Source: Halorhabdus rudnickae
GTDB taxonomy: Archaea > Halobacteriota > Halobacteria > Halobacteriales > Haloarculaceae
Direction of reading: 5' to 3'
Length of the DNA: 64,000 nt
NCBI RefSeq assembly: GCF_900880625.1
Contig: NZ_CAAHFB010000001.1
Span: 744,001 to 808,000 of the forward strand
The notes under the pieces are model-generated. The model worked only from the letters and a program-made list of their open reading frames with translations. It searched no databases and was not told the origin of the DNA. A program made the translations under genes and the position numbers. Shown here one piece after another: positions 1 through 64,000 of the stretch; positions within the stretch are counted from its first letter, which is position 1; each line of letters begins with the position of its first letter.

Positions 1-46
1 AATGCCGTGGCGCTTATCTACCGCTGTCGAGAAAGGGAAGCTATGA
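1..46 (+). CDS. 3' end of an upstream gene (partial), possibly RdfA
   Basis: Only the last codons are inside the window. The frame starting at base 2 runs open to a TGA at 44-46, which overlaps the ATG at 43-45 of the next gene (ATGA), the usual sign of translational coupling. In haloarchaea the SMC-related gene that follows is often preceded by the gene for rod-determining factor RdfA, so this may be its tail. The 14 visible residues cannot prove that, and the identity is an inference from gene order only. Confidence 0.45.
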   Translation, partial: MPWRLSTAVEKGKL

Positions 47-1995
47 GCCAACATAACACGGAAGGGCGTATTTCTGTATACGCCGAGAATATCGGCGGTA
101 TCTCGCAGTGTGACGTGACGTTTGAATCTGGAGTAACCGTCTTACGAGGGCGGAACGCCACAGGTAGAACGTCACTCCTCAACGGCCTCGCTGGTGTGCT
201 TGGAGGCACTGCTCCCACACTCAAGGGGGACGAACAAGAGGGGGAGGTCCGACTCGAGTTCAATGGGACCACGTACAACCAGCAGTATACACGCAAGGAT
301 GGGACAGTACAAACTGCTGGCCAGCCCGTCACAGAGCGAAGTGATTTGGTCGATCTGTTCGTTTGTTTGACTGCGGAGAACCCTGCCCGCCGGGCAATCG
401 TTCAGGACGGAAACTTACGAGACGTGATTATGCGGTCTGTCGACACTGATTCAATCCAGCGCCGCATCGAGGAGCTCCAGAGTGAGCGGAACCGAATCGG
501 ACAGCGGATCAGAGCGATTGAAAGCGACCTCGAACAACGCACGACGGTCACAAGCCGAAAAACCACGTTGGAGGGTGAGCTAGAAGAGTGTGACCAAGAG
601 ATCGATGAGTTACGCAACCAACTCGAACAGTTTGACGCCGACCCGGAAGAAGCAGAGAAAGTCGAAGAGGCACTGACGTCATTGGAAGAACGAAAGCAGG
701 AGCTCGAATCGATCACAAATCGAATTCGAACCCAGGAAGACACACGCGAGGCCCTGCGAGACGAGCAAAGTGAGCTCCAAACAGAACGAGAGTCCATTGA
801 AACCTCAGAGGAAGAACTGAAGCGGATCGAAACGAGGCTGTCTGAACTCACCTCTCGTGAGCGTTCGCTTGCAACGACAATTAATGACCTCTCTGCCATT
901 GTCGATTTCAACGAAGATCTGGTTTCGAACGCTGATTCAGACCTTCTTCGTTCTGGAGAAGCAGCAGAGTCACCGGTCTCGAAACTCAACCCAATGTCGG
1001 AGACCGTCGAATGTTGGACATGCGGGACGCAAGTCGAACGAAATCAGATTGCTGGTCGATTGGACGAACTCCGCGATCTAGTTGATGAGAAACGGACAGA
1101 ACGGACCGAGGTGCAAACAGAGATCGAGAAACTGCGTGAATCACAGCAAGAGTTACAGGAGGTGATCGACCGACGGGATGAAATCGAGCAGCGTCTTGAC
1201 GAGATTTCATCGGAAATTGCACAGCGAGATCAGGCCCTCGACTCACTGAGAGAAGAACGCGAAGACGTCCACCAACGACTCTCTGAACTCGAAGAATTCG
1301 TCTCGGAACGAGAAGCTCTCCAAGAGAGCGAACTCACCGAGCAGTACCAGCAGCTTAGTGAACTCGAATACCGGCGGGGACAACTCGAGGAGGAGTTATC
1401 TTCTGTTCGAGAAGAGCTTGCGGAGTTGGACCGACTTGAAAACGAACGTGACCAACTACAGGCACAGCAGGATGAGGTTCAAGAGGAATTAGCGAGTCAA
1501 CGAACCCAAATTCGGGATCTCGAGGAGAGCGCAATCACCGCATTCAATGACCACATGGAAGAGATCCTGGATGTACTTCGCTACAAGAACATTGCCCGTG
1601 TCTGGATAGAACGGAAAGAGGGAGCAGAATTCAATTCGAGCCACGGGGGATATCGAGGGGGATCTGCGACCAAGTTTGAGTTACATGTTGTGCGAGAAAC
1701 TGATGAAGGACACGGATACGAAGATACTGTCCAGAGCCTCAGTGAGAGTGAACGGGAAGTAGTGGGACTGGTAGTCGCGTTAGCTGGCTATCTCGTGCAT
1801 GATGTCCACGAGATCGTTCCGATGATGTTGTTGGATTCATTGGAGGCAATCGACGCCGAGCGGATTGCTGCGCTGGTTGATTACTTCGCAGATTATGCGA
1901 CCTATTTGGTTGTAGCTCTCCTTCCCGAGGACGCAGACGCCCTCGGTGACGACCAGGCCGCTGTTGTCTCCGCGAATTTCGCCTCGGAGGAGTGA
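43..1995 (+). CDS. Archaea-specific SMC-related ATPase (Rad50/SMC-like)
   Basis: A 650-residue ABC-type ATPase of the SMC/Rad50 class. The N-terminus carries a Walker A variant GRNATGRTSLLN near residues 36-47. Two long glutamate/arginine-rich coiled coils flank a central CWTCG zinc-hook-like CxxC at about residues 324-327. The C-terminus has the ABC signature LSESEREVVGL and a Walker B MMLLDSLEAID. The ATG at 43 is chosen because it overlaps the stop of the upstream frame and starts directly at the conserved head domain; a GTG at 7 would add only unlike residues. This lineage (Sph/ASRP proteins) is thought to act on DNA or on cell-shape regulation with RdfA. The exact role here is inferred. 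Confidence 0.85.
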   Translation: MSQHNTEGRISVYAENIGGISQCDVTFESGVTVLRGRNATGRTSLLNGLAGVLGGTAPTLKGDEQEGEVRLEFNGTTYNQQYTRKDGTVQTAGQPVTERSDLVDLFVCLTAENPARRAIVQDGNLRDVIMRSVDTDSIQRRIEELQSERNRIGQRIRAIESDLEQRTTVTSRKTTLEGELEECDQEIDELRNQLEQFDADPEEAEKVEEALTSLEERKQELESITNRIRTQEDTREALRDEQSELQTERESIETSEEELKRIETRLSELTSRERSLATTINDLSAIVDFNEDLVSNADSDLLRSGEAAESPVSKLNPMSETVECWTCGTQVERNQIAGRLDELRDLVDEKRTERTEVQTEIEKLRESQQELQEVIDRRDEIEQRLDEISSEIAQRDQALDSLREEREDVHQRLSELEEFVSEREALQESELTEQYQQLSELEYRRGQLEEELSSVREELAELDRLENERDQLQAQQDEVQEELASQRTQIRDLEESAITAFNDHMEEILDVLRYKNIARVWIERKEGAEFNSSHGGYRGGSATKFELHVVRETDEGHGYEDTVQSLSESEREVVGLVVALAGYLVHDVHEIVPMMLLDSLEAIDAERIAALVDYFADYATYLVVALLPEDADALGDDQAAVVSANFASEE

Positions 1996-2050
1996 TCGAT
2001 TCGATCCTCTGGTATAGTTTACAACGAATCTACTGTAAATATCCAAGAGC

Positions 2051-2755
2051 TTACTCTGCATCGGTATTAGGGGACCGTTCCGCTTCAGGTTTGAACGGCT
2101 CAATCACCTCGTTAGTGATCCCCTCCTTGGAAAACACGGTGACGAGGTCGTCTTCCTCTATTTGTGTGTTGCCCCGTGGAATGATTATTTCCCCGTCGCG
2201 TTCGACCGCGACGATAACCATACTCGGAGGAAGAAACCCTGCCACGTCTGCCTCTTCAAGCGTCTTCTCGATGATTGGAGCTCCATCTGCAACCGAAAGC
2301 TCAAACACTTCCGCCCCACCTTCTCTATCGCCAACGTGCATGAAGCCTTGAATGCCCGGATCATGGGTACCCCGAAATAGATATTCTGCGATCAATCGCT
2401 GCGGGTTTTCGATGATAGTGGCCCCCAGCCGTCGAAACAGTGGAATATTTTCCTCGTCGTGGACGACACTGACAAGTGTTTCACAACCCAACTCACGGGC
2501 CAACATCAGCACCATCAGGTTCGTGGTGTCCTGCTCGGTGGTTGCGATGATTGCATCAGCGTTGCCCACCTCAGCTTCGTGGAGCGTTTCGCGTTTGGTG
2601 GCGTCGTCATGAATGACGCGACAATTCGCGTCCGTTTCGATGTCGTGAGTTCGCTTGTGCTCCCGTTCGATTACAGTGACGCTGATGTCAGCATCAGTCG
2701 CTAGTTCGATTACACTTGAACCTATCCTGCCGGCACCAACGATTACCGTCGTCAT
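2051..2755 (-). CDS. trkA: TrkA-type K+ channel regulator (RCK_N + RCK_C)
   Basis: A 234-residue cytosolic regulatory subunit of Trk/Ktr potassium uptake. A Rossmann nucleotide-binding domain opens with VIVGAGRIG and has an acidic residue ending strand 2 (VIERE). It is followed by a TrkA_C (RCK_C) domain from about residue 140, with the typical VVAVERDGEIIIPRGNT segment. The ATG at 2755 places the dinucleotide-binding strand at the very N-terminus and lies about 26 bases after a TATA-like element, which fits leaderless transcription. It is divergent from the kdp operon. It is one of three intact trkA genes in the first 23 kb. Confidence 0.93.
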   Translation of the reverse strand: MTTVIVGAGRIGSSVIELATDADISVTVIEREHKRTHDIETDANCRVIHDDATKRETLHEAEVGNADAIIATTEQDTTNLMVLMLARELGCETLVSVVHDEENIPLFRRLGATIIENPQRLIAEYLFRGTHDPGIQGFMHVGDREGGAEVFELSVADGAPIIEKTLEEADVAGFLPPSMVIVAVERDGEIIIPRGNTQIEEDDLVTVFSKEGITNEVIEPFKPEAERSPNTDAE

Positions 2756-2780
2756 AGTGATAGCGACTTCACGGTGGGGT

Positions 2781-2789
2781 AATATAAAA
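2781..2789 (-). promoter_or_regulatory. TATA box of the divergent trkA gene
   Basis: Read on the minus strand the motif is TTTTATATT, about 26 bases before the ATG at 2755. That is the spacing expected for a leaderless haloarchaeal transcript. Confidence 0.6.
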
Positions 2790-2960
2790 CACCGGTAGAT
2801 GAACACTCGGGGTAGAGAGTATCCCCATCGGGAGCGGGGAAAATCGAGGCTCACTGCACTCTAATTTTAACCAAAGTGTCGATTTGGGCTTGGATGAGGT
2901 CGGTATGCCGTCCCAATGATTTACGTTGAATTTGTTGTAAAATCTCGATTCTGCTCCGAC

Positions 2961-2970
2961 AAATATAAAT
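2961..2970 (+). promoter_or_regulatory. TATA box of the kdp operon
   Basis: AAATATAAAT lies 29-38 bases before the kdpF ATG, a good archaeal TATA box position. A short inverted repeat (TTTAC at 2920-2924 with GTAAA at 2937-2941) sits just upstream where a regulator could bind. No KdpDE two-component genes are visible in the window. Confidence 0.6.
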
Positions 2971-2998
2971 AAGGAACCAGCATCCGGGTCAGTTGCAC

Positions 2999-3088
2999 AT
3001 GCTAATCGGCGAAGCGGTACTGGCAGTGGTGACTGTAGCGGTCGTGGCGTACCTGACGTACGTCATGATGTACCCAACGAGGTTCTAA
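2999..3088 (+). CDS. kdpF: KdpF, small subunit of the K+-transporting ATPase
   Basis: A 29-residue single-span membrane peptide ([20 protein letters not shown], then YVMMYPTRF). It has the hydrophobic helix and the terminal Tyr-x-x-x-x-x-P-x-x-F pattern of bacterial KdpF, which stabilises the KdpABC complex. It ends two bases before the kdpA start and follows the operon TATA box directly. Length, position as first gene and tail sequence all agree with KdpF. Confidence 0.88.
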
Positions 3089-3090
3089 CA

Positions 3091-4839
3091 ATGGCGAGTC
3101 CACCACCGGTCGTCGAGTACGCGGTGTTCTTCATCTTGGCGGCGATCCTGGTATTCGTCGTTGGCGAGTACCTCGCGTGGGTGTACCGCGATCAGGCGAA
3201 CAGTGACCATCGACCACCGAGTTACTTCTCGTGGTTCGAGCGATTAGACGCGATATTCACCCCCATTGAGAATGGGATATATCGCCTGTCCGGAATCAAC
3301 CCGAGACGGGAGATGACCTGGAAGGGGTACGTGAAGGCCGTACTGGTCTTCAACGCGTTCATCTGGGTGTTGTTGTACGTCGTTCTGATGTTCCAGAACG
3401 TCCTCCCGATGAACTTCGTGAACGTGGCTGGTGAGAGTTGGGACCTCGCGTTCCACACCGCGAGCTCGTTCACCTCGAACACGAACCAGCAGCACTACAG
3501 CGGAGAGAACCTATCGGTGTTCACCCACACGTTCGGTATCGGGATCGCGATGTTCTTGACACCCGCGACCGGGCTCGCGCTCATGCCCGCGTTCGCCCGT
3601 GGGTTCACCAACAAAGAGGACCCACGCCTCGGGAACTTCTATGAGAACGTCGTCAGAGGGCTGGTTCGATTCCTGCTCCCGATTGCCTTCCTCATCGCCG
3701 TCATCCTGATGGCCGAGGGCTCGGTGCAGACGATCCTCAGCGGGAAGCTCACCGTCGAGACGTTCACGATGGGCATCCAGAACATCCGCATCGGTCCCCA
3801 CGCAGGCATCGAGGCGATCAAGATGTTCGGGACCAACGGTGGTGGGATCAACGGCGCGAACGCCGCGACGGCGTTCGAGAATCCCACGCCGCTGAGCAAC
3901 CTCGTCCTGACGCTAGCGATGCCGATCGGCACCTTCAGCGCGATCTACGCGTGGGGTGCGTGGGTCGGCAATCGGAGCCACGGGGTTGCAATCGTAGCCG
4001 CGTTCTTCATCATCTACATGGCCCTCACTGGTGTCGCCGTCGTCGGCGAGACCGGCGCGAATCACGGGATGGTAGTCACTGAGAATGGCCTGACCGTCGA
4101 TCAGACGATCGGTAACATGGAGGGTAAGGAGACGCGCTTCGGACCGACCGGGAGTGCGATCTGGGGGTTGACGACCACCTCAACGACCAACGGCGGGGTC
4201 AACAGCATGCACAACAGCTGGACTGCACTCGGTGCGTTCTCTTTGCTGTTCGCGTTCGCCACGAACAACGTCAGTAACGGTGTCGGCACGGGGCTGTTGA
4301 ACATCCTGATGTTCGTCATCCTTACTGCCTTCATCGGGGCACTGATGATCGGCCGCCGCCCGCAGTATCTCGGGAAGAAATTGGAGTGGCAGGAGATGCG
4401 ATACGTCTTCGTCACTATCCTTGTACTCCCGATACTGGTACTGATACCGCAGGCAGTAGCCGTCGTGTACCAGGGCGCGATCGATTCGATGAACAACCCC
4501 GGCTTCCGCGGGTTCTCGGAAGTACTCTATGAGTTCTTCTCGGCATCGGCAAACAACGGAAGTGGATTCGAGGGGCTCGGTGACGGGACGTTGTTCTTCA
4601 ATATCGTCGACGGGCTACAGGTACTATTAGCCCGGTACGTCCCGATCACGGCACAGCTCGCGATCGCCGGCTACCTCGCCAAAAAGAAGTTGAGCCCCGA
4701 GTCCAAGGGCTCGCTTGACACTGACACGCCGGCGTTCGTCGGACTTCTGATCGGTGTCATCATCATCGTCAGCGCGCTGGTGTTCCTGCCGGCGCTGGTG
4801 TTCGGCCCGATCGGCGAACTGCTGAGCGGAGGTATCTGA
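3091..4839 (+). CDS. kdpA: KdpA, K+-binding and translocating subunit
   Basis: A 582-residue polytopic membrane protein that forms the K+ channel of the KdpFABC pump. The four selectivity-filter loops are visible: TSNTNQQ near residues 128-136, [19 protein letters not shown] from residue 247, [13 protein letters not shown] near 364-376, and ANNGSGFEG near 488-496. About ten hydrophobic helices separate them. The length matches the family. The gene sits between kdpF and kdpB with a one-base gap to kdpB, so a single high-affinity uptake operon induced by low K+ is expected. Confidence 0.97.
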
Positions 4840-4840
4840 C

Positions 4841-7003
4841 ATGGCAGAGATCACAGTCACGATAGACACGGAACAACAGAAGCAGGCGATCAGCGATTCG
4901 CTCGCCAAGCTCGACCCGCGGTACCTGGTCAAGAACCCGGTACTGTTCGTCGTCGAACTCGGAACGATAATCGGCTTGGTGATGACGATAGCACCGGGAT
5001 GGTTCGGCGCGACCGGCTCGCGCGTGTACTATGCGGTCATCACGGCGTTGCTCGGCTTCACCGTGATCTTCGCGAACTATGCGGAGGCGTACGCGGAACT
5101 GGAGGGTGAAGCGCAGGCAGACAGTCTGCGTGCGTTGCAGACGGAAACTGAGGGCAAACGGCTCCTCGATGAAGATGTCGACATCGAAGACATCAGCGAA
5201 GACGACTACGAGGTCGTCGCGAGCGACAAGATCGAGCAGGATGAGGTCGTCTTCGTCGACGAAGGAGACATCATCCCGCGCGACGGGACCGTCGTCGAAG
5301 GGAGTGCGTCGGTCGACGAATCCGCGATCACGGGCGAATCCGAACCGGTCATCCGCCAGTCCGGTGGTGATCGGACGTCCGTCGTCGGTGGGACCGAAGT
5401 GCTCTCCGACCGGATTAAGGTCGAAGTGACCTCCGAAAAGGGCGAGTCGTTCCTCGACCAGATGATCGGCCTCGTCGAGGACGCTCAGCGGCAGAAGACG
5501 CCCAACGAGATCGCGATGACGATCCTCCTGAGTGGACTGACGCTCGTGTTCGTCGTCGCTGTCGCGACGATGTTCTTCTTCGGCGAGTACCTCGCTAGCT
5601 TCACCAGCGGGTTCGCTGGGCTGGACGTCGCCGAACTGGTTGCGCTACTCGTCGCGCTCATGCCGACGACCATCGGTGCGCTGCTGGCGGCCATTCGCGT
5701 CGCAGGGATGACCCGTGTTACCCGGCGCAACGTCATCGCGAAGTCCGGTCGAGCAGTCGAGGCAGCCGGTGACCTCGACGCGCTGATCCTCGACAAGACG
5801 GGGACGATCACGACCGGTGAGCGCGTCGCACAGGACTTTCACCCGCTGGGTGACGCGGACGACGCGGATGTCGTCCGTGCGAGCTATCAGTCGTCGCTGT
5901 TCGACGAGACGACCGAGGGTCGTTCGATCGTCAAGCTCGCCGAGAAAATGAACGGATCGGAGCCGGCCACAGACGGTGGGCAGTCCGACTCCGAGGAGGT
6001 CGACGAGCCTGGCGATTCCGTCGACGCACCTCGTGAGGTGTCCACCGCTCTCGATGCCGAGGGGCTGTCGGAGAGCAACTTCGTCCCGTTCTCTGCCGAG
6101 ACCCGGATGAGTGGAATCGACCTCTCCGACGGAACGGAGATCAGAAAAGGTGCGGTCGACGCAGTCGAAGAGTACGCGACCAACGTCCCGGGAAAACTCC
6201 GAAAGAAGTCGAACGAAATCAGTGAGAGCGGTGGGACGCCGCTCGCGATCGCCGTCGACAAGCAGGTCGTCGGCATCATCGAGCTACAAGACGAACTGAA
6301 GCCAGGGATCTCCGATCGGATCGCCGAAATCCAGAAGATGGGTGTCGAGACGATCATGGCGACCGGTGACAATCAGCGGACGGCACGCTGGGTTGCCGAC
6401 CAGGTCGGCATCGACGAGTTCCACGCGGAATTCGACCCGGAGGAGAAGATCGAACTCGTCGAAGACATCCAGGAAGACGGGAAACTCGTCGGGATGACCG
6501 GTGACGGGACCAACGACGCCCCGGCACTAGCGAAAGCCGACGTGGGACTTGCGATGAACGCAGGGACCAACGCCGCGAAGGAGGCCGGCAACATGGTCGA
6601 CCTCGATTCGAACCCCTCGAAGATCATCGAGGTGGTCGGGATCGGCAAGCAGCTGCTGATGACTCGTGGGTCGCTGACGACGTTCTCCGTCGCCAACGAC
6701 GTCGCGAAGTACTTCGTGCTGCTTCCGGCGATCCTCGCGGCCGCGATTCCCGGACTCGCAGCGATGGACATCCTGAATCTCTCGACGCCGGCGAGTGCGG
6801 TGACGGCGACGCTGGTGTACAACGCGTTCATCATCCCGCTGCTCATCCCGCTCGCACTACGCGGTGTCGAGTACCAGGCCCAGAGCGGTTCCCAACTGCT
6901 CCGGAAGAACCTCATCGTCTACGGTGGCGGTGGCCTGATCGCCCCGTTCATCTTCATCAAGGCGATGGACATGCTGTTCGTCGCCCTGGGGGCGTTCCAA
7001 TAA
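4841..7003 (+). CDS. kdpB: KdpB, P-type ATPase subunit
   Basis: A 720-residue P-type ATPase that drives K+ uptake through KdpA. Visible motifs are the actuator TGES at residues 164-167, the phosphorylation site DKTGTIT with Asp318, and the hinge [11 protein letters not shown] with Asp555 and Asp559. The nucleotide-binding domain carries an extra Ser/Asp/Glu-rich stretch near residues 370-400 (EPATDGG to APREVS), a haloarchaeal type of acidic insertion. The stop TAA shares its last base with the kdpC ATG (TAATG), so the two are coupled. Confidence 0.97.
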
Positions 7004-7653
7004 TGAACCGTAACGACATCATGGTGCCACTGCGGCTCCTCGGTGTGAGTTTGCTCGTCATCGGGCTGCTCTACCAGGGGTCGCTGATGGCCATCGGCGA
7101 CGTACTGTTCCCGAACAACACGGCAGGGAGTCCCGTCTACGTCGACGGACAGGAAGAGCCGGTCGGCTCACAGATGATCGGCCAGCAGTTCCGCCCTGGC
7201 CAGCCAGAGGACGCCCAGTACTTCTGGTCGCGTCCCTCGGCGAACGACTACAACGCGATGACGTCTGCCAGCACCAATTGGGGCCCGACGAATCCGCTTT
7301 TGAGTGAGCGGGTCCGCACGGACCTCCAGAACATCTCCCAGTACGAGACCCCCGACGACTCCGTGCCGGTCAATCTCGTCTCCGAATCGGGATCGTCGTA
7401 CGACGCCCACATCTCCCCCGCGGCGGCGGAGTATCAGGTGCTGCGAGTTGCCAATCAGACCGGTATCTCCGAGCAGCGCCTAGGCGAGATGATCGACGAG
7501 GCGACAAAGGAGCCGTGGCTCGGTATCTGGGGGCACGAACGCGTGAACGTGCTCGAACTCAACCTCATGGTTCGAGACGCGCTCGACGAGCAGAACGCGG
7601 CTGGCCAGAACAACGATATGAACGCGCCCGAAATAGCGAACGGTGACCACTAA
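7003..7653 (+). CDS. kdpC: KdpC, chaperone-like subunit of the K+-ATPase
   Basis: A 216-residue protein with one N-terminal transmembrane helix (about residues 10-30) and an extracytoplasmic domain. Family motifs include [35 protein letters not shown] and a C-terminal LNLMVRDAL. KdpC increases K+ affinity or aids ATP binding in the KdpFABC complex. It overlaps kdpB by one base and kdpQ by one base, both as TAATG. Confidence 0.96.
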
Positions 7654-8471
7654 TGTCAGCACAAAATGAAATAGGGTACGAGCGCGTGCTCGTTCCAGTC
7701 GGTGACAAGTCGGATCCGAACATGCTCACCGAGCTGTCGAGCATTCTTGTGGACCCGAGGCGCGGTGCGGTTCGGTTCACGCACGTGACGACGGATCGGA
7801 GCTTCGTCGGAAGCCAGGAAAACTGGCGAACGGGGTCCGATAGCGTCGCCGAAAGCCAGCACACCCTTCGCGACGAAGGGATCGAGAGTACGGGGACGAT
7901 CCGGACTGCCTCCTCAGCTCTGGACGGCATCCTGGAGGAAGCCGAGGAGTACGAGGCGGACGCTATCCTCATCGGGTGGACAGACAAAGACTCGGTATCG
8001 AGTCTCGTCGATAAACTCCTCCGGAAGGCAAGCTGTGACGTCATCGTCTTCAGTGCCGACCGGGACCCGATAGACACCGACTCGATACTGGTGCCGGTGG
8101 TCGTCCAGCCAGACGAGAATCGCCTCCAGATGCTCGCAATTATGAGCCAACGAACCGACGCCTCGATAACCTTCGCGTACGTCGCGGGCGACGAGGGAAC
8201 CGAAGAGGAGGGACGCGCCCTCCTCGACCGGTCGGTCGAGCAACTCGCCGAATACGGGGTGCAAGCCGAGACGGAACTCGTGAGTGCGAGCAACGCTGTC
8301 AACGCACTCGGCGAGCTGTCTGCCGATCACGACGTCATGGTTATCGGGACCTCACGTGGGTGGTGGCTGCGGAAGACACTGTTTGGCCGCAAAACGGACA
8401 AAATCGCCACAGAATCCCAGTGCTCGCTCCTGATGCACAAGTGGCAGGGGGAGGTTCCCCCGGAGTCCTGA
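7653..8471 (+). CDS. kdpQ: KdpQ-type tandem universal stress protein of the kdp operon
   Basis: A 272-residue cytosolic protein with two UspA-type alpha/beta domains (about residues 9-130 and 143-262). The first starts ERVLVPVG and the second TDSILVPVV. The second ends with [15 protein letters not shown], a variant of the ATP-binding G-x2-G-x9-G(S/T) loop. In Halobacterium salinarum the kdp operon also ends with a Usp-like gene, kdpQ (formerly cat3). The one-base overlap with kdpC and the matching gene order support that name here; its effect on the pump is inferred. Confidence 0.85.
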
Positions 8472-8585
8472 GGCGCGCTGTGATCGGCTCACGCAACGCA
8501 TCCGACGTCAACAACGCGTGAGTCGCCTCGTCTCGAACAGATTCAGCCGGAGAGAGCAACGACGAACGAAGAATATATCCAAGCG

Positions 8586-8744
8586 ATGTACATTGCCCAA
8601 GAAACCGACCCTGACACTGATAGAGCTCGTTCCGTCATGGGAGCCCTCGATGACGGCCGGTTCGTGATCGCGGATCTAGAACGGGAAGATCGATGGATGT
8701 CCGTTGCACAGGCGGTCACTGCTGACCTAGAGGATACCCGGTGA
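8586..8744 (+). CDS. Small acidic haloarchaeal protein, function unknown
   Basis: A 52-residue ORF with ATG at 8586. The core VMGALDDGRFVIADLERED, followed by RWMSV, resembles short haloarchaeal proteins of unknown function in which a VIAD strand precedes a W-x-SV motif. I recognise the pattern but cannot name the family with certainty (a DUF7556-like protein is possible). The frame stays open without any start codon back to a TGA at 8481-8483, so the ATG at 8586 is the only plausible start. It follows kdpQ by 115 bases with no clear promoter. Confidence 0.5.
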   Translation: MYIAQETDPDTDRARSVMGALDDGRFVIADLEREDRWMSVAQAVTADLEDTR

Positions 8745-8750
8745 TGGTTG

Positions 8751-8882
8751 ATGGCCGTTCGATCCCCTAAATCCATCGAGGGTCGGTCGCCGCTCGAGAC
8801 GGGTCGACTGCTCGGGATCTTCCTGTTCGACCGCGAGAGCGGACGGTTCGCACCGAGAGAACAGGGAGACTGCAAACCATAA
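8751..8882 (+). pseudogene. C-terminal remnant of an IS200/IS605-type TnpB
   Basis: A 43-codon frame ending in FLFDRESGRFAPREQGDCKP. That tail is the C-terminus I know from haloarchaeal TnpB proteins of IS200/IS605 (IS1341-type) elements, in which it follows the zinc finger. All catalytic parts of TnpB (RuvC motifs and zinc ribbon) are absent, so this is a truncated relic. The structured right end of such an element follows directly. The match is from memory of the family and not from an alignment. Confidence 0.65.
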
Positions 8883-8985
8883 TATCCCAACGCTGAGCGA
8901 ACCGGAGGTTCGCGATGTACGCGAATCTTCGATTCGCTTGACTCGGGATTCCTCCGCCTTCAGGCGGAGGAGGATGTCAACTCCG
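8883..8985 (+). mobile_element. Right end of an IS200/IS605 element with three hairpins (omega-RNA tail candidate)
   Basis: Three perfect hairpins follow one another: GCGAACC/GGTTCGC at 8897-8913, GCGAATC/GATTCGC at 8921-8937, and TCCTCCGCC/GGCGGAGGA at 8950-8971. The last is followed by GGATGTCAA, the usual ending of haloarchaeal IS200/IS605 right ends. In TnpB systems the guide RNA (omegaRNA) is derived from this 3' region. The TnpB gene has been lost, so this copy is probably inert. Confidence 0.6.
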
Positions 8986-9194
8986 CGGTCTCGCTACACC
9001 TCTATGAATTTCTGACGGGGTTCGAGACGCCCCGTGATCGACTCGTCGTGCTTTGTTGTTACGTCGCCTCGGGATTCAGCGGAGGGACGCTCCGAATTGT
9101 CCTCCCACAGGCACTCGAATTTGTATCGGTTCTTTTGTGGTAAGTAACGGTGACACACATCAACCGTTATGGGGGCTGGGTTGGATAACTAACT
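8986..9194. other. Non-coding spacer upstream of a small membrane protein gene
   Basis: No credible reading frame is seen. A short inverted repeat ACGGGG/CCCCGT (about 9016-9036) lies in the first part. It probably represents flank of the IS200/IS605 relic and the promoter region of the next gene. Confidence 0.4.
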
Positions 9195-9554
9195 ATGGAT
9201 CGCTCGCATCCACCCCTCGGAATCAGCGTTGTCTCTGTCATCTGGTTGCTGATGGGTCTGTTGAATGGAGTACAGATCGTTCAACTTGTGACCACCGGAC
9301 CAGTGCCATCCGAAATTTTGCTCCCGCTGGGTCTGATCAGCGGACTCTCGATTGCCTACCTTGTGGTCGGTATCGGTCTCTGGAAAACCCGGTCATGGGC
9401 ATGGAAAGGCGCCATCGTACTGGCCGTCATCGGTATTATCGGGAGTTTCATTCAGCAACCTGTGGGGCTCTTCGTTGCCCTCTTGTTGCTCTGCGTCGGG
9501 ATCTATCTGATACTCGAGCGTGATCAATTCCTATCCGGCGAAGGTGCCATTTGA
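9195..9554 (+). CDS. Small four-helix membrane protein, function unknown
   Basis: A 119-residue protein made of about four transmembrane helices: residues 8-30, 38-62, 72-88 and 92-110. Short polar loops and a KTRSWAWK segment lie between helices 2 and 3. The pattern 'WLLMGLLNG...YLVVGIGLWKTRSWAWKGA' is common in haloarchaeal DUF-type membrane proteins, but I cannot name the family. It stands alone between the TnpB relic and a spacer. Confidence 0.65.
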   Translation: MDRSHPPLGISVVSVIWLLMGLLNGVQIVQLVTTGPVPSEILLPLGLISGLSIAYLVVGIGLWKTRSWAWKGAIVLAVIGIIGSFIQQPVGLFVALLLLCVGIYLILERDQFLSGEGAI

Positions 9555-9981
9555 CTTCCAGTCACGAAACGGTAACTGGGTTTGAGTCCGCCACGAGTGT
9601 AGACCCACCGAGCGGCGTGGTCGGCTGGACCGGTGTCTTCGTCACAGCCCACCCTTTGCCGCCTTCTGGTGAGAAATCTCACTGACATTTCATTCATTTC
9701 GTCCGCGAGACCTCCGCTTGCTCACGCTCACTTCATTCGCCGTTCGCGTCGAGCCATTCTCTGCGGTCGCGGATCGCTTCGCTCACAACCGACTATTATG
9801 GGTGTGAATCAACACTCGCTCAGTATCCGAACGCTGCCCATAGCAGCACCACGAACACCGGTAGGAAGCGACGACTACCAGCGAGGGCGCCAAGACTTAT
9901 ATCGTGACGGTCCGCTTGGCCGCTGCTGGGTCGAAGAGGCTCGGCTCGCCGAGATCGGCTGGGAGGACGATTTTTCGGTGG
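9555..9981. other. Intergenic region, no gene seen
   Basis: About 430 bases with no convincing frame. A perfect short palindrome GTGAGA-AA-TCTCAC lies at 9669-9682. The Lrp gene on the minus strand ends at the right-hand edge. Confidence 0.5.
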
Positions 9982-10500
9982 TCATGGCTCCTCGTGGGTG
10001 TCCTCTTCTGTACATCCAAACCCCGAGAATTGGAATATCTGATCGGAGTTAATCAGCGAAACCGATTCGATCTCGATATCGAACCCGGCCAGATCATTTT
10101 GAATGGCCGCAAGTTGGTTTTGACAGTTCGTGATAGCGACAACATGGAAGTTGCGGCTGCCACTGTGGATGACTCGAGTACGAGTTACTGCTGGAAGTTG
10201 TCCGACTTCTTGGGAGATACTCCCGTATTCATCCGGCAATATTGTGCACACAAAAAGTACCGGGAGAAACCCGAGCCGCTGATAATCGATACGGGTTTCA
10301 TAGCCCTCGATCACCCCGTTCGATTCCAGTTTATCGATTCGGTTTCGAATCGTTCCCGGTGTCACATCGACTCGTGCTGCTGTATCCGAAGTTGAAAGAC
10401 CGCGTGCATTGAGGAGGAGGTCAGAGAGAACCTGCGCGTCGATAGCGTCAGTCTCATACACTGAATCCCGCGTGTGTTCAGACGGTGAAGTGGTTGTCAT
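9982..10500 (-). CDS. Lrp/AsnC-type transcriptional regulator
   Basis: A 172-residue regulator with an N-terminal HTH (DAIDAQVLSDLLLNARGLST, recognition helix VTPGTIRNRIDKLESNGVI) and an AsnC/RAM-like ligand domain with HSGSRNFHVVAIT. It starts inside the stop of the DHH gene (ATGA overlap at 10497-10500), so usp-DHH-lrp is one operon. Haloarchaeal Lrp proteins often sit beside K+ transport and Usp genes. The ligand is not known. Confidence 0.85.
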   Translation of the reverse strand: MTTTSPSEHTRDSVYETDAIDAQVLSDLLLNARGLSTSDTAARVDVTPGTIRNRIDKLESNGVIEGYETRIDYQRLGFLPVLFVCTILPDEYGSISQEVGQLPAVTRTRVIHSGSRNFHVVAITNCQNQLAAIQNDLAGFDIEIESVSLINSDQIFQFSGFGCTEEDTHEEP

Positions 10501-11579
10501 GTTTCAGTCCACCCTTTTAGAGCATTGAAGATGCGCGCTTTCATCGACTGGTTGATCAGATCCATTGCGGCGTCATCACCGTCGTCAACCGACCCGACGA
10601 AGCCCAGGGGCACCTGTCCACCGGCCATATCGTGGTGGCCACCCGCACTCCCTACCTGATCGAACGTTTCCTTCATCACATCGCCGATATGAAGCTGAGC
10701 ATTGCTCGTTCTACCACTGAGGCAGACATTGTCGTCAACGATACCGTACACGATGGTCGTACTCACACCCTCCAACTGGAGGAGGTAATCAGCAGCCTGG
10801 GGGATAATGTCGCGTTCACGAATCCGGCCAAGAGAGGAAACGAGACAGGACGACCGGACCTCTCGATTGGCAATCGCATCACCGATGCCGCTAATCGTCT
10901 CCGGTGTGAACACCGAGTTGGTCAGCTCTTCGATGATGTTGTGATCTGCATGCGGGTGGAGAACACACGCAGCTGCGTGTTCTGTCGATGTTGTCCCACG
11001 GTTGAAATCGAGCGTTTCACGATGGAGGCCGAACAAGAGGGCTGTCGCAAGGCGTGCATCCAGTTCGATACCGTATACTTCCAAGTACCTGGTCAGTAGT
11101 GTCGCCGTCGCCCCAACTGCAGGCCGATGGTCCACGAATTGGCCCTCGATCTCGTCGGCTGGGTGGTGGTCAATGACGATGTCCGGCGTCATATCCTCAG
11201 GTGCGGAGTTATTTTGTCCCGGAATACCGTGATCGACGAACGCAACGAGTCCGTAGTCAGAGAGGGTAACCTGGGTAATCGACCTCAGTTCTATATCGAG
11301 AACATTGATCATCGCTCGATTCTGTTGATGCGTTACTGTCCCGCCATGTACGATATCGACGGCTGGTACCTCCCACTCTTTAGCAATCGCTTCCAGTGCG
11401 AGGGCGCTTGCGATGGTATCCGGATCGGGGTTGTCGTGGCAGAGAATCGCAAGTGAATCAGTCGAGGCTATCAGATCCTGAAATCGCCGGTGGTCGATAT
11501 CTGAGTCATCGATCAGCGTCGCTAGAGGGGTGGTCGATTGAAATCGTTCCGATAGCCCCGTCAACTCAGACATGCTCAA
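10497..11579 (-). CDS. DHH/DHHA1 family phosphoesterase (NrnA/RecJ-like)
   Basis: A 360-residue cytosolic phosphodiesterase. The metal-binding motifs are in order: HDNPDPDTIASA (motif I), FVDHG (motif II) and IDHHP (motif III, the DHH). A C-terminal DHHA1 domain has the glycine-rich AGGHHDMAGGQ. Such proteins degrade nano-RNA, pAp or cyclic dinucleotides. The substrate cannot be told from sequence. Its start lies inside the end of the upstream usp gene (14-base overlap), so it is cotranscribed with usp and lrp. Confidence 0.88.
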   Translation of the reverse strand: MSMSELTGLSERFQSTTPLATLIDDSDIDHRRFQDLIASTDSLAILCHDNPDPDTIASALALEAIAKEWEVPAVDIVHGGTVTHQQNRAMINVLDIELRSITQVTLSDYGLVAFVDHGIPGQNNSAPEDMTPDIVIDHHPADEIEGQFVDHRPAVGATATLLTRYLEVYGIELDARLATALLFGLHRETLDFNRGTTSTEHAAACVLHPHADHNIIEELTNSVFTPETISGIGDAIANREVRSSCLVSSLGRIRERDIIPQAADYLLQLEGVSTTIVYGIVDDNVCLSGRTSNAQLHIGDVMKETFDQVGSAGGHHDMAGGQVPLGFVGSVDDGDDAAMDLINQSMKARIFNALKGWTET

Positions 11580-12669
11580 ACCCCTCTAGAGACGGAGACT
11601 CCTCACTATCAGGGGTGCGTTCGATGGCCTGTTTCCACCGATAATAAACCGAATCCAGCGCGTGAGACGGTTGGCGAACGGTGAGTATGGAGGTCGTCGG
11701 TTGCGGTTCTAACTCGTCTGGAAGCGACTGACCAAACAACCGTTGGAGAAGCGGCTGCTTCGTCGGCGCGCCGAGAATCGCAACATCGTACTTCTCGATC
11801 TCCTGCAGGAGTTCAGCCACGACATTATCAGATTCCCGTGATTCAAACTCGGCGTCGGGGAGGTCCGAAAGGATATATTCTGTGAGGTCGAGCGCCTTGC
11901 GCCCTTGCTGAAGGCGCTCCGCGTCCGTACTTTCGGAAAGGTGAACTCCACGGATACTCCCCCCGTAGGTACTCCCCAGAGCTCGTGCAGTCTCCGCTCC
12001 GAGAACCGAATGAGGACCTGTGCCAACGGCAAGTAGGATGCTAGAAATATCGTCTAGGGACGATGTTTCGTCTCGGTCTGTTTCGTCCTCCGGATCCGCC
12101 ACCAAGAGGTCCGTCTTTGTGCCCAGTGTTTCGAGATAGACGGCGCAAGCCGCGGTCTCCAAGATCGTGCTGAACAAGGATTCATCCCATAGTCGCTGCT
12201 CACTCCTACTACCCTGAGCGAGAAAGATGGCATCGTAGCGCTCACCTGTTGTACACTCAGCAAACACGTCATCGGGTACGTGCCCTACGATAACTAACCC
12301 CGACACTGGCACGTCTTCCCGACAATCGGCCACGGCATCCTTGATCTTCGCCACCCGTTTCCGTGCGAGATCGATAACCCGGGTCATTTCCTCCGAGAAA
12401 CTCGCATCGGCCACCTTGTTCAGGCTGATCTCACTCGGGGCAGTTACGATGCTGGCTATCGTCACCGAACCGTTTCGATCATCAGCAATGGCGAGCGGAG
12501 TTCGTAGGAGCCGATGGATATCCAACCGGTCGTAATCGACTGTCTTAGCATCTGGGAGGGGAACTAAAATATCGTATGACGGAGATGAAACGGGCCCGTG
12601 AGCGGCTATTGAGGATGTCTTCAGCGTTCCATCGGGGTGCTGAACTGGAACCGACATTGGATCTGTCAT
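11566..12669 (-). CDS. Tandem universal stress protein
   Basis: A protein of about 367 residues with two UspA domains. The first opens YDILVPLPDA and the second ISSILLAVGTGPHSVLGAETARALG. The start was set at 12669 (MTDPMSV...) because the residues before it look untranslated; a second ATG at 12657 is equally possible. It heads the usp-DHH-lrp operon. It is a clear paralogue of the Usp at 22828-23964: both have the 'VGTGPHS' core and a C-terminal LYYHWKQ/VYYRWKQ tail. Confidence 0.85.
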   Translation of the reverse strand: MTDPMSVPVQHPDGTLKTSSIAAHGPVSSPSYDILVPLPDAKTVDYDRLDIHRLLRTPLAIADDRNGSVTIASIVTAPSEISLNKVADASFSEEMTRVIDLARKRVAKIKDAVADCREDVPVSGLVIVGHVPDDVFAECTTGERYDAIFLAQGSRSEQRLWDESLFSTILETAACAVYLETLGTKTDLLVADPEDETDRDETSSLDDISSILLAVGTGPHSVLGAETARALGSTYGGSIRGVHLSESTDAERLQQGRKALDLTEYILSDLPDAEFESRESDNVVAELLQEIEKYDVAILGAPTKQPLLQRLFGQSLPDELEPQPTTSILTVRQPSHALDSVYYRWKQAIERTPDSEESPSLEGFEHV

Positions 12670-13437
12670 GTCCACACCAAAGAGATATCGGATAGGTCGG
12701 ATACCCACTGGCGCTCCTCTTGGTGGATCGCCCAATACAGCGAGGTGCCGCTCATGTGGGGAACCGATACGCTATCAGCTACCCACCTGGCGACGGGTGA
12801 GTATATCATGATGGGTGGTACGGGGAGAAAGTACGATAGAGTAAAAATCGTTTTCGGTATCCCTACAGAGTTTTACAAAGAATTAGTCGTAAAATTCTGA
12901 GTCCTCCTAAAGCTGGCTGCTCCAGTGTAGGTACTATCAGACAAGCTGCTTTTATGCCCAACGCAACGTATTCATCTATCTTCCGGCTGATTTATAACTT
13001 GAGCGGGAACACGTTTGACAGGCGTTTACAAGCATCTACTGTAGCAAAGTAAGTTCTGACTGGGAGGGCTAGGCCTCAGCGGGCGGAATGAACTCAAAGT
13101 AGATTACCGTCAACTTCCGTGAGAGCTTCTGTCGCCACGTCTCCTCGCTCGCGTTCGTGAATATGGTTCGATGGGCCGCGTGGACGGCCCGACGCACCAC
13201 AAGGGCCGTCCCCGCGAACCGACCACCAGACGATCGGTTTACCCGGTAACTCCTGTCCGAGTTGGTTTGCGGTGTGAGTGGCGACGCTGTCGCGTCGGCG
13301 GCAGCCGCCGCCGACAGCGACAGCCCTCTGACCATTCGTGCAAGATTCTCTCGTCGAGACCGACAGTGCAACCGTTCCGCCACAGAACTCAGGCTTCAGA
13401 AACAACTAGCCGAGGATGCTTTATGAGGGACTGGGGC
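12670..13437. other. 768-base spacer with a degenerate reading frame
   Basis: No intact gene is seen. On the minus strand a frame ending at 13069 reads TALVVRRAVHAAH...ETWRQKLSRKL, then a stretch ending FEFIPPAEA. It looks like the C-terminus of a decayed protein, perhaps a transposase, but I cannot name it. A GC-rich perfect hairpin GTCGGCGGC/GCCGCCGAC sits at 13294-13315. AT-rich sequence near 12840-12970 may hold promoters for the usp operon. Confidence 0.4.
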
Positions 13438-14109
13438 TTATTCGTTCTTCCCTGTGAATGTGTACATTACCTCGCCAGTGACGCCCTCTTTCGAGAATAC
13501 CGTAAGAAGATCCCCGGCATGAATCACAGTATCCCCACGCGGAGTCAACACTTCCTCACCACGCTCGATTGCCACCACGAGTACATCGGTACCCAGAAGC
13601 CCAGCGGAGTCCGCTTTCTGCAGTGTTGTCTCGGCCACAGGGGAATCCTCTGTCACAGTGATTTCGAATACCTCCGCTTCACCCGCTAACGACATGAAGT
13701 CTTTCACCGATGGACGCTGCACGGCCCTGACAAGATACTCTCCGATAAGCCGCTGTGGGTTTTCGAGGACGTTCACACCGATACGACGGAAAATCTCCAT
13801 GTGATCTGGGTTTTGTACAACGCTGACCTTAGATTCGACTTCGAGTTCCTCGGCCAACAACATCACCATAATATTGGTCGCGTCCTGGTCGGTTGTAGTG
13901 ATGACCGCATCAGCCTGGTCTGCACCGGCATCGATCAGTGTGTCTTTGATTGTCGCATCGGAATTCAGAACAAGACAATCGTAATCACGGCTCACCTGCT
14001 CGGCGATCTCTGTATTCGTCTCGATCACAACGATCTCGTTTTGGGTCCTCGTCAGCAGATCGATCACCTGGGAGCCTATGGCCCCCGCACCGACAACTAT
14101 AATGTACAT
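13438..14109 (-). CDS. trkA: TrkA-type K+ channel regulator
   Basis: A 223-residue RCK_N + RCK_C protein. It begins MYIIVVGAGAIGSQ (dinucleotide-binding loop) with VIETN closing strand 2, and has ITTTDQDATNIMV, a conserved TrkA segment. The TrkA_C domain runs from about 140 to 215. It is the last gene of a trkH-membrane protein-trkA operon on the minus strand, so it most likely gates the TrkH encoded upstream. Confidence 0.95.
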   Translation of the reverse strand: MYIIVVGAGAIGSQVIDLLTRTQNEIVVIETNTEIAEQVSRDYDCLVLNSDATIKDTLIDAGADQADAVITTTDQDATNIMVMLLAEELEVESKVSVVQNPDHMEIFRRIGVNVLENPQRLIGEYLVRAVQRPSVKDFMSLAGEAEVFEITVTEDSPVAETTLQKADSAGLLGTDVLVVAIERGEEVLTPRGDTVIHAGDLLTVFSKEGVTGEVMYTFTGKNE

Positions 14110-14133
14110 GCTGATACGTTAATCTCGGGACTG

Positions 14134-14355
14134 CTAAGTGTTTCTCTCCGTAGTTTCCAGCAACCCTTTATATGCGATATAGGCGACAAACCCACCCGTA
14201 TAGCCGACTGCGAGTAGGATCGATGGTATACTGCGGCCAAGGAGCGTGATTGTAATAATCACGATCGGCCCGAGAATAAGCAGCGCATCGAATACAGCGT
14301 CATCTGCGCCAGCCGTGAGGAGCGAGCCAACGAAGGGAATCTGTTCGAACCCCAT
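14134..14355 (-). CDS. Small membrane protein between trkH and trkA
   Basis: A 73-residue protein with two probable transmembrane helices (about residues 22-42 and 46-64). Its ATG shares a base with the trkH stop (TAATG at 14353-14357), and trkA starts 24 bases after its end. Tight coupling inside a Trk operon suggests a small accessory subunit, but I know no family for it. Confidence 0.75.
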   Translation of the reverse strand: MGFEQIPFVGSLLTAGADDAVFDALLILGPIVIITITLLGRSIPSILLAVGYTGGFVAYIAYKGLLETTERNT

Positions 14356-15968
14356 TAGTCATACACCTCCATCGAGACGAACAGACCCCGCAGAAGCACT
14401 AACACCGGGATGATTTCGAGTCGGCCGATCCACATGTTGAACAAGAACATGGCCTTCGTGACCGTTGGCATCCCAGGTCCGGTAATACCCGACGAAAGCC
14501 CGACGTTGCCTTGTGCGGAAGCGACCTCAAATAGAACGTTTTCGACGGTGTATCCCTCTGGACCCATCGGAAGCGCGGCCATCAAGACGAATGCAGCGAG
14601 GCCGAGGAACAGAAGCCAGAGGAACGTGATGATAGCGGCCTCTTCGAACTCCTGGGATGCTTCGTCATCCGATAACGCCCTGCCATCCAGTCGGAACGTG
14701 CGAACAGCACTCGACGGGTAGAACACGCCACGGATACGAAACAGGATGCCCTTTCCAAGGGTGAGCAACCGAATGAGTTTGATACCACCGACGGTTGAGC
14801 CGGCAGCTGCTCCGACAACCATCCCGAATGCGACTGTCAACTGTGCTGGCGCTGACCATCCCGGTCCAAGCGAGCCCGCAGTCTGGAACCCGGTGCACGA
14901 CGCCGCCGAGACGAACTGGAAGAGAGCATATCGAAACGTCTGAAAGAGCGTTGCTGCCTGTCCCTGAAGGACGGTTCCAGCAACGGCGACCGTCCCTGTT
15001 TGGTAGAACCCTTGAGCAAACAGGAAGGCGGTCAAAATCAACGTTCCGAGGCTAAAGAAAATGAATATCCAGCGAGTCTGGAGATCTGTGTAGAGATTCC
15101 GGAGGTCTCCCCGCAGTATGAGATAATGGATCGGGAACGCGATACTCCCAAGAATCATGATCGGGATGAGTGCGAAGTCAATGGCGACGCTGTTGTACGT
15201 ACCGATCGAGTTATCCGTAATCGAGAACCCACCAGTTGCGAGTCCAGTCATCGCGTGATTGATCGCATCCCACATCGGCATGTCCGCCAGCCACAGGAGA
15301 AGAATCGAGAAGAACGTGAACAGGAGGAAGATCCACCAGATCGTCCTGACGGTGGAAACGATACTGGGATGGATCTTCTCCGAGCGTGCTTCACTCTCAT
15401 AGAGCGTGAGTGATCCACTCCCCGGGCGTGCGAGGATCGCAGTCGTAAGGACAATGACGCCCACACCACCAACCCACTCGATAAACGAACGCCACCATTG
15501 GAGTGTGTGCGGGAGGGCCGCCTCGTTGTCAGTCATCGTCAGTCCGGTTCCGGTGAACCCGCTCATACTTTCGAAAAAGCCGTTGAGTGGATTCTGAAAC
15601 GCGGCGAGTGTATTGAACGTCCTGGTTCCTTCGGTCGTGAACCGGGCCGGGACTTCGAAGACAGAGGGGTCAAGTTGCGCTGTCCAGGCAATGAGCAGGA
15701 AGGGAATAGAGCCGAATACTGCGACGAAGAACCATCCGGAGGCGGCAATCATCATCCCATGCAATCGACCTGGATCATCTGCGTCCTGAAAGGTCCGCGA
15801 CAGTCCAACGCCAACGAGCAAGGGGAGTATTCCTGAAAGGACGATTCCGGGAACGACCCACCACTCTCGCCAGACAATGGGGATAAGAACGGAGACGAGA
15901 ATGAGTCCTGCTAGCGCCTCGAGCATCTGTCCGAGGTCACGAGCAATCGTCCCGAGACGATTCGCCAT
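14355..15968 (-). CDS. trkH: TrkH-family K+ uptake channel
   Basis: A 537-residue membrane protein of the Trk/Ktr/HKT family. It has the four membrane-pore-membrane repeats: the first filter region SMSGFTGTGLTMTD, the second MTGLATGGFSITDNSIG, the third SAASCTGFQTAGSL and the fourth SAQGNVGLSSGITG. The loop VGAAAGSTVGGIKLIR, typical of TrkH, is present. It is the first gene of the trkH-small protein-trkA operon. Confidence 0.95.
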   Translation of the reverse strand: MANRLGTIARDLGQMLEALAGLILVSVLIPIVWREWWVVPGIVLSGILPLLVGVGLSRTFQDADDPGRLHGMMIAASGWFFVAVFGSIPFLLIAWTAQLDPSVFEVPARFTTEGTRTFNTLAAFQNPLNGFFESMSGFTGTGLTMTDNEAALPHTLQWWRSFIEWVGGVGVIVLTTAILARPGSGSLTLYESEARSEKIHPSIVSTVRTIWWIFLLFTFFSILLLWLADMPMWDAINHAMTGLATGGFSITDNSIGTYNSVAIDFALIPIMILGSIAFPIHYLILRGDLRNLYTDLQTRWIFIFFSLGTLILTAFLFAQGFYQTGTVAVAGTVLQGQAATLFQTFRYALFQFVSAASCTGFQTAGSLGPGWSAPAQLTVAFGMVVGAAAGSTVGGIKLIRLLTLGKGILFRIRGVFYPSSAVRTFRLDGRALSDDEASQEFEEAAIITFLWLLFLGLAAFVLMAALPMGPEGYTVENVLFEVASAQGNVGLSSGITGPGMPTVTKAMFLFNMWIGRLEIIPVLVLLRGLFVSMEVYD

Positions 15969-15992
15969 ACAGTATCCGTTTGCTGAACAGGG

Positions 15993-16000
15993 GTTTAAAT
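15993..16000 (-). promoter_or_regulatory. TATA-like element of the trkH operon
   Basis: ATTTAAAC on the minus strand, about 25 bases before the trkH ATG at 15968. Confidence 0.5.
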
Positions 16001-16159
16001 CGGCTGATTTCGGACAGCGAATAGACTGTCAGATTGTGCAAGGAAGTAACAGTATCAAGACGGGCCCCGTCAGTGAGAAACCTCCGGCAGCTAGCAGAGG
16101 CTATGAGCAAATTTCGTTACTCCTACCACACATGTCAATTCTTCTCATGCATCCAGGCA

Positions 16160-16368
16160 GTGTTCAGATAAGCACCGGGCAAGAAGTCTGTTTCTGCTTT
16201 TCACCCACCCGAATCCTGGTGGAATGAAAAGGCGAGTCAGTTTCGGGAACCCCGACGATGTAAGCACTGCAGGCCGCAACGCGGCCGAAGCGCGCAGCGA
16301 GGCACGGGACCGAAACTTGTGAGAGCTTTCAGAGCTGTCGCATGCAGATTGAGTCCGCATCTGAACAC
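16160..16368. mobile_element. MITE-like element with IS6-type ends
   Basis: A 209-base segment bounded by GTGTTCAGAT at 16160-16169 and its inverted copy ATCTGAACAC at 16359-16368. The left end continues as GTGTTCAGATAAG, the same 13 bases that form both termini of the IS6 element at 25480-26168. It carries no transposase. A 32-codon frame (ATG near 16226, ending EARSEARDRNL) lies inside, of unknown meaning. No target duplication is evident. Confidence 0.55.
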
Positions 16369-16516
16369 TTCCCTTTCGGGTTTGGTTATTTCTTTTGGGA
16401 CCGGCTTCCTCATCGGCCTCGCTTTCCTAACGGAGGGCGAAGGCCGAATTCACAACGAGACCTCGATCCTGGCCACATGCATCGGCTTTGGTTTCGGAGC
16501 AGGCTGCTGCGAATGA
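16369..16516 (+). pseudogene. C-terminal remnant of a membrane protein cut by the MITE
   Basis: Directly after the right end of the MITE an open frame reads LSGLVISFGTGFLIGLAFL, then a second hydrophobic stretch ILATCIGFGFGAGCCE, and stops. It has two hydrophobic segments and no start codon outside the element. It is best read as the 3' part of a gene truncated by the insertion. The family is unknown. Confidence 0.45.
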
Positions 16517-16603
16517 CGTATACCACAGTTCTCACGACGTTGATTTGACTACCTGGCAAGTGGATTTATGACATTGGCACCCTGATTTCGTCGCGTGATT
16601 TAA

Positions 16604-17050
16604 ATGGCACAATCCTTGTTCAGTCGAGTCGTTGTTCCAGTCGCGAACGAGGATGATGCAGCAGCGACAGTCGAGGCGCTACTGCGATACGGAGACGGCA
16701 CCCCTCGCGCAGTGATCGCAGTTCACGTCATCGAGAAGGCCGGTGGCGCCCCTGACAAGGCGTCCGTCGAGCAACGGGAGCTGGCTGCTAAAGAGATGTT
16801 CCAGATCGTTAGAGAACAACTCCAAGGCAACGATATCGTCTTCCAGACCGAGTTTCTATACGGAACCGACGTCGGTGACGCAATTATTGAAGCCGCGCAC
16901 GATTTCAACGCCAGCGCCATCGTATTTACTCCTCGAGGTGGAAGCCGCTGGTTGAAACTACTCACTGGAGATGTGACAACAACACTCGTAAACGAAAGCG
17001 ACGTGCCGGTTCTCGTGCTGCCTGACCAATCCGACGAGCTATCCGGATAG
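16604..17050 (+). CDS. Single-domain universal stress protein
   Basis: A 148-residue UspA protein. It opens LFSRVVVPVANEDDA and ends with AIVFTPRGGSRWLKLLTGDVTTTLVNESDVPVLVL, which carries the C-terminal G-x2-x-G-type nucleotide loop in modified form. An ATTTATG element about 34 bases upstream can serve as TATA box. It stands convergent to the permease gene and is probably a monocistronic stress-response gene. Confidence 0.85.
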   Translation: MAQSLFSRVVVPVANEDDAAATVEALLRYGDGTPRAVIAVHVIEKAGGAPDKASVEQRELAAKEMFQIVREQLQGNDIVFQTEFLYGTDVGDAIIEAAHDFNASAIVFTPRGGSRWLKLLTGDVTTTLVNESDVPVLVLPDQSDELSG

Positions 17051-17099
17051 ACCGTGGACGTTCCTTGAAAAAGCGACAATGTCTCGGGAATGGATACAA

Positions 17100-19322
17100 T
17101 TAGAAGGCGATTCTCTCTACGATATCCCGAACGACGCTTTGACTCTTCAATTCTCGTGGGTGAGCTAGCAAGACGGTTGCGTCCAACCGATTGCTGATCT
17201 CTGTTGCGGGATCGCTGAATGCGAACTCGTGAATCCGTGAATGGGCAACGGTCCCGATGACGGCCATATCAGTTCCTTGTGCCGCTGAAACGAGGTCGTC
17301 AAGGAGGTCTGTAGTCCGAACCACGTCACTGGCGGTCGGGGCTTCACAGAGTGTTTCGAGTTTACGGTGATACTCACGTGTTGCAGTTTCCTGGTTATCA
17401 GAGGCGTCCTCGTCAATGGCAGTGAGGAATCGGACTCGTGCATCGTGGTGGACGGCAAGGGCGTCCGCGAGAGTGACCTTGAGCGGTCGATATGGGCCAC
17501 GACGAGTAATGACAGTAATTTCGTCGACGGTGGTGCTGTCCCGGTCACGAAGGAACACTGTATCACAAGGCGCGTGTTCCATGAACCAGTCAACGTCGCT
17601 TCCGAGTAGCTCTGCATGATAGCGGTCTGGCTCCCACTCCCCCAACAATAGGTCCGCTTCGATATCTTCGGCGTAGTTGATCACAGCCCGTCGTCGATTG
17701 TGGCTGATGATTTCTTGGGCGTGAATCGGGACAGGAAGTTCTTCAGCGAGTTCCTGTGTCTTTCGCTCGAACTCGCGGTCTGATTCGTCCATCTCGGTCG
17801 CCGATGAGAGCGTTAGCTGTTCTGGGACTTCCTCAAACCGGACAGCGTGAACTTGCCCGTCACTCTGGGCGGCGACGCTTGCCGCGGCTGTGAGAAGTGC
17901 CCGTTCGCGACAATGTGTCGTCTGTTCATCCATGGCAACGAGAACCGCTCCACTTTCCTCGACGAACGCCCGTTCGACCTGGGAAAGCGACTGTGCGTCG
18001 GCAGACCGACGGACTGCATCGAGAGCTGCCCCCTGTCGCTCCGTTTTCTCTCGGCCGTAGATCAGGTACCAGAAAATCCCTGCAAGAATTATTCCGATCG
18101 CGCCACCAATTGCGACTAGACCCATCTGTGTGAGTAACACGATCCCGCCGACGAGGCCAAAAATCTGTACCCACGGATAGCCCGGCGAAGTGAACTGGGG
18201 GGAATAGCTTTCGAGAGAGCTTTCGCGAAATGCGATGAGGGCGACGTTGATGAACGAGAAGATGAGAATTTTGAACGCACTCGCCAGCTTCGCGAGTTCG
18301 ACGACCGGGAGAAAGGCGATGAGACCGAGCAGTAACCCACCGGTCAACAAGACGGACGCAATCGGCGTTTTGAAGCGAGGACTGACCGAGCGCAACTGCT
18401 GAGGGGCCAGTTCGTCACGACTCATTGCGAACGGGAACCGGGACGATGAGAGGATGCCAGCATTCGCCATGCTCGTGAGCGAGAAGATTGCCACGATTGC
18501 GACGGTGAGTTCACCCCACTGACCCGCGAACTGCCGAGCAGCAAGTCCCATCGGTGTGATCATATCGTTCGCCATCAGCTCGTTCGGCGGTGAGACCCCG
18601 ACGACGACGAATACTATCAACGTGTAGACGAGCATCATCACGACGACCGAACCGATCATCGCGATGGGGATATTCCGTCCCGGATTCTCGACCTCCTCGG
18701 CGACGGACGCAATCTTCGTGACGCCTGCATATGAGACGAATACGAAGCCCGTTGCTGCGAGCACACCGCCATTACCATGCGTGGTGAACGGCTTAAAATT
18801 CGTACTGTTTACATTGATGATACCAGAGAGCGCGAACGCGGCCAGCGAGAGCAATACTAGACTCACGATGATTGCCTGCAAACGGCCACTTTGTTTCACC
18901 CCGACAACGTTAACGATGACAAGCAGGACACCGAGGCCGAGACTCAAAAACACCAAGTACTCCCCTGGAATCGAGACGAGGAGGAGAACGTAGGCGCCGA
19001 GTCCGACGAGAGCGAAGGCACTCTTGAAGACGAGCGAGAACCAAGAGCCGATACCCGCAATCGTTCCGAGAAGCGGGCCCATTGCTCGGTCGATATAGAG
19101 ATACGTACCGCCGGCCTCTGGCATAGCTGTCGCCATCTCTGCTTTCGAGAGGGCAGCCGGCAAGACAAGTACTCCCGCGAGGAGATATGCCAGAATGACA
19201 CTCGGCCCGGTCTTTTTCGCAGCGAGTCCAGGGAGGACGAAAATACCGCTCCCAATCATCGCACCGATACTGATCGTGAGTGTTGCATAGAGGCCGAGGT
19301 CACGTTCTAGAGATTTTGGCAT
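17100..19322 (-). CDS. APC-family amino-acid permease fused to Usp domains
   Basis: A 740-residue protein. Residues 1-430 form about 12 transmembrane helices of an APC transporter, with the N-terminal signature SIGAMIGSGIFVLPGLAAKKTGP. Residues 460-740 are two soluble Usp-like domains (YAEDIEADLLLGEW and TDMAVIGTVAHSR are the characteristic late strands). APC-Usp fusions are frequent in haloarchaea and are presumed to let the Usp part sense nucleotides and adjust transport. The substrate is not evident. Confidence 0.9.
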   Translation of the reverse strand: MPKSLERDLGLYATLTISIGAMIGSGIFVLPGLAAKKTGPSVILAYLLAGVLVLPAALSKAEMATAMPEAGGTYLYIDRAMGPLLGTIAGIGSWFSLVFKSAFALVGLGAYVLLLVSIPGEYLVFLSLGLGVLLVIVNVVGVKQSGRLQAIIVSLVLLSLAAFALSGIINVNSTNFKPFTTHGNGGVLAATGFVFVSYAGVTKIASVAEEVENPGRNIPIAMIGSVVVMMLVYTLIVFVVVGVSPPNELMANDMITPMGLAARQFAGQWGELTVAIVAIFSLTSMANAGILSSSRFPFAMSRDELAPQQLRSVSPRFKTPIASVLLTGGLLLGLIAFLPVVELAKLASAFKILIFSFINVALIAFRESSLESYSPQFTSPGYPWVQIFGLVGGIVLLTQMGLVAIGGAIGIILAGIFWYLIYGREKTERQGAALDAVRRSADAQSLSQVERAFVEESGAVLVAMDEQTTHCRERALLTAAASVAAQSDGQVHAVRFEEVPEQLTLSSATEMDESDREFERKTQELAEELPVPIHAQEIISHNRRRAVINYAEDIEADLLLGEWEPDRYHAELLGSDVDWFMEHAPCDTVFLRDRDSTTVDEITVITRRGPYRPLKVTLADALAVHHDARVRFLTAIDEDASDNQETATREYHRKLETLCEAPTASDVVRTTDLLDDLVSAAQGTDMAVIGTVAHSRIHEFAFSDPATEISNRLDATVLLAHPRELKSQSVVRDIVERIAF

Positions 19323-19412
19323 TTATGAGCTAGCCTCCAATATAATCCAACTCCACGACAGGCTCATAAATAAAACCAAAAACAGTAGCGAGTTAAATCG
19401 GCCGGTCTCGGG

Positions 19413-20166
19413 TCAGTTTGTGCTTACATGTGGTCGCCGAATGTATCGACGGTTTCCCGCGTTAGCCCCCCCGCGACACAAGAGTGTTACCAGGCCGTCG
19501 GGACGGACCACGGTATCTCCACGAGAAGTAATCACTTCATTGTCACGCTCAATAGAGACCACCAGCACATCCGATTGAATCACGTCACTTTCGTTCGCTT
19601 CACGCAACGCGAGGCCCGCAATGTCGGCATCAGCGGAGACAGTGAGTTCCAGGACTTCGGCACCGCCGGAGAGCTCCATAAAGTCCGCAATCGTGTGCCC
19701 ATCTTGGGACTCGGCTGGACCGAATTTATCGTATGGGAGCAGTTGTTCGCTCTGGAGTGAATTCTCCTCTTCAATCTCCAACCCAATCGTGGAGAGATTG
19801 TTCGCTATCCGGTTGAGCTCCTGCATATCGTCTCCGACGGCAGTCACGTGGAGATTGTTCCTGCCTTTCAGCAGCTGTCGAACGCTAGACACCAGGGGTT
19901 CCGCGACTTGTTTTGAGAGTCGGTCTCGATCCGGAACTGGGCATGTACAAATATAGAGATTAGTCAGCTAGCCACCTGCTTGTGGATAATCGACGAGTGA
20001 ATGATAGCCCCGAAGAATCCCGGCATCTTCGAGCTGTGAAATTCGATTTCGAATCGTCCCCGCCGAGACGTTCACTTCTTTGGCAATTTCGGGGGGACGT
20101 ATTCCGGGCATCCTGAACCAGGTGGTAACGGATTCGCTTATCTACCTCATCCAAACGGTTGCTCAT
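19413..20166 (-). pseudogene. Broken Lrp/AsnC-TrkA_C regulator
   Basis: Reading from ATG at 20166, the N-terminus is a typical HTH (LDEVDKRIRYHLVQDARNTS). The frame is lost at a run of six C (20091-20096). One base later the expected sequence resumes: EIAKEVNVSAGTIRNRISQL. An in-frame TAG at 19968-19970 interrupts it before LTNLYICTCPVPDRDRL, after which an AsnC-like domain (GRNNLHVTAVG) and a complete TrkA_C domain continue to 19413. Both lesions lie in otherwise well-kept sequence, so decay is recent. An intact protein would be a K+-linked regulator, divergent to trkH at 20399. Confidence 0.85.
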
Positions 20167-20398
20167 ACCCAGCATTGCTCTCCGCCGGCGACAATTGATC
20201 TGGACTCGGGCCAGCACGACTCTCGTTTTGGTTTGACCAATAATTACCGGTATATATTTCGCTTTGAGTGATTGAACCAGTTCATTTATATGCTTTGGTA
20301 AATCAGTGGATGACAGAACAGCGAATGAGTCCGACTTGCGGGAACCGCTCTGCCATAGCACCCAAGTCATCACTCACCTGAACGCGAACCAACGAACT

Positions 20399-22042
20399 AT
20401 GTCTCCTTCCAATCCATCGCTGGCATCCAACGCTAGTCGCTTGAATTTCCGCACTGCGTCGAAGACGGTCATCAGAGACATCGGTGGGCTTCAGGTTCTC
20501 ATCGGTGGATCAATGCTTGTCCCCCTCATCGTATCTCTCCTCTATCAAGAGTGGTACACCGGACTGTCGTTTCTCATCGCAGCAGGTATCACCACGCTCG
20601 TCGGTGGACTTGCGTACAAATCCTGTGAGGACGCCCCGGAACCGAAACGACACCACGCGATGATCGTCGCTGCCCTTGGCTGGGTCGCGACCGCGTTCTT
20701 CGGTGCCCTCCCGTTCATTATTGCGGCCTATATCACACCGCCAGGCGTGATCGAATCCTTGATCCCTGCAGGGGCAGGGTATCAATCGAGTCTGTTGAAC
20801 TTCCAGAACCCATTGCACGCGTTCTTTGAGGCCATGAGCGGGTACACTACCACTGGCCTGACGATGAGCGTTCACGAGCCGTCCGTGGGAAATGCCTTCC
20901 TCTGGTATCGATCACAGATGCAGTGGATCGGTGGTGCAGGGATGATCATCCTCTCGCTGGCGATTTTGCGCCAACCACACGGTACGGCAGGAATCTCGCT
21001 GTACGAATCCGAGGCCCGCAGTGAGAGACTCAGACCGAGCATCGCCGGTACTGCCCGTGCCATCTGGAAGATCTACGTCGGCGTCACCGCAATCGTCGCC
21101 GTCTATCTCGCTGCCGCAACGTTCTTCATCCAGCCAGGCTACGGCATCGAGAACACAATCTTCGATGCGATTAATCACGCGATGACCGGGCAGTCGACAG
21201 GTGGGTTCAGTACGCTCGACAATTCGATTGCAGGCTACGGGTCGTACGCGATGGAACTCGTGCATATTCCAGCGATGGTGACGGGCGCAATCGCAATTCC
21301 CGTGTACTACAGCGCCCTCTCCGAGCGTGATATTCGCGAATTCACACGCGACCCACAGGTCAGAACGATGTTTGCGTTCTTTGTCGTCGGCGTGATCGGG
21401 CTGACGGCGTTTCTTGCCCGGTGGGTCGGCGTCCCGTACAACGGCGACCCGGTGGGCTACGTGGCGCGCGTCGCGACGAGTGACGCGCTTCGTGACGGCC
21501 TATTCCAGTTCATCAGCGGGTTGACGACCACGGGCTGGCAGACGTCGGCAATCGGCGACTGGAACAGCGGGTCGGTGCTGTTCATCGTCCTCGGCGCGAT
21601 GTTGATCGGTGGGGCGGCCGGGGCAACCGTTGGCGGGATCAAGATTATCCGTGGCTACATTATCGGACGGGGAATCAGTTGGGAAGTCTCACGCGTGTTC
21701 CGCCCCGAGCACGCGATCGACGATCTCCGGATTGGGCAACAGATCTTCAAAGCCGACGAGGCCAACGACGAGATTCGCTCGGCGGCGACGTTCGCATTCG
21801 CGTATCTCATCCTCCTGGGCCTCTCGCTGTTCGTGCTACTCGCGGTCCTCCCCTCGGAGTTTACCCTCGCGGACGCGATCTTTGAGGTCGCAACCGCACA
21901 GGGGACCGTCGGGTTGTCGTCCGGGATTACTGGGCCCGGCATGCCAGTTATCGCGGAGATACTGTTTATCGTCCAGATGTGGATGGGACGCCTCGAGATC
22001 ATCCCCATCCTCGTCACGATAAACACCATTTTCCGGAGGTAG
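20399..22042 (+). CDS. trkH: TrkH-family K+ uptake channel
   Basis: A 547-residue channel paralogous to the TrkH at 14355-15968. Filter regions are AMSGYTTTGLTMS, AMTGQSTGGFSTLDNS, ISGLTTTGWQTSA and ATAQGTVGLSSGITGPG. The GAAGATVGGIKIIRG loop is present, and the C-terminus is MWMGRLEIIPILV. The ATG at 20399 starts close to the conserved first helix. Upstream codons without a likely role were excluded, but a GTG at 20306 remains possible. trkA and usp follow on the same strand. Confidence 0.94.
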   Translation: MSPSNPSLASNASRLNFRTASKTVIRDIGGLQVLIGGSMLVPLIVSLLYQEWYTGLSFLIAAGITTLVGGLAYKSCEDAPEPKRHHAMIVAALGWVATAFFGALPFIIAAYITPPGVIESLIPAGAGYQSSLLNFQNPLHAFFEAMSGYTTTGLTMSVHEPSVGNAFLWYRSQMQWIGGAGMIILSLAILRQPHGTAGISLYESEARSERLRPSIAGTARAIWKIYVGVTAIVAVYLAAATFFIQPGYGIENTIFDAINHAMTGQSTGGFSTLDNSIAGYGSYAMELVHIPAMVTGAIAIPVYYSALSERDIREFTRDPQVRTMFAFFVVGVIGLTAFLARWVGVPYNGDPVGYVARVATSDALRDGLFQFISGLTTTGWQTSAIGDWNSGSVLFIVLGAMLIGGAAGATVGGIKIIRGYIIGRGISWEVSRVFRPEHAIDDLRIGQQIFKADEANDEIRSAATFAFAYLILLGLSLFVLLAVLPSEFTLADAIFEVATAQGTVGLSSGITGPGMPVIAEILFIVQMWMGRLEIIPILVTINTIFRR

Positions 22043-22159
22043 ATCGTATGCACGCTCAGGAAGGTTCCGTACCAATCGTACTCGACGTTCCGGGGCCGCC
22101 GAGGCTGGGAGATAGCCCTCGACGAGTCGCCCGCTAAATACTCCACCTCGACACACACT

Positions 22160-22825
22160 ATGTACATTATCGTAATCGGCGCCGGCCGCACCGGAAGCAA
22201 AGTCATCGAACTCGCCAGCCAGGACGACCACGAAGTCGTCGTCATCGAACAAAATACGGAGTTGGCCGAGGAGGTGAGCACAACCTACGACTGTATGGTC
22301 ATCAACGCCGACGCCTCGTCGAAAGAAATCCTTCTCGAAGCAGGTATCGAAGAGGCCGACGCGCTCATCTCGACGACGGAAAGCGATTCGGTAAACCTCA
22401 TGATCTCGATGCTCGGGAAACAGTACGGCGTCGAGAACCTCGTCAGTTCGATCAACGACCCCCAGCATCGGGAACTGTTCGGGGACCTGGGTGTCAATAT
22501 CGTCGAGAGTCCACACGAACTCAACGGCCAGTACCTCTATCGGGCTGTCCAGCGCCCCCAGATCCAAGACTTCATGGAGATCGCTGGGGAAGCCGAGATC
22601 TTCGAGGTCACGGTCGAGGAAGGGGCGCCAGTCGCCGGGCTCAGTCTGAGCGACGCCGACAGTAAAGATCTGCTGCCCGAAGAGACGATCATGGTCGCAA
22701 TCGTCCGAGATGAAGAACTGCTCATCCCCCGCGGTGAGACTGACTTTCAGGCAGGCGACACCGTGACCGTGTTCGCCAGAAACGGGGCGACTGACCGAGT
22801 CACGGGAGCATTCACGAGGCCGTGA
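22160..22825 (+). CDS. trkA: TrkA-type K+ channel regulator
   Basis: A 221-residue RCK_N + RCK_C protein, beginning MYIIVIGAGRTGSKVIE with VIEQN ending strand 2 and STTESDSVNLMIS in the nucleotide domain. The TrkA_C half contains MVAIVRDEELLIPRGET. It follows trkH by 117 bases and lies just before a tandem usp gene, so trkH-trkA-usp is likely a functional unit of K+ uptake and its control. Confidence 0.95.
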   Translation: MYIIVIGAGRTGSKVIELASQDDHEVVVIEQNTELAEEVSTTYDCMVINADASSKEILLEAGIEEADALISTTESDSVNLMISMLGKQYGVENLVSSINDPQHRELFGDLGVNIVESPHELNGQYLYRAVQRPQIQDFMEIAGEAEIFEVTVEEGAPVAGLSLSDADSKDLLPEETIMVAIVRDEELLIPRGETDFQAGDTVTVFARNGATDRVTGAFTRP

Positions 22826-22827
22826 CG

Positions 22828-23964
22828 ATGACAACTGACCGTGCGGAATCCGATATCCATATCGCTGTCCAACAACCGTCAAGAGATTCAGAGAGCGATG
22901 ACGCAATTCGAAGCGGACCGGTCATTCAGGTGCCGGATTATACCATCGTCGTACCCGTGACAAGTGGACTTCTCGATCCGGAGACGGGAATCAATGTTCG
23001 ACGGCTGCTACAGACAGCAGTTGCCCTCGCCGAGGACAACGATGGCCGAGTTCTCCTGCTCGGACTCGCAACCGCCGACGATGAATCCTCGCTCAAAGCG
23101 GTGCGAGAGCAGATAGAAGCAGGCAAACTGAACACGTCTGATTCGTCTCCTGGTGTCAAATTTGTCGAGGAGCGACAATCTCAACTGACACGGATCGTCG
23201 ATATCGCTCAAGACCTTGGCCAGGATGTCTCGGTCACTGCGACCGTTCGCGTTGTAACCGATCCAACGAACGGTATACTGGATATACTCAAGTCCAGACG
23301 TGAGATGGCTGTCCTCTTGCTTCGGGGAACGAGTCTCGACGAAGGCGGGTTCCTCTCTCGGAGCACGATAGATGCAGTCCTTGCAGAGGCTGACTGCGAC
23401 GTCTTTGTCGAAAATCTCGGAACCCAAAGTGGAAGCAACGCGCTGTATATCCCTGACATCGACGGGAACACGGTCGCTTCGTTGGCCGAATCCGAAGCAG
23501 ACACCATTGACTCGGTACTGCTGCCTGTCGGAACTGGACCACACTCGGCGCTCGCTACGGAAGCAGCTCGCGCGGTGGCCAGTGCTGCAGACGCGCCAGT
23601 CACGGTTCTTCACGTGATTGATCCCGACGCATCTGGGAAATCAAGGGCTGACGCAAAAGATCTCCTCAAATTTGCAGAATACGTTCTGGGTCCAGCGGTG
23701 ACGGTGGAGACCGAAATTCAAGAAGCGGCAGATCCCACCGAGGTAATCGTCGAGACGGCCCAAATGCACGACTTCACAGCGATTGGTGCGCCAGAACAGC
23801 AATCCAGACTTGAACACCTTGTGTTCGAGTCGGTTCAGGAAACACTCACGGAGCGGAGTAGGGTACGAGTACTTATAGCCAGGGATTCCGATCGGACAAT
23901 GCGATCACTCTATTACCACTGGAAACAGGGTATTGATGCGATGGACAGTAATGAGTCTCAGTGA
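22828..23964 (+). CDS. Tandem universal stress protein
   Basis: A 378-residue protein with two Usp domains. The first opens YTIVVPVTSGLLDPETGINV and the second DSVLLPVGTGPHSALATEAA. The C-terminal tail SLYYHWKQGID is shared with the Usp at 11566-12669. The ATG at 22828 lies two bases after the trkA stop; a GTG at 22822 overlapping that stop is an alternative. It belongs to the trkH-trkA-usp cluster. Confidence 0.85.
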   Translation: MTTDRAESDIHIAVQQPSRDSESDDAIRSGPVIQVPDYTIVVPVTSGLLDPETGINVRRLLQTAVALAEDNDGRVLLLGLATADDESSLKAVREQIEAGKLNTSDSSPGVKFVEERQSQLTRIVDIAQDLGQDVSVTATVRVVTDPTNGILDILKSRREMAVLLLRGTSLDEGGFLSRSTIDAVLAEADCDVFVENLGTQSGSNALYIPDIDGNTVASLAESEADTIDSVLLPVGTGPHSALATEAARAVASAADAPVTVLHVIDPDASGKSRADAKDLLKFAEYVLGPAVTVETEIQEAADPTEVIVETAQMHDFTAIGAPEQQSRLEHLVFESVQETLTERSRVRVLIARDSDRTMRSLYYHWKQGIDAMDSNESQ

Positions 23965-24166
23965 ACGGCAAGAAGTGGTAGCGGATCGGATTCGTGAAGA
24001 GGCTACCGGTGAGATTCTGCGCCTTGATCCTGACGTGAAAGGGTTCCTCGTCGTTCAATAGTTATCAGATGATACACAACCGATTTTCCACCGTGTAACT
24101 CTTGAAAAACAAACCGATGGATCTGAGTCACTCCACTGGGCGTATATCGGATCCGTAAACGAGTGA
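23951..24166 (+). pseudogene. Small 71-codon gene interrupted by TAG
   Basis: An ATG at 23951 overlaps the end of the usp gene by 14 bases. Thirty-six codons (MSLSERQEVVADRIREEATG, then DVKGFLVVQ) end in TAG at 24059-24061. The same frame continues without a break as LSDDTQPIFHRVTLEKQTDG to LHWAYIGSVNE and a TGA at 24164-24166. Protein-like composition on both sides suggests one small gene with a nonsense mutation. The family is unknown to me. Confidence 0.5.
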
Positions 24167-24187
24167 GACAATGACTCATCAGTGGGG

Positions 24188-24376
24188 TCAAAGCGGGTGT
24201 GACGCCATATATGCGTGCGTGCGGTGAGTTATCGGATCGTCCTCTGTGCCGGGGAGATCAAGGAGCAGGAAATCGTAATCTTGCTCCACCAGCGCGACGC
24301 CGACGTGCGCAACGGTCGTTGTTTTTCCAGTTCCTCCTGTATCCAAGAAAGCGGCGGCCCGCAATGTATCACCCAT
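24188..24376 (-). pseudogene. N-terminal stub of a ParA/MinD-like ATPase
   Basis: Sixty-two codons. The start carries a deviant Walker A AFLDTGGTGKTTTVAHVGVA and the next strand YDFLLLDLPGTEDD, as in ParA/Soj proteins. The frame then runs into unrelated residues and stops, so roughly three quarters of a ParA are missing. It marks the edge of a plasmid-like or proviral segment. The minus-strand ATG at 24376 fits the family start. Confidence 0.7.
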
Positions 24377-24515
24377 CGAGATTTATCTACAGCAGTTCTT
24401 ATAGTGAATTCTGTAGCAGTAAATGTACATCAGATATTAATCAACTACACCCTATAGGAACCCACAAGGGATTGCTGGCGACTTGACCATGAGTAGTCAA
24501 TTGGGTTGGAGTTTT

Positions 24516-24558
24516 GTTAACCAACATTTGGGAATAGTCTTACCATGTGTTGGTTAAC
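24516..24558. repeat. 11-bp perfect inverted repeat (GTTAACCAACA)
   Basis: GTTAACCAACA at 24516-24526 and TGTTGGTTAAC at 24548-24558, 21 bases apart. Each arm contains the palindrome GTTAAC. It lies between the ParA stub and the P-loop gene, so it may be an operator or partition/replication site of the integrated element. The rest of the 24377-24646 spacer is AT-rich and empty. Confidence 0.55.
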
Positions 24559-24646
24559 AGCACCTTCTGACTTCGTCGCCTAGGGTCACGGGATGACAAA
24601 TTGACTCGTCGTACGGTCGCTACCCACCTTTTGGGGTGACTTGTAG

Positions 24647-25360
24647 ATGAACTCTCATTCGACGCGGGGTGCTGACCGCAATCGGTCCCTCGCTGACCAG
24701 GCCGATCCAGCTACGGACGAGATGATGCTGCCACAGCTCGATGACGGCATCACGCTGCTCGATGTCGAGGGAAGCCGCGGCGTCCCGATCCTACAGTCGC
24801 TCGTGCTCGACCACCTCCTCCTCAACGACGGACCCGCCTTTTGGGTCGACGCAGACGGACACGCGACGACGGCCACGCTGACGCAGATAGCCCCCAGTCA
24901 ACGGTTGCTCAACTGAATCCACGTGGCACGCGGATTCACTACCTACCAGCACTACGGCGCCATCTGTGATCTCCCGACGGCAGTGAACAAGTCGATCCGG
25001 AAACCCACCGCTGATTCCGGGGCGGCCGGTCGACGGGCACCAGGTCGCGACGAGGACACGTCGCCCCACACGCCTGCCCTCATCGTCGTGCCGGCCGTTG
25101 ACGCCCAGTACCGTGCCGACGATACTCTTCTAGGTGAGACCCAAGCGAAAACCCTTCAAGCCAGAACTCTCGCCCGATTAGTGACCTACGCCGAGGGGTA
25201 CGACATCCCAGTGCTCGTTACTCGAAACGAACGTAACGAATTCGCCGAACAGGTTACGACGGTCACCGACCACCCCCTAGAGTGCGAGCAGACCCAAATG
25301 GGACCACAGATCGTCGACAACGGTTTCGAGCGGGCAGCACTTCCCAACCAGATCCGTTGA
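24647..25360 (+). pseudogene. Haloarchaeal RecA/RadA-like P-loop protein, split by TGA
   Basis: Two frames that are really one. Codons from 24647 read GITLLDVEGSRGVPILQSLV and FWVDADGHATTATL and end in TGA at 24914-24916. The same frame continues at once with VARGFTTYQHYGAICDLPTA, HTPALIVVPAVDAQYRAD and VLVTRNERNEF. The whole resembles a haloarchaeal protein of unknown function often carried by plasmids; in relatives I recall an arginine at the stop (CGA to TGA). The C-terminus is also shorter than I would expect. Confidence 0.7.
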
Positions 25361-25479
25361 AGGCCGATTGATTGAGTGTGATTTCGATTATAATATTCAC
25401 TCCACCACAGCGATCGCTTCCGAAGGTTTATCGCAAGCCCAAACTGGAATAGATAGGTTTTGCGTGCTACCTACGGATA

Positions 25480-26168
25480 GTGTTCAGATAAGCTGGTTCC
25501 ATGCAAATGCGAAGGATCTGAGCCAATCGTCGGCTGTTTCTGCAGCGGCGTGGCTAAAACAGTTTTCAAACGAAGACGTTCGACGTTTTACCTCACGAAA
25601 GACACGTTCGACGCTGTTCCGATTTCCACGTCTTTCGTATCTGAAATCGAGACCGTGTCGGTTGCAGGCGTCTTTCAACGAATGCGACCCATCGATGAGA
25701 AACACCGCGTCGTCAACGTCGTGTTTCTCACGCAGATCGTGAAAGAACGCGTGAGCGATGACTGAATTAGTCGTCGGCTCAAGCTTTGTATGTAGCAATT
25801 CGTTTGTTTCGGGATCGACGGCGGCGTACAGCCAGTATCGCTCGTCATCGAGTCGGATCACGGTTTCGTCGACCGCAACGTGACCTGGACTCTGTCCATC
25901 TTCGGGCTGTAGATCGGCCTTGTGCACCCAGTTATGGACAGTCGAACGCGCCCGTTTGACACCAGATATGTCGAGAAATAAAATAGTATTCGAAAGCGAT
26001 AATCAAGCGAGATGGAGTTGAATACTAAGTTTCATCAGAAATCGCGGTGTCGCTTCTCGCTCCACAAAATCTAAGTCTATCTGGTCGATATTACCGCTGA
26101 GGCGTGCGTTTTCGGGCATTATCACTTTGAAAACGTCACGCCTCACTCTTCAACCCTTATCTGAACAC
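25480..26168 (-). mobile_element. IS6-family insertion sequence (degenerate)
   Basis: A 689-base element with 13-bp perfect terminal inverted repeats, GTGTTCAGATAAG at 25480-25492 and CTTATCTGAACAC at 26156-26168. It carries a single transposase gene on the minus strand. No matching 8-bp target duplication flanks it (TACGGATA and CGCCGTTG), so it may have arisen by cointegrate resolution or later rearrangement. To its right a gene is cut off. Confidence 0.85.
25484..26119 (-). pseudogene. IS6-family transposase with one nonsense codon
   Basis: From ATG at 26119 the frame encodes the N-terminal domain (MPENARLSGNIDQIDLDFVE), then reaches TGA at 26003-26005 (codon 39), where GGA for glycine would fit. 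The frame is otherwise intact to 25484. The catalytic DDE residues are visible: Asp in HVAVDETVIRL, Asp in VFLIDGSHSL and Glu in NSVERVFREVKRRT. A single G-to-T change explains the defect. A GTG at 25927 could start only a truncated protein. Confidence 0.85.
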
Positions 26169-26169
26169 C

Positions 26170-26322
26170 GCCGTTGAGTTTGATTTCTACGAAAAAGATA
26201 AACTTGAAGAACAGCTTGGTCATGTCGAATGTTATATCGAAGCTGATGAAGATCTCAAGAGAATGCATAACTCCGAGACGAGAGGTGGTACATATACGAT
26301 CCCAATTGCGGGAGACGATTAA
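26170..26322 (+). pseudogene. 3' fragment of a gene truncated by the IS6 element
   Basis: An open frame runs from the IS end to TAA at 26320-26322: EFDFYEKDKLEEQLGHVECY, then IEADEDLKRMHN and GGTYTIPIAGDD. The composition is AT-rich and acidic, unlike the IS. It has no start codon at the IS border, so its 5' part was lost. The family is not recognised. Confidence 0.5.
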
Positions 26323-26554
26323 AAAGAGGAGTCAGAACAAGATCAAGAAGCAGAGGATGAAAATGATACTTGAAATATATAGAACGATGGGAGAGAACGC
26401 GTTCAGCGAACAGTGGAGATAATGACCCATATCGCCCTCTTGACTTCTTAAGACCAACAATCTCGATAGCAAGATTCGTGCTCTTGACCACGTCTCTTCC
26501 AAGACTGAGGTCTTCCCCTGGGTGCCAGATCCTCGAATACACACAGATCCCCTC

Positions 26555-26710
26555 TCAAAATTCCCCTTGGGCGCTCCCACAGCCGAAACAGCGGATCGGC
26601 GAAGTCCAGCCCGAACAGCGCAGGTCAAACAGGCCGACACTGACGCCCGATGCCAGAACGAAGAACGGACTCACGACCGCGCCGTTCATGTCAATCTTGC
26701 CAAACGCCAT
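26555..26710 (-). CDS. Small cysteine-containing membrane-type protein, unknown
   Basis: A 51-residue frame starting two codons after a zinc-ribbon gene (stop TAG followed at once by ATG). It has one hydrophobic stretch (VVSPFFVLASGVSVGLFDL) and three Cys near the C-terminus, including CFGC. The tight spacing with the upstream gene supports a two-gene transcript. Such small pairs are common in haloarchaeal proviruses. No function is known. Confidence 0.45.
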   Translation of the reverse strand: MAFGKIDMNGAVVSPFFVLASGVSVGLFDLRCSGWTSPIRCFGCGSAQGEF

Positions 26711-26827
26711 CTACGCTGTCACCCCCGTTACGGCCGAGAGCGGTACGCAGTCGGTACAGTACGTCGAGCCGAACACCCCGACTTTGAACCGCTTCAGTCG
26801 GGTGCCACAGCACTTGCAGTGCTGCAT
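26711..26827 (-). CDS. 38-residue zinc-ribbon mini-protein
   Basis: The sequence opens MQHCKCCGTRLKRF and later has STYCTDCVPL, giving two CxxC knuckles about 20 residues apart, a complete zinc ribbon. Small zinc ribbons of this size occur in haloarchaeal viruses and plasmids and may bind nucleic acid or a protein partner. The gene stands divergent to the toxin-antitoxin operon, with a palindromic candidate operator in between. Confidence 0.6.
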   Translation of the reverse strand: MQHCKCCGTRLKRFKVGVFGSTYCTDCVPLSAVTGVTA

Positions 26828-26944
26828 ACCCGGGGCTGGATGCTGGTCCGGTAAAAGACAGGTCGGCGAGGTGGGGGCGGTTGCGGGAGAGGGAGAGTCA
26901 GAGTTGCAAGATCAGGATGCGTGGAACGCTTGAAGTGACCGAAG

Positions 26945-26961
26945 CGCTTACATTGTAAGCG
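26945..26961. promoter_or_regulatory. Palindromic candidate operator CGCTTAC-ATT-GTAAGCG
   Basis: A perfect 7-bp inverted repeat with a 3-base centre, followed by another half-site-like GTAAGG. It lies between the minus-strand zinc-ribbon gene and the plus-strand antitoxin gene, 160 bases before the antitoxin ATG. It could bind either small regulator. This is an inference. Confidence 0.45.
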
Positions 26962-27120
26962 TTGTAAGGACAGCACACGAATCCCGAACAATGGCGTGCA
27001 GGTGGCGCTGGGCGTCAGAACAACGGATCGTCCCTCCCCCCGGATAACAGGCTCACCGGATAATGGGTTCACGCCTGCTAAAACGGGGATGAACGTGAAA
27101 CAACAAAGCACTCAATCGCC

Positions 27121-27318
27121 ATGTCGAAAGCAAACAAACGAATTCCCGTCACGGAAGACCGATGGCGCGAACTAAACGAACTCAAGGCCGCAGGCGAAAC
27201 GTACGACGAATTACTCGAAGAGCTAATTCAAGAACACCAGCGGCACCAGCTCGCCGAGCGGGCACGGGAAGTCCGCGAAGCCGACAGCGAGGAGCTGACG
27301 CCGCTCGATGAGCTATAG
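27121..27318 (+). CDS. Antitoxin of a RelE/ParE-type toxin-antitoxin pair
   Basis: A 65-residue protein: SKANKRIPVTEDRWRELNEL and AAGETYDELLEELIQEHQRH. The first part resembles a short ribbon-helix-helix-type segment and the second a long charged helix that would wrap the toxin. It overlaps the toxin start by 11 bases. Antitoxin identity comes from this arrangement and from similarity to haloarchaeal VapB/RelB-like proteins with the 'ETYDELLEELI' pattern. Confidence 0.8.
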   Translation: MSKANKRIPVTEDRWRELNELKAAGETYDELLEELIQEHQRHQLAERAREVREADSEELTPLDEL

Positions 27319-27601
27319 TATACTCATCGGAGACGAGGCCCAGGAGTATGTATCCGCCCTCGACGAGAAGAGTAAGCGGATTGTGAAGAAGAATCTTCGG
27401 AAGTTGGCAGACGACCCGTATCCCCGCCCGGGCTCCGGTTCCGGCGATATGGAGAAGTTGGTCGTTGACGGTGAGGAACTCTATCGGCTTCATATCGGTC
27501 GGACGCATACTGCGTTCTACGTCGTTCGTGAAGACGAACGAGAGGTTCGAGTGGTCGATATTACGACGATCGACGACGCTCACAACCGATACGGATTCTA
27601 A
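27308..27601 (+). CDS. RelE/ParE-type toxin
   Basis: A 97-residue protein with the RelE fold pattern: an N-terminal strand YSILIGDEAQEYV, the helical pair LDEKSKRIVKKNLRKLADDP, the loop GDMEKLVVDGEELYRLHIGR and the closing strands AFYVVREDEREVRVVDITTI. RelE toxins cleave mRNA on the ribosome; basic residues in the first helix and an Arg in YRLHIGR are in usual places. It is cotranscribed with its antitoxin and lies next to a recombinase gene. Confidence 0.85.
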   Translation: MSYSILIGDEAQEYVSALDEKSKRIVKKNLRKLADDPYPRPGSGSGDMEKLVVDGEELYRLHIGRTHTAFYVVREDEREVRVVDITTIDDAHNRYGF

Positions 27602-27609
27602 CCGATTTT

Positions 27610-28152
27610 TTAGTCACCCCACACGTCGTCGGCCTCGTCGGCGAGCTGGCGGCCGATGCACTCGATGTAGTCGTTCGCACTGGAGAGATCGGCGTGGCCC
27701 ATGGTCTGGCGGATGAATTGGGCGGTCGCACCGTTCCGGGCGATCAGCGTCCCGTAGGTGTGACGGAGGACGTGCGGTGTCACGCGCTTGCGGAGATCCG
27801 TTTGCTCGGCCACGCGCACGACGCGTTCGTAGATCGCCTTCCGGGTGACGCCGACCGCTTCGTTGCGTTTGAAGAACTCCCGCATCACCCGCAGCGTGTC
27901 GGGATCGCGGATCGGCACGGTCCGGGCGGCGTCGTCGGTCTTGGGCGTCCAGCCGTCGGCTTCGGCCGGCACCCGGAGGTGTTCGTGCTGCCAGTCGATC
28001 CACTCACTCCGTAGGTGAGCGAACTCGTCGGCCCGGAGGCCAGTGTGGGCGAGCGTCCGGACAGTAAACTCGTGGTCGAGGTCCATCCCGCTGGCTGCCT
28101 CGAGGAGGCGATCGAGTTCGTCGTCATCGAGGGGTTCGCGTTTCCAACTCAT
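27610..28152 (-). CDS. Stand-alone tyrosine recombinase (integrase catalytic domain)
   Basis: A 180-residue protein. The catalytic set is complete: Arg in HTGLRADEFAHL, Lys in TPKTDDAARTVPI, His-x-x-Arg in TPHVLRHTYGTL, His in MGHADLSSA and Tyr in NDYIE. It lacks the N-terminal core-binding (SAM-like) domain of most integrases. Minimal recombinases of this kind occur in haloarchaeal pleolipoviruses and plasmids. No tRNA target lies beside it, and I found no att repeat nearby. It is convergent with the toxin-antitoxin genes. Confidence 0.85.
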   Translation of the reverse strand: MSWKREPLDDDELDRLLEAASGMDLDHEFTVRTLAHTGLRADEFAHLRSEWIDWQHEHLRVPAEADGWTPKTDDAARTVPIRDPDTLRVMREFFKRNEAVGVTRKAIYERVVRVAEQTDLRKRVTPHVLRHTYGTLIARNGATAQFIRQTMGHADLSSANDYIECIGRQLADEADDVWGD

Positions 28153-28236
28153 GTGACATCCACGCCGGGACTGTCCGAGAGAGGTTACAAAAGACAGGTC
28201 ACTCCCCCGGTGATCACGGCGAAATTGGGGGTGGCG

Positions 28237-28262
28237 GGTAACAGTCCAAAAACACTGTTACC
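28237..28262. repeat. 9-bp inverted repeat upstream of the PGF-CTERM gene
   Basis: GGTAACAGT and ACTGTTACC with an 8-base A/C-rich spacer. It lies between the divergent integrase and PQQ-protein genes, with a TATA-like TTATAAAT at about 28315. A regulator operator is possible. Confidence 0.45.
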
Positions 28263-28362
28263 TGTTGAGAGGGCCGTAAACGTCGTCGCAAGACAAGAAA
28301 GATCCTGTCCACCAAGTTATAAATCAGAAGTTTTTCGTTGTGTTCAAGTGTCCCTTCATAGC

Positions 28363-28980
28363 ATGGACCGCTGGCACCGACGTGACGTGTTGAAGTCCGG
28401 CGCGGCGCTGGGGGCTGGCAGCCTCTCTCTTACGACGACCACGAGCGTGCGGGCCGCGCCCGGCCAGCAAGAGTGGGTCTTCGAGACGGGCTGGGAGGGG
28501 GTCTTCTCGCCGACGGTGGTGGACGGCACTGTCTTCGTCGGGGCTCGGGATTCCACCCTGTACGCAGTGGACACGAAGACAGGCGAACAACAGTGGGCCC
28601 ACAATCCTGGTGCTGATGTGGACAGTTCACCGACAGTGGTAGATGGGACGCTATATGTTGGATCAAAGGGTGTGTTTGCGGTGGATGCAGGTGTCTCAGG
28701 TTCTAGTGAAGGGTCACGGGCGATGCTCGAAGCACTGGGTCATCACGGAGACTGGCAGCATGCTGGTCAGTCCATCGATATTTCGACACCAACACCAACT
28801 GAGACTCCAACGCAGAAGCCATCACAGTCACCGACGCAGACAGCCACGGAGACGCCGGGCCAACCAGCCACGGAGACGACAAGTGTGAGCGGGCCAGGGT
28901 TTGGCGTGGTGGCTGCGCTGACGAGCCTCGGTGGCGCAGGCTATCTGCTCTCGTCACGTGCAAGCAAGAACGACGACTAA
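28363..28980 (+). CDS. Short Tat-exported PQQ-repeat protein with PGF-CTERM anchor
   Basis: A 205-residue protein starting at 28363 so that the Tat signal RRDVLKSGAALGAG lies at the N-terminus. Two beta-propeller-type PQQ repeats follow (SPTVVDGTVFVGARDSTLYA, then DTKTGEQQW, and SPTVVDGTLYVGS), then a Thr/Pro-rich stalk. It ends with PGFGVVAALTSLGGAGYLLS and a short charged tail, the PGF-CTERM sorting signal for archaeosortase A. Full propellers have seven or eight repeats, so this is an internally deleted form, or only a short adhesin. Confidence 0.8.
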   Translation: MDRWHRRDVLKSGAALGAGSLSLTTTTSVRAAPGQQEWVFETGWEGVFSPTVVDGTVFVGARDSTLYAVDTKTGEQQWAHNPGADVDSSPTVVDGTLYVGSKGVFAVDAGVSGSSEGSRAMLEALGHHGDWQHAGQSIDISTPTPTETPTQKPSQSPTQTATETPGQPATETTSVSGPGFGVVAALTSLGGAGYLLSSRASKNDD

Positions 28981-29321
28981 TGCAGACAGGGACCACCCCC
29001 TCGGGATCTCTCCCGCTGACTAAACAATTGTAGTGAGCACTCGGATTTGACTGATTCTGGATCTAACCCTGTGCAAGATACGCGCATTGTATCTTGCAGC
29101 CGATTCCTGATGGAGTTCTGGTAGCTCACTATCTTGAGGAACTGATCGCTACATGTGACTCCCAGGGTACACACGTCGAGAATATCAGTTCTCTCGATAT
29201 GCACACGAGTCGCTCGCGAGCGTGTGCGTAATGCGCGGGTGTCTTCGGAGAGGGGTGCATGCGGTCAGTGAACCTCAATGGAAACAAAGTATTTACCGAA
29301 GGTAACTGTCGAACCAATATA
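28981..29321. other. Intergenic region with a strong hairpin
   Basis: About 340 bases without a gene. A perfect hairpin GCAAGATAC/GTATCTTGC lies at 29073-29097 and may act as a terminator or structured leader. A GCGAGCG-rich stretch lies near 29211-29223. An AATATAA element just before the next ATG can serve as TATA box only for a further-downstream start. Confidence 0.4.
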
Positions 29322-29699
29322 ATGGCTCTATTGTCACGACGAGAGTACCTCCATTTATCGGGAGCAGCAGCAGCCTCAACCGGTTGTCTCGGGTTTGAGA
29401 ATAACGACGTACCGGATTTAGCAATTTTCAACCGTCGGGATCAGGAAACTACAATTACTACGCTGGTTACTCGTCTTTCCGACAACCGAGACATCCTAAA
29501 TAATACCATCACGATACTGAAAGATGGCAATCACGCGTACGAAAATCCAATCAACAGAGAAGGGGTACATCGTATTCGTGTATCCACTGAAGACGGCCAG
29601 GAAAACCAGTATGAATGGGACGCTCCATCGGATGAAGCATATGGCATTCACATCACGATAGATGGAGAAAATATAGAATATAGCGAGGTTGTGGCGTAA
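29322..29699 (+). CDS. Tat-exported small lipoprotein, function unknown
   Basis: A 125-residue protein. The N-terminus LLSRREYLHLSGAAAASTGC has twin arginines and a lipobox-like ASTGC, so it should be a membrane-anchored lipoprotein exported by the Tat route. The mature part is beta-rich (TTLVTRLSDNR, HRIRVSTEDGQ, GIHITIDGENIEYSEVV). Proteins of this size and layout are common in haloarchaea without known role. The ATG at 29322 is chosen for the signal sequence. Confidence 0.7.
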   Translation: MALLSRREYLHLSGAAAASTGCLGFENNDVPDLAIFNRRDQETTITTLVTRLSDNRDILNNTITILKDGNHAYENPINREGVHRIRVSTEDGQENQYEWDAPSDEAYGIHITIDGENIEYSEVVA

Positions 29700-29855
29700 C
29701 TTCATGCTCTAACCCGAAGCACGGTTCGAGAGTGGACAGACTTGATACTATCTTCAATTCACTCAACGCTGAGACAAACAAGTGGTACGTATACTCCCTG
29801 AGCAGTTGTTTTCACTCCTCGCATAGAACACACCATCTTGGAAATAGTTCTATGA

Positions 29856-30029
29856 CGCGCTCTCTATGGCGATCAGGTCGATATCGGCGAGGAGGCCCCG
29901 AACCCGCGCGGTGAGCCGTGCCACAAACACTGCTGGGCAGGCTACACGGGTACGCCTGACTGGTTCGTCGACCACGTGTATAAGCATCAGCGAGTAGGGA
30001 GACGATGCCGTGCGGACCCGTTTTCGTGA
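29856..30029 (+). pseudogene. Gene fragment with Cys/His residues, unknown
   Basis: A 57-codon open frame between TGA at 29853-29855 and TGA at 30027-30029, without a start codon. It reads YGDQVDIGEEAPNPRGEPCH, then KHCWAGYTGTPDWFVDHVYK, protein-like with a Cys-His cluster. It is probably a piece of a decayed gene. I do not recognise the family. Confidence 0.35.
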
Positions 30030-30101
30030 ACGTGAGTGGGTTGCAGCGGGAAGCCTGAGTTGCAGGACACCGACTACACAGCTGTCGTCGATTCTCCAGA
30101 G

Positions 30102-30383
30102 TCACGGCGCTACGGCAGCTGTATCGCCAGCCGCTGGATCGAACGGGAGATTGATGATGAGTTCGTCGAACCAGACGATCGGCCGCTTACGCTGGCCGTC
30201 CTCCTCGAAGAAAATAATGCCAAGCTGGGCGAGCCGACTGAGTTCCTCGTGGACGTTCTTCACGTCCCGGTCGACAACGCGTGCGGTCTCGTTGATGCTG
30301 GCTGGCTCTTCTTGGCGGATGATCTCGATGAGATCGAGAAGCTCAAACAGCAGGGTGAGGTCTACGAGCCCCGGACCGATCAT
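30102..30383 (-). CDS. HTH DNA-binding protein, HVO_A0114-like, N-truncated
   Basis: A 93-residue winged-helix protein. EPASINETARVVDRDVKNVH and LGIIFFEEDGQRKRPIVWFD match the HTH and wing of haloarchaeal HVO_A0114-type putative regulators, which end in a short strand such as DELIINLPF. The family's usual N-terminal strand and linker are missing. The ATG at 30383 arises inside a remnant that also carries part of a response regulator, so the gene may be a chimera or a relic. Confidence 0.6.
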   Translation of the reverse strand: MIGPGLVDLTLLFELLDLIEIIRQEEPASINETARVVDRDVKNVHEELSRLAQLGIIFFEEDGQRKRPIVWFDELIINLPFDPAAGDTAAVAP

Positions 30384-30537
30384 CTCCGGACGACGTGAGA
30401 CTACTGAACCACGGACCGACCATTTGTGGACGCTTCAACCGATCGTCTTCGCGTTCGAGGAACGTCGCTGCCATCTCGGCGAAATCCGGCTCGTCATCGA
30501 CGTGGAGAATCCGAATCGTTTCCGAATCATCACCCAT
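30343..30537 (-). pseudogene. N-terminal stub of a response regulator
   Basis: The first 30 codons, DSETIRILHVDDEPDFAEMA and ATFLERED, are the start of a receiver domain with the acidic DD pocket. The phosphoacceptor Asp and the rest of the domain are absent. The frame then runs into unrelated residues and overlaps the HTH remnant. A deletion probably fused the two genes. Two similar stretches, GGACCGATCATCTCC (30374) and GGACCGACCATTTG (30413), lie near the joint. Confidence 0.6.
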
Positions 30538-30782
30538 GTATTGAAGCTCGTTACTTAATTATCAGAGTGAATTTACTTAAGAGAATGGGGAAATCTAATC
30601 GATAACGACAAAGAAGAATGCGCTCGAGTCGAGATCGCGCCGGAAATAGATGCTGAGAAATGATACAGCACTATCTCTAATAGCGTGTCACAGAAACATT
30701 TACAGTCGATTTACTGCGGACAGTCTGGAGTGATGAATGTGAAAATTATGAACTTACGCTCTTGTGTAGCACATTGTTGATT

Positions 30783-31668
30783 TCACAGTGTTGCTTTGAT
30801 GGCGTGTTTGAGCGCGTCTCGTCCCGGTTTTCGATATAACTCTCGGCGGAGCTGGAACGCTCTGAGATACTGCGTCAACTTGTCCTTGGAGATGCCTCGA
30901 TGGGGCGAGAGCCACGCGTCGCTGACGCGACGCGTGGCTCTCGCAGGTGTTGACGTGTACCTCGTCGTCGGCGTATTCGCCGTCACCGTGGACGACGTAT
31001 TCACGGTCGAATGCGTCGTCATCTTCGAGCGGTTCGTACGCCCGAAAGCCGTCGGTATAGACCGTGATTGACTCCTCTTTGCGGTCAGCAAGCAGGAGTC
31101 GAATCGTCGATTCGTCAGCGGCTTTCGCTGGGATCACGTACCGCAGTCCGGTGCCGCGATCAGCGATGATGAATACGGGTGGCTTGTCGCCATCGTACGA
31201 ACCTCGCCCACGCGTGGACAGGCCACGCGAGCGCGACGGTCGGTCGCGCTCGCGGCCTTTCTTCCCGGCAGAGACGTACACTTCGTCGATTTCGACTGGC
31301 CCGACGAGATCGAGGGAAGGCGCATCGAGCGCTCGGGCAAAGCGCTCGATGCGCCGGTGGATCGTCTTGTGTGTCACCTCGATTTCGCACTGTAACTGCC
31401 GGAGACTCGTTTTGAACCGGAGAAACGCATAGATCGAGAACAACCACCGGCGGAGTGCAACTTTCGAGTGAGCGAAAATCGTGCCGGTCTTGTCGTTGAA
31501 CGTGCGGTCGCAATTCTTACAGAGATACCGTTGAAACTCTCTGTAGCTGCCGTTTCTGACCGTGCGGTCAGAACGGCAGCGAGGACAGGTAACACCGTCA
31601 CGCCAGCGAACCTGTTGGAGCAGGTCCGCTGCGAGCGATTCCGACCCAAACACGTCTAGCGGAATCAT
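30783..31668 (-). pseudogene. IS1595 (ISXO2-like) transposase, frameshifted
   Basis: From 31668 the protein has an N-terminal zinc ribbon (CPRCRSDRT...CKNCDRTF), an HTH (KTSLRQLQCEIEVTHKTIHR) and the catalytic core VEIDEVYV and VYTDGFRAY. After VHVNTCESHAS the frame is lost at a perfect palindrome (30905-30944). The second frame then resumes with WLSPHRGISKDKLTQYLRAF and ends at 30783 with ALKHAIKATL. The first frame runs on to 30754 in unrelated residues. The gene is therefore broken in its last fifth. Confidence 0.85.
30905..30944. repeat. 18-bp perfect palindrome at the transposase frameshift
   Basis: Arms GCGAGAGCCACGCGTCGC (30905-30922) and its exact reverse complement (30927-30944) with a TGAC loop. 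It coincides with the site where the transposase changes frame. This suggests that an imperfect palindrome was turned into a perfect one by template switching. Confidence 0.85.
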
Positions 31669-31745
31669 TCGTGTCGGGCACCGCTGACGCGGTGCCCTTG
31701 TCCTCTTTGACTCGATAGCTACCGCTCAGCAGTATCAACAATCGC

Positions 31746-32024
31746 CTACGGATGAGCGTTCTTCAAAGAGGTCCCCATCGATTTCAACTCTTCGTGGTGG
31801 CAGATGGATGCTATCTAATGAACTGACGCATAATTCGATATAGGGGCTTTCTGTTGGACACCGTTCGTGTTCTTTTCCACGAATGTAGTCCGCTAACCCT
31901 CTACAGCCCCGGATTCTCCTCTTTGGAAAATAGACGGGCAGAATCGGTTGAAACGGCTTATTCTTGATATCGTCACACGCAATCGAAAGAAGTCTTTTTA
32001 GCTGGTCAAGGCGAGTATACGATC
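31746..32024 (+). promoter_or_regulatory. Spacer and promoter of the glycan cluster
   Basis: No gene is seen. A TATA-like CTTTTTA lies at 31994-32000, 25-31 bases before the ATG of the first sulfatase-like gene. The mobile region ends here and the glycan cluster starts. Confidence 0.45.
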
Positions 32025-33401
32025 ATGGTCGAAACGGGACCGAACGTTCTCCTCATCATTCTCGACAGTGCTCGTGCGAAAAACGCGAGCCTCCTCGGGT
32101 ATCATCGTGAGACGACCCCGTTCCTCGAATCGTTCGCCGAAACCGCGACCACCTACACGCAAGCACGGGCACCGGCTGGAAGGAGTCTGCCCAGTCATGC
32201 GAGTATTTTTTCGGGGTTGCTCCCACAGGAGCACGGCATCAATGACCTCAATAGCAAACTCTCACGGGAGGCGAATATCTTCGGTCAGCTACGCAATCGA
32301 GGCTATGAAACTGGGCTATTTACGGACAACCCGTATCTTACGGATCTCGATACTGGGCTTTCCGATAGTATCGATCTTGTCGAGAACAATAGAGACCTCT
32401 ATCAGGAGGGTGAATCCCCGTCAGCGTTCGTCGAGGAAGCGTCTCTGAACCGGATGGCGTTCTTCCGCCGGGCACTCAACAGTTCTGCCCCTGGAAAATC
32501 CCTCCTCAACGGCGCTGCCTGGATGTTGAAGTGGCGATTCCCACGACTGGCTCCGACGGGGACTGTCTTCTCCCGTGGATTCACGTATGCGGAACGCTTC
32601 GAGGAGTGGTATACCGGGACGGACCGTCCATGGGCCGCATGTATCAACCTGATGGATACACACGTCCCGTTCCGGCCTGGTGAGCAGTATGACCGCTGGA
32701 ACACGAGTGATTCGAGGAAAGCGTACAAGCGTGCGGATATGGATCGTATCCAGGACGGCGAACGATGGAAACATTCTCTTCTCGAAAACCGTTACGACGG
32801 GACAATACGGCAGGCTGATGCTGTTGTCGAGGAAATCATCACCGATCTACGTAAGTCCGGAGAACTAGCAGACACGTTCGTGGTCGTCACCGCGGATCAC
32901 GGCGAAGGCTTCGGTGAGCGCCATCCCGTTCACGGGGCTCCTTCGATCGGTCACGGCGACGCAGTGGATGAGACACTGCTTCATGTCCCGCTTGTGGTAC
33001 AGTCACCTGAACAATCAGACGGTGTGGTCGTTGAAGACCCAGTCGGTCTCGTTGACTTCCCGAGAGCGGTCGAACGTGTCATCGACGGTCAGACAGACGG
33101 GCCGACTTTCGAGACGGATCGCACACTATTTGCAGGTGGATTCGAAAATAACGCTTCGATAGACGTGGCCTACGAGAAGCATGAGTCTCAGGGCGTTCGC
33201 AAATACGTCCGGGGCAACCAAGGAACATGGACACTCCACGCACCGACTCCGCGAGCTTCCTATCAGGTAAGTGAGCGCATTCCGGACGGTATCGCGGATG
33301 CCATGGATTCTCTTTCACAGGAGTCCGTTACTAGTGAAGCCGACTCGGCGGTCCCGGAACCGACGAAACAACAGCTCAGTGCGCTCGGTTACACGGAGTG
33401 A
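32025..33401 (+). CDS. Sulfatase-like hydrolase/transferase (alkaline phosphatase superfamily)
   Basis: A 458-residue protein. Metal and active-site segments are NVLLIILDSARAKNASLLGY, the nucleophile region AGRSLPSHASIFSGLLPQEHG, NLMDTHVPF and VTADHGEGFGE with a later GHGDAVDETLLHVPLVV. A sulfatase needs C/S-x-P-x-R; here the segment is S-L-P-S-H, so formylglycine chemistry is doubtful. A phosphotransferase or atypical sulfatase acting on surface glycan is possible. It is the first of five superfamily genes in a row and ends with the LSALGYTE tail. Confidence 0.85.
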   Translation: MVETGPNVLLIILDSARAKNASLLGYHRETTPFLESFAETATTYTQARAPAGRSLPSHASIFSGLLPQEHGINDLNSKLSREANIFGQLRNRGYETGLFTDNPYLTDLDTGLSDSIDLVENNRDLYQEGESPSAFVEEASLNRMAFFRRALNSSAPGKSLLNGAAWMLKWRFPRLAPTGTVFSRGFTYAERFEEWYTGTDRPWAACINLMDTHVPFRPGEQYDRWNTSDSRKAYKRADMDRIQDGERWKHSLLENRYDGTIRQADAVVEEIITDLRKSGELADTFVVVTADHGEGFGERHPVHGAPSIGHGDAVDETLLHVPLVVQSPEQSDGVVVEDPVGLVDFPRAVERVIDGQTDGPTFETDRTLFAGGFENNASIDVAYEKHESQGVRKYVRGNQGTWTLHAPTPRASYQVSERIPDGIADAMDSLSQESVTSEADSAVPEPTKQQLSALGYTE

Positions 33402-33407
33402 TGTGGT

Positions 33408-34748
33408 ATGGATACGATATTGATCACTGTCGATGCGTTACGTGCGGATCATCTCTCGCAGTATGGGGCTAAGCGGGAGACGATGCCCGTTCTCGATGAG
33501 ATGTTCGGGACAGGGGCCGTCCGATACGAGAACGCGTTCTCGAACGGTACCCACACCGGAATTTCTTTGCCGTCGATGCTGAGTTCGCGGTATCTTGCCG
33601 ATCAGCCGGCAAAGCGGGGTCCGACTGTCGCTGACGCCCTTCCCGATGCGGTGGCCAGTGTCGGCGTCCACTCCAATACGTACTTTGGGGCGCGTATCGG
33701 TCGACCGTCCGGATTTGATGTGATGGAAGATTTCGAGATGGCGAGTGCTGAGCAAGCGGAGTCGGTTCGGTCGACCCCACACCGGATCTTTCGGAAGACG
33801 ATGGATGCAGTTCGACCGACAGTGGAGCATCTCGGGATCAGAGACCTCGCAGAGGCAGTTCAACAGAAGATCTTTCCGGCGCGGTTCATTCACGAGTCGA
33901 CAGCTTACGAGAGAGGCAAGCGGACGACCGACCGTGCCTTGGAATTGGCCGCGAAAGTAGATGGCGATCTGTTCCTGTGGGTTCACTATATGGACCCACA
34001 TCGTCCGTTCTGTATGCACATCTCAGACCCAGCATACGTCGATCGGCATCTTTCAAGCGACGAGATTCATGACTTGATGTCAAGAGCGGGAATTACCCCG
34101 GAGTCCCTGTCGGACTCCGAACGGGGTTTGATTCGCGACCTCTATGACTCCGAACTGCGTTACACCTCCGAACAGATCAGCCGGCTCGTAGCGGGCCTCC
34201 GCAAACAGGGTCGTTGGGACGGTGCCCAGGTGATCTTCACGGCGGATCACGGCGAGGAGTTCGGGGAACACGGATATTATTTCCACCGAAATCGCCCATA
34301 CGATGAACTCATCCACGTTCCCCTGTTCGTCCGAGGTCCGAACACGGCGGGCGGGACAGTCACGGAACAGAGAGAACTGCTTGACGTCGCCCCCACAATC
34401 TGTGCGGCTCACGGTGGAACGGTTCCACCAGCCTTTCTCGGTCGGCCACTCCACGAAGACGGAGATCGGCAGGTCATCGCTACTGGGTCGTTTCGTGATT
34501 CGACGCCCGTCGTGGCTGGCCGCTGGAACGGATGGAAATACATCGGCGCCGGTAAGGAAACGGAGCTATATAATCTCAGTGAGGACCCCGATGAAAATGC
34601 GAACGTAGCCGACCAACGAGCGGATCGAGTAGCGGAGTTTCAGCAGGAGATCCCGACACGACTCTGCGAGGATGACCACAGCAACGTACCGACGGACACC
34701 GACGAAGCGGTTACGGAACGACTGGCCGATCTTGGCTATCTGGAGTAG
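33408..34748 (+). CDS. Sulfatase-like hydrolase/transferase
   Basis: A 446-residue protein that follows the previous gene by six bases. It has DTILITVDALRADHLSQYG, the nucleophile region GTHTGISLPSMLSSRYL, LWVHYMDPHRPF, FTADHGEEFGEHGYYFHR and the sulfatase-type C-terminus NGWKYIGAGKETELYNLSED, then DEAVTERLADLGYLE. The Cys/Ser-x-Pro-x-Arg motif is not conserved (S-L-P-S-M). Its substrate is probably a sulfated or phosphorylated glycan made by this cluster; that is inferred from context. Confidence 0.85.
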   Translation: MDTILITVDALRADHLSQYGAKRETMPVLDEMFGTGAVRYENAFSNGTHTGISLPSMLSSRYLADQPAKRGPTVADALPDAVASVGVHSNTYFGARIGRPSGFDVMEDFEMASAEQAESVRSTPHRIFRKTMDAVRPTVEHLGIRDLAEAVQQKIFPARFIHESTAYERGKRTTDRALELAAKVDGDLFLWVHYMDPHRPFCMHISDPAYVDRHLSSDEIHDLMSRAGITPESLSDSERGLIRDLYDSELRYTSEQISRLVAGLRKQGRWDGAQVIFTADHGEEFGEHGYYFHRNRPYDELIHVPLFVRGPNTAGGTVTEQRELLDVAPTICAAHGGTVPPAFLGRPLHEDGDRQVIATGSFRDSTPVVAGRWNGWKYIGAGKETELYNLSEDPDENANVADQRADRVAEFQQEIPTRLCEDDHSNVPTDTDEAVTERLADLGYLE

Positions 34749-34793
34749 TTGTGATAGTGAAGCCTAAATACTGATTGGAGTAGTCTAGATACA

Positions 34794-35723
34794 ATGGGAT
34801 TCAGCGAGTGGGCGACAGAAACAATCGAACGCTTCCAGGAGCATTCGTTTCGCTTTGCGGCCAAGCGATCCGGGCAGGAGTTACTCACGGGCCTACTCAG
34901 AAGAGTGCCCGGCCCAGCCGGTGATCCGATTTGGGATCGAGAGTGGGACGTTTTGGTCATTCTAGATGCCTGTCGGTACGATGTATTCTCGGAACAGTAC
35001 GGGGACGCTGAATGGCTCGACCATGTCGAACCGGTCACGTCCGTGGGGAGTGCCTCACCGGAATGGATGGAGAAAACGTTTACAGAGGAGTATCATGAGG
35101 AATCCTCGGAGACGATGTACGTCACCGGAAACCCGTATTCAGAAAGTCACCTTCCCGACAGTTTTCCGGGACATGTTGACGAAGTATGGCGATACGTTTG
35201 GGACAAAGACGTCGGTACGATCCCTCCCGAGGCACTAACGAATGTGGCGGTGGAGCACTATCGATCCGGGGAATATAATCGACTCATTATTCATTACATG
35301 CAACCCCATTGGCCCTACATCAGTGATCCGATTATGTACGGGTTTGACCCGTCCCATATCACGGGCAACGGGGGTACTGAGAACCCCTTTGATAAACAGA
35401 ATCGGGGTGAAATATCGTCCGAAGAACACATGAAGCATTATGTATCTAACCTTGAGCATATTGTCGAACACTTACGAACAGAATTACTGACCGCAATCGA
35501 TGCGGAAACAGTCGTTTTGACGGCGGATCACGCGACATTGTTCGGCGACTACGGGCTGTACAAACATCCAGTCGGTGTTCCGTTGCCGGTGTTACGGCGG
35601 GTACCGTGGGCAGTCACGTCGGCATCAAACAGTGGCACTTTTGAACCCACAGACATTTCGAAGGATGATCGAAAGCCTGCGGTTGATCGAGATGAACAAC
35701 TTCGAGACCTAGGTTATCTTTGA
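34794..35723 (+). CDS. Short alkaline-phosphatase-superfamily enzyme, paralogue 1
   Basis: A 309-residue protein. Key parts are WDREWDVLVILDACRYDVF (first metal Asp), the putative nucleophile loop VTSVGSASPEWMEKTF, the substrate-side segment LIIHYMQPHWPYI and VVLTADHATLFGDYG. It ends DEQLRDLGYL. It is about 140 residues shorter than the two preceding sulfatase-like proteins and belongs to a haloarchaeal subfamily with a conserved REWDxLxILDxCR motif. Two more copies follow. Confidence 0.82.
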   Translation: MGFSEWATETIERFQEHSFRFAAKRSGQELLTGLLRRVPGPAGDPIWDREWDVLVILDACRYDVFSEQYGDAEWLDHVEPVTSVGSASPEWMEKTFTEEYHEESSETMYVTGNPYSESHLPDSFPGHVDEVWRYVWDKDVGTIPPEALTNVAVEHYRSGEYNRLIIHYMQPHWPYISDPIMYGFDPSHITGNGGTENPFDKQNRGEISSEEHMKHYVSNLEHIVEHLRTELLTAIDAETVVLTADHATLFGDYGLYKHPVGVPLPVLRRVPWAVTSASNSGTFEPTDISKDDRKPAVDRDEQLRDLGYL

Positions 35724-35792
35724 TATTGTGAATGTAGCTCCGTCCGTCCTCCATGGGATTTATTCGTAATCACTGGGTTTGGGTGCATATGT

Positions 35793-36713
35793 ATGACGTT
35801 CGTTGACTGGGTTCGCGAGTCACGGCAGGCAATCAGAGAGGAAGGGGTTCACGCGGGTGTCGTAGAAAGCACGCGAAAATTCCATTATGGAGCGTTACGT
35901 AACGTTGAGCAGCGTCTTGCCCCCTATCTCAATGTGGGAACGAACGTTTTCGATCGGGAGTGGGATGTGCTTGCTATTGTCGACGGATGCCGGTACGATC
36001 TCATGACAGAAGTTGCACCAGAATTCGGCTATCTCTCCGAACCAGAACCGTTCACTTCTCTTGCAGGAGGATCTCTTTCATGGATGCGACGGACTTTTCG
36101 CCCCGATCGAGACTTCTCGAAGGTGGCTTACGTGACTGCAAACCCGTTTTCCTCACAGATACTTGACGAACGCGACTTCGCTGTTATGGACGAAGTGTGG
36201 CGATATGCCTGGGATCATGAAGTCGGAACGGTTCGTGCGGAAGCCGTGACTGAGGCCGCTGTCGACACACTCCGCTCTCGTGATGTCGACCGGGTAATTG
36301 TCCATTATATGCAACCACATCATCCGTTCGTCCCCAATCCACTTGCGGCAGGCATCAATCGGGAAGACCCGACGGAACACGAGATAACCGCCTGGGAAAA
36401 ATTGCGGGATGACGAACTCAATCGTGAAACCGTCTGGAGTGCTTATCGCTCGAATTTAGCATACGTGCTCAGTAGTATCGACACGCTCCGGCAAAACGTG
36501 GACGGACCTCAATTGGCTGTGACCGCTGACCACGGCAATGCACTCGGGGAGTGGGGGATCTACGGACACGGGGATTATCCACTCCGGGCACTGCGTCGAG
36601 TCCCGTGGTGTACAGCGTCAGCCGCTGATGAACACACCATCGATCCTGATGTCGACCGTAATACCGTCGATCTGAACGTCGATGAACAGCTACGTGACCT
36701 CGGATATATGTAA
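35793..36713 (+). CDS. Short alkaline-phosphatase-superfamily enzyme, paralogue 2
   Basis: A 306-residue paralogue: FDREWDVLAIVDGCRYDLMT, nucleophile loop FTSLAGGSLSWMRRTF, VIVHYMQPHHPFV and LAVTADHGNALGEWGIYGHG. It ends DEQLRDLGYM. The first half shares the FANPFS/TANPFS segment with its neighbours. The gene has its own spacer with a TATA-like TTTATTC at 35758-35764, so it may also be transcribed separately. Confidence 0.82.
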   Translation: MTFVDWVRESRQAIREEGVHAGVVESTRKFHYGALRNVEQRLAPYLNVGTNVFDREWDVLAIVDGCRYDLMTEVAPEFGYLSEPEPFTSLAGGSLSWMRRTFRPDRDFSKVAYVTANPFSSQILDERDFAVMDEVWRYAWDHEVGTVRAEAVTEAAVDTLRSRDVDRVIVHYMQPHHPFVPNPLAAGINREDPTEHEITAWEKLRDDELNRETVWSAYRSNLAYVLSSIDTLRQNVDGPQLAVTADHGNALGEWGIYGHGDYPLRALRRVPWCTASAADEHTIDPDVDRNTVDLNVDEQLRDLGYM

Positions 36714-36725
36714 AAATTATTACAT

Positions 36726-37685
36726 ATGGCAATACTACACGCACTTTCTGAAATCGCGGATCACTACGATAACAGATATTGGTGGCGTGAGCGCTTCCAA
36801 GAGCGCATTGTTAGTCCCGTTCTCGCCAGAATTCACGGCCGTGACGGTGTCGATGTCGCCGAACGTGAATGGGACAACCTCCTGATTCTGGACGCCTGCC
36901 GGGCGGACATGTTCGAATCCGTTATCGACCTCGGGGACTTCGATAGCTACGAGGAAGTGTGTTCACGGGGGAGTTCGTCGCCTGATTGGATCGCCGCGAA
37001 CTTTGCTGACCGGGAACTCGGTGATATCGTCTATATCACGGCAAACCCCTGGGTTGCGAAAGAGGCCCCCTCCTCATTCCACAAAGTCGTGGACGTCTGG
37101 GCCGAAGAGCAGACGGGTGACGAAGAAATACACACTGACGAACTCGACCAGCGGGACCTGGCGACATCGCCTGCAGCTACCGTGACAGCTCAACGTCTCA
37201 ACGGTGCCGTCGAGCGCGTCGCTGATGAACATCCCAACAAGCGGTATATCGTCCATTACTTCCAGCCTCATGCCCCCTGTATCGGCCTCCCCGACGGATC
37301 AGTGAAAGACGAACAGGAGATGGATCTGCTTCTCCATCCCGGAAAACCGCTTTACGAGGGACGTATCGAACGTGAGGCCGTCTGGGAAGCCTACGAGGAG
37401 AATCTTGCCTACGTGGTTTCACACGCCCGCCAGTTGGCGATCGACCTTGGCGGAAAGTCAGTGTTCACTGCCGATCACGGAGAACTGTTCGGGGATTGGC
37501 TCTGGCCGTTTCCGATCCGGGGGTATGCACATCCTCGAAATCTTCGACATCCTGCACTCGTGACGGTCCCGTGGGCTGAGCTGACCGTTGGAACTCGACG
37601 GCGAATCGAATCGGGAGCGACTTCCAGAACGGACATCGAACGCACCGCGGTCACCGAACAGCTGGAAAAACTGGGGTACATGTAG
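36726..37685 (+). CDS. Short alkaline-phosphatase-superfamily enzyme, paralogue 3
   Basis: A 319-residue paralogue: EREWDNLLILDACRADMFES, nucleophile loop CSRGSSSPDWIAANF, YIVHYFQPHAPCI and SVFTADHGELFGDW. It ends TEQLEKLGYM. It starts 12 bases after the preceding stop. All three short paralogues keep the metal ligands D...D and ADH, so they are likely active enzymes and not relics. Confidence 0.82.
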   Translation: MAILHALSEIADHYDNRYWWRERFQERIVSPVLARIHGRDGVDVAEREWDNLLILDACRADMFESVIDLGDFDSYEEVCSRGSSSPDWIAANFADRELGDIVYITANPWVAKEAPSSFHKVVDVWAEEQTGDEEIHTDELDQRDLATSPAATVTAQRLNGAVERVADEHPNKRYIVHYFQPHAPCIGLPDGSVKDEQEMDLLLHPGKPLYEGRIEREAVWEAYEENLAYVVSHARQLAIDLGGKSVFTADHGELFGDWLWPFPIRGYAHPRNLRHPALVTVPWAELTVGTRRRIESGATSRTDIERTAVTEQLEKLGYM

Positions 37686-37739
37686 CGCGGTAGTCAGGGG
37701 AACGAAACATCGAATATGCCCCCAGTCATGCGTGGCAGT

Positions 37740-38642
37740 ATGGCGGATCCCCGATACACGATCGCCGTGAGCAATTATAATATGGCGGATACGCTCACAG
37801 CTTCCTTGACGAGCGTTCTCGAACAACTTGACGATCGTTTTGAATTGATTGTTGTTGATGATGGATCTACGGATGGGAGCGTGGAACAACTACAGCGGCT
37901 CGAAAACGAGTATGACCTCCTTGAGGTCGTTACGGATGCCGGCAATGACAATCTCGGTGAAGCTCGAAACCACTCGTTCGAATTAGCCAACGGGGACTAT
38001 GTACTCAGTGCTATCGACACGGACGACCAATTCACGCGATGTATTCCGGAATTCGTCTCCCTGTATCATCAACTCGAAGATGGCCGGGCAGACGATTTCT
38101 TGCTCCTCGCCGGGGGTCTCTATATGGCTCCACGTGATCTCCTATTGGAAGTCCCGTATCGCAGTCTCGGATATGGCGAAGACCGCGACTTCTATCGCCG
38201 TCTCATCGCCAGTGACGCGCTTTTGAGCATCAGTCATGTGCCGTTTCGCCACTCGATCGGGTATGATCGTTCGTTTTCGGAGAAGTTTCGTGTGGGATTC
38301 GAGACGATTGTCGTCCAGTTCCAGAGCGGTATCAGCTTCGGATCCTATCAACGATGGGCAATCTGGGAACTGCTCAACGACGGGGGTCAATTAGACCGCC
38401 ACCGGGCACTGGCTCATGTCGTCCTCTCACCGTTCGCTTACATGCGTTCGTTGACCGAAGATAGATATGAGGCACCGCCCGAGTTCCGTGATATTGCCGA
38501 ATACAAGAAAGCGCTTCGAGGGATTCACATGACCGCCTCCCAGCTTGAGCAACACCTCGGAATCGATATCGATTGGTCGGACATCGGGCCACGTGGGCGC
38601 GCCTTGTTTGATAAGGAAGACGTTGACGATATTATTGATTAA
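37740..38642 (+). CDS. Family 2 glycosyltransferase
   Basis: About 300 residues, GT-A fold. YTIAVSNYNMADTLTASLTS opens the domain, ELIVVDDGSTDGSVEQL holds the nucleotide-binding DDG, and LSAIDTDDQFTR replaces the usual DxD. The domain's back half contains GYGEDRDFYRRLI. In-frame ATGs also exist at 37716 and 37728; 37740 is preferred because the fold starts immediately. Its stop overlaps the start of the next glycosyltransferase (TAATG). Confidence 0.85.
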   Translation: MADPRYTIAVSNYNMADTLTASLTSVLEQLDDRFELIVVDDGSTDGSVEQLQRLENEYDLLEVVTDAGNDNLGEARNHSFELANGDYVLSAIDTDDQFTRCIPEFVSLYHQLEDGRADDFLLLAGGLYMAPRDLLLEVPYRSLGYGEDRDFYRRLIASDALLSISHVPFRHSIGYDRSFSEKFRVGFETIVVQFQSGISFGSYQRWAIWELLNDGGQLDRHRALAHVVLSPFAYMRSLTEDRYEAPPEFRDIAEYKKALRGIHMTASQLEQHLGIDIDWSDIGPRGRALFDKEDVDDIID

Positions 38643-39700
38643 TGGATATCGAATCAATCTGTGTGTTGGCTCCTCCAGCTGACCACGGTGGAATCGGTCG
38701 GTACGCGGACCAACTCAACTCGCGGATTGAGGAGCAATCTGACATCGAACACATCCCGTTTTATGAGGAAATAGGGGCACTCGATGTCGCTCAGGCAGCC
38801 GTTCGTGCCTCACACTACGATGTCGTACATATTCACTTCGAATACGGTCTGTTTCGACCGAAGCTTCTGTACGCGTGGCTATTTTTTCCGCTGTTATTTC
38901 TCGGTACCCGTCTTCGTGGTACCTCCGTCGTGGTTACTCTTCACGAAGTGTGGACAACGCGGACCGTCGGGCGTATTCAGTATGTTTACGTGTGGTTCGT
39001 CCACCTGATGTTGACAGGAACTGCCTCTCGGCTGGTGTTTATGTCCCAGAGCGCAAAGGATGACTTCCGTCCCCGCAATATAACCGAGAGCGAACTGATC
39101 CCTCACGGGGTCGACATTGACGCTGTTCGGGATATTGGCGTCTCGAACGCCCGTGACATATTTGAGTACAGTACTGACGAGACAGTGATTGCTCAGATCG
39201 GGTACGTCTCACGGAGAAAGGGAACCGATACGTTCTTAGAGCTTGCCAGGCGTCATCCCGAATACGAATTTCTGATTGCTGGTGGACCTCTTCGTGACGA
39301 AGACCTGCCGTATTTCGAGCGCGTCATTCGGGAGTCCCCGGAAAACGTTCAGGTGACGGGTGTGCTATCGGATGCATCCTTCCACGCTGCCTTCGTCGCT
39401 ACTGATGTGGCCGTTCTCGCGTACCGGGACATCAGACAAAGCGGTATCCTGAACTGGTGTTTTGCGTACGGCGTTCCAGTCATTTGTCGTTCGATCGATC
39501 GATTTCGGGCCCTCTGTGCTCGAAGTGCGCCACTTCAGCTGTTCGGTGATGGGGACGAGCACCCGCCGATTGATACGGCACTCAGCATGGTTCTTGACGA
39601 CGCCGAGACCCGGGGGCCAGCGATGCGGGACTTCGGCGAGCGATACGCTCTTTCTACGATTGCAGATTCGTACGTTCGCTTGTATCGATCTATCCGCTAA
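38642..39700 (+). CDS. Family 4 (GT-B) glycosyltransferase
   Basis: A 352-residue retaining glycosyltransferase. PPADHGGIGRYADQL is the glycine-rich N-terminal loop, followed by VVTLHEVW, SELIPHGVDIDAVRDI and IAQIGYVSRRKGTDTFLELA. The acceptor-side C-terminus has FVATDVAVLAYRDIRQSGIL, where the usual E-x7-E is only partly kept. It is cotranscribed with the GT2 gene. The role is glycan assembly on the cytosolic membrane face. Confidence 0.85.
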   Translation: MDIESICVLAPPADHGGIGRYADQLNSRIEEQSDIEHIPFYEEIGALDVAQAAVRASHYDVVHIHFEYGLFRPKLLYAWLFFPLLFLGTRLRGTSVVVTLHEVWTTRTVGRIQYVYVWFVHLMLTGTASRLVFMSQSAKDDFRPRNITESELIPHGVDIDAVRDIGVSNARDIFEYSTDETVIAQIGYVSRRKGTDTFLELARRHPEYEFLIAGGPLRDEDLPYFERVIRESPENVQVTGVLSDASFHAAFVATDVAVLAYRDIRQSGILNWCFAYGVPVICRSIDRFRALCARSAPLQLFGDGDEHPPIDTALSMVLDDAETRGPAMRDFGERYALSTIADSYVRLYRSIR

Positions 39701-39706
39701 ACCGAA

Positions 39707-40813
39707 TCAACCACAGTCATAGACGACAGATTGTAACTTCGTTTCGAATTGCTCGTATCGATAGCGCTTGGCGAACTCCTGTATTTTAGCCCTGTCAAAC
39801 TCAGATGGATCGAATGTCCTGATAGCGTCTCGTAACGATTCGACTGTCGGCTCGAACGGTATCCCAGTCACGCCATCGTCCACTTGATACCGTGTGAATC
39901 CTTCGTCGACCCCGATCAACGGCTTGCCGGCAGTCAGTGCCTCCGCACCGACAAGCCCGAAATCCTCATGCGTGGGGGCATAGATCACAGCGGTCGCTCG
40001 TGCGACTAGTGACTCGATGTCTTCGACAAACCCTCTTACTTCGATGTTTTGGTGCCCCTCAGCCATACGTTCAATCTTCTCCCGATGTTCGCCATCACCA
40101 GCGACGATCAATCGTTGATCAAGCTTTTGAAACGCTTCGACGATGAGATCTATCCGTTTCTCCTTGTCGAGCCGGGACCACGTGACAAAGTAGCCGTCGT
40201 CGGCGGTGTGACGCCAGTCCCCCGTAACGGGTGGGTAGACGACTTCCGCATCACGATCATAATAGCGCCGAATACGGTCACGGATGAGTTCACTGTTTGC
40301 GACGAACGTATCGACGTAGTCAACGGCTTCCTTGTCGAGTGCACGCCAGAGCTTCGCATATGCCCGGGCAGCAAACCCGATCGCGGGGTAATCAACCCGT
40401 TTCATCCTGTCCCGAAAGAGATCGTATAACCATCGGGGAGGACTGTGTGGGTAGTGGACGATCCGCTGATGTGTTTCGGGGACGTAGTACTTTGACAGCG
40501 GGGCGCTTTCCAGAAGAACGTCATATTCGGCCAGCTCGTCTGTCCCTTGAGTCATGTCTATCGCAACACTCGTCGTCTCGAACGGATTCATGCCACTATT
40601 TCGCCATTCCAGAAGACTTCCCGAGAGTCCCGTTGTGTATTTTGACTGCCGCATTGTTCGAACGTCGACATCATCGGGAATATCCGTCTCCTCGGCCACG
40701 TACATCGTATAGATCGGTGCGTCCAGTACTCGGGAGGCCTCAACCGCAAACGTTTCTCCGCCCCCCATACCGGGGAACCGATCATGTAGGATCGCGATAT
40801 GGCCCTCACTCAT
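39707..40813 (-). CDS. Family 4 (GT-B) glycosyltransferase
   Basis: A 368-residue protein, convergent to the preceding gene with a six-base gap. It has HDRFPGMGGGETFAVEASR, then PHSPPRWLYDLFRDR, VVYPPVTGDWR, FVTWSRLDKEKRIDLIVEAF and the nucleotide-sugar site YAPTHEDFGLVGAEALTAGK (E-x7-E form). This is a typical mannosyl/glucosyl-transferase layout. It closes the accessory glycan cluster. Confidence 0.87.
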   Translation of the reverse strand: MSEGHIAILHDRFPGMGGGETFAVEASRVLDAPIYTMYVAEETDIPDDVDVRTMRQSKYTTGLSGSLLEWRNSGMNPFETTSVAIDMTQGTDELAEYDVLLESAPLSKYYVPETHQRIVHYPHSPPRWLYDLFRDRMKRVDYPAIGFAARAYAKLWRALDKEAVDYVDTFVANSELIRDRIRRYYDRDAEVVYPPVTGDWRHTADDGYFVTWSRLDKEKRIDLIVEAFQKLDQRLIVAGDGEHREKIERMAEGHQNIEVRGFVEDIESLVARATAVIYAPTHEDFGLVGAEALTAGKPLIGVDEGFTRYQVDDGVTGIPFEPTVESLRDAIRTFDPSEFDRAKIQEFAKRYRYEQFETKLQSVVYDCG

Positions 40814-41167
40814 GTGCGCCTCGTGTAGATTTGTTGTTATTTTTCAGAGACTCATCCAAACAGATATGCCCGAACATCCCTGTAGACGTAGGAAATAAAT
40901 CCGTGAAAAGCCCATTTCCAGATTTTGTGACTTCCATATGAGCTTGTATCAGATACCTCGCTTAAGTATCTGATCCTCCAGAATGTTCTCGGACAGTCGC
41001 ATTTTCGAGTCAGCAATGTATTTTCACTAGTCTTATGCGAGTGCTATCTCAGTATCCGTTAGTATAACACGAAAGACCACGTGATTTACTGACGGGCCCG
41101 AGAGGCAAACATCCTTTCACCTTTGAATCCCGCACACTTTTCCACCCTGGCCGCACACACACCATCA
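40814..41167. other. Spacer between accessory cluster and core region, with a 9-bp inverted repeat
   Basis: No gene in about 350 AT-rich bases. ATCAGATAC at 40948-40956 and GTATCTGAT at 40966-40974 form a perfect hairpin. To the right GC content and codon use rise to core values, so this is a composition border. Confidence 0.5.
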
Positions 41168-42214
41168 ATGCGCGACTACGACGACGTTTGCGTCTTGATC
41201 CCGACCTACAACGAGGCGGGAGCCATCGGCGACGTCATCGACGGATTCCACGACGAGGGCCTCGACAATATCCTCGTCATCGACGGCGGATCCGCAGACG
41301 ACACCCAGCAGATAGCTGCCGACCACGGGGCGCGCGTCGTCGAGCAGTCGGGTAACGGAAAGGGCCAGGCCGTCCGTGAAGCCCTGGAGTTCATCGACGA
41401 GCCGTACGTCCTCATGGTCGATGGCGACGGAACCTACGGCCCGGAAGACGCCAACGCCATGCTGGAACCACTCCTCACGGGGAAAGCCAACCACGTGATC
41501 GGCAACCGGTTTGCGGACATGGAGCCAGGGGCAATGACGCGCCTCAACCGCGTCGGAAACCGCCTCATCAATCGGGCGTTCGCCCGCATTCACGGCCGGG
41601 ACTTCAAGGATATCCTCTCAGGCTACCGGGCGTTCACCCACGAGTCGCTCGACCGTTTCGGTCTCTCCTCGGAGGGGTTCGGTATCGAGACGGAACTCTC
41701 CGTCGAGTGTGTCAAACACAACGTCGCGACGGTTGTCGTCCCGATCCGCTACGAATCCCGGCCCGACGAGACAGAAACCAGCCTGCGCCCGTTCCGGGAC
41801 GGTGGTGTAATCCTCCTGACACTCTACCGGATGGCCAAGACCAACAATCCCCTCTTTTATTTCGGAAGCGTCGGCATCGCGAGTCTGGTTGCAGGCGCCG
41901 GCCTCGGCGTGTACGTCGCCATCGAGTGGATCACACGCGGGATCTCACACAACGTCCTCGCGCTGGTCGGTGGGATCGCGGTCATCTTCGGCGTCCAGTT
42001 GCTCATGTTCGGGACGCTCTCGGACATGATCGTCAAGCTCCACCGCCAACAGATGAATCAACTCGATCGAGCGTTGGCTGGCGATCAGGACGGATCCAGG
42101 GACACACGATTCAAATCGGACACCGGACGCGCGACCAAAGACGGGACCGGAACGGACGCGTCGACCGCCTCGGAGACCGGAGCCAGCGCCCCTCGGGCAA
42201 ACGACGAAGCGTAA
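41168..42214 (+). CDS. aglJ: AglJ-like dolichyl-phosphate glycosyltransferase
   Basis: A 348-residue GT2 enzyme. CVLIPTYNEAGAIGDVIDGF and LVIDGGSADDTQQIAADHGA form the nucleotide site. YVLMVDGDGTYGPEDANAML is the DGDGTY signature of dolichyl-phosphate hexosyltransferases, and SGYRAFTHESL and GFGIETELSVEC follow. Two C-terminal transmembrane helices lie at about 235-300. In Haloferax volcanii AglJ loads the first sugar onto dolichol phosphate for S-layer N-glycosylation, and the sequence is close to it. The start at 41168 (MRDYDDV) fits that family. The C-terminal 40 residues are polar and variable. Confidence 0.85.
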   Translation: MRDYDDVCVLIPTYNEAGAIGDVIDGFHDEGLDNILVIDGGSADDTQQIAADHGARVVEQSGNGKGQAVREALEFIDEPYVLMVDGDGTYGPEDANAMLEPLLTGKANHVIGNRFADMEPGAMTRLNRVGNRLINRAFARIHGRDFKDILSGYRAFTHESLDRFGLSSEGFGIETELSVECVKHNVATVVVPIRYESRPDETETSLRPFRDGGVILLTLYRMAKTNNPLFYFGSVGIASLVAGAGLGVYVAIEWITRGISHNVLALVGGIAVIFGVQLLMFGTLSDMIVKLHRQQMNQLDRALAGDQDGSRDTRFKSDTGRATKDGTGTDASTASETGASAPRANDEA

Positions 42215-42250
42215 CTCGCCGCTGTCCGTCTTTCGGGAACGCCCCAGACC

Positions 42251-42574
42251 TCAAAACGGAAGCATCGACCGCAACTGACCGAGCAGACCGCTTGGGTTTT
42301 GGGCCCGCATTCGTTCGAACACCGGATGAGCAGCGTTCAGCAGTTCCCCCTCGCTCTCGAAGGAGTCGCGGTCGATTTCCTGTAAGACGTCTCGGAGCGT
42401 GATCGTGTTCCCCGAGGCGTTGTACGGGATTTCGAGGTCGCCGTATTCCGATCGCAGCCGCTCGCTCGTGGTCGGAAACGAGACGTTCTCCAAGCGGGCG
42501 TCGAGTGCCGGGATGCCGAACTCGATAACGTCAGGTTCACTGAGGTCATCGTCGGCAGGTGGACGGACTCCCAT
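42251..42574 (-). CDS. DUF5789-type small protein
   Basis: A 107-residue cytosolic protein: VIEFGIPALDARLENVSFPT and PYNASGNTITLRDVLQEID, then ESEGELLNAAHPVFERMR. This is the pattern of the haloarchaeal DUF5789 family, whose role is unknown. The ATG at 42574 is the first start after non-protein-like sequence. It is convergent with aglJ. Confidence 0.75.
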   Translation of the reverse strand: MGVRPPADDDLSEPDVIEFGIPALDARLENVSFPTTSERLRSEYGDLEIPYNASGNTITLRDVLQEIDRDSFESEGELLNAAHPVFERMRAQNPSGLLGQLRSMLPF

Positions 42575-42661
42575 CAGGTATACACACGCCCCCCGAGCCT
42601 GTAAAATCCTGCGGGCGACATCGCCGTCAGGGCTATACCCAGCCAAGTCATTGTGCCGAAC

Positions 42662-44398
42662 ATGTCGGCGACGCCGTCCGGCCTCCCGTTCGCTCCCGTC
42701 ACGGCCCTCAGCATCCGGTCGCTGGTCGAGTCGGTCCCGCTTTTGGCCTGGCAGGTGGTTCTCATTGGCGCGGTCGCGGTTTCGGTCGCCGTTCTGTATC
42801 GCGTCGCTCGACCCGGTGGTCGCTGGGGAGAGCGGTTCCGATCGCGATTCGTTCTCGGCCTTCCGTGGGGGACGTTGCTGGGTCTCGGCGTCGTCGTGTG
42901 CGTCTATCTCTTCGTGCAGGGTGGGTGGGGCCACCAGTACGATCCGGTGAGTCTCCCATTCCGTGCAACATCTTATGCGTATCCGCTGGGAGTGCTGCTG
43001 GCAGGGTTCTCCCACCTCGGATGGGGCCACTTGCTGGGGAACCTCTTCTCCGGACTAGTCTATGGCTCGATCGCCGAGTACGCCTGGAGCCACTATCCGA
43101 CCGAGCGTGGTTCCCAGTCGTTTGCCACCCGACTGTCGAGCCCGTTCGTCAGGATCGGTCTATTCGTCGGTTCGATCGTGCTTGCCGGCCTCGTGACGGC
43201 CGCTTTCTCCTGGGGACCGATCATCGGCTTCTCGGGCGTGGTTTACACGCTGGCGGGCTTCGCGATCGTCTTCTACCCGGTCGCGACGGCCGTCGCCGTG
43301 GCCGGGTGGAGTCACCTCTGGCACCTCTGGGGGGCGTTCGTCGATCCCTACTCGATCGCAGAGCCTGCAGTCCGGTATTCGGGAGTAGGCTGGGCGAACA
43401 CAGCCGTCCAGGGCCACGCATTCGGCTTCCTCATCGGGGTGCTCGTCGCGGCGATCGTCATCCGACGCCGCGAACGATCGGCCAGTCCAGGACGTATCTG
43501 GTTGGCGACGATGATCTACACCCTCGCCAACGGCCTCTGGAGTATCTACTGGTATCTTGGAAACGATCAGTACGTTCGTTTCGAGGGGATCGGGACTGCC
43601 CTGCTGTTCGTTCTCGCCGGATTGATCGTCCTCGCGGCTGCGGGATCCGATCGGACGCTGCTCGGTCGTCTCCCCGGCATCGAGGTCGATCGACGGCAGT
43701 TCCCACTCCCGTCGGGACAACTACTCGCCGCCGGTGTGATCGTCTTTACGCTGATCGCGATGTCGATGGTCGGGGTGGCGGTCAACCTCTCGGCCCCGTC
43801 GGGAACCGACATGCCCGATGACGCCGTCGAGATCCGCGACTATCAGGTCGCGTACGTCGAGAACGTGACGAACCAAGAGCTCGCAGTCGTCGACATTCCC
43901 CTGCTCGATCAGATCTCGGAAGTCCGGACCAGCGGCGTCGTCGTCTACAGCGAGCAACGCAAACTCTGGCACCAGGTTGTCTCGAAACGAGCACTCGAAG
44001 CCAGCGGGAGCGGGCAGGTCCTCCTGGGTGGTGTGGGGTGGCGACAAAGCGTCTCAGCGTACCGATCGGGCTGGTCGGTCGTCGGTGGCGATGTCACCTA
44101 TCGCGTGTTCCTCCGGCCCGGTGGCAGGGACGAACGGCTCGTTTACACCTCGGAACCGGCCATCGCGGACCTAACCCTCGCCAATCGGAGTGTCGCGATC
44201 CGTCCGGCTACAGAATCGTTCGAAATCGGCGTCTCCCGGCGGAACGAGACCCTTGACGCTCGACCGCTCCCGGCTGAGGGTGGCAACGTCACGGTCGGCG
44301 GGATCACGTTCAACCGATCCGGCCAACAGCTCCATGCTACTGTCGACGGGACGTCACTTCGCGTGGCCAGTCGGCGGGTCCCGCCGACGAGGCGGTGA
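42662..44398 (+). CDS. Rhomboid-family intramembrane serine protease
   Basis: About 578 residues. The membrane part (residues 20-380) has the rhomboid features: HLGWGHLLGNLFSG early, the catalytic Ser in IIGFSGVVYTLAGF near residue 190 and the catalytic His in VQGHAFGFLIGVL near residue 253. A large C-terminal extracytoplasmic beta-rich domain (about 390-578) follows. A GTG at 42653 would add three residues. It is probably a sheddase or regulatory protease of membrane proteins; the substrate is unknown. Confidence 0.88.
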   Translation: MSATPSGLPFAPVTALSIRSLVESVPLLAWQVVLIGAVAVSVAVLYRVARPGGRWGERFRSRFVLGLPWGTLLGLGVVVCVYLFVQGGWGHQYDPVSLPFRATSYAYPLGVLLAGFSHLGWGHLLGNLFSGLVYGSIAEYAWSHYPTERGSQSFATRLSSPFVRIGLFVGSIVLAGLVTAAFSWGPIIGFSGVVYTLAGFAIVFYPVATAVAVAGWSHLWHLWGAFVDPYSIAEPAVRYSGVGWANTAVQGHAFGFLIGVLVAAIVIRRRERSASPGRIWLATMIYTLANGLWSIYWYLGNDQYVRFEGIGTALLFVLAGLIVLAAAGSDRTLLGRLPGIEVDRRQFPLPSGQLLAAGVIVFTLIAMSMVGVAVNLSAPSGTDMPDDAVEIRDYQVAYVENVTNQELAVVDIPLLDQISEVRTSGVVVYSEQRKLWHQVVSKRALEASGSGQVLLGGVGWRQSVSAYRSGWSVVGGDVTYRVFLRPGGRDERLVYTSEPAIADLTLANRSVAIRPATESFEIGVSRRNETLDARPLPAEGGNVTVGGITFNRSGQQLHATVDGTSLRVASRRVPPTRR

Positions 44399-44478
44399 GA
44401 ACACGCTCGGACGGGATGTTCCTCGGGCCGGCTGACTGGCGAAACGAATCGCCGACTGTCCCGTCGACACCCCCGAAG

Positions 44479-45102
44479 TCACGCCCACTCGATGCGGAAC
44501 AGTTCGATGTCGATCGTCCGACTATCGGCGTCGTGGAACTCGAACTGCCGGGGCAAATCGAACGAGGACTGGTAGGCTGCCGTGACTGTGCCGTCGTTGT
44601 CCTCCGCAAACGCCTCGACGAAGTCCACGCTGCCCTCGTTGTGGATCGAGTAAGAGACATCCGCGATGTCGGCGGCCGTCCCCAGAAAGGCACGATCGGC
44701 GTGTTCGTTGCCAGTCTGTGCGCCAAAAGGCGGGTTCATCACGGCTGTTACCGGCTCGTCGGGACACAGCGGGACCTGCGTCGCGTCGGCGCGCAGCCAG
44801 GAGACGGCCGTTTTCGTCCCGACCCGGCGGCGGTTCTCCCGAGCCGTCTCCAGGGGACCGGGGTCGATATCGACGCCGATCACACGGGTTGCGCCCCGTA
44901 GCGCCCCACCGAGTGCGAGCATCCCGGTCCCACAACCCAGGTCGACGACGGTCCGACCGTCGAGATCGTCGTTGAGATCCGCGAGATGAATCAGGTGCGA
45001 TGCGACTGCCGGTGGCGTACGATACTGTTCGAGAGCGGCCTGAGGGTCGTCGAACCCGACGACGACGCCGAGTTGCTGGGCCAGTTGCCGTTTCGTACTC
45101 AT
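44479..45102 (-). CDS. METTL5-family RNA adenine methyltransferase
   Basis: A 207-residue SAM-dependent enzyme. Motif I is VVDLGCGTGMLALGGALRGA, the acidic loop is GVDIDPGPLETA, and the catalytic motif is MNPPFGAQ (NPPF, typical of N6-adenine methylation). METTL5 proteins modify an adenine in small-subunit rRNA. The ATG at 45102 gives the standard N-terminus TKRQLAQQLGVVVGF. It is convergent to the rhomboid gene. Confidence 0.87.
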   Translation of the reverse strand: MSTKRQLAQQLGVVVGFDDPQAALEQYRTPPAVASHLIHLADLNDDLDGRTVVDLGCGTGMLALGGALRGATRVIGVDIDPGPLETARENRRRVGTKTAVSWLRADATQVPLCPDEPVTAVMNPPFGAQTGNEHADRAFLGTAADIADVSYSIHNEGSVDFVEAFAEDNDGTVTAAYQSSFDLPRQFEFHDADSRTIDIELFRIEWA

Positions 45103-45296
45103 CGATGACCGACGCGTTGATCGACGCGTCTGCCGGACTGTGGCCCCCGTCGATGGAAAAGGCTTCGACGACGGCACACTATTGATCGAAACAGCGGACG
45201 ACCCCCACTCGCCGGTCCCTGTCCCACCCCCGGCACCGTCAGAGTGCCAGCCTGCTATCAACCGTCCCGAGACGACCGATCACCACGGAGCGACCC

Positions 45297-45434
45297 TCAA
45301 CTACTCCAGAGGTGTCGATCCTCCATCGACCTGGGGGCTCGATAGCCGAGTATCTCGTGATCCTGGGATTTGTGCCACGACGCCATGCGCTCGTCGATGT
45401 ACTCCGAGCAGTCCATACAGTACCAGGTTGCCAT
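45297..45434 (-). CDS. 45-residue zinc-finger-like protein
   Basis: The sequence MATWYCMDCSEYIDERMASW, then HKSQDHEILGY, has C-x2-C followed by H-x4-H, a compact zinc-binding pattern. It is a short standalone gene downstream of dph2 on the same strand. I do not know a named family. Confidence 0.6.
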   Translation of the reverse strand: MATWYCMDCSEYIDERMASWHKSQDHEILGYRAPRSMEDRHLWSS

Positions 45435-45618
45435 GGTTGGTCCCTCCGGCGGAACGACGCCCGATCGCTGCGCCGCCCCTATACCAAATGATTGTTCGTG
45501 GTATAGGATAATCTTTCCGGTTAAATTCATCTGAGGGCAAGTATTGCTCCTTTGATGGGCCGCCCACAACAGCATCAAGGAGAAGAGACTACGTCTAAGG
45601 GTGGCACAGACCGGACGT

Positions 45619-46668
45619 TCACCAGGTGCCGTGGAAAGTGTCGAACGAGAGAGATTCGAGGGGTTTCTCACCGATCGCGATCTCGTACTCGCCGGGCGTG
45701 AGCATCGGCTGTTTGAACTGCGGGCCGTCGTCGGTCGTAATCCGGGGACAGGCAGTGTTGACGTACGCATCCAGCCCGAAGTTGGTGAGCTTCTGGGGCG
45801 TAACGTTGTTCATCGTCAGAAGGTAGGCGTCGTCGTTTTCTTCGACGATCTCGCGGGCGCGTTCGAGACGTCCCTGACCGATCTTTGTCGAATAGATGAT
45901 GCCCCAGGTCTCGGCGTCCATCGCGCGGTGGATCGCCCCGTAGCGCTGTTTGATCAGGGCCTCCGCATCGGCGATGTCCACGACGTTGTTGACGGGATCG
46001 GCGATGACGACGTGTTTGTCTGGGTGGTCCATCGCCAATCCGAGCGGGTGGAACTTCCCGCCGCCGACATAGAGAATCTGGTCCGCATCGACGTCCGCCG
46101 AGGCGTAGTTACACCCCAGGACCTGGCCCTCGTGGGTCAGCCGTTCGTCGCCGCGTCGGGTGTGGACCTCGTAACCCCGATCCTCAAGGAAGGATCGCAT
46201 CTCGTCGAACTTGTTCATGTGCTGGGCCGTCGTGACCAGGCCGATGTCTTCGTCCTCGTCGGAGTCGTCGAACTCCGCGAGGGACTCCTCCATAATCGGG
46301 AAAACGTCGACGTTCGAGAACAGCGGGACGTAGATGATCTGCTCGGACTCGTTCATCGGACTGTGCCCGAAGTGGACGAAGACGTCGCTGTGACGCATCA
46401 GTTCCGTGTCCAGATCACAGGCCCCATAGCAGGGCTCACCCGAGAGCATCACTGTCACGTCCTCGGGCAAGGTCCGCCGGAGGTCGTCGGCGACAGCCGG
46501 CCCGCGGCGCTTGAGTCCCTCGGGGAACTGCAAGCCGACGGTGTTGGCGTTTCGCTCCTCAACGGCATCGCTGATACGGTCGAGTTCGTAGTCCCACTCG
46601 CGGTCGTGTCTGAGCGCCATCCCCGTCGCCGTCAAATCTCCGGGGGACCGCTCGCTCTCCTGACTCAT
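45619..46668 (-). CDS. dph2: Diphthamide biosynthesis enzyme Dph2
   Basis: A 349-residue radical-type enzyme that transfers the 3-amino-3-carboxypropyl group of SAM to a histidine of elongation factor 2. The three cysteines that hold the unusual 4Fe-4S cluster are seen in MLSGEPCYGACDLD, EGQVLGCNYASAD and DAYVNTACPRITTD. NTVGLQFPEGLKRRGPAVAD is the conserved N-terminal segment. Length is typical of archaeal Dph2. Confidence 0.93.
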   Translation of the reverse strand: MSQESERSPGDLTATGMALRHDREWDYELDRISDAVEERNANTVGLQFPEGLKRRGPAVADDLRRTLPEDVTVMLSGEPCYGACDLDTELMRHSDVFVHFGHSPMNESEQIIYVPLFSNVDVFPIMEESLAEFDDSDEDEDIGLVTTAQHMNKFDEMRSFLEDRGYEVHTRRGDERLTHEGQVLGCNYASADVDADQILYVGGGKFHPLGLAMDHPDKHVVIADPVNNVVDIADAEALIKQRYGAIHRAMDAETWGIIYSTKIGQGRLERAREIVEENDDAYLLTMNNVTPQKLTNFGLDAYVNTACPRITTDDGPQFKQPMLTPGEYEIAIGEKPLESLSFDTFHGTW

Positions 46669-46789
46669 TGCTCGACGCTAGCGGATCGGCGCGTAAAACG
46701 GCGGCGTTCCCGGCACAGAGCCCGGTTTTTGCCACGGTAGCACGTCACGTTCGGTCTAGACAGCGAGCCACTATCTACTGATTGTTACA

Positions 46790-46936
46790 TTACTCGACAG
46801 CCTTCCGGAGATCTTCGATGTGAGATTCGAGGACGCGAAGCGTCGCGTCGGCGTCGGCGTATCCCTGTTCGTACTCCTCGAAGGCCGCGTCTGACTGGTT
46901 CAGAAACTGTTCGACTGCAGATTCAGGATCGGTCAT
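46790..46936 (-). CDS. 48-residue acidic helical protein, unknown
   Basis: MTDPESAVEQFLNQSDAAFE, then EYEQGYADADATLRVLESHI and EDLRKAVE. It is strongly acidic and helical over its whole length. The ATG at 46936 is the only start. It lies downstream of the wHTH regulator gene (same strand) and may share its transcript. It resembles small haloarchaeal proteins of unknown role. Confidence 0.6.
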   Translation of the reverse strand: MTDPESAVEQFLNQSDAAFEEYEQGYADADATLRVLESHIEDLRKAVE

Positions 46937-46986
46937 ACTGGACAATGTCGGCCCAACCCCTCAAGGATTCGGATACGTGACGAGCC

Positions 46987-47778
46987 CTATCGGACGGCGT
47001 AGGAGATTTCGCTGTCCCGCAACGCGTCGGTTACGCGCCCGACAGCGTCGGTCGTCGCGACAACGACCACGTCCAGCCCGCGGCTCGCAGCATCGGCCGC
47101 GACTTCCCCTGCAGCGAAGTGCGTCCGCGAGTCGATGTCCATCTCGCGAAGAACACCGACGGCTTCGACGCCCGCCGCCGCCACGAGGTCGGCACCCTCT
47201 GTCGCCTCACGGATTCGCTCGTAATCGGGCGTCTCGTCGGACCGGACGGGCGGGACCTGGATGATGTCGACCTCGCCAGGCTGGAGTTCGATAACGCCCT
47301 CGAAACCTGTGACGCCCACTACTTCGCCGGCGGCGGCGTCAGTCGTTGCAACGCCAGTCGCACTGTCCTCACCCGGTCTCGCGCGGAGCAGCCCTTCGTC
47401 CATGAACAACGAGACGGTATCACCCTCCTGGACACTTTCGACGGCGACCGCTGCGTCCTCCTGGACGCTGCCCAGAACGTCCTCGGTGACGTGGTCGGCG
47501 AACCGCCGGACGTCGGTGGCCGCCGAGAACAGCCAATCGACGCCCTCGTTTGTAGCCCGATACCGGGAGCGCCCTTCCTTCTCGACGAACCCGTCCTCGA
47601 CGAGATCACGGATGTACTCGCTGACGGCCTGGCTGGTGACGCCGACCGCATCGGCGATCTCGCCCTGGCTGACTGCTGGCTGGCGCTCGGCGATCTCGAC
47701 GAGGATCCGAAAGCGGGTCGCCGCCCGCTTGTTATCGAGGACATCGATCATGCCCGGGAGGTCGGTTTGCTCGTTCAT
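46987..47778 (-). CDS. Winged-helix transcriptional regulator (MarR-like) with C-terminal sensor
   Basis: A 263-residue protein. Residues 1-90 form a wHTH: NKRAATRFRILVEIAERQ and SQGEIADAVGVTSQAVSEYI, then RDLVEDGFVEKEGRSRYRAT. The C-terminal 170 residues form an alpha/beta domain (VVGVTGFEGVIELQPGEVDI, LVAAAGVEAVGVL), seen in conserved haloarchaeal regulators with an unknown ligand. The start at 47778 (MNEQTDLPG) is preferred because upstream codons look non-coding. It is divergent to the phosphoesterase. Confidence 0.82.
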   Translation of the reverse strand: MNEQTDLPGMIDVLDNKRAATRFRILVEIAERQPAVSQGEIADAVGVTSQAVSEYIRDLVEDGFVEKEGRSRYRATNEGVDWLFSAATDVRRFADHVTEDVLGSVQEDAAVAVESVQEGDTVSLFMDEGLLRARPGEDSATGVATTDAAAGEVVGVTGFEGVIELQPGEVDIIQVPPVRSDETPDYERIREATEGADLVAAAGVEAVGVLREMDIDSRTHFAAGEVAADAASRGLDVVVVATTDAVGRVTDALRDSEISYAVR

Positions 47779-47867
47779 AAACCCCGCTCCCTGCCGTCGG
47801 TCGGACTTACATGGTCCCGGTTCAGACGACGACACGTTTACCCCACCGGTCATCCTTCTCTCCGACG

Positions 47868-48554
47868 ATGGGACCGACGTATCGGGACCGTGCGGTGATC
47901 CTCGATGAGACACTCGTGCTCGCTGATCTGCATCTCGGGCGAGAACAGTCCTCGAACGTCGAGCTATCTGTGGGGTCCGAGCGCGCGATCGTCGAACGCC
48001 TCGGTGATCTGCTCGACACTCACAACATTAGGGAGGTCGTCATTGCCGGTGATGTCCTGGAATCATTCGACTCCCTGCCCCCCGGTGTTGCGTCTGCTTT
48101 CGAGCGTATCGAGGACTGCGCCGTCGAGCACGGCTGTCGCCTGATCGTCACGCCGGGGAATCATGACGTCATGCTCGATGCCCTCTGGGACGGCCCGGCC
48201 CCAGCGGAGTACGAACTCGAAGACAATGATACAGTCGTGCTTCACGGTCACGAACTCCCCGAGACTGACGCCGACCGGTACGTCGTCGGTCACGATCACC
48301 CGGCGATCGAGATCGAGGGACGAAAGCGACCGTGCTATCTCCGCGGTGCCGGCGCCTATCGCGGGGGCGACGTCCTCGTCTTGCCGGCGTTCAACGGTCT
48401 CGTGGCCGGCGTCCGGATCAACGGCATGACAACGGCGGACTTCCACTCGCCGCTGATCGGGAATGCCGACGCGTTCCGGCCGATCGTCTGGGACGACGTG
48501 GCCGAGGAAACACTCGCATTTCCGCCGCTTGGATCCCTGCGCAATTACCTCTGA
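47868..48554 (+). CDS. Calcineurin-like metallophosphoesterase
   Basis: A 228-residue protein with the metal-site motifs LVLADLHLGREQ (D-x-H), VVIAGDVLESF (GD), IVTPGNHDVML (GNHD), VVLHGHELP and VVGHDHPAIEI (GHxH). It belongs to the archaeal family of small cytosolic phosphoesterases similar to the bacterial LpxH/PdeM types; the substrate is not known. The ATG at 47868 matches the family N-terminus. Confidence 0.87.
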   Translation: MGPTYRDRAVILDETLVLADLHLGREQSSNVELSVGSERAIVERLGDLLDTHNIREVVIAGDVLESFDSLPPGVASAFERIEDCAVEHGCRLIVTPGNHDVMLDALWDGPAPAEYELEDNDTVVLHGHELPETDADRYVVGHDHPAIEIEGRKRPCYLRGAGAYRGGDVLVLPAFNGLVAGVRINGMTTADFHSPLIGNADAFRPIVWDDVAEETLAFPPLGSLRNYL

Positions 48555-48596
48555 GCGCTGCCAACAGTTTTGATGCCGGGCAGAGTATCAAGACGT

Positions 48597-48710
48597 ATGG
48601 ACGCCGCCATCGCCATCCTGCTCGTGTCGCTGCTCGTGATCGGTATTCTGATCGTCCTGACCCGCTGGCTCGTCCCGAAATCGCTCACCGAGGAACCAAC
48701 AAAACACTGA
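48597..48710 (+). CDS. 37-residue single-span membrane protein
   Basis: MDAAIAILLVSLLVIGILIV, then LTRWLVPKSLTEEPTKH: one transmembrane helix and a short charged tail. It lies between the phosphoesterase and a convergent oxidoreductase gene. It has a proper ATG and stop and typical codon use. The function is unknown. Confidence 0.55.
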   Translation: MDAAIAILLVSLLVIGILIVLTRWLVPKSLTEEPTKH

Positions 48711-48738
48711 CTCCCGTCCCGACTAGCGGAGACGACGC

Positions 48739-49998
48739 TTAGACGCCCATCCCATTCTGGAGGGCCCCCGCGGCCACGCGGCCACTCTCGAGTGCGCCCT
48801 GAATCGAACACCAGCGTGTGTAATCGCCTGCCAGGACGACCGGCCCGTCGGGTGCGTCCGGGTCAGGCAGGCCAGCCCGGAATCCGGGTGGTTGGTCAAA
48901 CTGTGCGAACGGCACACGTTCGGTTCGTAGATGTTCGAGGTCAGCCACGGTCCGTTCGGGGTACCACGACGACAGTTTGTGGCGGGTTTCCTCGAACAGT
49001 TGCTGGTCGTCGGTCGCCGGGACGCCAAGAAACGTCGCGGCCAGGAGTTGTTCACCCTCCGGAGCGTACTCCGGCGCGACTGTCGACAACTGAGCGACCT
49101 GATTCGGTCGATCGTCGATCACGTTCAGCAACAAGCGCTTCCCGGTGTCAAGCGGTGTCTCCGACGGCAAACTCACATAGACAGTCGCACAGCCCCGTGT
49201 ACCGTCCGGCGTGTCGACACCGGTGAGTTCCTCGGCTGTCTTCGGGTCTGTCGCGACGACGACTCCACCGGTGCCAATCGTCTCGCCGTCGACAGTGACG
49301 GCGTCTGCTTCCACCGCTTCGACAGTCGCGCCGGTTTCGATATTGACGCCAGCATCGCGGGCGCGTTGAGCGAGTTGTTTGGGGATCTCCGCCATACCCT
49401 CGGCCGGGACCGTCGCCCGGCCCTCGCCCAGCATCTTGAATGTGTACTCGAAGACGCGTGCGTCAGTCGAGAGCGACCGGTCGAGCGTGATCCCACCGTA
49501 AAACGGCGCTACGAAGCGTTCAGCGAACGCCTGTGAGAAACCACGAGCAGCCAGATACGCTTCGATAGTCTGACTCGGACGGCTGGAGCCGATGATCGCC
49601 GTCGGATCGGCGTTCGCGAGTTCACGGCGGAGCTTGAGGATCCGAAGTTTGTCCGCGAGCCGGATCTCCCGGTTGAACAGTGTCTCCGTCAGCGCCCCGG
49701 GATCGCGAAACGGATCCGAAAGGACCGACCGCTCGTCGGGCCGCGCCAGCGTCGCGCCAGGATCGAACCGCCGGAGTGAGAGTGCGTCGAGGTCGAGTTC
49801 TCGCCTGACGGCCGGATAGCTGTCGAACAGAACCTGAAATCCCCGGTCGAACGTGTAGCCGTTCTCCCGCGTCGTCCGGACACGACCGCCGACGCTCGAC
49901 TCGCGCTCGAAGACAGTCACGTCCAGACCCGACCTCGCGAGGTGACGCGCCGCGACCAGTCCTGCGAGTCCGCCGCCGGCGACGACGACTTCTGTCAT
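48739..49998 (-). CDS. FAD-dependent oxidoreductase, phytoene-desaturase/amine-oxidase type
   Basis: A 419-residue flavoprotein. The dinucleotide fold opens VVVAGGGLAGLVAARHLARS, followed by VTVFERESSVGGRVRTT. RFVAPFYGGITLD and GMAEIPKQLAQRA are conserved mid-segments, and VVLAGDYTRWCSIQGALESG is the C-terminal FAD motif. Related enzymes desaturate carotenoids, oxidise amines or act on prenyl chains; the substrate is not evident. The ATG at 49998 puts the GxGxxG at the start. Confidence 0.85.
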   Translation of the reverse strand: MTEVVVAGGGLAGLVAARHLARSGLDVTVFERESSVGGRVRTTRENGYTFDRGFQVLFDSYPAVRRELDLDALSLRRFDPGATLARPDERSVLSDPFRDPGALTETLFNREIRLADKLRILKLRRELANADPTAIIGSSRPSQTIEAYLAARGFSQAFAERFVAPFYGGITLDRSLSTDARVFEYTFKMLGEGRATVPAEGMAEIPKQLAQRARDAGVNIETGATVEAVEADAVTVDGETIGTGGVVVATDPKTAEELTGVDTPDGTRGCATVYVSLPSETPLDTGKRLLLNVIDDRPNQVAQLSTVAPEYAPEGEQLLAATFLGVPATDDQQLFEETRHKLSSWYPERTVADLEHLRTERVPFAQFDQPPGFRAGLPDPDAPDGPVVLAGDYTRWCSIQGALESGRVAAGALQNGMGV

Positions 49999-50108
49999 GG
50001 CCCGACCTACGAACCCGACCGGGAAAATCCTCCGGGGCGGAAACTGGAATCCGACGCACGTTCGGGGCGACCGGACAGCACTTGTCCGCCCCGCCCACAG
50101 GGGCACGT

Positions 50109-51278
50109 ATGGACGATGCCCCCGTCAGCCTGTACTGTCCGGACTGTGCGGAGATGATCGAGTATCTGAACGTAACCGTGACCTGTCCCGACTGTGGGGG
50201 AATACTTCGGGTTCGACTCGATTCGAGCGCGCTCCCCGACACACCCGACGAACTGGGCGATCCGGGACGATCGGGACTCGATCGATTCGCCTCTCTGCTC
50301 GGGCTGGATTCCACGGTATCCAGAGGCATTGGTGCGGGTGGATCGACGCCCGTCGAGTGCTCCTCACTGGCGATGGCGACCGACATCGAGACGCTCTGGA
50401 TCGCTGACGAAGGGCGCAATCCGACCGGGAGCACCGCGGATCGGGAGATGGCGTTCGCGATCGCGGCGGCAGCGAGTCGAGAGGCCGAGCGGGTCGTCCT
50501 TCCCTCGACCGGCCACGCGGCACAGTCCGCGGCGGCCTACGCCGGTCGGGCGGGCATCGAGTCGCTGGCGTTCGTCCCCTCGCGAACGCCGTTCCTCAAC
50601 AAGGCGATGGCGAACGTCCACGGCGGCGATCTCTCGGTCGTCGAAGGACGATACGGCGACGCACTCGCAGCGTACAAATCGAGAGACGAGAACGGGTTCC
50701 CGGTCGATCCGCGGTCTCCCTTCCGCCGGCTCGGCGCAGTGGCCCTGGCCTGGGACCTGCTCGCCGGACTCGACTGGATTGCCCCCGACGTGATCGTTCT
50801 CCCAGCCGGTCACGGACACCGGATCGCCGGTCTGGAAACTGGTCTCCGGGCGGTGGTCGACGCCGGCCTGATCGAAACGATGCCTCGCCTCTACGCCGCC
50901 CAGCCGGAGGGGTGTGCCCCGATCGTTGCTGCCTACGAATCGGGGGCTGTCCTCGAACCGACCGCCGCGCCCGACTCCATCGTCGGGCCGCTGGAAATTC
51001 CGGACCCCGCGCTCGGACGATGTGCGATCGAGGCGATCAAGGATAGCGACGGGGGCGCCATCGAAGTGACTGACGACGACGCCCTCGCCGCCGCCGTCGA
51101 GGCGAACGCCACAGGAGGTGTCGAGTGTAGCGCAACGGGTGGCGTTGCACTTGCTGGGGTAGACGCACTCGTCGGCGGAGAGATCGACACCGACGAATCG
51201 GTACTCATCGTAGATCCGCTTGCGGTGGCTTCAGAGAGCGACATTTTGCGGAGCCACCTGATGAGTCAAGGCATCTGA
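50109..51278 (+). CDS. Threonine-synthase-like protein lacking the PLP lysine
   Basis: A 389-residue protein with an N-terminal zinc ribbon (LYCPDCAEM...VTCPDCGGI), then the fold of threonine synthase. The PLP-lysine motif of the family is NPTGSFKDR; here it is NPTGSTADR (residues 104-112), with Ala110 at the lysine position. The asparagine of the SSGN motif is also changed (PSTGHAAQSAAAYAGRAG), and the glycine-rich phosphate loop reads LPAGHGHRIAG. So the catalytic site seems lost. It is probably a pseudoenzyme or a ligand-binding paralogue. The gene looks intact and uses normal codons. Confidence 0.85.
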   Translation: MDDAPVSLYCPDCAEMIEYLNVTVTCPDCGGILRVRLDSSALPDTPDELGDPGRSGLDRFASLLGLDSTVSRGIGAGGSTPVECSSLAMATDIETLWIADEGRNPTGSTADREMAFAIAAAASREAERVVLPSTGHAAQSAAAYAGRAGIESLAFVPSRTPFLNKAMANVHGGDLSVVEGRYGDALAAYKSRDENGFPVDPRSPFRRLGAVALAWDLLAGLDWIAPDVIVLPAGHGHRIAGLETGLRAVVDAGLIETMPRLYAAQPEGCAPIVAAYESGAVLEPTAAPDSIVGPLEIPDPALGRCAIEAIKDSDGGAIEVTDDDALAAAVEANATGGVECSATGGVALAGVDALVGGEIDTDESVLIVDPLAVASESDILRSHLMSQGI

Positions 51279-51315
51279 TCGAGAACAATCAATCAGGGAG
51301 CCGTTCTGCCTGGCC

Positions 51316-52071
51316 TCAGCCGATGTACCGAAGGTCCTCGTCGGCCGGGCTGGACGGTCCCTGTTCCATCTCCTGGATCTTGCGGACGACCTCTTCCATC
51401 TCGTCGGCCCGTTCTTCCAGGCTGCTGTAGTCGACTTCGAAACCCAGCAGGTCCTGGAGGACCTCCAGGACGGCCTGGGCGCTCTTGGGATCGACCAGAT
51501 AGCCAGATGTCTCGCCCATCAGACACGCGGCAGGCGTGCCCTGGCGCTTGCCCATGCCGAGCAACAGCCCGGAGACGCCGACGATCCCGCCGGCCGGTTC
51601 GTTCTCGCGAAACGCCACACCGGCCCCTTCGAGGTCCGCCGTCATATCGTCGGTCGTCGCCGCTCCGATCACGTCGTACTCCTCGATGAGTTCGCCCGTC
51701 GGGACGCCCCCGAGCGCGATTATCTCCTCGACACCGAATGACTCGCCCACGTCGAGGAACGTCGAGACCAGGCCGTAGTGGCCCGCGTTGTCTTGGGCCT
51801 GGTGGTTACCCGAGAGGACGAGCAGATCTCTCCCCTCGTCGGGCGTCACAGCGTGGAATTCGGCGCTGGCAAGTTGGACGTCACCGTCCTTGACGGACAC
51901 CTGCGGCGGAAAGTGCGTCGAGTAGACCCGCCTAACGAGTGTACTGTCGAGTTCTTCCAGTAAGTGTTCGACGGCGAGTTTCCCGACGTGGCCGACGCCG
52001 GGAAGCCCCTCGACCAACACCGGTGACTCGAGGTCGACTGCCTCGAGTTCCTCGATCTCGTAATCGTCCAT
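51316..52071 (-). CDS. PAC2-family proteasome assembly chaperone
   Basis: A 251-residue protein: PVLVEGLPGVGHVGKLAVEH at the start, DLLVLSGNHQAQ, IIALGGVPTGELIEE, GVSGLLLGMGKRQGTPAACL and GETSGYLVDPKSAQAVLEVL, all typical of the archaeal PAC2/PbaB-like family. The C-terminus has a helical region ending DEDLRYIG, with the penultimate Tyr as in HbYX-like tails. It is the last gene of the eL42-eS27-aIF2alpha-Nop10-PAC2 operon, five bases after nop10. Confidence 0.9.
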   Translation of the reverse strand: MDDYEIEELEAVDLESPVLVEGLPGVGHVGKLAVEHLLEELDSTLVRRVYSTHFPPQVSVKDGDVQLASAEFHAVTPDEGRDLLVLSGNHQAQDNAGHYGLVSTFLDVGESFGVEEIIALGGVPTGELIEEYDVIGAATTDDMTADLEGAGVAFRENEPAGGIVGVSGLLLGMGKRQGTPAACLMGETSGYLVDPKSAQAVLEVLQDLLGFEVDYSSLEERADEMEEVVRKIQEMEQGPSSPADEDLRYIG

Positions 52072-52076
52072 ACCGC

Positions 52077-52259
52077 CTATTGCCGGTTGCGGCGCTTAAG
52101 TGCGCGTCGATACTCGCCGTTCGGATCCTCCGGCGAGAACGGAGCGGGCGCGCTGTTGACGGTCCGGGACCCACACTCGGGACAACTCGAGGAAAGCGAA
52201 TACACAGGGCGCTCGTGTTCATCTTCCCAGGCCGAACACACCCGGATGTCAGCTTTCAT
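52077..52259 (-). CDS. nop10: H/ACA RNP protein Nop10
   Basis: A 60-residue protein of the box H/ACA pseudouridylation complex. It has a zinc-ribbon half ([15 protein letters not shown]; archaeal forms often keep only part of the four Cys) and the basic helix [20 protein letters not shown] that contacts Cbf5. It overlaps the end of aif2a by four bases (ATGA). Confidence 0.93.
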
Positions 52260-53056
52260 TCCTCTTCGACGTTGCGCTCGCGATGGAACTCGGCAATTCC
52301 GCCGTGCTCGGAGATCTCGTCGCTTGCACGTTCGGCACTCGCTTCCAGCTGGGACTCGGCGGTCTTGTAATCGGGCGCCTGGACCTCGATGCGATACTCC
52401 GGCGAGCCGACGTAGGTGACCGCCAGGTCGATCTCTTCGGGTACCTCTCCGTTCCCCTCGGCCGCCTGCAAGGCCTCCTTGATTGCGTCGACGCCGTCAC
52501 TCGCCGGACACTCGAGATCGATGTATCCGGTGACCTTCACATACGGCACCGAGACGTTCTCGCGGGCGGCCTCGACGATCGCGTCTATCTCGTCGTCGTC
52601 CAGACCGGTGTCTTCGAGCGCCTCCGAGCCGTGGATGGCCGCTTCCTCGAAGCCATCGTACATCGAGCCGAACCCGGCGATGAGTTCCTCGGCGATCGAA
52701 GCGTAGCGCTCGTCCTCGATGTCCTCGCCGAAGGCGATGGTCATCCAGTTGTCGGCCTTCTGCTCGTTTTTCCACTCCTGGATCTTCTCTTTGCGCTGGT
52801 GGTCGTTGACGTCCTTGATCGAGAGGTCGATCTGCTGGGCGCTCTCGTCGACGTCTAGGACTTTCGCGACGACGGTCTGACCCTCGTTAACGTGGTCGCG
52901 GACGTTCTTAATCCACCCGGAGGCGACCTCGCTGATGTGGGCCAGCCCGCGCTTGTCCTCGTACTCCTGGAGGTCGACGAACACGCCGAAGTCCTCGATC
53001 TCGTCGACGCGACCGACGACGAGTTCGCCCGGATCGGGCCAGCCGCTGAACTTCAT
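52256..53056 (-). CDS. Translation initiation factor aIF2 subunit alpha
   Basis: A 266-residue protein. The S1 domain is at the N-terminus ([20 protein letters not shown], then [20 protein letters not shown]), followed by a helical domain ([20 protein letters not shown]) and a C-terminal alpha/beta domain. With beta and gamma subunits it delivers initiator Met-tRNA to the ribosome. Its start overlaps the rps27e stop (ATGA at 53053-53056), fixing the ATG at 53056. The initiator tRNA gene lies 4.7 kb away. Confidence 0.96.
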
Positions 53057-53226
53057 CGTTGCTCGACGGTCTCGACTACGTCGCCCTCGATCGTGGCCTT
53101 CCCGCCAGTCGGGCGGGCCAGCGTGTTCCCACACACCGCGCAGGCGACCTCGCTTGCGGCCTTGCCGAAGACGACTTGTTCGTTCTCACAGTCCGGACAG
53201 CGCACGCTGTAGAAGCTTCCCGGCAT
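53053..53226 (-). CDS. 30S ribosomal protein eS27
   Basis: A 57-residue zinc-ribbon protein: [20 protein letters not shown] and [20 protein letters not shown] give the four cysteines C-x2-C...C-x2-C. It is too short for many gene finders but clearly present between eL42 and aIF2alpha, with three bases to the first and four overlapping the second. Confidence 0.94.
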
Positions 53227-53229
53227 GAT

Positions 53230-53511
53230 TTACTCCTGGAACTCCAGTCGGCCAGCGCGCCATCCTTCACGAAGGTGGGCGTTGCCACACTCCGAGCAGC
53301 GGTATGTGAGGTTGGTCTTCTTCGTCGGTTTGTCGCCACCGGGAACCTTCGAGAACTTGCCGTCGTTCCCGATGCCCGACTGACGCTCACGCTGGCGGCC
53401 ATTGACTTTCGTCATGCCCGTTGCACGGCCCTGTCGGACCTTCTCGACCTCGTGTTCGTGATGTTCGTTACAGTTGGGACAGTAGGTGTTAAATCGGCGT
53501 GGCATCTCCAT
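53230..53511 (-). CDS. 50S ribosomal protein eL42 (L44e)
   Basis: A 93-residue protein: [20 protein letters not shown] at the start and [20 protein letters not shown] near the end supply the two CxxC pairs. The basic middle ([20 protein letters not shown]) is as in the family. It is the first gene of the eL42-eS27-aIF2alpha-Nop10-PAC2 operon. An ATG at 53505 is the alternative start. Confidence 0.96.
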
Positions 53512-53676
53512 GATATCGACCTTGCGGGTGGGTTGGACAGCGCCGCTTAAAACCCGTTTGGTTCAACGCCGGTAGCGGCCCGTCAACGACTCACAGGAGG
53601 CCCGGATCGGCCCTGATTGACGCCGGCCGTTGCATGCTCCGAAGCGCTTAATGCCGCGTTGGGCCAACCCGGCCAT

Positions 53677-53928
53677 ATGAAGCGACTCATCGTCCATGGA
53701 GATCCCGGGATTCGGAAGGACACGGTCATCGAGTACGACGGCGAGGAGTACGTGTGCTTCGGAATCGCCCGTCAAGGGGACTGGCACGGTCCGGATCGCC
53801 CGCAACTGTGGTGTACTGTCGGCGGCGAGGACGAACGAGAGGACTTCGAGTTGCGGAACTTCGTGCCGATGCACTTGGAAACCCTTTCGGCCGATGCCGA
53901 GGCGATCTCAGTCGTCGAATCCGCCTGA
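53677..53928 (+). CDS. HAH_0734-family small protein
   Basis: An 83-residue protein: MKRLIVHGDPGIRKDTVIEY, EEYVCFGIARQGDWHGPDRP and QLWCTVGGEDEREDFELRNF. This sequence pattern is the conserved haloarchaeal HAH_0734 family of unknown function. It is divergent to the ribosomal operon. A CTTAAT element lies about 30 bases upstream of the ATG at 53677. Confidence 0.85.
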   Translation: MKRLIVHGDPGIRKDTVIEYDGEEYVCFGIARQGDWHGPDRPQLWCTVGGEDEREDFELRNFVPMHLETLSADAEAISVVESA

Positions 53929-53961
53929 TCGGTTTCGGGATCTCCGTTCTCTCCGATCTAC

Positions 53962-56370
53962 TTAGCCGTCGAGTGACGACTGGTCGACCCGATAGATCGT
54001 TGTTCCGTCCCACTGTTTTTCGGGGGCCACGGCTTCGAGTTCAGTGACGGTCATGTCGGGATACGCGTTCCGTTCTATCGGCCCGACATAGACGTACGCA
54101 ACGTCGTACTTCGCAAGGAGCGATCGCTGTTCGTCGGGATTGCCCGCGAACATCGTCTCGACGTCCGTGAGCCGTTCCTCGTATGGGTCCTCACCCCGGT
54201 ACTGGGCTTCGTGGAACCACCCGAGGACGGTGGGCAGCCCCGTCAGACTCGCCGGGGCGCTCGAACTCTCGCCGTCCGCGGGATCCCAGGTGTATCCGCC
54301 CGGAGCGTCCATCAAGACGACGGGCCGCCCATCCCGATCGTCGAGCCAATGGATCGCCGCCGCCTCCTCGGGATACTCCGACTCGAGGTACGTGAGGCCG
54401 TCAACGGTCGGGTTCTGGCTGTTGAAGTTGTTCGAGACGGCCAGTGGCGCGTAGATACCTGACGAGACGACCAGCACCACGAGACCGGCTCGCAGCCCGG
54501 TCGACCGAAGACGACCGAAACTCGTCGTCGATCGATTGTCGCGCTCCGAGAGGAGCCAGGCAAGGGCCGGACCGAACGCCACGCCCCAGAGCACCCACAC
54601 CTGCATGTATACCTTGAAGACGGTGTTCATCCGTCCGCTGCCCTCCTTCAGGTAGACGAACTCTATCAGCGTCACGAGCCCGATACCTGCCACGATAAGA
54701 ACCGTCTCGAATCCAGGGAGATCGCGCTCCGTCGTGTCTCGTGAGCTGTCTTCTATTTCGTCGTCGTTCCCCGCGAAAGCAAATCGATTGTCCGATCGGT
54801 AGCGAGCCAGGAGCCAGCTCACACCCACCAGCAGCACGAACAGAGCGAGCGCAGCGAAGTCGAGCAGTCCGACGACGATCACGGCGACGACAGCCGCGAA
54901 CGCGTACTTCCTGACCTGGTCGCCGAAGGCCTGGCGCGAGCGCGCATAAAGGTACGTGCCAAAGACCGCGACGAAAAGGCCGTGGACGACGAGCAGCTCG
55001 CCGAGGGAGGATCGATCCGGAAGGATCGACACTGTCCGGCCGCCCGCCGGCCCCAGCCAGAACGGCAGCGACCACAGAACCCCCGAGACGAGAACGCCGA
55101 TGGCGACGCCGATACCCACCGCGATCGACGTTCCTTCCCGTGGGAGGCCGGTTTCGGGGAGTCGATTTGCGTATCGAGACGGGAGCAACGACCGTGCCTT
55201 GGCGGGCGAGAGGACGACCGTCAGGAAGGCGAGGCCGGCCGTCGTCGGGAACGACCACGTGTTCGTGACGGCCAACAGTCCCGCTACCGGCGGCAGAACG
55301 CCGAACAGCAACACGCGGCGTCGCCAGACATCCCGTTCAGGCGTCCGGTAGTACGAGAGACAGATGGCGGCGGCAAGCAGGAGAAACGCCGTACTCATCA
55401 TGTGTGCGTGGAGGTCGGCGTTAAACCACGAGAAGAAGGGGAACTCGTTGATCGTCGGTGAGGTCGCCTCCGGACCGGCGGTGGGGAACTGGAACGCGAA
55501 GTCGGCTTGACGATCGGAGATGACGCGACTCGCATCGAAATAATAGAAGTTCTCGATCCCGGTCGCCAGGTTCCGCAGTTCGACGCCGAGCCAGTCGGCT
55601 ATCGACGACGCCACGCCATCCGGCAGGACCGAAAGCAGCAGTCGACCCGGCGTCGAGAGGTTGCTCGCAATCCCAACGGCGAAGACGCTTAGACCGCCGG
55701 CGAGACGGCGCGGGATCGCCCGGTCAGCAGCGACGGTGCTCGCAATGCCGTAGGCGGCGGTGACAAGCATGGCGTAAAAGCCCGACAACGCGAGGTTGTA
55801 GGCGAATCGACCGGCCGTCCCGGTGAGGCGCGAAAGGATCGCCGTGGCGAGGTGTCCGCCGTAGTAGTAGGCAACGGGTTCACCCGCGAACCACATGTCC
55901 TCAGGCGGGAGCGTCTCGGCCCGGAGCAGCGACTTCAGCAGTCCGAAGTCCAGCATCTTTTCGCCGATCGACAGCGGGAGCGGGGCGACGACTGGATCAG
56001 TCGCGCCGAAGGGGGCCGCGAACACCCGGACGCCGACGAAAAAGAGGAATGCAGCCGAGAAGACGACGCATGTCTCTCCCACGCGACGGAGGTCGAGGTC
56101 GGTTCCGCGGGAGCCAGCCAGGAACGTGAGACCGGCGAGGACGGCGACGCCGAGCCAGATACCGATCGTGATCGACAGGCGACCGACGAAGAAGGTAACG
56201 AGCCAGAGTACCGTCACCGACAGCGGGATCGCGACGCCGGACCCGTAATCCTCGAAACGGGGGAACAACCAGCCCGTGACGACACTTCCGGCCAGCAACA
56301 ACGCGAGGTAGAGCGCAAGCCACAGCGCGACGAGCCCGAATTCCATCACCCGGGGAAACGTAGAAGTCAC
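53962..56370 (-). CDS. DUF2298 large membrane protein (glycosyltransferase-like)
   Basis: An 802-residue protein with about 14 transmembrane helices. Family marks are FEDYGSGVAIPLSVTVLWLV, LLKSLLRAETLPPEDMWFAG, YYYGGHLATAILSRLTG, FFSWFNADLHAHMMSTAFLL and the C-terminal soluble YDVAYVYVGPIERNAYPDMT. The pattern WxAG...YYYxGH with an ADLHAH loop is that of the archaeal YYY/DUF2298 family, thought to be lipid-sugar-using transferases. It is divergent to a GT2-GtrA pair, so a role in surface glycans is likely. An ATG at 56346 is possible. Confidence 0.85.
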   Translation of the reverse strand: MTSTFPRVMEFGLVALWLALYLALLLAGSVVTGWLFPRFEDYGSGVAIPLSVTVLWLVTFFVGRLSITIGIWLGVAVLAGLTFLAGSRGTDLDLRRVGETCVVFSAAFLFFVGVRVFAAPFGATDPVVAPLPLSIGEKMLDFGLLKSLLRAETLPPEDMWFAGEPVAYYYGGHLATAILSRLTGTAGRFAYNLALSGFYAMLVTAAYGIASTVAADRAIPRRLAGGLSVFAVGIASNLSTPGRLLLSVLPDGVASSIADWLGVELRNLATGIENFYYFDASRVISDRQADFAFQFPTAGPEATSPTINEFPFFSWFNADLHAHMMSTAFLLLAAAICLSYYRTPERDVWRRRVLLFGVLPPVAGLLAVTNTWSFPTTAGLAFLTVVLSPAKARSLLPSRYANRLPETGLPREGTSIAVGIGVAIGVLVSGVLWSLPFWLGPAGGRTVSILPDRSSLGELLVVHGLFVAVFGTYLYARSRQAFGDQVRKYAFAAVVAVIVVGLLDFAALALFVLLVGVSWLLARYRSDNRFAFAGNDDEIEDSSRDTTERDLPGFETVLIVAGIGLVTLIEFVYLKEGSGRMNTVFKVYMQVWVLWGVAFGPALAWLLSERDNRSTTSFGRLRSTGLRAGLVVLVVSSGIYAPLAVSNNFNSQNPTVDGLTYLESEYPEEAAAIHWLDDRDGRPVVLMDAPGGYTWDPADGESSSAPASLTGLPTVLGWFHEAQYRGEDPYEERLTDVETMFAGNPDEQRSLLAKYDVAYVYVGPIERNAYPDMTVTELEAVAPEKQWDGTTIYRVDQSSLDG

Positions 56371-56446
56371 CTAAACGTCTTGTGAAGCACAAGCCAGGTG
56401 TATCGAAGTCGAATTGCTTTTACTCGCGCCCGCGAACCTCCAGACA

Positions 56447-57220
56447 ATGAGTCGGTCTGTCGGTGTCGTGGTGCCGGCCTACCGCCCGGACGTCCCCACG
56501 CTCGAATCGTACGTGAACGCCCTCCAAGAGGCAGTCGACCCGGCCACTGTCCGGATCGAGATCGACGTCCCCACCGACGAGACGATCGAACGAGTCGAAT
56601 CGCTCGACGTGGACGTCAACTCGGCCCCCTATCGCCGCGGGAAGGGCGCCGCGATCACGGCCGGGTTCGAGTCTCTTTCCACTGACATTCTGGCGTTCGC
56701 TGACGCCGACGGGTCGACGCCCCCGTCGTCGATGGCGTCCGTGATCGAGCCAGTCGTGTCGGATCGGGCCGACCTGGCTGCAGGATCGCGCCGCCATCCT
56801 GACGCCGTTATCCAATCCCACCAGACGTTCGCCCGGCGATTCCTCGGTGATGGGTTCGCCTGGTTCGCGCGTCGGATGCTCGACGCGGAACTGTACGACT
56901 ACCAGTGTGGCGCGAAAGCGATTTCGCGACCGGCCTGGTCGAAAGTGCGTGAACACATCTTCGAGCCGGGGTTTGCGTGGGACGTCGAGCTGGTGGCTAT
57001 CGCCGGGGCGATGGATCTCAGGATCGAAGAAGTGCCGATCACGTGGGAGGACCACCCGGGATCGACAGTCTCGCCGATCCGCACGGCCGTTGATCTGGGC
57101 GGGGCCGTCTTCAGCGCTCGCCACCGCGCGAAACGCATCAGGGATAGTCGCCTCCACCGGATGATCGCTGCGGGGCGAGACGAATCGCCGGCACTGGTCG
57201 ACCGAGAGTACCATGAGTGA
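56447..57220 (+). CDS. Family 2 glycosyltransferase (dolichol-phosphate sugar synthase type)
   Basis: A 257-residue soluble GT-A protein: GVVVPAYRPDVPTLESYVNA, APYRRGKGAAITAGFESLST, LAFADADGSTPPSSM (DADGS as DxD) and LAAGSRRHPDA, then YQCGAKAISRPAW and GFAWDVELVAIAG. It resembles dolichol-phosphate mannose/glucose synthases. The GtrA gene starts eight bases before its stop, which fits a sugar-lipid synthase plus flippase-like pair. The ATG at 56447 is the first at the fold's start. Confidence 0.87.
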   Translation: MSRSVGVVVPAYRPDVPTLESYVNALQEAVDPATVRIEIDVPTDETIERVESLDVDVNSAPYRRGKGAAITAGFESLSTDILAFADADGSTPPSSMASVIEPVVSDRADLAAGSRRHPDAVIQSHQTFARRFLGDGFAWFARRMLDAELYDYQCGAKAISRPAWSKVREHIFEPGFAWDVELVAIAGAMDLRIEEVPITWEDHPGSTVSPIRTAVDLGGAVFSARHRAKRIRDSRLHRMIAAGRDESPALVDREYHE

Positions 57221-57710
57221 GGGCAACGGGCGGTTCGACGGGTACGTTCGATCACTCCTCTCGGGCGTGCGCTTCGGGAAGTTTGTCTCGGTCGGTGTGA
57301 TCGGGGCGATCAGCGACAACGCGGTACTCGCCGTCCTCGGTCTCGGATTCGCAGTCCCCGAGATGTGGGCCAAAGCGGCGGGGATCGAAACCGCTATTCT
57401 TGTCATGTTCGCGGTCAACGAACACTGGACGTTCGCAACCGAGGGGTCCTCGGACGTACGAGCGGTTCTGGGACGCCTCGGCCGGTCACATCTAGTTCGG
57501 TCCGGCGGTGTGGCCGTCCAGTTAAGCGTGTACTGGGTATTGACACAGCACCTCGCAGTGACACTGTACGTCTTCGGGACGGACCTGTGGTTTCTCGCCG
57601 CGAGTCCGATCGCCATTGCCTTCGCGATGGTCGTCAACTACGTCTTCGAGAGCCTGTTCACCTGGCAGGTCCACCTCGAAGGCGAGTCCTCCGAGCACGG
57701 GAATAACTAA
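57213..57710 (+). CDS. GtrA-family membrane protein
   Basis: A 165-residue protein with four transmembrane helices: FGKFVSVGVIGAISDNAVLA, IETAILVMFAVNEHWTF (the Asn-Glu-x-Trp segment of GtrA), VAVQLSVYWVLTQHLAV and ASPIAIAFAMVVNYVFESLF followed by TW. GtrA proteins are believed to flip undecaprenyl- or dolichyl-linked sugars. It overlaps the preceding GT2. Confidence 0.88.
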   Translation: MSEGNGRFDGYVRSLLSGVRFGKFVSVGVIGAISDNAVLAVLGLGFAVPEMWAKAAGIETAILVMFAVNEHWTFATEGSSDVRAVLGRLGRSHLVRSGGVAVQLSVYWVLTQHLAVTLYVFGTDLWFLAASPIAIAFAMVVNYVFESLFTWQVHLEGESSEHGNN

Positions 57711-57732
57711 CGGACGGCATCCGAATCACAAC

Positions 57733-57740
57733 CCTTAATG
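57733..57740 (+). promoter_or_regulatory. TATA-like element of the initiator tRNA gene
   Basis: CCTTAATG lies about 24-31 bases before the first base of the tRNA. The position suits an archaeal tRNA promoter. Confidence 0.45.
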
Positions 57741-57763
57741 GGAAACCTGAGTTACGATATGGT

Positions 57764-57838
57764 AGCGGGATGGGATAGCCAGGAGATTCCGGCGGGCTCA
57801 TAACCCGCAGATCGGTAGTTCAAATCTACCTCCCGCTA
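57764..57838 (+). tRNA. Initiator tRNA-Met (CAT)
   Basis: Seventy-five bases fold fully. The acceptor AGCGGGA (57764-57770) pairs with TCCCGCT (57831-57837), leaving A73 at 57838. The anticodon stem-loop CGGGCTCATAACCCG has anticodon CAT and the GGG:CCC pairs typical of initiators. The T-arm is GGTAG-TTCAAAT-CTACC. The A1:U72 pair and GGG:CCC stem identify the archaeal initiator and not the elongator. CCA is not encoded. TTTT follows at 57839-57842 and could end transcription. Confidence 0.96.
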
Positions 57839-58328
57839 TTTTCGCGACGAACAATGACGAGGAGCGAAACGACGAGTCCGTGAGTCGGGAAATATCTTGG
57901 AGTAGATTTGAACTCAGACAGTCGCAGCGCCGAATGAAATGAGGTGACCGTCTGTCCCCAGTTCAAATCTACCTCCCGCTATATTTTGTGGCGAGCAATC
58001 CGCGAGCCACAAATTCGTCTGTGGTAGTTTGAACGAGAGAAACGCTCGCGTTTCGCGTGGTTCAAATCTACCTCCCGCTATGTTCTGTCGCTCACAATAT
58101 CGTGGGCGACGAAATTGTCACAAGTATATTTGAATGACGGAACGAGCGATTGTCGGGAGCGATGTTCAGGTGGTTCAAATCTACCTCTCGCTACTTCTCA
58201 ACGAAACAAACGGCCCAGAGGTGTATCTCTGTGCCATACTCGTTGTGCTGTCGCTGTCGTAGATTTGAAGTAGACAACGAGAGAGCGAAGCGACCGACGT
58301 TGGCGTGGTTCAAATCTATCTCCCGCTA
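57818..58328 (+). repeat. Tandem array of structured units carrying tRNA 3'-end copies
   Basis: The tRNA 3' end (57818-57838: GTTCAAATCTACC then TCCCGCTA) recurs at 57961-57981 and 58060-58080 (exact), 58173-58193 (one change) and 58308-58328 (one change). The spacing is 143, 99, 113 and 135 bases. Between copies each unit has (a) a stem-loop: TTTCGC/GCGAAA 57840-57869, GTGGC/GCCAC 57988-58010, GTCGC/GCGAC 58087-58110, CAACGA/TCGTTG 58199-58245; (b) an anti-repeat complementary to the copy, e.g. TAGATTTGAACT 57903-57914; (c) in three of four a second stem: CAGAC/GTCTG, GAAACG/CGTTTC, CAACG/CGTTG. Stems differ in sequence but keep pairing. No reading frame explains it. Confidence 0.85.
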
Positions 58329-58416
58329 TAGTACGGCGAGGCTCGCGATTACGAACGATGGGATACGTCATCGAGAGGGGCAATAACCGAGTGGCGCAGG
58401 CTGTGACCAGGTGGGG

Positions 58417-58986
58417 CTATCCGTCGCCGTGCTCGTCGACGACGACGACCTCCATGTCTTCGACGTCGACGTTGATGAGCGTCTTGACGTCGAGATCGGA
58501 GTCCTCGACCTTGTTCTGGCCGCCGACTTTCTTGATGACGGCGACGATGTCGACGATGTCCGCGCCGATCTCTTCGAGTGCACCCGTGATCCCGACGAGC
58601 GTTCCGCCGGTCGAGAGCACGTCGTCGAGAACGAGGACCTTATCGCCCTCGTAGACGTCGTTGACGTACATCTCCCTCTCGGAATACCCGGTGACCTGTC
58701 GGAGCGAGACTTCCCCTTCCAGACCGTACTGGCGTTTGCGGATGACCACGAGGGGAATGTCGGTCATCAGCGAGACGGCCGTCGAGATGTGGATTCCCAT
58801 CGCAGCGGGCGTGACGATCTTGTCGACGTCCTCGAGTTCTGCCTTCCGGATGATCCGGATGACGATCTCGCGAAGGAGTTCCGGCCGGAGCATCGGGACC
58901 CCGTCGCTGATCGGGTGGATGAAGTACTGGTAGTCGTCTTTCTCGATGACCGGGGCGTCGAGCAACGACTGCTTGAGCCGATCCAT
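58417..58986 (-). CDS. hpt: Hypoxanthine/guanine (or adenine) phosphoribosyltransferase
   Basis: A 189-residue purine salvage enzyme. The PRPP-binding motif is [20 protein letters not shown]. Other parts are [40 protein letters not shown] and [20 protein letters not shown], as in archaeal HGPRTase (Hpt). The start at 58986 ([12 protein letters not shown]) is standard for the family. It is convergent to the tRNA array; 88 bases separate its stop from the last repeat. Confidence 0.9.
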
Positions 58987-59193
58987 GCCGATGGTACTGT
59001 ACCCGCGATTAAAAGCTACACTGATTTCGACGAGGCCCCATTCGGGTACAACACGGCGGCTGTGGGGCCCCTGCCCGCGGGCATGATTGACGCCCACGCA
59101 GTCCACCGGTCGGTGCGACACTGGCGGGCCAACCAGATCACGACAGCGGGAACTTTGAGAAGGATTAAGTCTACTCTTCCGGGAAATAGAAGT

Positions 59194-61608
59194 GTGCAAT
59201 CACCGAGTCAGAGCGTCCTCCTCGCCGTGCTGGCGTTGCCGTTTCTGACTGCCGCGATCGCGCCGGTGCTGTATCGCCTGCTGGGCGATCGCATCGCCTA
59301 CGTGGGTGCGGCGGTCGCGGCCATCGTATTCGGACTCGTCGGCACGCAGTACGGGAGAGAGGGCGTCGTATCGTTGCCGTGGATCCCTTCCCTTGACGTT
59401 TCGATCGCCCTGTACGTCGACGGGCTCTCGCTGTTGCTCGCGTTCGTCGTCAGCGGGATTGGCATCCTCATTTTCACGTATTCGAAGGGGTACATGCACG
59501 ACGAACCGGGGAAGGCGAAGTTCTACACGACACTACTCGTGTTCATGGGCGCGATGCTCGGCGTCGCATTCGCCGCCGATCTGCTCGCGCTGTTCGTCTT
59601 CTGGGAACTCACGAGTGTCTCGTCGTTCGTTCTGATCGGCCACTATCAGGACGATCCCGACTCGCAGTACGCCGCCCGAAAGGCGATGATTATCACCGTG
59701 GCCGGTGGGCTATTCTTGCTGGTCGGATTTCTGCTCCTGTACGTCGTTTCGGGCTCGCCGGACGCCCTCGGCGCACCCACGTTCAGACTGGTCGGTGGCG
59801 ACGGATCGATGATCGCTAACGCCGGGGCGATGCGGGAAGGACTCCGTTCGGCAGGCTTGCTCGTCCCCGTCCTTGGGCTACTCGCCGTCGGCGTAGGGGC
59901 GAAGTCGGCACAGGTTCCGTTCCACATCTGGTTGCCCAACGCCATGGAGGCCCCGACGCCGGTCTCGGCGTTCCTCCATTCGGCGACGATGGTCAAAGCA
60001 GGTGTCTACCTCGTCGGTCGCTTCAGGCCCCTGCTCGGATCGCCCGAGTGGGAACTCCTCTTTGCTGCGCTCGGCCTGCTGACGATGACTGTCGGGGCGA
60101 TGCTGGCGATCACAGCCGACGACATCAAGGAACTGCTCGCATACTCGACGGCCTCTCATCTGGGACTGATCGTTGCCGGGTTCGGCCTGCAGTCGGTCTA
60201 CGGGGCCGAAACTGGTGCGTTCCACATCCTGAATCACGCGCTGTTCAAAGCGGCACTGTTCCTCGTCGCCGGGATCGTCGCCCACGAAGCCGGGACGCGA
60301 CTGCTTTCGGAACTGGGCGGCCTCTGGCGCGACCTCCCGATCACCGCCGCCGTGGCCGTCGTGGCCGCCCTCGGTATGGCCGGCCTCCCGCCGTTCAACG
60401 GGTTCTACTCCAAGGAGTTGCTGTTCGAGGCGACCTACCACCTCGCCCACGAGGCGGGCGGACTCTGGTGGGTACTCCCGGCCGTTGCGGTCTTCGGGAG
60501 CGTCTTCACGTTCCTGTATTCGATCAGGTTCCTTTCGCTGTTCTTCGGCGACCGGCCGGACGCGCTCGATCACGTCCACTCGCCACCCGTAACGATGCTT
60601 GCGCCACCAGTCGTCCTCGCCGTCCTGGCGGGCGTGATCGGACTGGGAGGCGTGACTTCGACGATGGGTATTCACTTCGAACCGCTCACGAGCTTCGTCG
60701 ACCGTATCGCCGAGGGCGTGGGGGCCGCCGAGCCACACTTCGGCTATCACCTGCCCACGGCGTTGACCCCGGCGGCGGCGATGAGCGCCCTCACGATCGG
60801 GGCCGGCGCGCTCGCTTACCCGTACTACGGCCGGCTCGCGACGGTCCTCGATCGACTCGCGTCGATGCGCCCGCTGTCGCCGAACTGGTATTACGACGGG
60901 GCTATCGAGTGGCTCGACCGGACGAGGATCGTCGCCGGACGGGTCCAGACCGGGCAGCTTCGGACCTACGCGATCTGGTTGCTGACTGCGGTCGCCGGCC
61001 TCGCTCTCGCCGGCTACGCAGGGGCTGGCGTCGTTCTCCCGACAGTGTCCTCGCTGGCCGCGGAGCCGGCGATGGCGATCGTCCTCGGCGTGGCGATCGT
61101 CGCCGCCCTCGCCGTGACACGAGCGCCGTCCCACGTCGCGGGCGTGCTCACGCTGTCGATCCTGGGCTTCATGGTCGCGATCTTCTACATCCTCGCGAGC
61201 GCACCCGACCTGGCACTGACTCAACTCGTCGTCGAGACGCTGGTGCTCGTGTTGTTCCTGCTCGTCCTCGATCGATTGCCCGCGTTTTACGGCGAACTCG
61301 ATCGGCTGCAGGCGTTGCGGGACGGGGTCGTCTCGGCGGTCGTCGGCGTCACTGTCTTCCTGACCGTGCTGGTCACGACCGCGGCGACGCCCGGCAAACC
61401 GATCTATGAGTACTTCATCGAACGGGCTGGGGTGCCGGCCGAACACGGCCAGACATTGTTTGACTTTGGCGGCGGTGGGAACGTCGTCAACGTGATCCTG
61501 GTCGACTTCCGCGCGTTCGACACGATGGGCGAGATCTCAGTCATCGCCATGGCGGCCCTTTCGGTGATTACGCTGATCGCGATGCGAAAACGAGGTGAAA
61601 CACAATGA
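59194..61608 (+). CDS. mnhA: Mrp/Mnh Na+/H+ antiporter subunit A
   Basis: An 804-residue membrane protein. The NuoL-like part has [38 protein letters not shown] (WELTS), [20 protein letters not shown] and [15 protein letters not shown], then [18 protein letters not shown] with its helix lysine. The C-terminal third holds the DUF4040/MbhE-like part ([37 protein letters not shown]). The start is a GTG at 59194, because the residues before it are translated only in theory and no ATG fits. Stop and mnhB start overlap (ATGA). Confidence 0.9.
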
Positions 61609-62126
61609 GTTCGGAGTTAGGACCGACAGACAGCGATACAACACTCATCGCGCGGACGATCACGCGCGTGGTCGTCCCGATCATCCTGCTGGTCGCGATT
61701 GCACTCATGTTGCAGGGCCACAACTTGCCGGGCGGCGGCTTCATCGCTGGCGTCCTCACTGTGACCGGCTTCGCGCTGATCTACATCATCTACGGCCTGC
61801 GATACATCGAACAGGAACTGTTACATCGAACTGTCGTCCCGCGATCACTGCCGATCAGTGACGGGTCAGATGGGACAGATGTCGATCCGCCGATCACCAA
61901 GGAGTTCGGCGAGATCTTCACGGTCGGACTGGCGATCGCGGCCGCGAGCGGCATCGTGGCGATGGCGTTCGGCTTTCCGTTCCTCTCCCAGGGTGTGCTG
62001 TTCGTCGAGGGGATCCCCCTGTACGGGGAGATGGAGTTCGCCAGCGCACTTGCGTTCGACCTGGGCGTGTACCTGGTCGTCGTCGGTGGACTGCTGACGA
62101 TCCTCGCGGTGGTGGGTGCCGAATGA
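61605..62126 (+). CDS. mnhB: Mrp/Mnh antiporter subunit B
   Basis: A 173-residue membrane protein with four helices: TLIARTITRVVVPIILLVAI, GHNLPGGGFIAGVLTVTGFA (the GHNxPGGGF motif of MnhB), KEFGEIFTVGLAIAAASGIV and ASALAFDLGVYLVVVGGLLT. It is coupled to mnhA and mnhC by four-base overlaps. Confidence 0.93.
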   Translation: MSSELGPTDSDTTLIARTITRVVVPIILLVAIALMLQGHNLPGGGFIAGVLTVTGFALIYIIYGLRYIEQELLHRTVVPRSLPISDGSDGTDVDPPITKEFGEIFTVGLAIAAASGIVAMAFGFPFLSQGVLFVEGIPLYGEMEFASALAFDLGVYLVVVGGLLTILAVVGAE

Positions 62127-62527
62127 TTGCCACTGTCGTCGGGACGGTAGCGGGCGTGCTCGCCAGCACGTCCGCGGGCTCCGAGACAGGCGGCCAGCCA
62201 CAGGTCGTGCTGGCGGTCGTCCTCGGGCTCCTGTTCGCCCTGGGAACCTTCCTCGTCCTCCGGCGGGACGTGGTCCGAGTCGTCTGGGGCGTGACGATCA
62301 TCAGCCAGGCGGCAAACGTCTACCTCGTGACGATGGGTGGGCTCCGTGGCGCGGTGCCGATCATCTCTCACGGCGGGGCCCACGGCGAAGTCACCGATCC
62401 GCTGGTGCAGGCGCTGGTCCTGACGGCCATCGTCATCGGCTTCGGGACGACCGCCTTCTCCCTCGTGCTCACCTATCGCGTCTACGAGGAGCACGGGACG
62501 ATCGACCTCACGGAGGTGAGCGGATAA
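62123..62527 (+). CDS. mnhC: Mrp/Mnh antiporter subunit C (NuoK-like)
   Basis: A 134-residue three-helix protein similar to NuoK: VVLAVVLGLLFALGTFLVLR, VRVVWGVTIISQAANVYLVT and PLVQALVLTAIVIGFGTTAF. The segment DPLVQALVLTAIVIGF is the MnhC signature. Its TAA shares a base with the mnhD ATG. Confidence 0.93.
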   Translation: MIATVVGTVAGVLASTSAGSETGGQPQVVLAVVLGLLFALGTFLVLRRDVVRVVWGVTIISQAANVYLVTMGGLRGAVPIISHGGAHGEVTDPLVQALVLTAIVIGFGTTAFSLVLTYRVYEEHGTIDLTEVSG

Positions 62528-64000
62528 TGAGCGGACACGTCGTCGCACCATTGGTCGTCGCGCTGGTGACGGCGATTCTGACGCTCGGGACGCGCCGGTA
62601 CCCCCGCGGCCAGCGTGCAATCAGCCTCATCGGGATCGGGGCGTACGCTGTCGCGGTGCTTGCCCTGGTGAGCCGGGTGTACTCGGTCGGGATCCTGACT
62701 GGAGCCGGTGGGACGACCGAGACACTCACCTATCAGGTGTCGAACTGGCCGGCACCCTTCGGGATCTCGCTGGTGGCGGACGCACTCTCGGCGTTCATGC
62801 TCGTCCTCACCGTCGCAGTGGTCGTCCCGGCGCTCGTCTTCTCGGCACTGTACGTCGATGAGTTCGCCCAGCGCGTCTCCTATCACTCGCTGTTTCACTT
62901 CATGCTCGCGGGCGTCACCGGGGCATTCCTGACGGGGGATATCTTCAACCTCTTCGTGTGGTTCGAGGTAATGCTCATGCCCAGCTACGTGTTGGTTGTC
63001 TTCTACGGGCGGGCCGAACACACGCGTGCTGCGCTGCAGTACACTGTCCTGAACCTGCTTGGCAGTGCAGTCATGCTGCTCTCGATCGGTGGCATCTACG
63101 CGACGGTGGGGACCCTCAACATGGCTGACATCGCCCGTCGACTCGCTCACGCGGGCGAGTTCGGGATAGACCCGGCGCCCGTCCTCGGGCTCGGGGCGAT
63201 GCTCTTTGCGGTCTTCGCGCTGAAAGCGGGGATCGTCCCGTTCCAGTTCTGGGTGCCTGCCGCGTATCGGGCCGCCCCGGCACCGGTCGCGGCGGTGATG
63301 GCCGGCGTCACGAAGAAAGTCGGCATCTACGCGATCATCCGGCTACTCTTTACAGTCTTTGGGGCGGCAACCGTCGGTAGCGAACTCGGGTTCGGCATGG
63401 CCGGGGAGTCGTTCCTCGGGCTGTTCGGCCCGGTCCTGTTCCTGATGGCGATCGGGAGCATCCTGCTTGGCGGACTCGGAGCTGTTTCGCGCAACGACTT
63501 AGACGACGTGCTCGCGTATTCCTCGATCGGGCAGATCGGGTTCATCGTGCTGGCGCTTTCACTCGCCGCCACGGGTACGGGTCCGGTCCGGGTCGCGGGG
63601 CTGATCGCCGCGCTGGTGTACTCACTGAACCACGCGATCGCCAAGTCGGCGCTGTTCCTGATCAGTGGAACCGTCTACGAGGCCGTCGGCTCGATCCGCT
63701 TCGACGCTCTCGGCGGACTCTCGACGCGACGGCCGGTCATCGCCGGCTCGTTTTTCCTGACAGGACTCGCCCTCGTCGGCATTCCGCCGCTGACCGGTTT
63801 CTTCGGCAAGTTACTGGTGTTCGAGACGGCCGGGAAAGCGATCGTTGCGGGCGAGCCATTCGCCGGCGTAGCGCTGGTCGTCGCGCTCGTCGGGGCCGTG
63901 CTGACGATCGCGTACATCACCAGGGCGTGGAACCGCGCGTTCTGGGGCTCGCCGAGCGATCCAGTGAAGCGGTCCTATCGCCCCACGGCGATGGTCTCCG
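62527..64000 (+). CDS. mnhD: Mrp/Mnh antiporter subunit D (partial at the window end)
   Basis: 491 codons are visible and the frame is still open at the end. It is a NuoN/NuoM-like antiporter subunit: GDIFNLFVWFEVMLMPSYVL (helix-5 Glu), FALKAGIVPFQFWVPAAYRA, GVTKKVGIYAIIRLLFTVFG and LVYSLNHAIAKSALFLISGT with the channel lysines. Family length is about 500-590, so little is missing. The operon order A-B-C-D suggests E, F and G (or a second D) follow. Confidence 0.93.
   Translation, partial: MSGHVVAPLVVALVTAILTLGTRRYPRGQRAISLIGIGAYAVAVLALVSRVYSVGILTGAGGTTETLTYQVSNWPAPFGISLVADALSAFMLVLTVAVVVPALVFSALYVDEFAQRVSYHSLFHFMLAGVTGAFLTGDIFNLFVWFEVMLMPSYVLVVFYGRAEHTRAALQYTVLNLLGSAVMLLSIGGIYATVGTLNMADIARRLAHAGEFGIDPAPVLGLGAMLFAVFALKAGIVPFQFWVPAAYRAAPAPVAAVMAGVTKKVGIYAIIRLLFTVFGAATVGSELGFGMAGESFLGLFGPVLFLMAIGSILLGGLGAVSRNDLDDVLAYSSIGQIGFIVLALSLAATGTGPVRVAGLIAALVYSLNHAIAKSALFLISGTVYEAVGSIRFDALGGLSTRRPVIAGSFFLTGLALVGIPPLTGFFGKLLVFETAGKAIVAGEPFAGVALVVALVGAVLTIAYITRAWNRAFWGSPSDPVKRSYRPTAMVS

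Follow-up and report, generated by a model that had tools for sequence, protein, structure and literature searches.

Hairpin repeat units behind the initiator tRNA gene of Halorhabdus rudnickae and at other haloarchaeal tRNA gene ends

Known systems closest to the array

In prokaryotes, few sites receive mobile DNA as commonly as the 3' ends of tRNA genes, and a partial tRNA next to such a gene is usually regarded as the scar of a prophage. Short intergenic hairpins composed of two modules are known from the REP, BIME and REPIN sequences with their RAYT (Y1) partners, which are maintained within lineages and are non-autonomous, while in integrons the folded single strand of an attC presents the site as a duplex with conserved unpaired bases. 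Partial 3' tRNA copies, some of them beside the full gene, have been counted in the haloarchaea Haloferax gibbonsii LR2-5 (PMC7921747) and Haloquadratum walsbyi (PMC3119063); the available text of both papers treats them as remnants or prophage ends only and describes no unit plan, anti-repeat, hairpins, covariation or class-wide family. Haloquadratum also carries the SMR-A/B elements of ~80-110 bp, which are non-coding and whose mover is unknown, and PATEs with near-terminal palindromes (PMC3119063). The SMRs possess terminal inverted repeats and target other mobile elements, and in the available text neither they nor the PATEs are described as linked to tRNAs or as containing tRNA ends (PMC3119063).

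The array reported here lies in a stretch of 64,000 nt of the genome of H. rudnickae (the window), directly behind the gene for the initiator tRNA-Met(CAT) (iMet). It consists of four units of 99-143 nt in which hairpin 1 is followed by an anti-repeat complementary to the tRNA end, hairpin 2 and a copy of the last 21 nt of the tRNA. In the open PMC literature, outside which most subscription papers fall, we found only remarks on “partial tRNAs” and no description of this plan, in line with a sequence-only reading of the window that knew of no such system. The repeat family is apparently undescribed.

Like REP, BIME and REPIN sequences, the units are short two-module hairpins, but they are bound to tRNA ends, contain a copy of the host tRNA end and an anti-repeat, and do not follow the distribution of Y1 transposases. 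The Y1 transposase (PF01797) was rejected as the mover of the units: two unit-rich genomes (G136 and G224) have none, and 3-4 Y1_Tnp occur in three of the four unit-less genomes of genus g9. With integron attC arrays the units share, by analogy only, the direct tandem arrangement and an inverted repeat that yields a duplex site on one folded strand; unlike these, they are too short for genes, show no coding cassettes and offer one tRNA-specific site per tRNA. CIMEs and accreted integrative elements likewise consist of tandem segments between direct copies of a tRNA 3' end without an integrase of their own, whereas the units are mostly ~100-150 nt long with conserved hairpins, and the real integrase elements of this genome use other cores. 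CRISPR arrays also have locus-specific direct repeats that decay at the distal end, but here the intervening segments are structured and mutually related instead of being foreign spacers, a functional tRNA end forms the repeat, and the adjacent genes (upstream, those of a glycosyltransferase and a GtrA-type membrane protein; downstream and on the other strand, that of a phosphoribosyltransferase) are not cas genes, so that a CRISPR array was rejected. With regard to MITEs, the units are bounded by direct tRNA-end copies and no autonomous partner was found. Each of the known kinds tested fails a defining feature or stays open, which is not proof of a new mechanism.

Architecture and structural constraint

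The repeated segment comprises the last 21 nt of the tRNA (57818-57838), from G53 at the T-loop to A73, and recurs at 57961-57981 and 58060-58080 (both exact) and at 58173-58193 and 58308-58328 (one mismatch each), with start-to-start spacings of 143, 99, 113 and 135 nt. The four recurrences at spacings of 99-143 nt claimed by the sequence-only reading thus stand; their exactness does not extend to the third and fourth copies. The features are as follows, all on the + strand:

57764..57838: initiator tRNA-Met(CAT), host gene of the array (ARAGORN 57763-57839; Rfam RF00005)
57839..57981: unit 1, 143 nt, folding z -3.6
57840-57845 with 57864-57869: hairpin 1 of unit 1
57901-57913: anti-repeat of unit 1, AGTAGATTTGAAC
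Between this anti-repeat and the exact copy at 57961-57981: hairpin 2 of unit 1, bearing the AGTCGCA..CGTCT motif
57982..58080: unit 2, 99 nt, folding z -4.0
57985-58013: hairpin 1 of unit 2, with tandem GA/GA
58023-58034: anti-repeat of unit 2, GGTAGTTTGAAC, followed by hairpin 2 and the exact copy at 58060-58080
58081..58193: unit 3, 113 nt, folding z -2.2
58087-58110: hairpin 1 of unit 3, GTCGCTCAC/GTGGGCGAC
58123-58135: anti-repeat of unit 3, AGTATATTTGAAT; copy with one mismatch at 58173-58193
58194..58328: unit 4, 135 nt, folding z -0.45
58199-58245: hairpin 1 of unit 4, CAACGA/TCGTTG, with an inner hairpin
58258-58270: anti-repeat of unit 4, CGTAGATTTGAAG, followed by hairpin 2 and the copy with one mismatch at 58308-58328

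A tandem array of tRNAs or pseudo-tRNAs was rejected: nothing but nt 53-73 is present in the copies, ARAGORN and Rfam each detect a single tRNA, and in Rfam 15 the tRNA itself is the only match above the gathering score between 57600 and 58600. It is also the sole tRNA in the window, including the surroundings of a tyrosine-recombinase gene (PF00589, E 6.9e-19) at 27664-28131 on the - strand, which possibly belongs to an integrated element.

The borders of the copies are sharp. In a profile over 88 copies at many tRNAs, the identity to the tRNA climbs at G53 from 0.58 to 0.98 and, beyond the discriminator (nt 73), is down from 0.99 to 0.47; the interior values of this profile are conditioned on detection, its edges are not. 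This bears out the claim that the iMet copies end at the discriminator and diverge thereafter. The base right after a copy is usually T, and directly after most tRNAs and copies there is a T-run that could end transcription.

The anti-repeats of iMet units 1-4 agree with the exact complement at 12, 8, 10 and 11 of 13 positions, respectively; with a one-base deletion allowed for, the value of unit 2 becomes 12 of 13. Across the family the anti-repeats, like the copies, are specific to the host tRNA. When they were located by a generic motif and only afterwards compared with the complement of the host's own tRNA, 2.80 of 5 positions matched in the T-stem part (1.90 when tRNAs were shuffled) and 7.75 of 9 in the T-loop part (7.37 when shuffled), with 0 of 20,000 shuffles as high; shuffling of whole tRNA groups gave 9.25, against 10.40 of 14 observed (0 of 10,000 as high). 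Odd T-loops are followed as well, the Lys-TTT core GTTCAATTCCC being accompanied by the anti-repeat GGGAATTGAA and the Asn core GTTCGAGTCCTGG by CCAGGACTCGA. In four of the seven Halorhabdus genomes the T-stem pair of iMet is GGTGG/CCACC and not GGTAG/CTACC; in these, nearly all copies read CCACC (one CCGCC) and the anti-repeats GTGGATTTGAA or close variants, while the remaining genomes keep CTACC and mostly GTAG. This matched change could be caused by pairing selection or by hairpin-templated correction. In the helix of anti-repeat and copy, G-T (62) is not clearly commoner than A-C (44), and this strand test is not decisive.

Folded as single strands, iMet units 1-4 have z values of -3.6, -4.0, -2.2 and -0.45 as RNA and of -2.5, -4.3, -1.9 and -1.3 as DNA. 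The stems named in the sequence-only reading are present, but folded one by one unit 3 is modest and unit 4 alone is not significant. For 80 units folded as RNA, the mean z is -3.8 for the tRNA-sense strand and -2.9 for the other, and the tRNA-sense strand is the more stable one in 60 of them. Among 22 iMet sequences of hairpin 1, 91.9% of the cells pair and 24 are double-change cells, against 8.4 in shuffles, so that the covariation of the stems exceeds that of shuffled sequence; the covariation score is 0.380, against 0.190 shuffled and 0.101 for the best slid control. U-G pairs are present in the sense strand of this stem, and a tandem GA/GA interruption occurs in 37 of 44 distinct hairpin-1 sequences that passed a filter demanding at least four of the five stem pairs. 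In one class of hairpin 2 with a fixed AGTCGCA...CGTCT, for which some sequences were picked by hand from genome-pattern results, both flanking pairs are intact in 57 of 58 cells, whereas shuffles give 27.5; C-G, G-C and A-T are used. Family-wide folding and covariation thus support the shared plan, the co-varying stems, the anti-repeats and the constraint as folded single strands that had been proposed from the one array.

Pure palindrome correction is argued against by the fixed mismatches that sit inside varying stems. Both hairpins have changed in a compensatory way around an invariant internal-loop motif, which points to a putative binding partner.

Distribution, turnover and integrated elements

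Allowing up to 4 mismatches to the 21-nt end, 19 of the 42 tRNAs of this genome have their own end again within 1.3 kb downstream, against 0/42 upstream and 0/42 on the opposite strand, which excludes a chance origin of the copies. With the iMet array as query, blastn against the own genome gave matches on the downstream sides of other tRNAs, and units lie behind Lys-TTT, Thr-GGT, Gly-TCC, Gly-GCC, Arg-CCG, Val-TAC, Val-CAC, three serine tRNAs, two leucine tRNAs, Glu-TTC and Cys, among others. For the tRNAs listed in the genome, every unit bears the 3' end of its own host and never that of another; two other genomes have units as well, at 12 of 30 and at 13 of 31 of the tRNA loci sampled. The earlier account, which was tied to iMet, is therefore right in its plan but too narrow, since the family sits at many tRNAs.

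The strict pattern GATTTGAA-N25-55-GTTCAAATC was found in 130 of 145 Halobacteria genomes (control 0), with up to 13 per strand count, so that the repeats sought in relatives are indeed widespread. Outside the class but within the same phylum (Halobacteriota), 2 of about 100 genomes match, at one place each, without unit motifs and in a chance-like manner. Arrays at iMet occur in Haloferax, Haloarcula, Halorientalis, Halovivax, Natrinema, Haloterrigena, Natrialba, Natronorubrum, Halalkalicoccus, Halomarina, Halapricum, Halorhabdus and others, those in Haloferax having been seen in three species other than H. volcanii, and the iMet units show deep similarity across genera. Of the genomes that lack the pattern, the four sampled from genus g9 and several others have an empty iMet site and the rest a decayed one; since the site is truly empty in several lineages, the units are dispensable. 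Judged from these sequences, the array is a member of a family of short, non-coding repeats that is specific to haloarchaea and confined to the 3' ends of tRNA genes.

Congeners differ in how many units they have, in the order of the units and in how modules are combined, and modules are exchanged. Four other Halorhabdus genomes contain close counterparts of the left module of the window's unit 4; unit 2 of H. salina shares this left module but differs in the right one, and other Halorhabdus genomes hold further combinations of left and right modules. In a comparison of three genomes, like left or right modules were found at different tRNAs, but no recent jump of a whole unit between tRNAs was seen, cross-tRNA pairs never being clearly alike in both modules; nor was a clean empty/filled allele pair found between the own genome and H. 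salina. Adjacent units in Halovivax and Haloarcula are near-identical, which indicates tandem duplication. Terminal copies are more decayed than internal ones; the apparent contrast between their T-part (mismatch 0.029) and their acceptor part (0.166) is biased by the detection of copies through their T-part.

Two other repeats were noticed at tRNA ends. A second hairpin type stands after tRNA-Ala-GGC (L023), Gly-CCC (L021), Gly-TCC (L025) and Arg-CCT (L030) and includes no more than roughly the final 13-14 nt of the tRNA (e.g., CTCGGCGACC..CGCAAATCC..GGATTTGCCCAGTCCCGCCGAGTCCA); the outer arms of this hairpin match the acceptor end, and it is possibly a sister family. The other repeat, CCACCTTTT...AAAA..CTGGACCAAAAA, begins right at a tRNA end or a unit copy in several genomes, i.e., after tRNA-Ile (L022), Pro-TGG and its unit (L071), Pro-GGG (L080) and Leu-TAG of genome G149 (L138) and inside the iMet array of G006 (L191), and looks unrelated to the units.

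At tRNA-Arg(tcg) of this genome (G000:C1:378000-397900; L175), an integrated element of 18.8 kb is bounded by the 13-bp repeat CCCTCAGCGCCCG and carries a PF00589 integrase of 355 aa at its far end; its ends are without unit modules and the unit sits beyond attR. Elsewhere (G000:C6:208582-220737; L178), a two-unit Val array has a PF00589 integrase gene next to it and follows a partial tRNA-Val with a 34-nt identity. Here tRNA-Val(gac) and the matching partial tRNA with its array are on opposite strands, which suggests an inversion after integration. Because both elements lie between the tRNA and its older unit or array, and their ends lack modules, the units are not att remnants of these two elements. 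The units, INDEPENDENCE from the integrase elements, are most likely older than both insertions. The idea that the copies are serial attachment sites of tRNA integrases is thereby weakened for the two elements inspected, which use other cores (13 bp; 34-nt identity) and contain no modules. At tRNA-Arg(tcg) of H. salina (G002:C21:46500-48900; L176), an insert of ~0.9 kb between two units ends in the 13-bp repeat and represents a decayed element that apparently integrated at a copy and not at the tRNA; copies can therefore probably serve as landing sites, and a role as decoy attachment sites is possible.

PF00589 genes are present in 6 of the 6 genomes examined, none of them linked to arrays. 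In a distant-similarity search of phage records the whole array had no match and one unit only short matches, and a scan of viral contigs for the exact iMet core found none. Seven plasmid records match, and in the four inspected no integrase is annotated within 6 kb of the match.

Possible origin and function of the units

It is quite possible, though less likely than not, that the units are non-autonomous tRNA-homing hairpin repeats, perhaps partly domesticated, which are handled as folded single strands by a putative recombinase. A trans-acting recombinase or nuclease would recognise the folded tRNA-sense strand, on which hairpin 2, closed by pairing of anti-repeat and copy, would present the tRNA end as a duplex. 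This enzyme would add, remove and exchange units at the tRNA end, always restoring the tRNA intact, and recombination between copies would generate arrays and homogenise the internal copies, leaving the last copy to decay. Single-stranded DNA rather than RNA would be the acting form. Homing is favoured by the strict linkage to tRNAs in one fixed orientation (19 of 42 downstream, none upstream or on the opposite strand), by borders that match an att-like identity block from the start of the T-loop to the discriminator, and by the same plan at many tRNAs, each with its own 3' end and with anti-repeats that follow the host. The class-wide spread combined with empty iMet sites, the variation between congeners in unit number, order and modules, the likeness of modules across tRNAs, the compensatory changes in hairpins 1 and 2, the greater stability of the sense strand and the stronger decay of terminal copies point the same way. 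It is disfavoured since no recombinase or transposase is linked to the units, the presence of Y1_Tnp does not track them, and neither a recent whole-unit jump nor a clean empty/filled allele pair was seen; the deep cross-genus similarity of the iMet units fits vertical inheritance equally well. We consider doubtful the further-reaching proposal that the tRNA 3' end is the homing address and the anti-repeat a built-in guide, with units being copied in, the tRNA restored, and copy and anti-repeat re-fitted when the tRNA changes.

The main rival, a strong one as orientation and sense-strand folding fit it equally well, although in our estimate still somewhat unlikely, holds that the units are RNA modules of the pre-tRNA trailer, co-transcribed with the tRNA and controlling folding, 3' processing or readthrough, in which the anti-repeat pairs with the tRNA's own T-arm or with the next copy as an antisense/anti-antisense pair. 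Units that are always downstream of and co-directional with the tRNA would be expected of such trailers, and so would the better folding of the sense strand, the U-G pairs in the stem of hairpin 1, the conserved internal loop of hairpin 2 and the joint change of T-stem, copies and anti-repeat in one Halorhabdus clade. However, more than half of the tRNAs and several lineages do without units, the T-run right after most tRNAs and copies could end transcription, two arrays have been severed from their tRNA by inserted DNA, and the proportion of G-T to A-C (62 to 44) in the helix of anti-repeat and copy is not clearly raised.

Neutral dynamics, in which the tRNA end multiplies through unequal recombination and correction templated by hairpins at replication perfects the inverted repeats and so mimics compensation without selection, are in our view an unlikely cause. 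They could produce the near-identical adjacent units of Halovivax and Haloarcula and homogeneous internal beside decayed terminal copies, and palindrome correction could explain why the anti-repeats track the copy; yet the non-pairing motifs (GA/GA in 37 of 44; the AGTCGCA..CGTCT loop) persist uncorrected, like modules occur at different tRNAs and in many genera, and the repeats are absent from the sampled relatives outside the class save for the two chance-like single matches. It seems very improbable that the units are remnant att sites which tRNA-targeting integrase elements (viruses, plasmids) left behind as they repeatedly integrated and decayed: the copies have the right polarity and extent for an integrase with crossover in the T-loop, one decayed element sits at a copy, and the available text of PMC3119063 and PMC7921747 reads partial tRNAs of haloarchaea in this way, but the two elements of this genome use other cores, have module-free examined ends and lie on the tRNA side of older units, the array as a whole is unmatched in phage records and the exact iMet core in viral contigs, and a conserved two-hairpin plan of ~100-150 nt is unexpected of decay.

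Many of the partial tRNAs of haloarchaea appear to be ordered, structurally constrained units that occur throughout the class, and repeats of a tRNA end alone are insufficient for calling integrated elements. A putative binder of the AGTCGCA..CGTCT hairpin and the possible gain and loss of units make the family a defined, testable object in organisms with good genetics. If tRNA homing guided by the anti-repeat were true, haloarchaea would possess a repeat system that is addressed to tRNAs and guided by base pairing.
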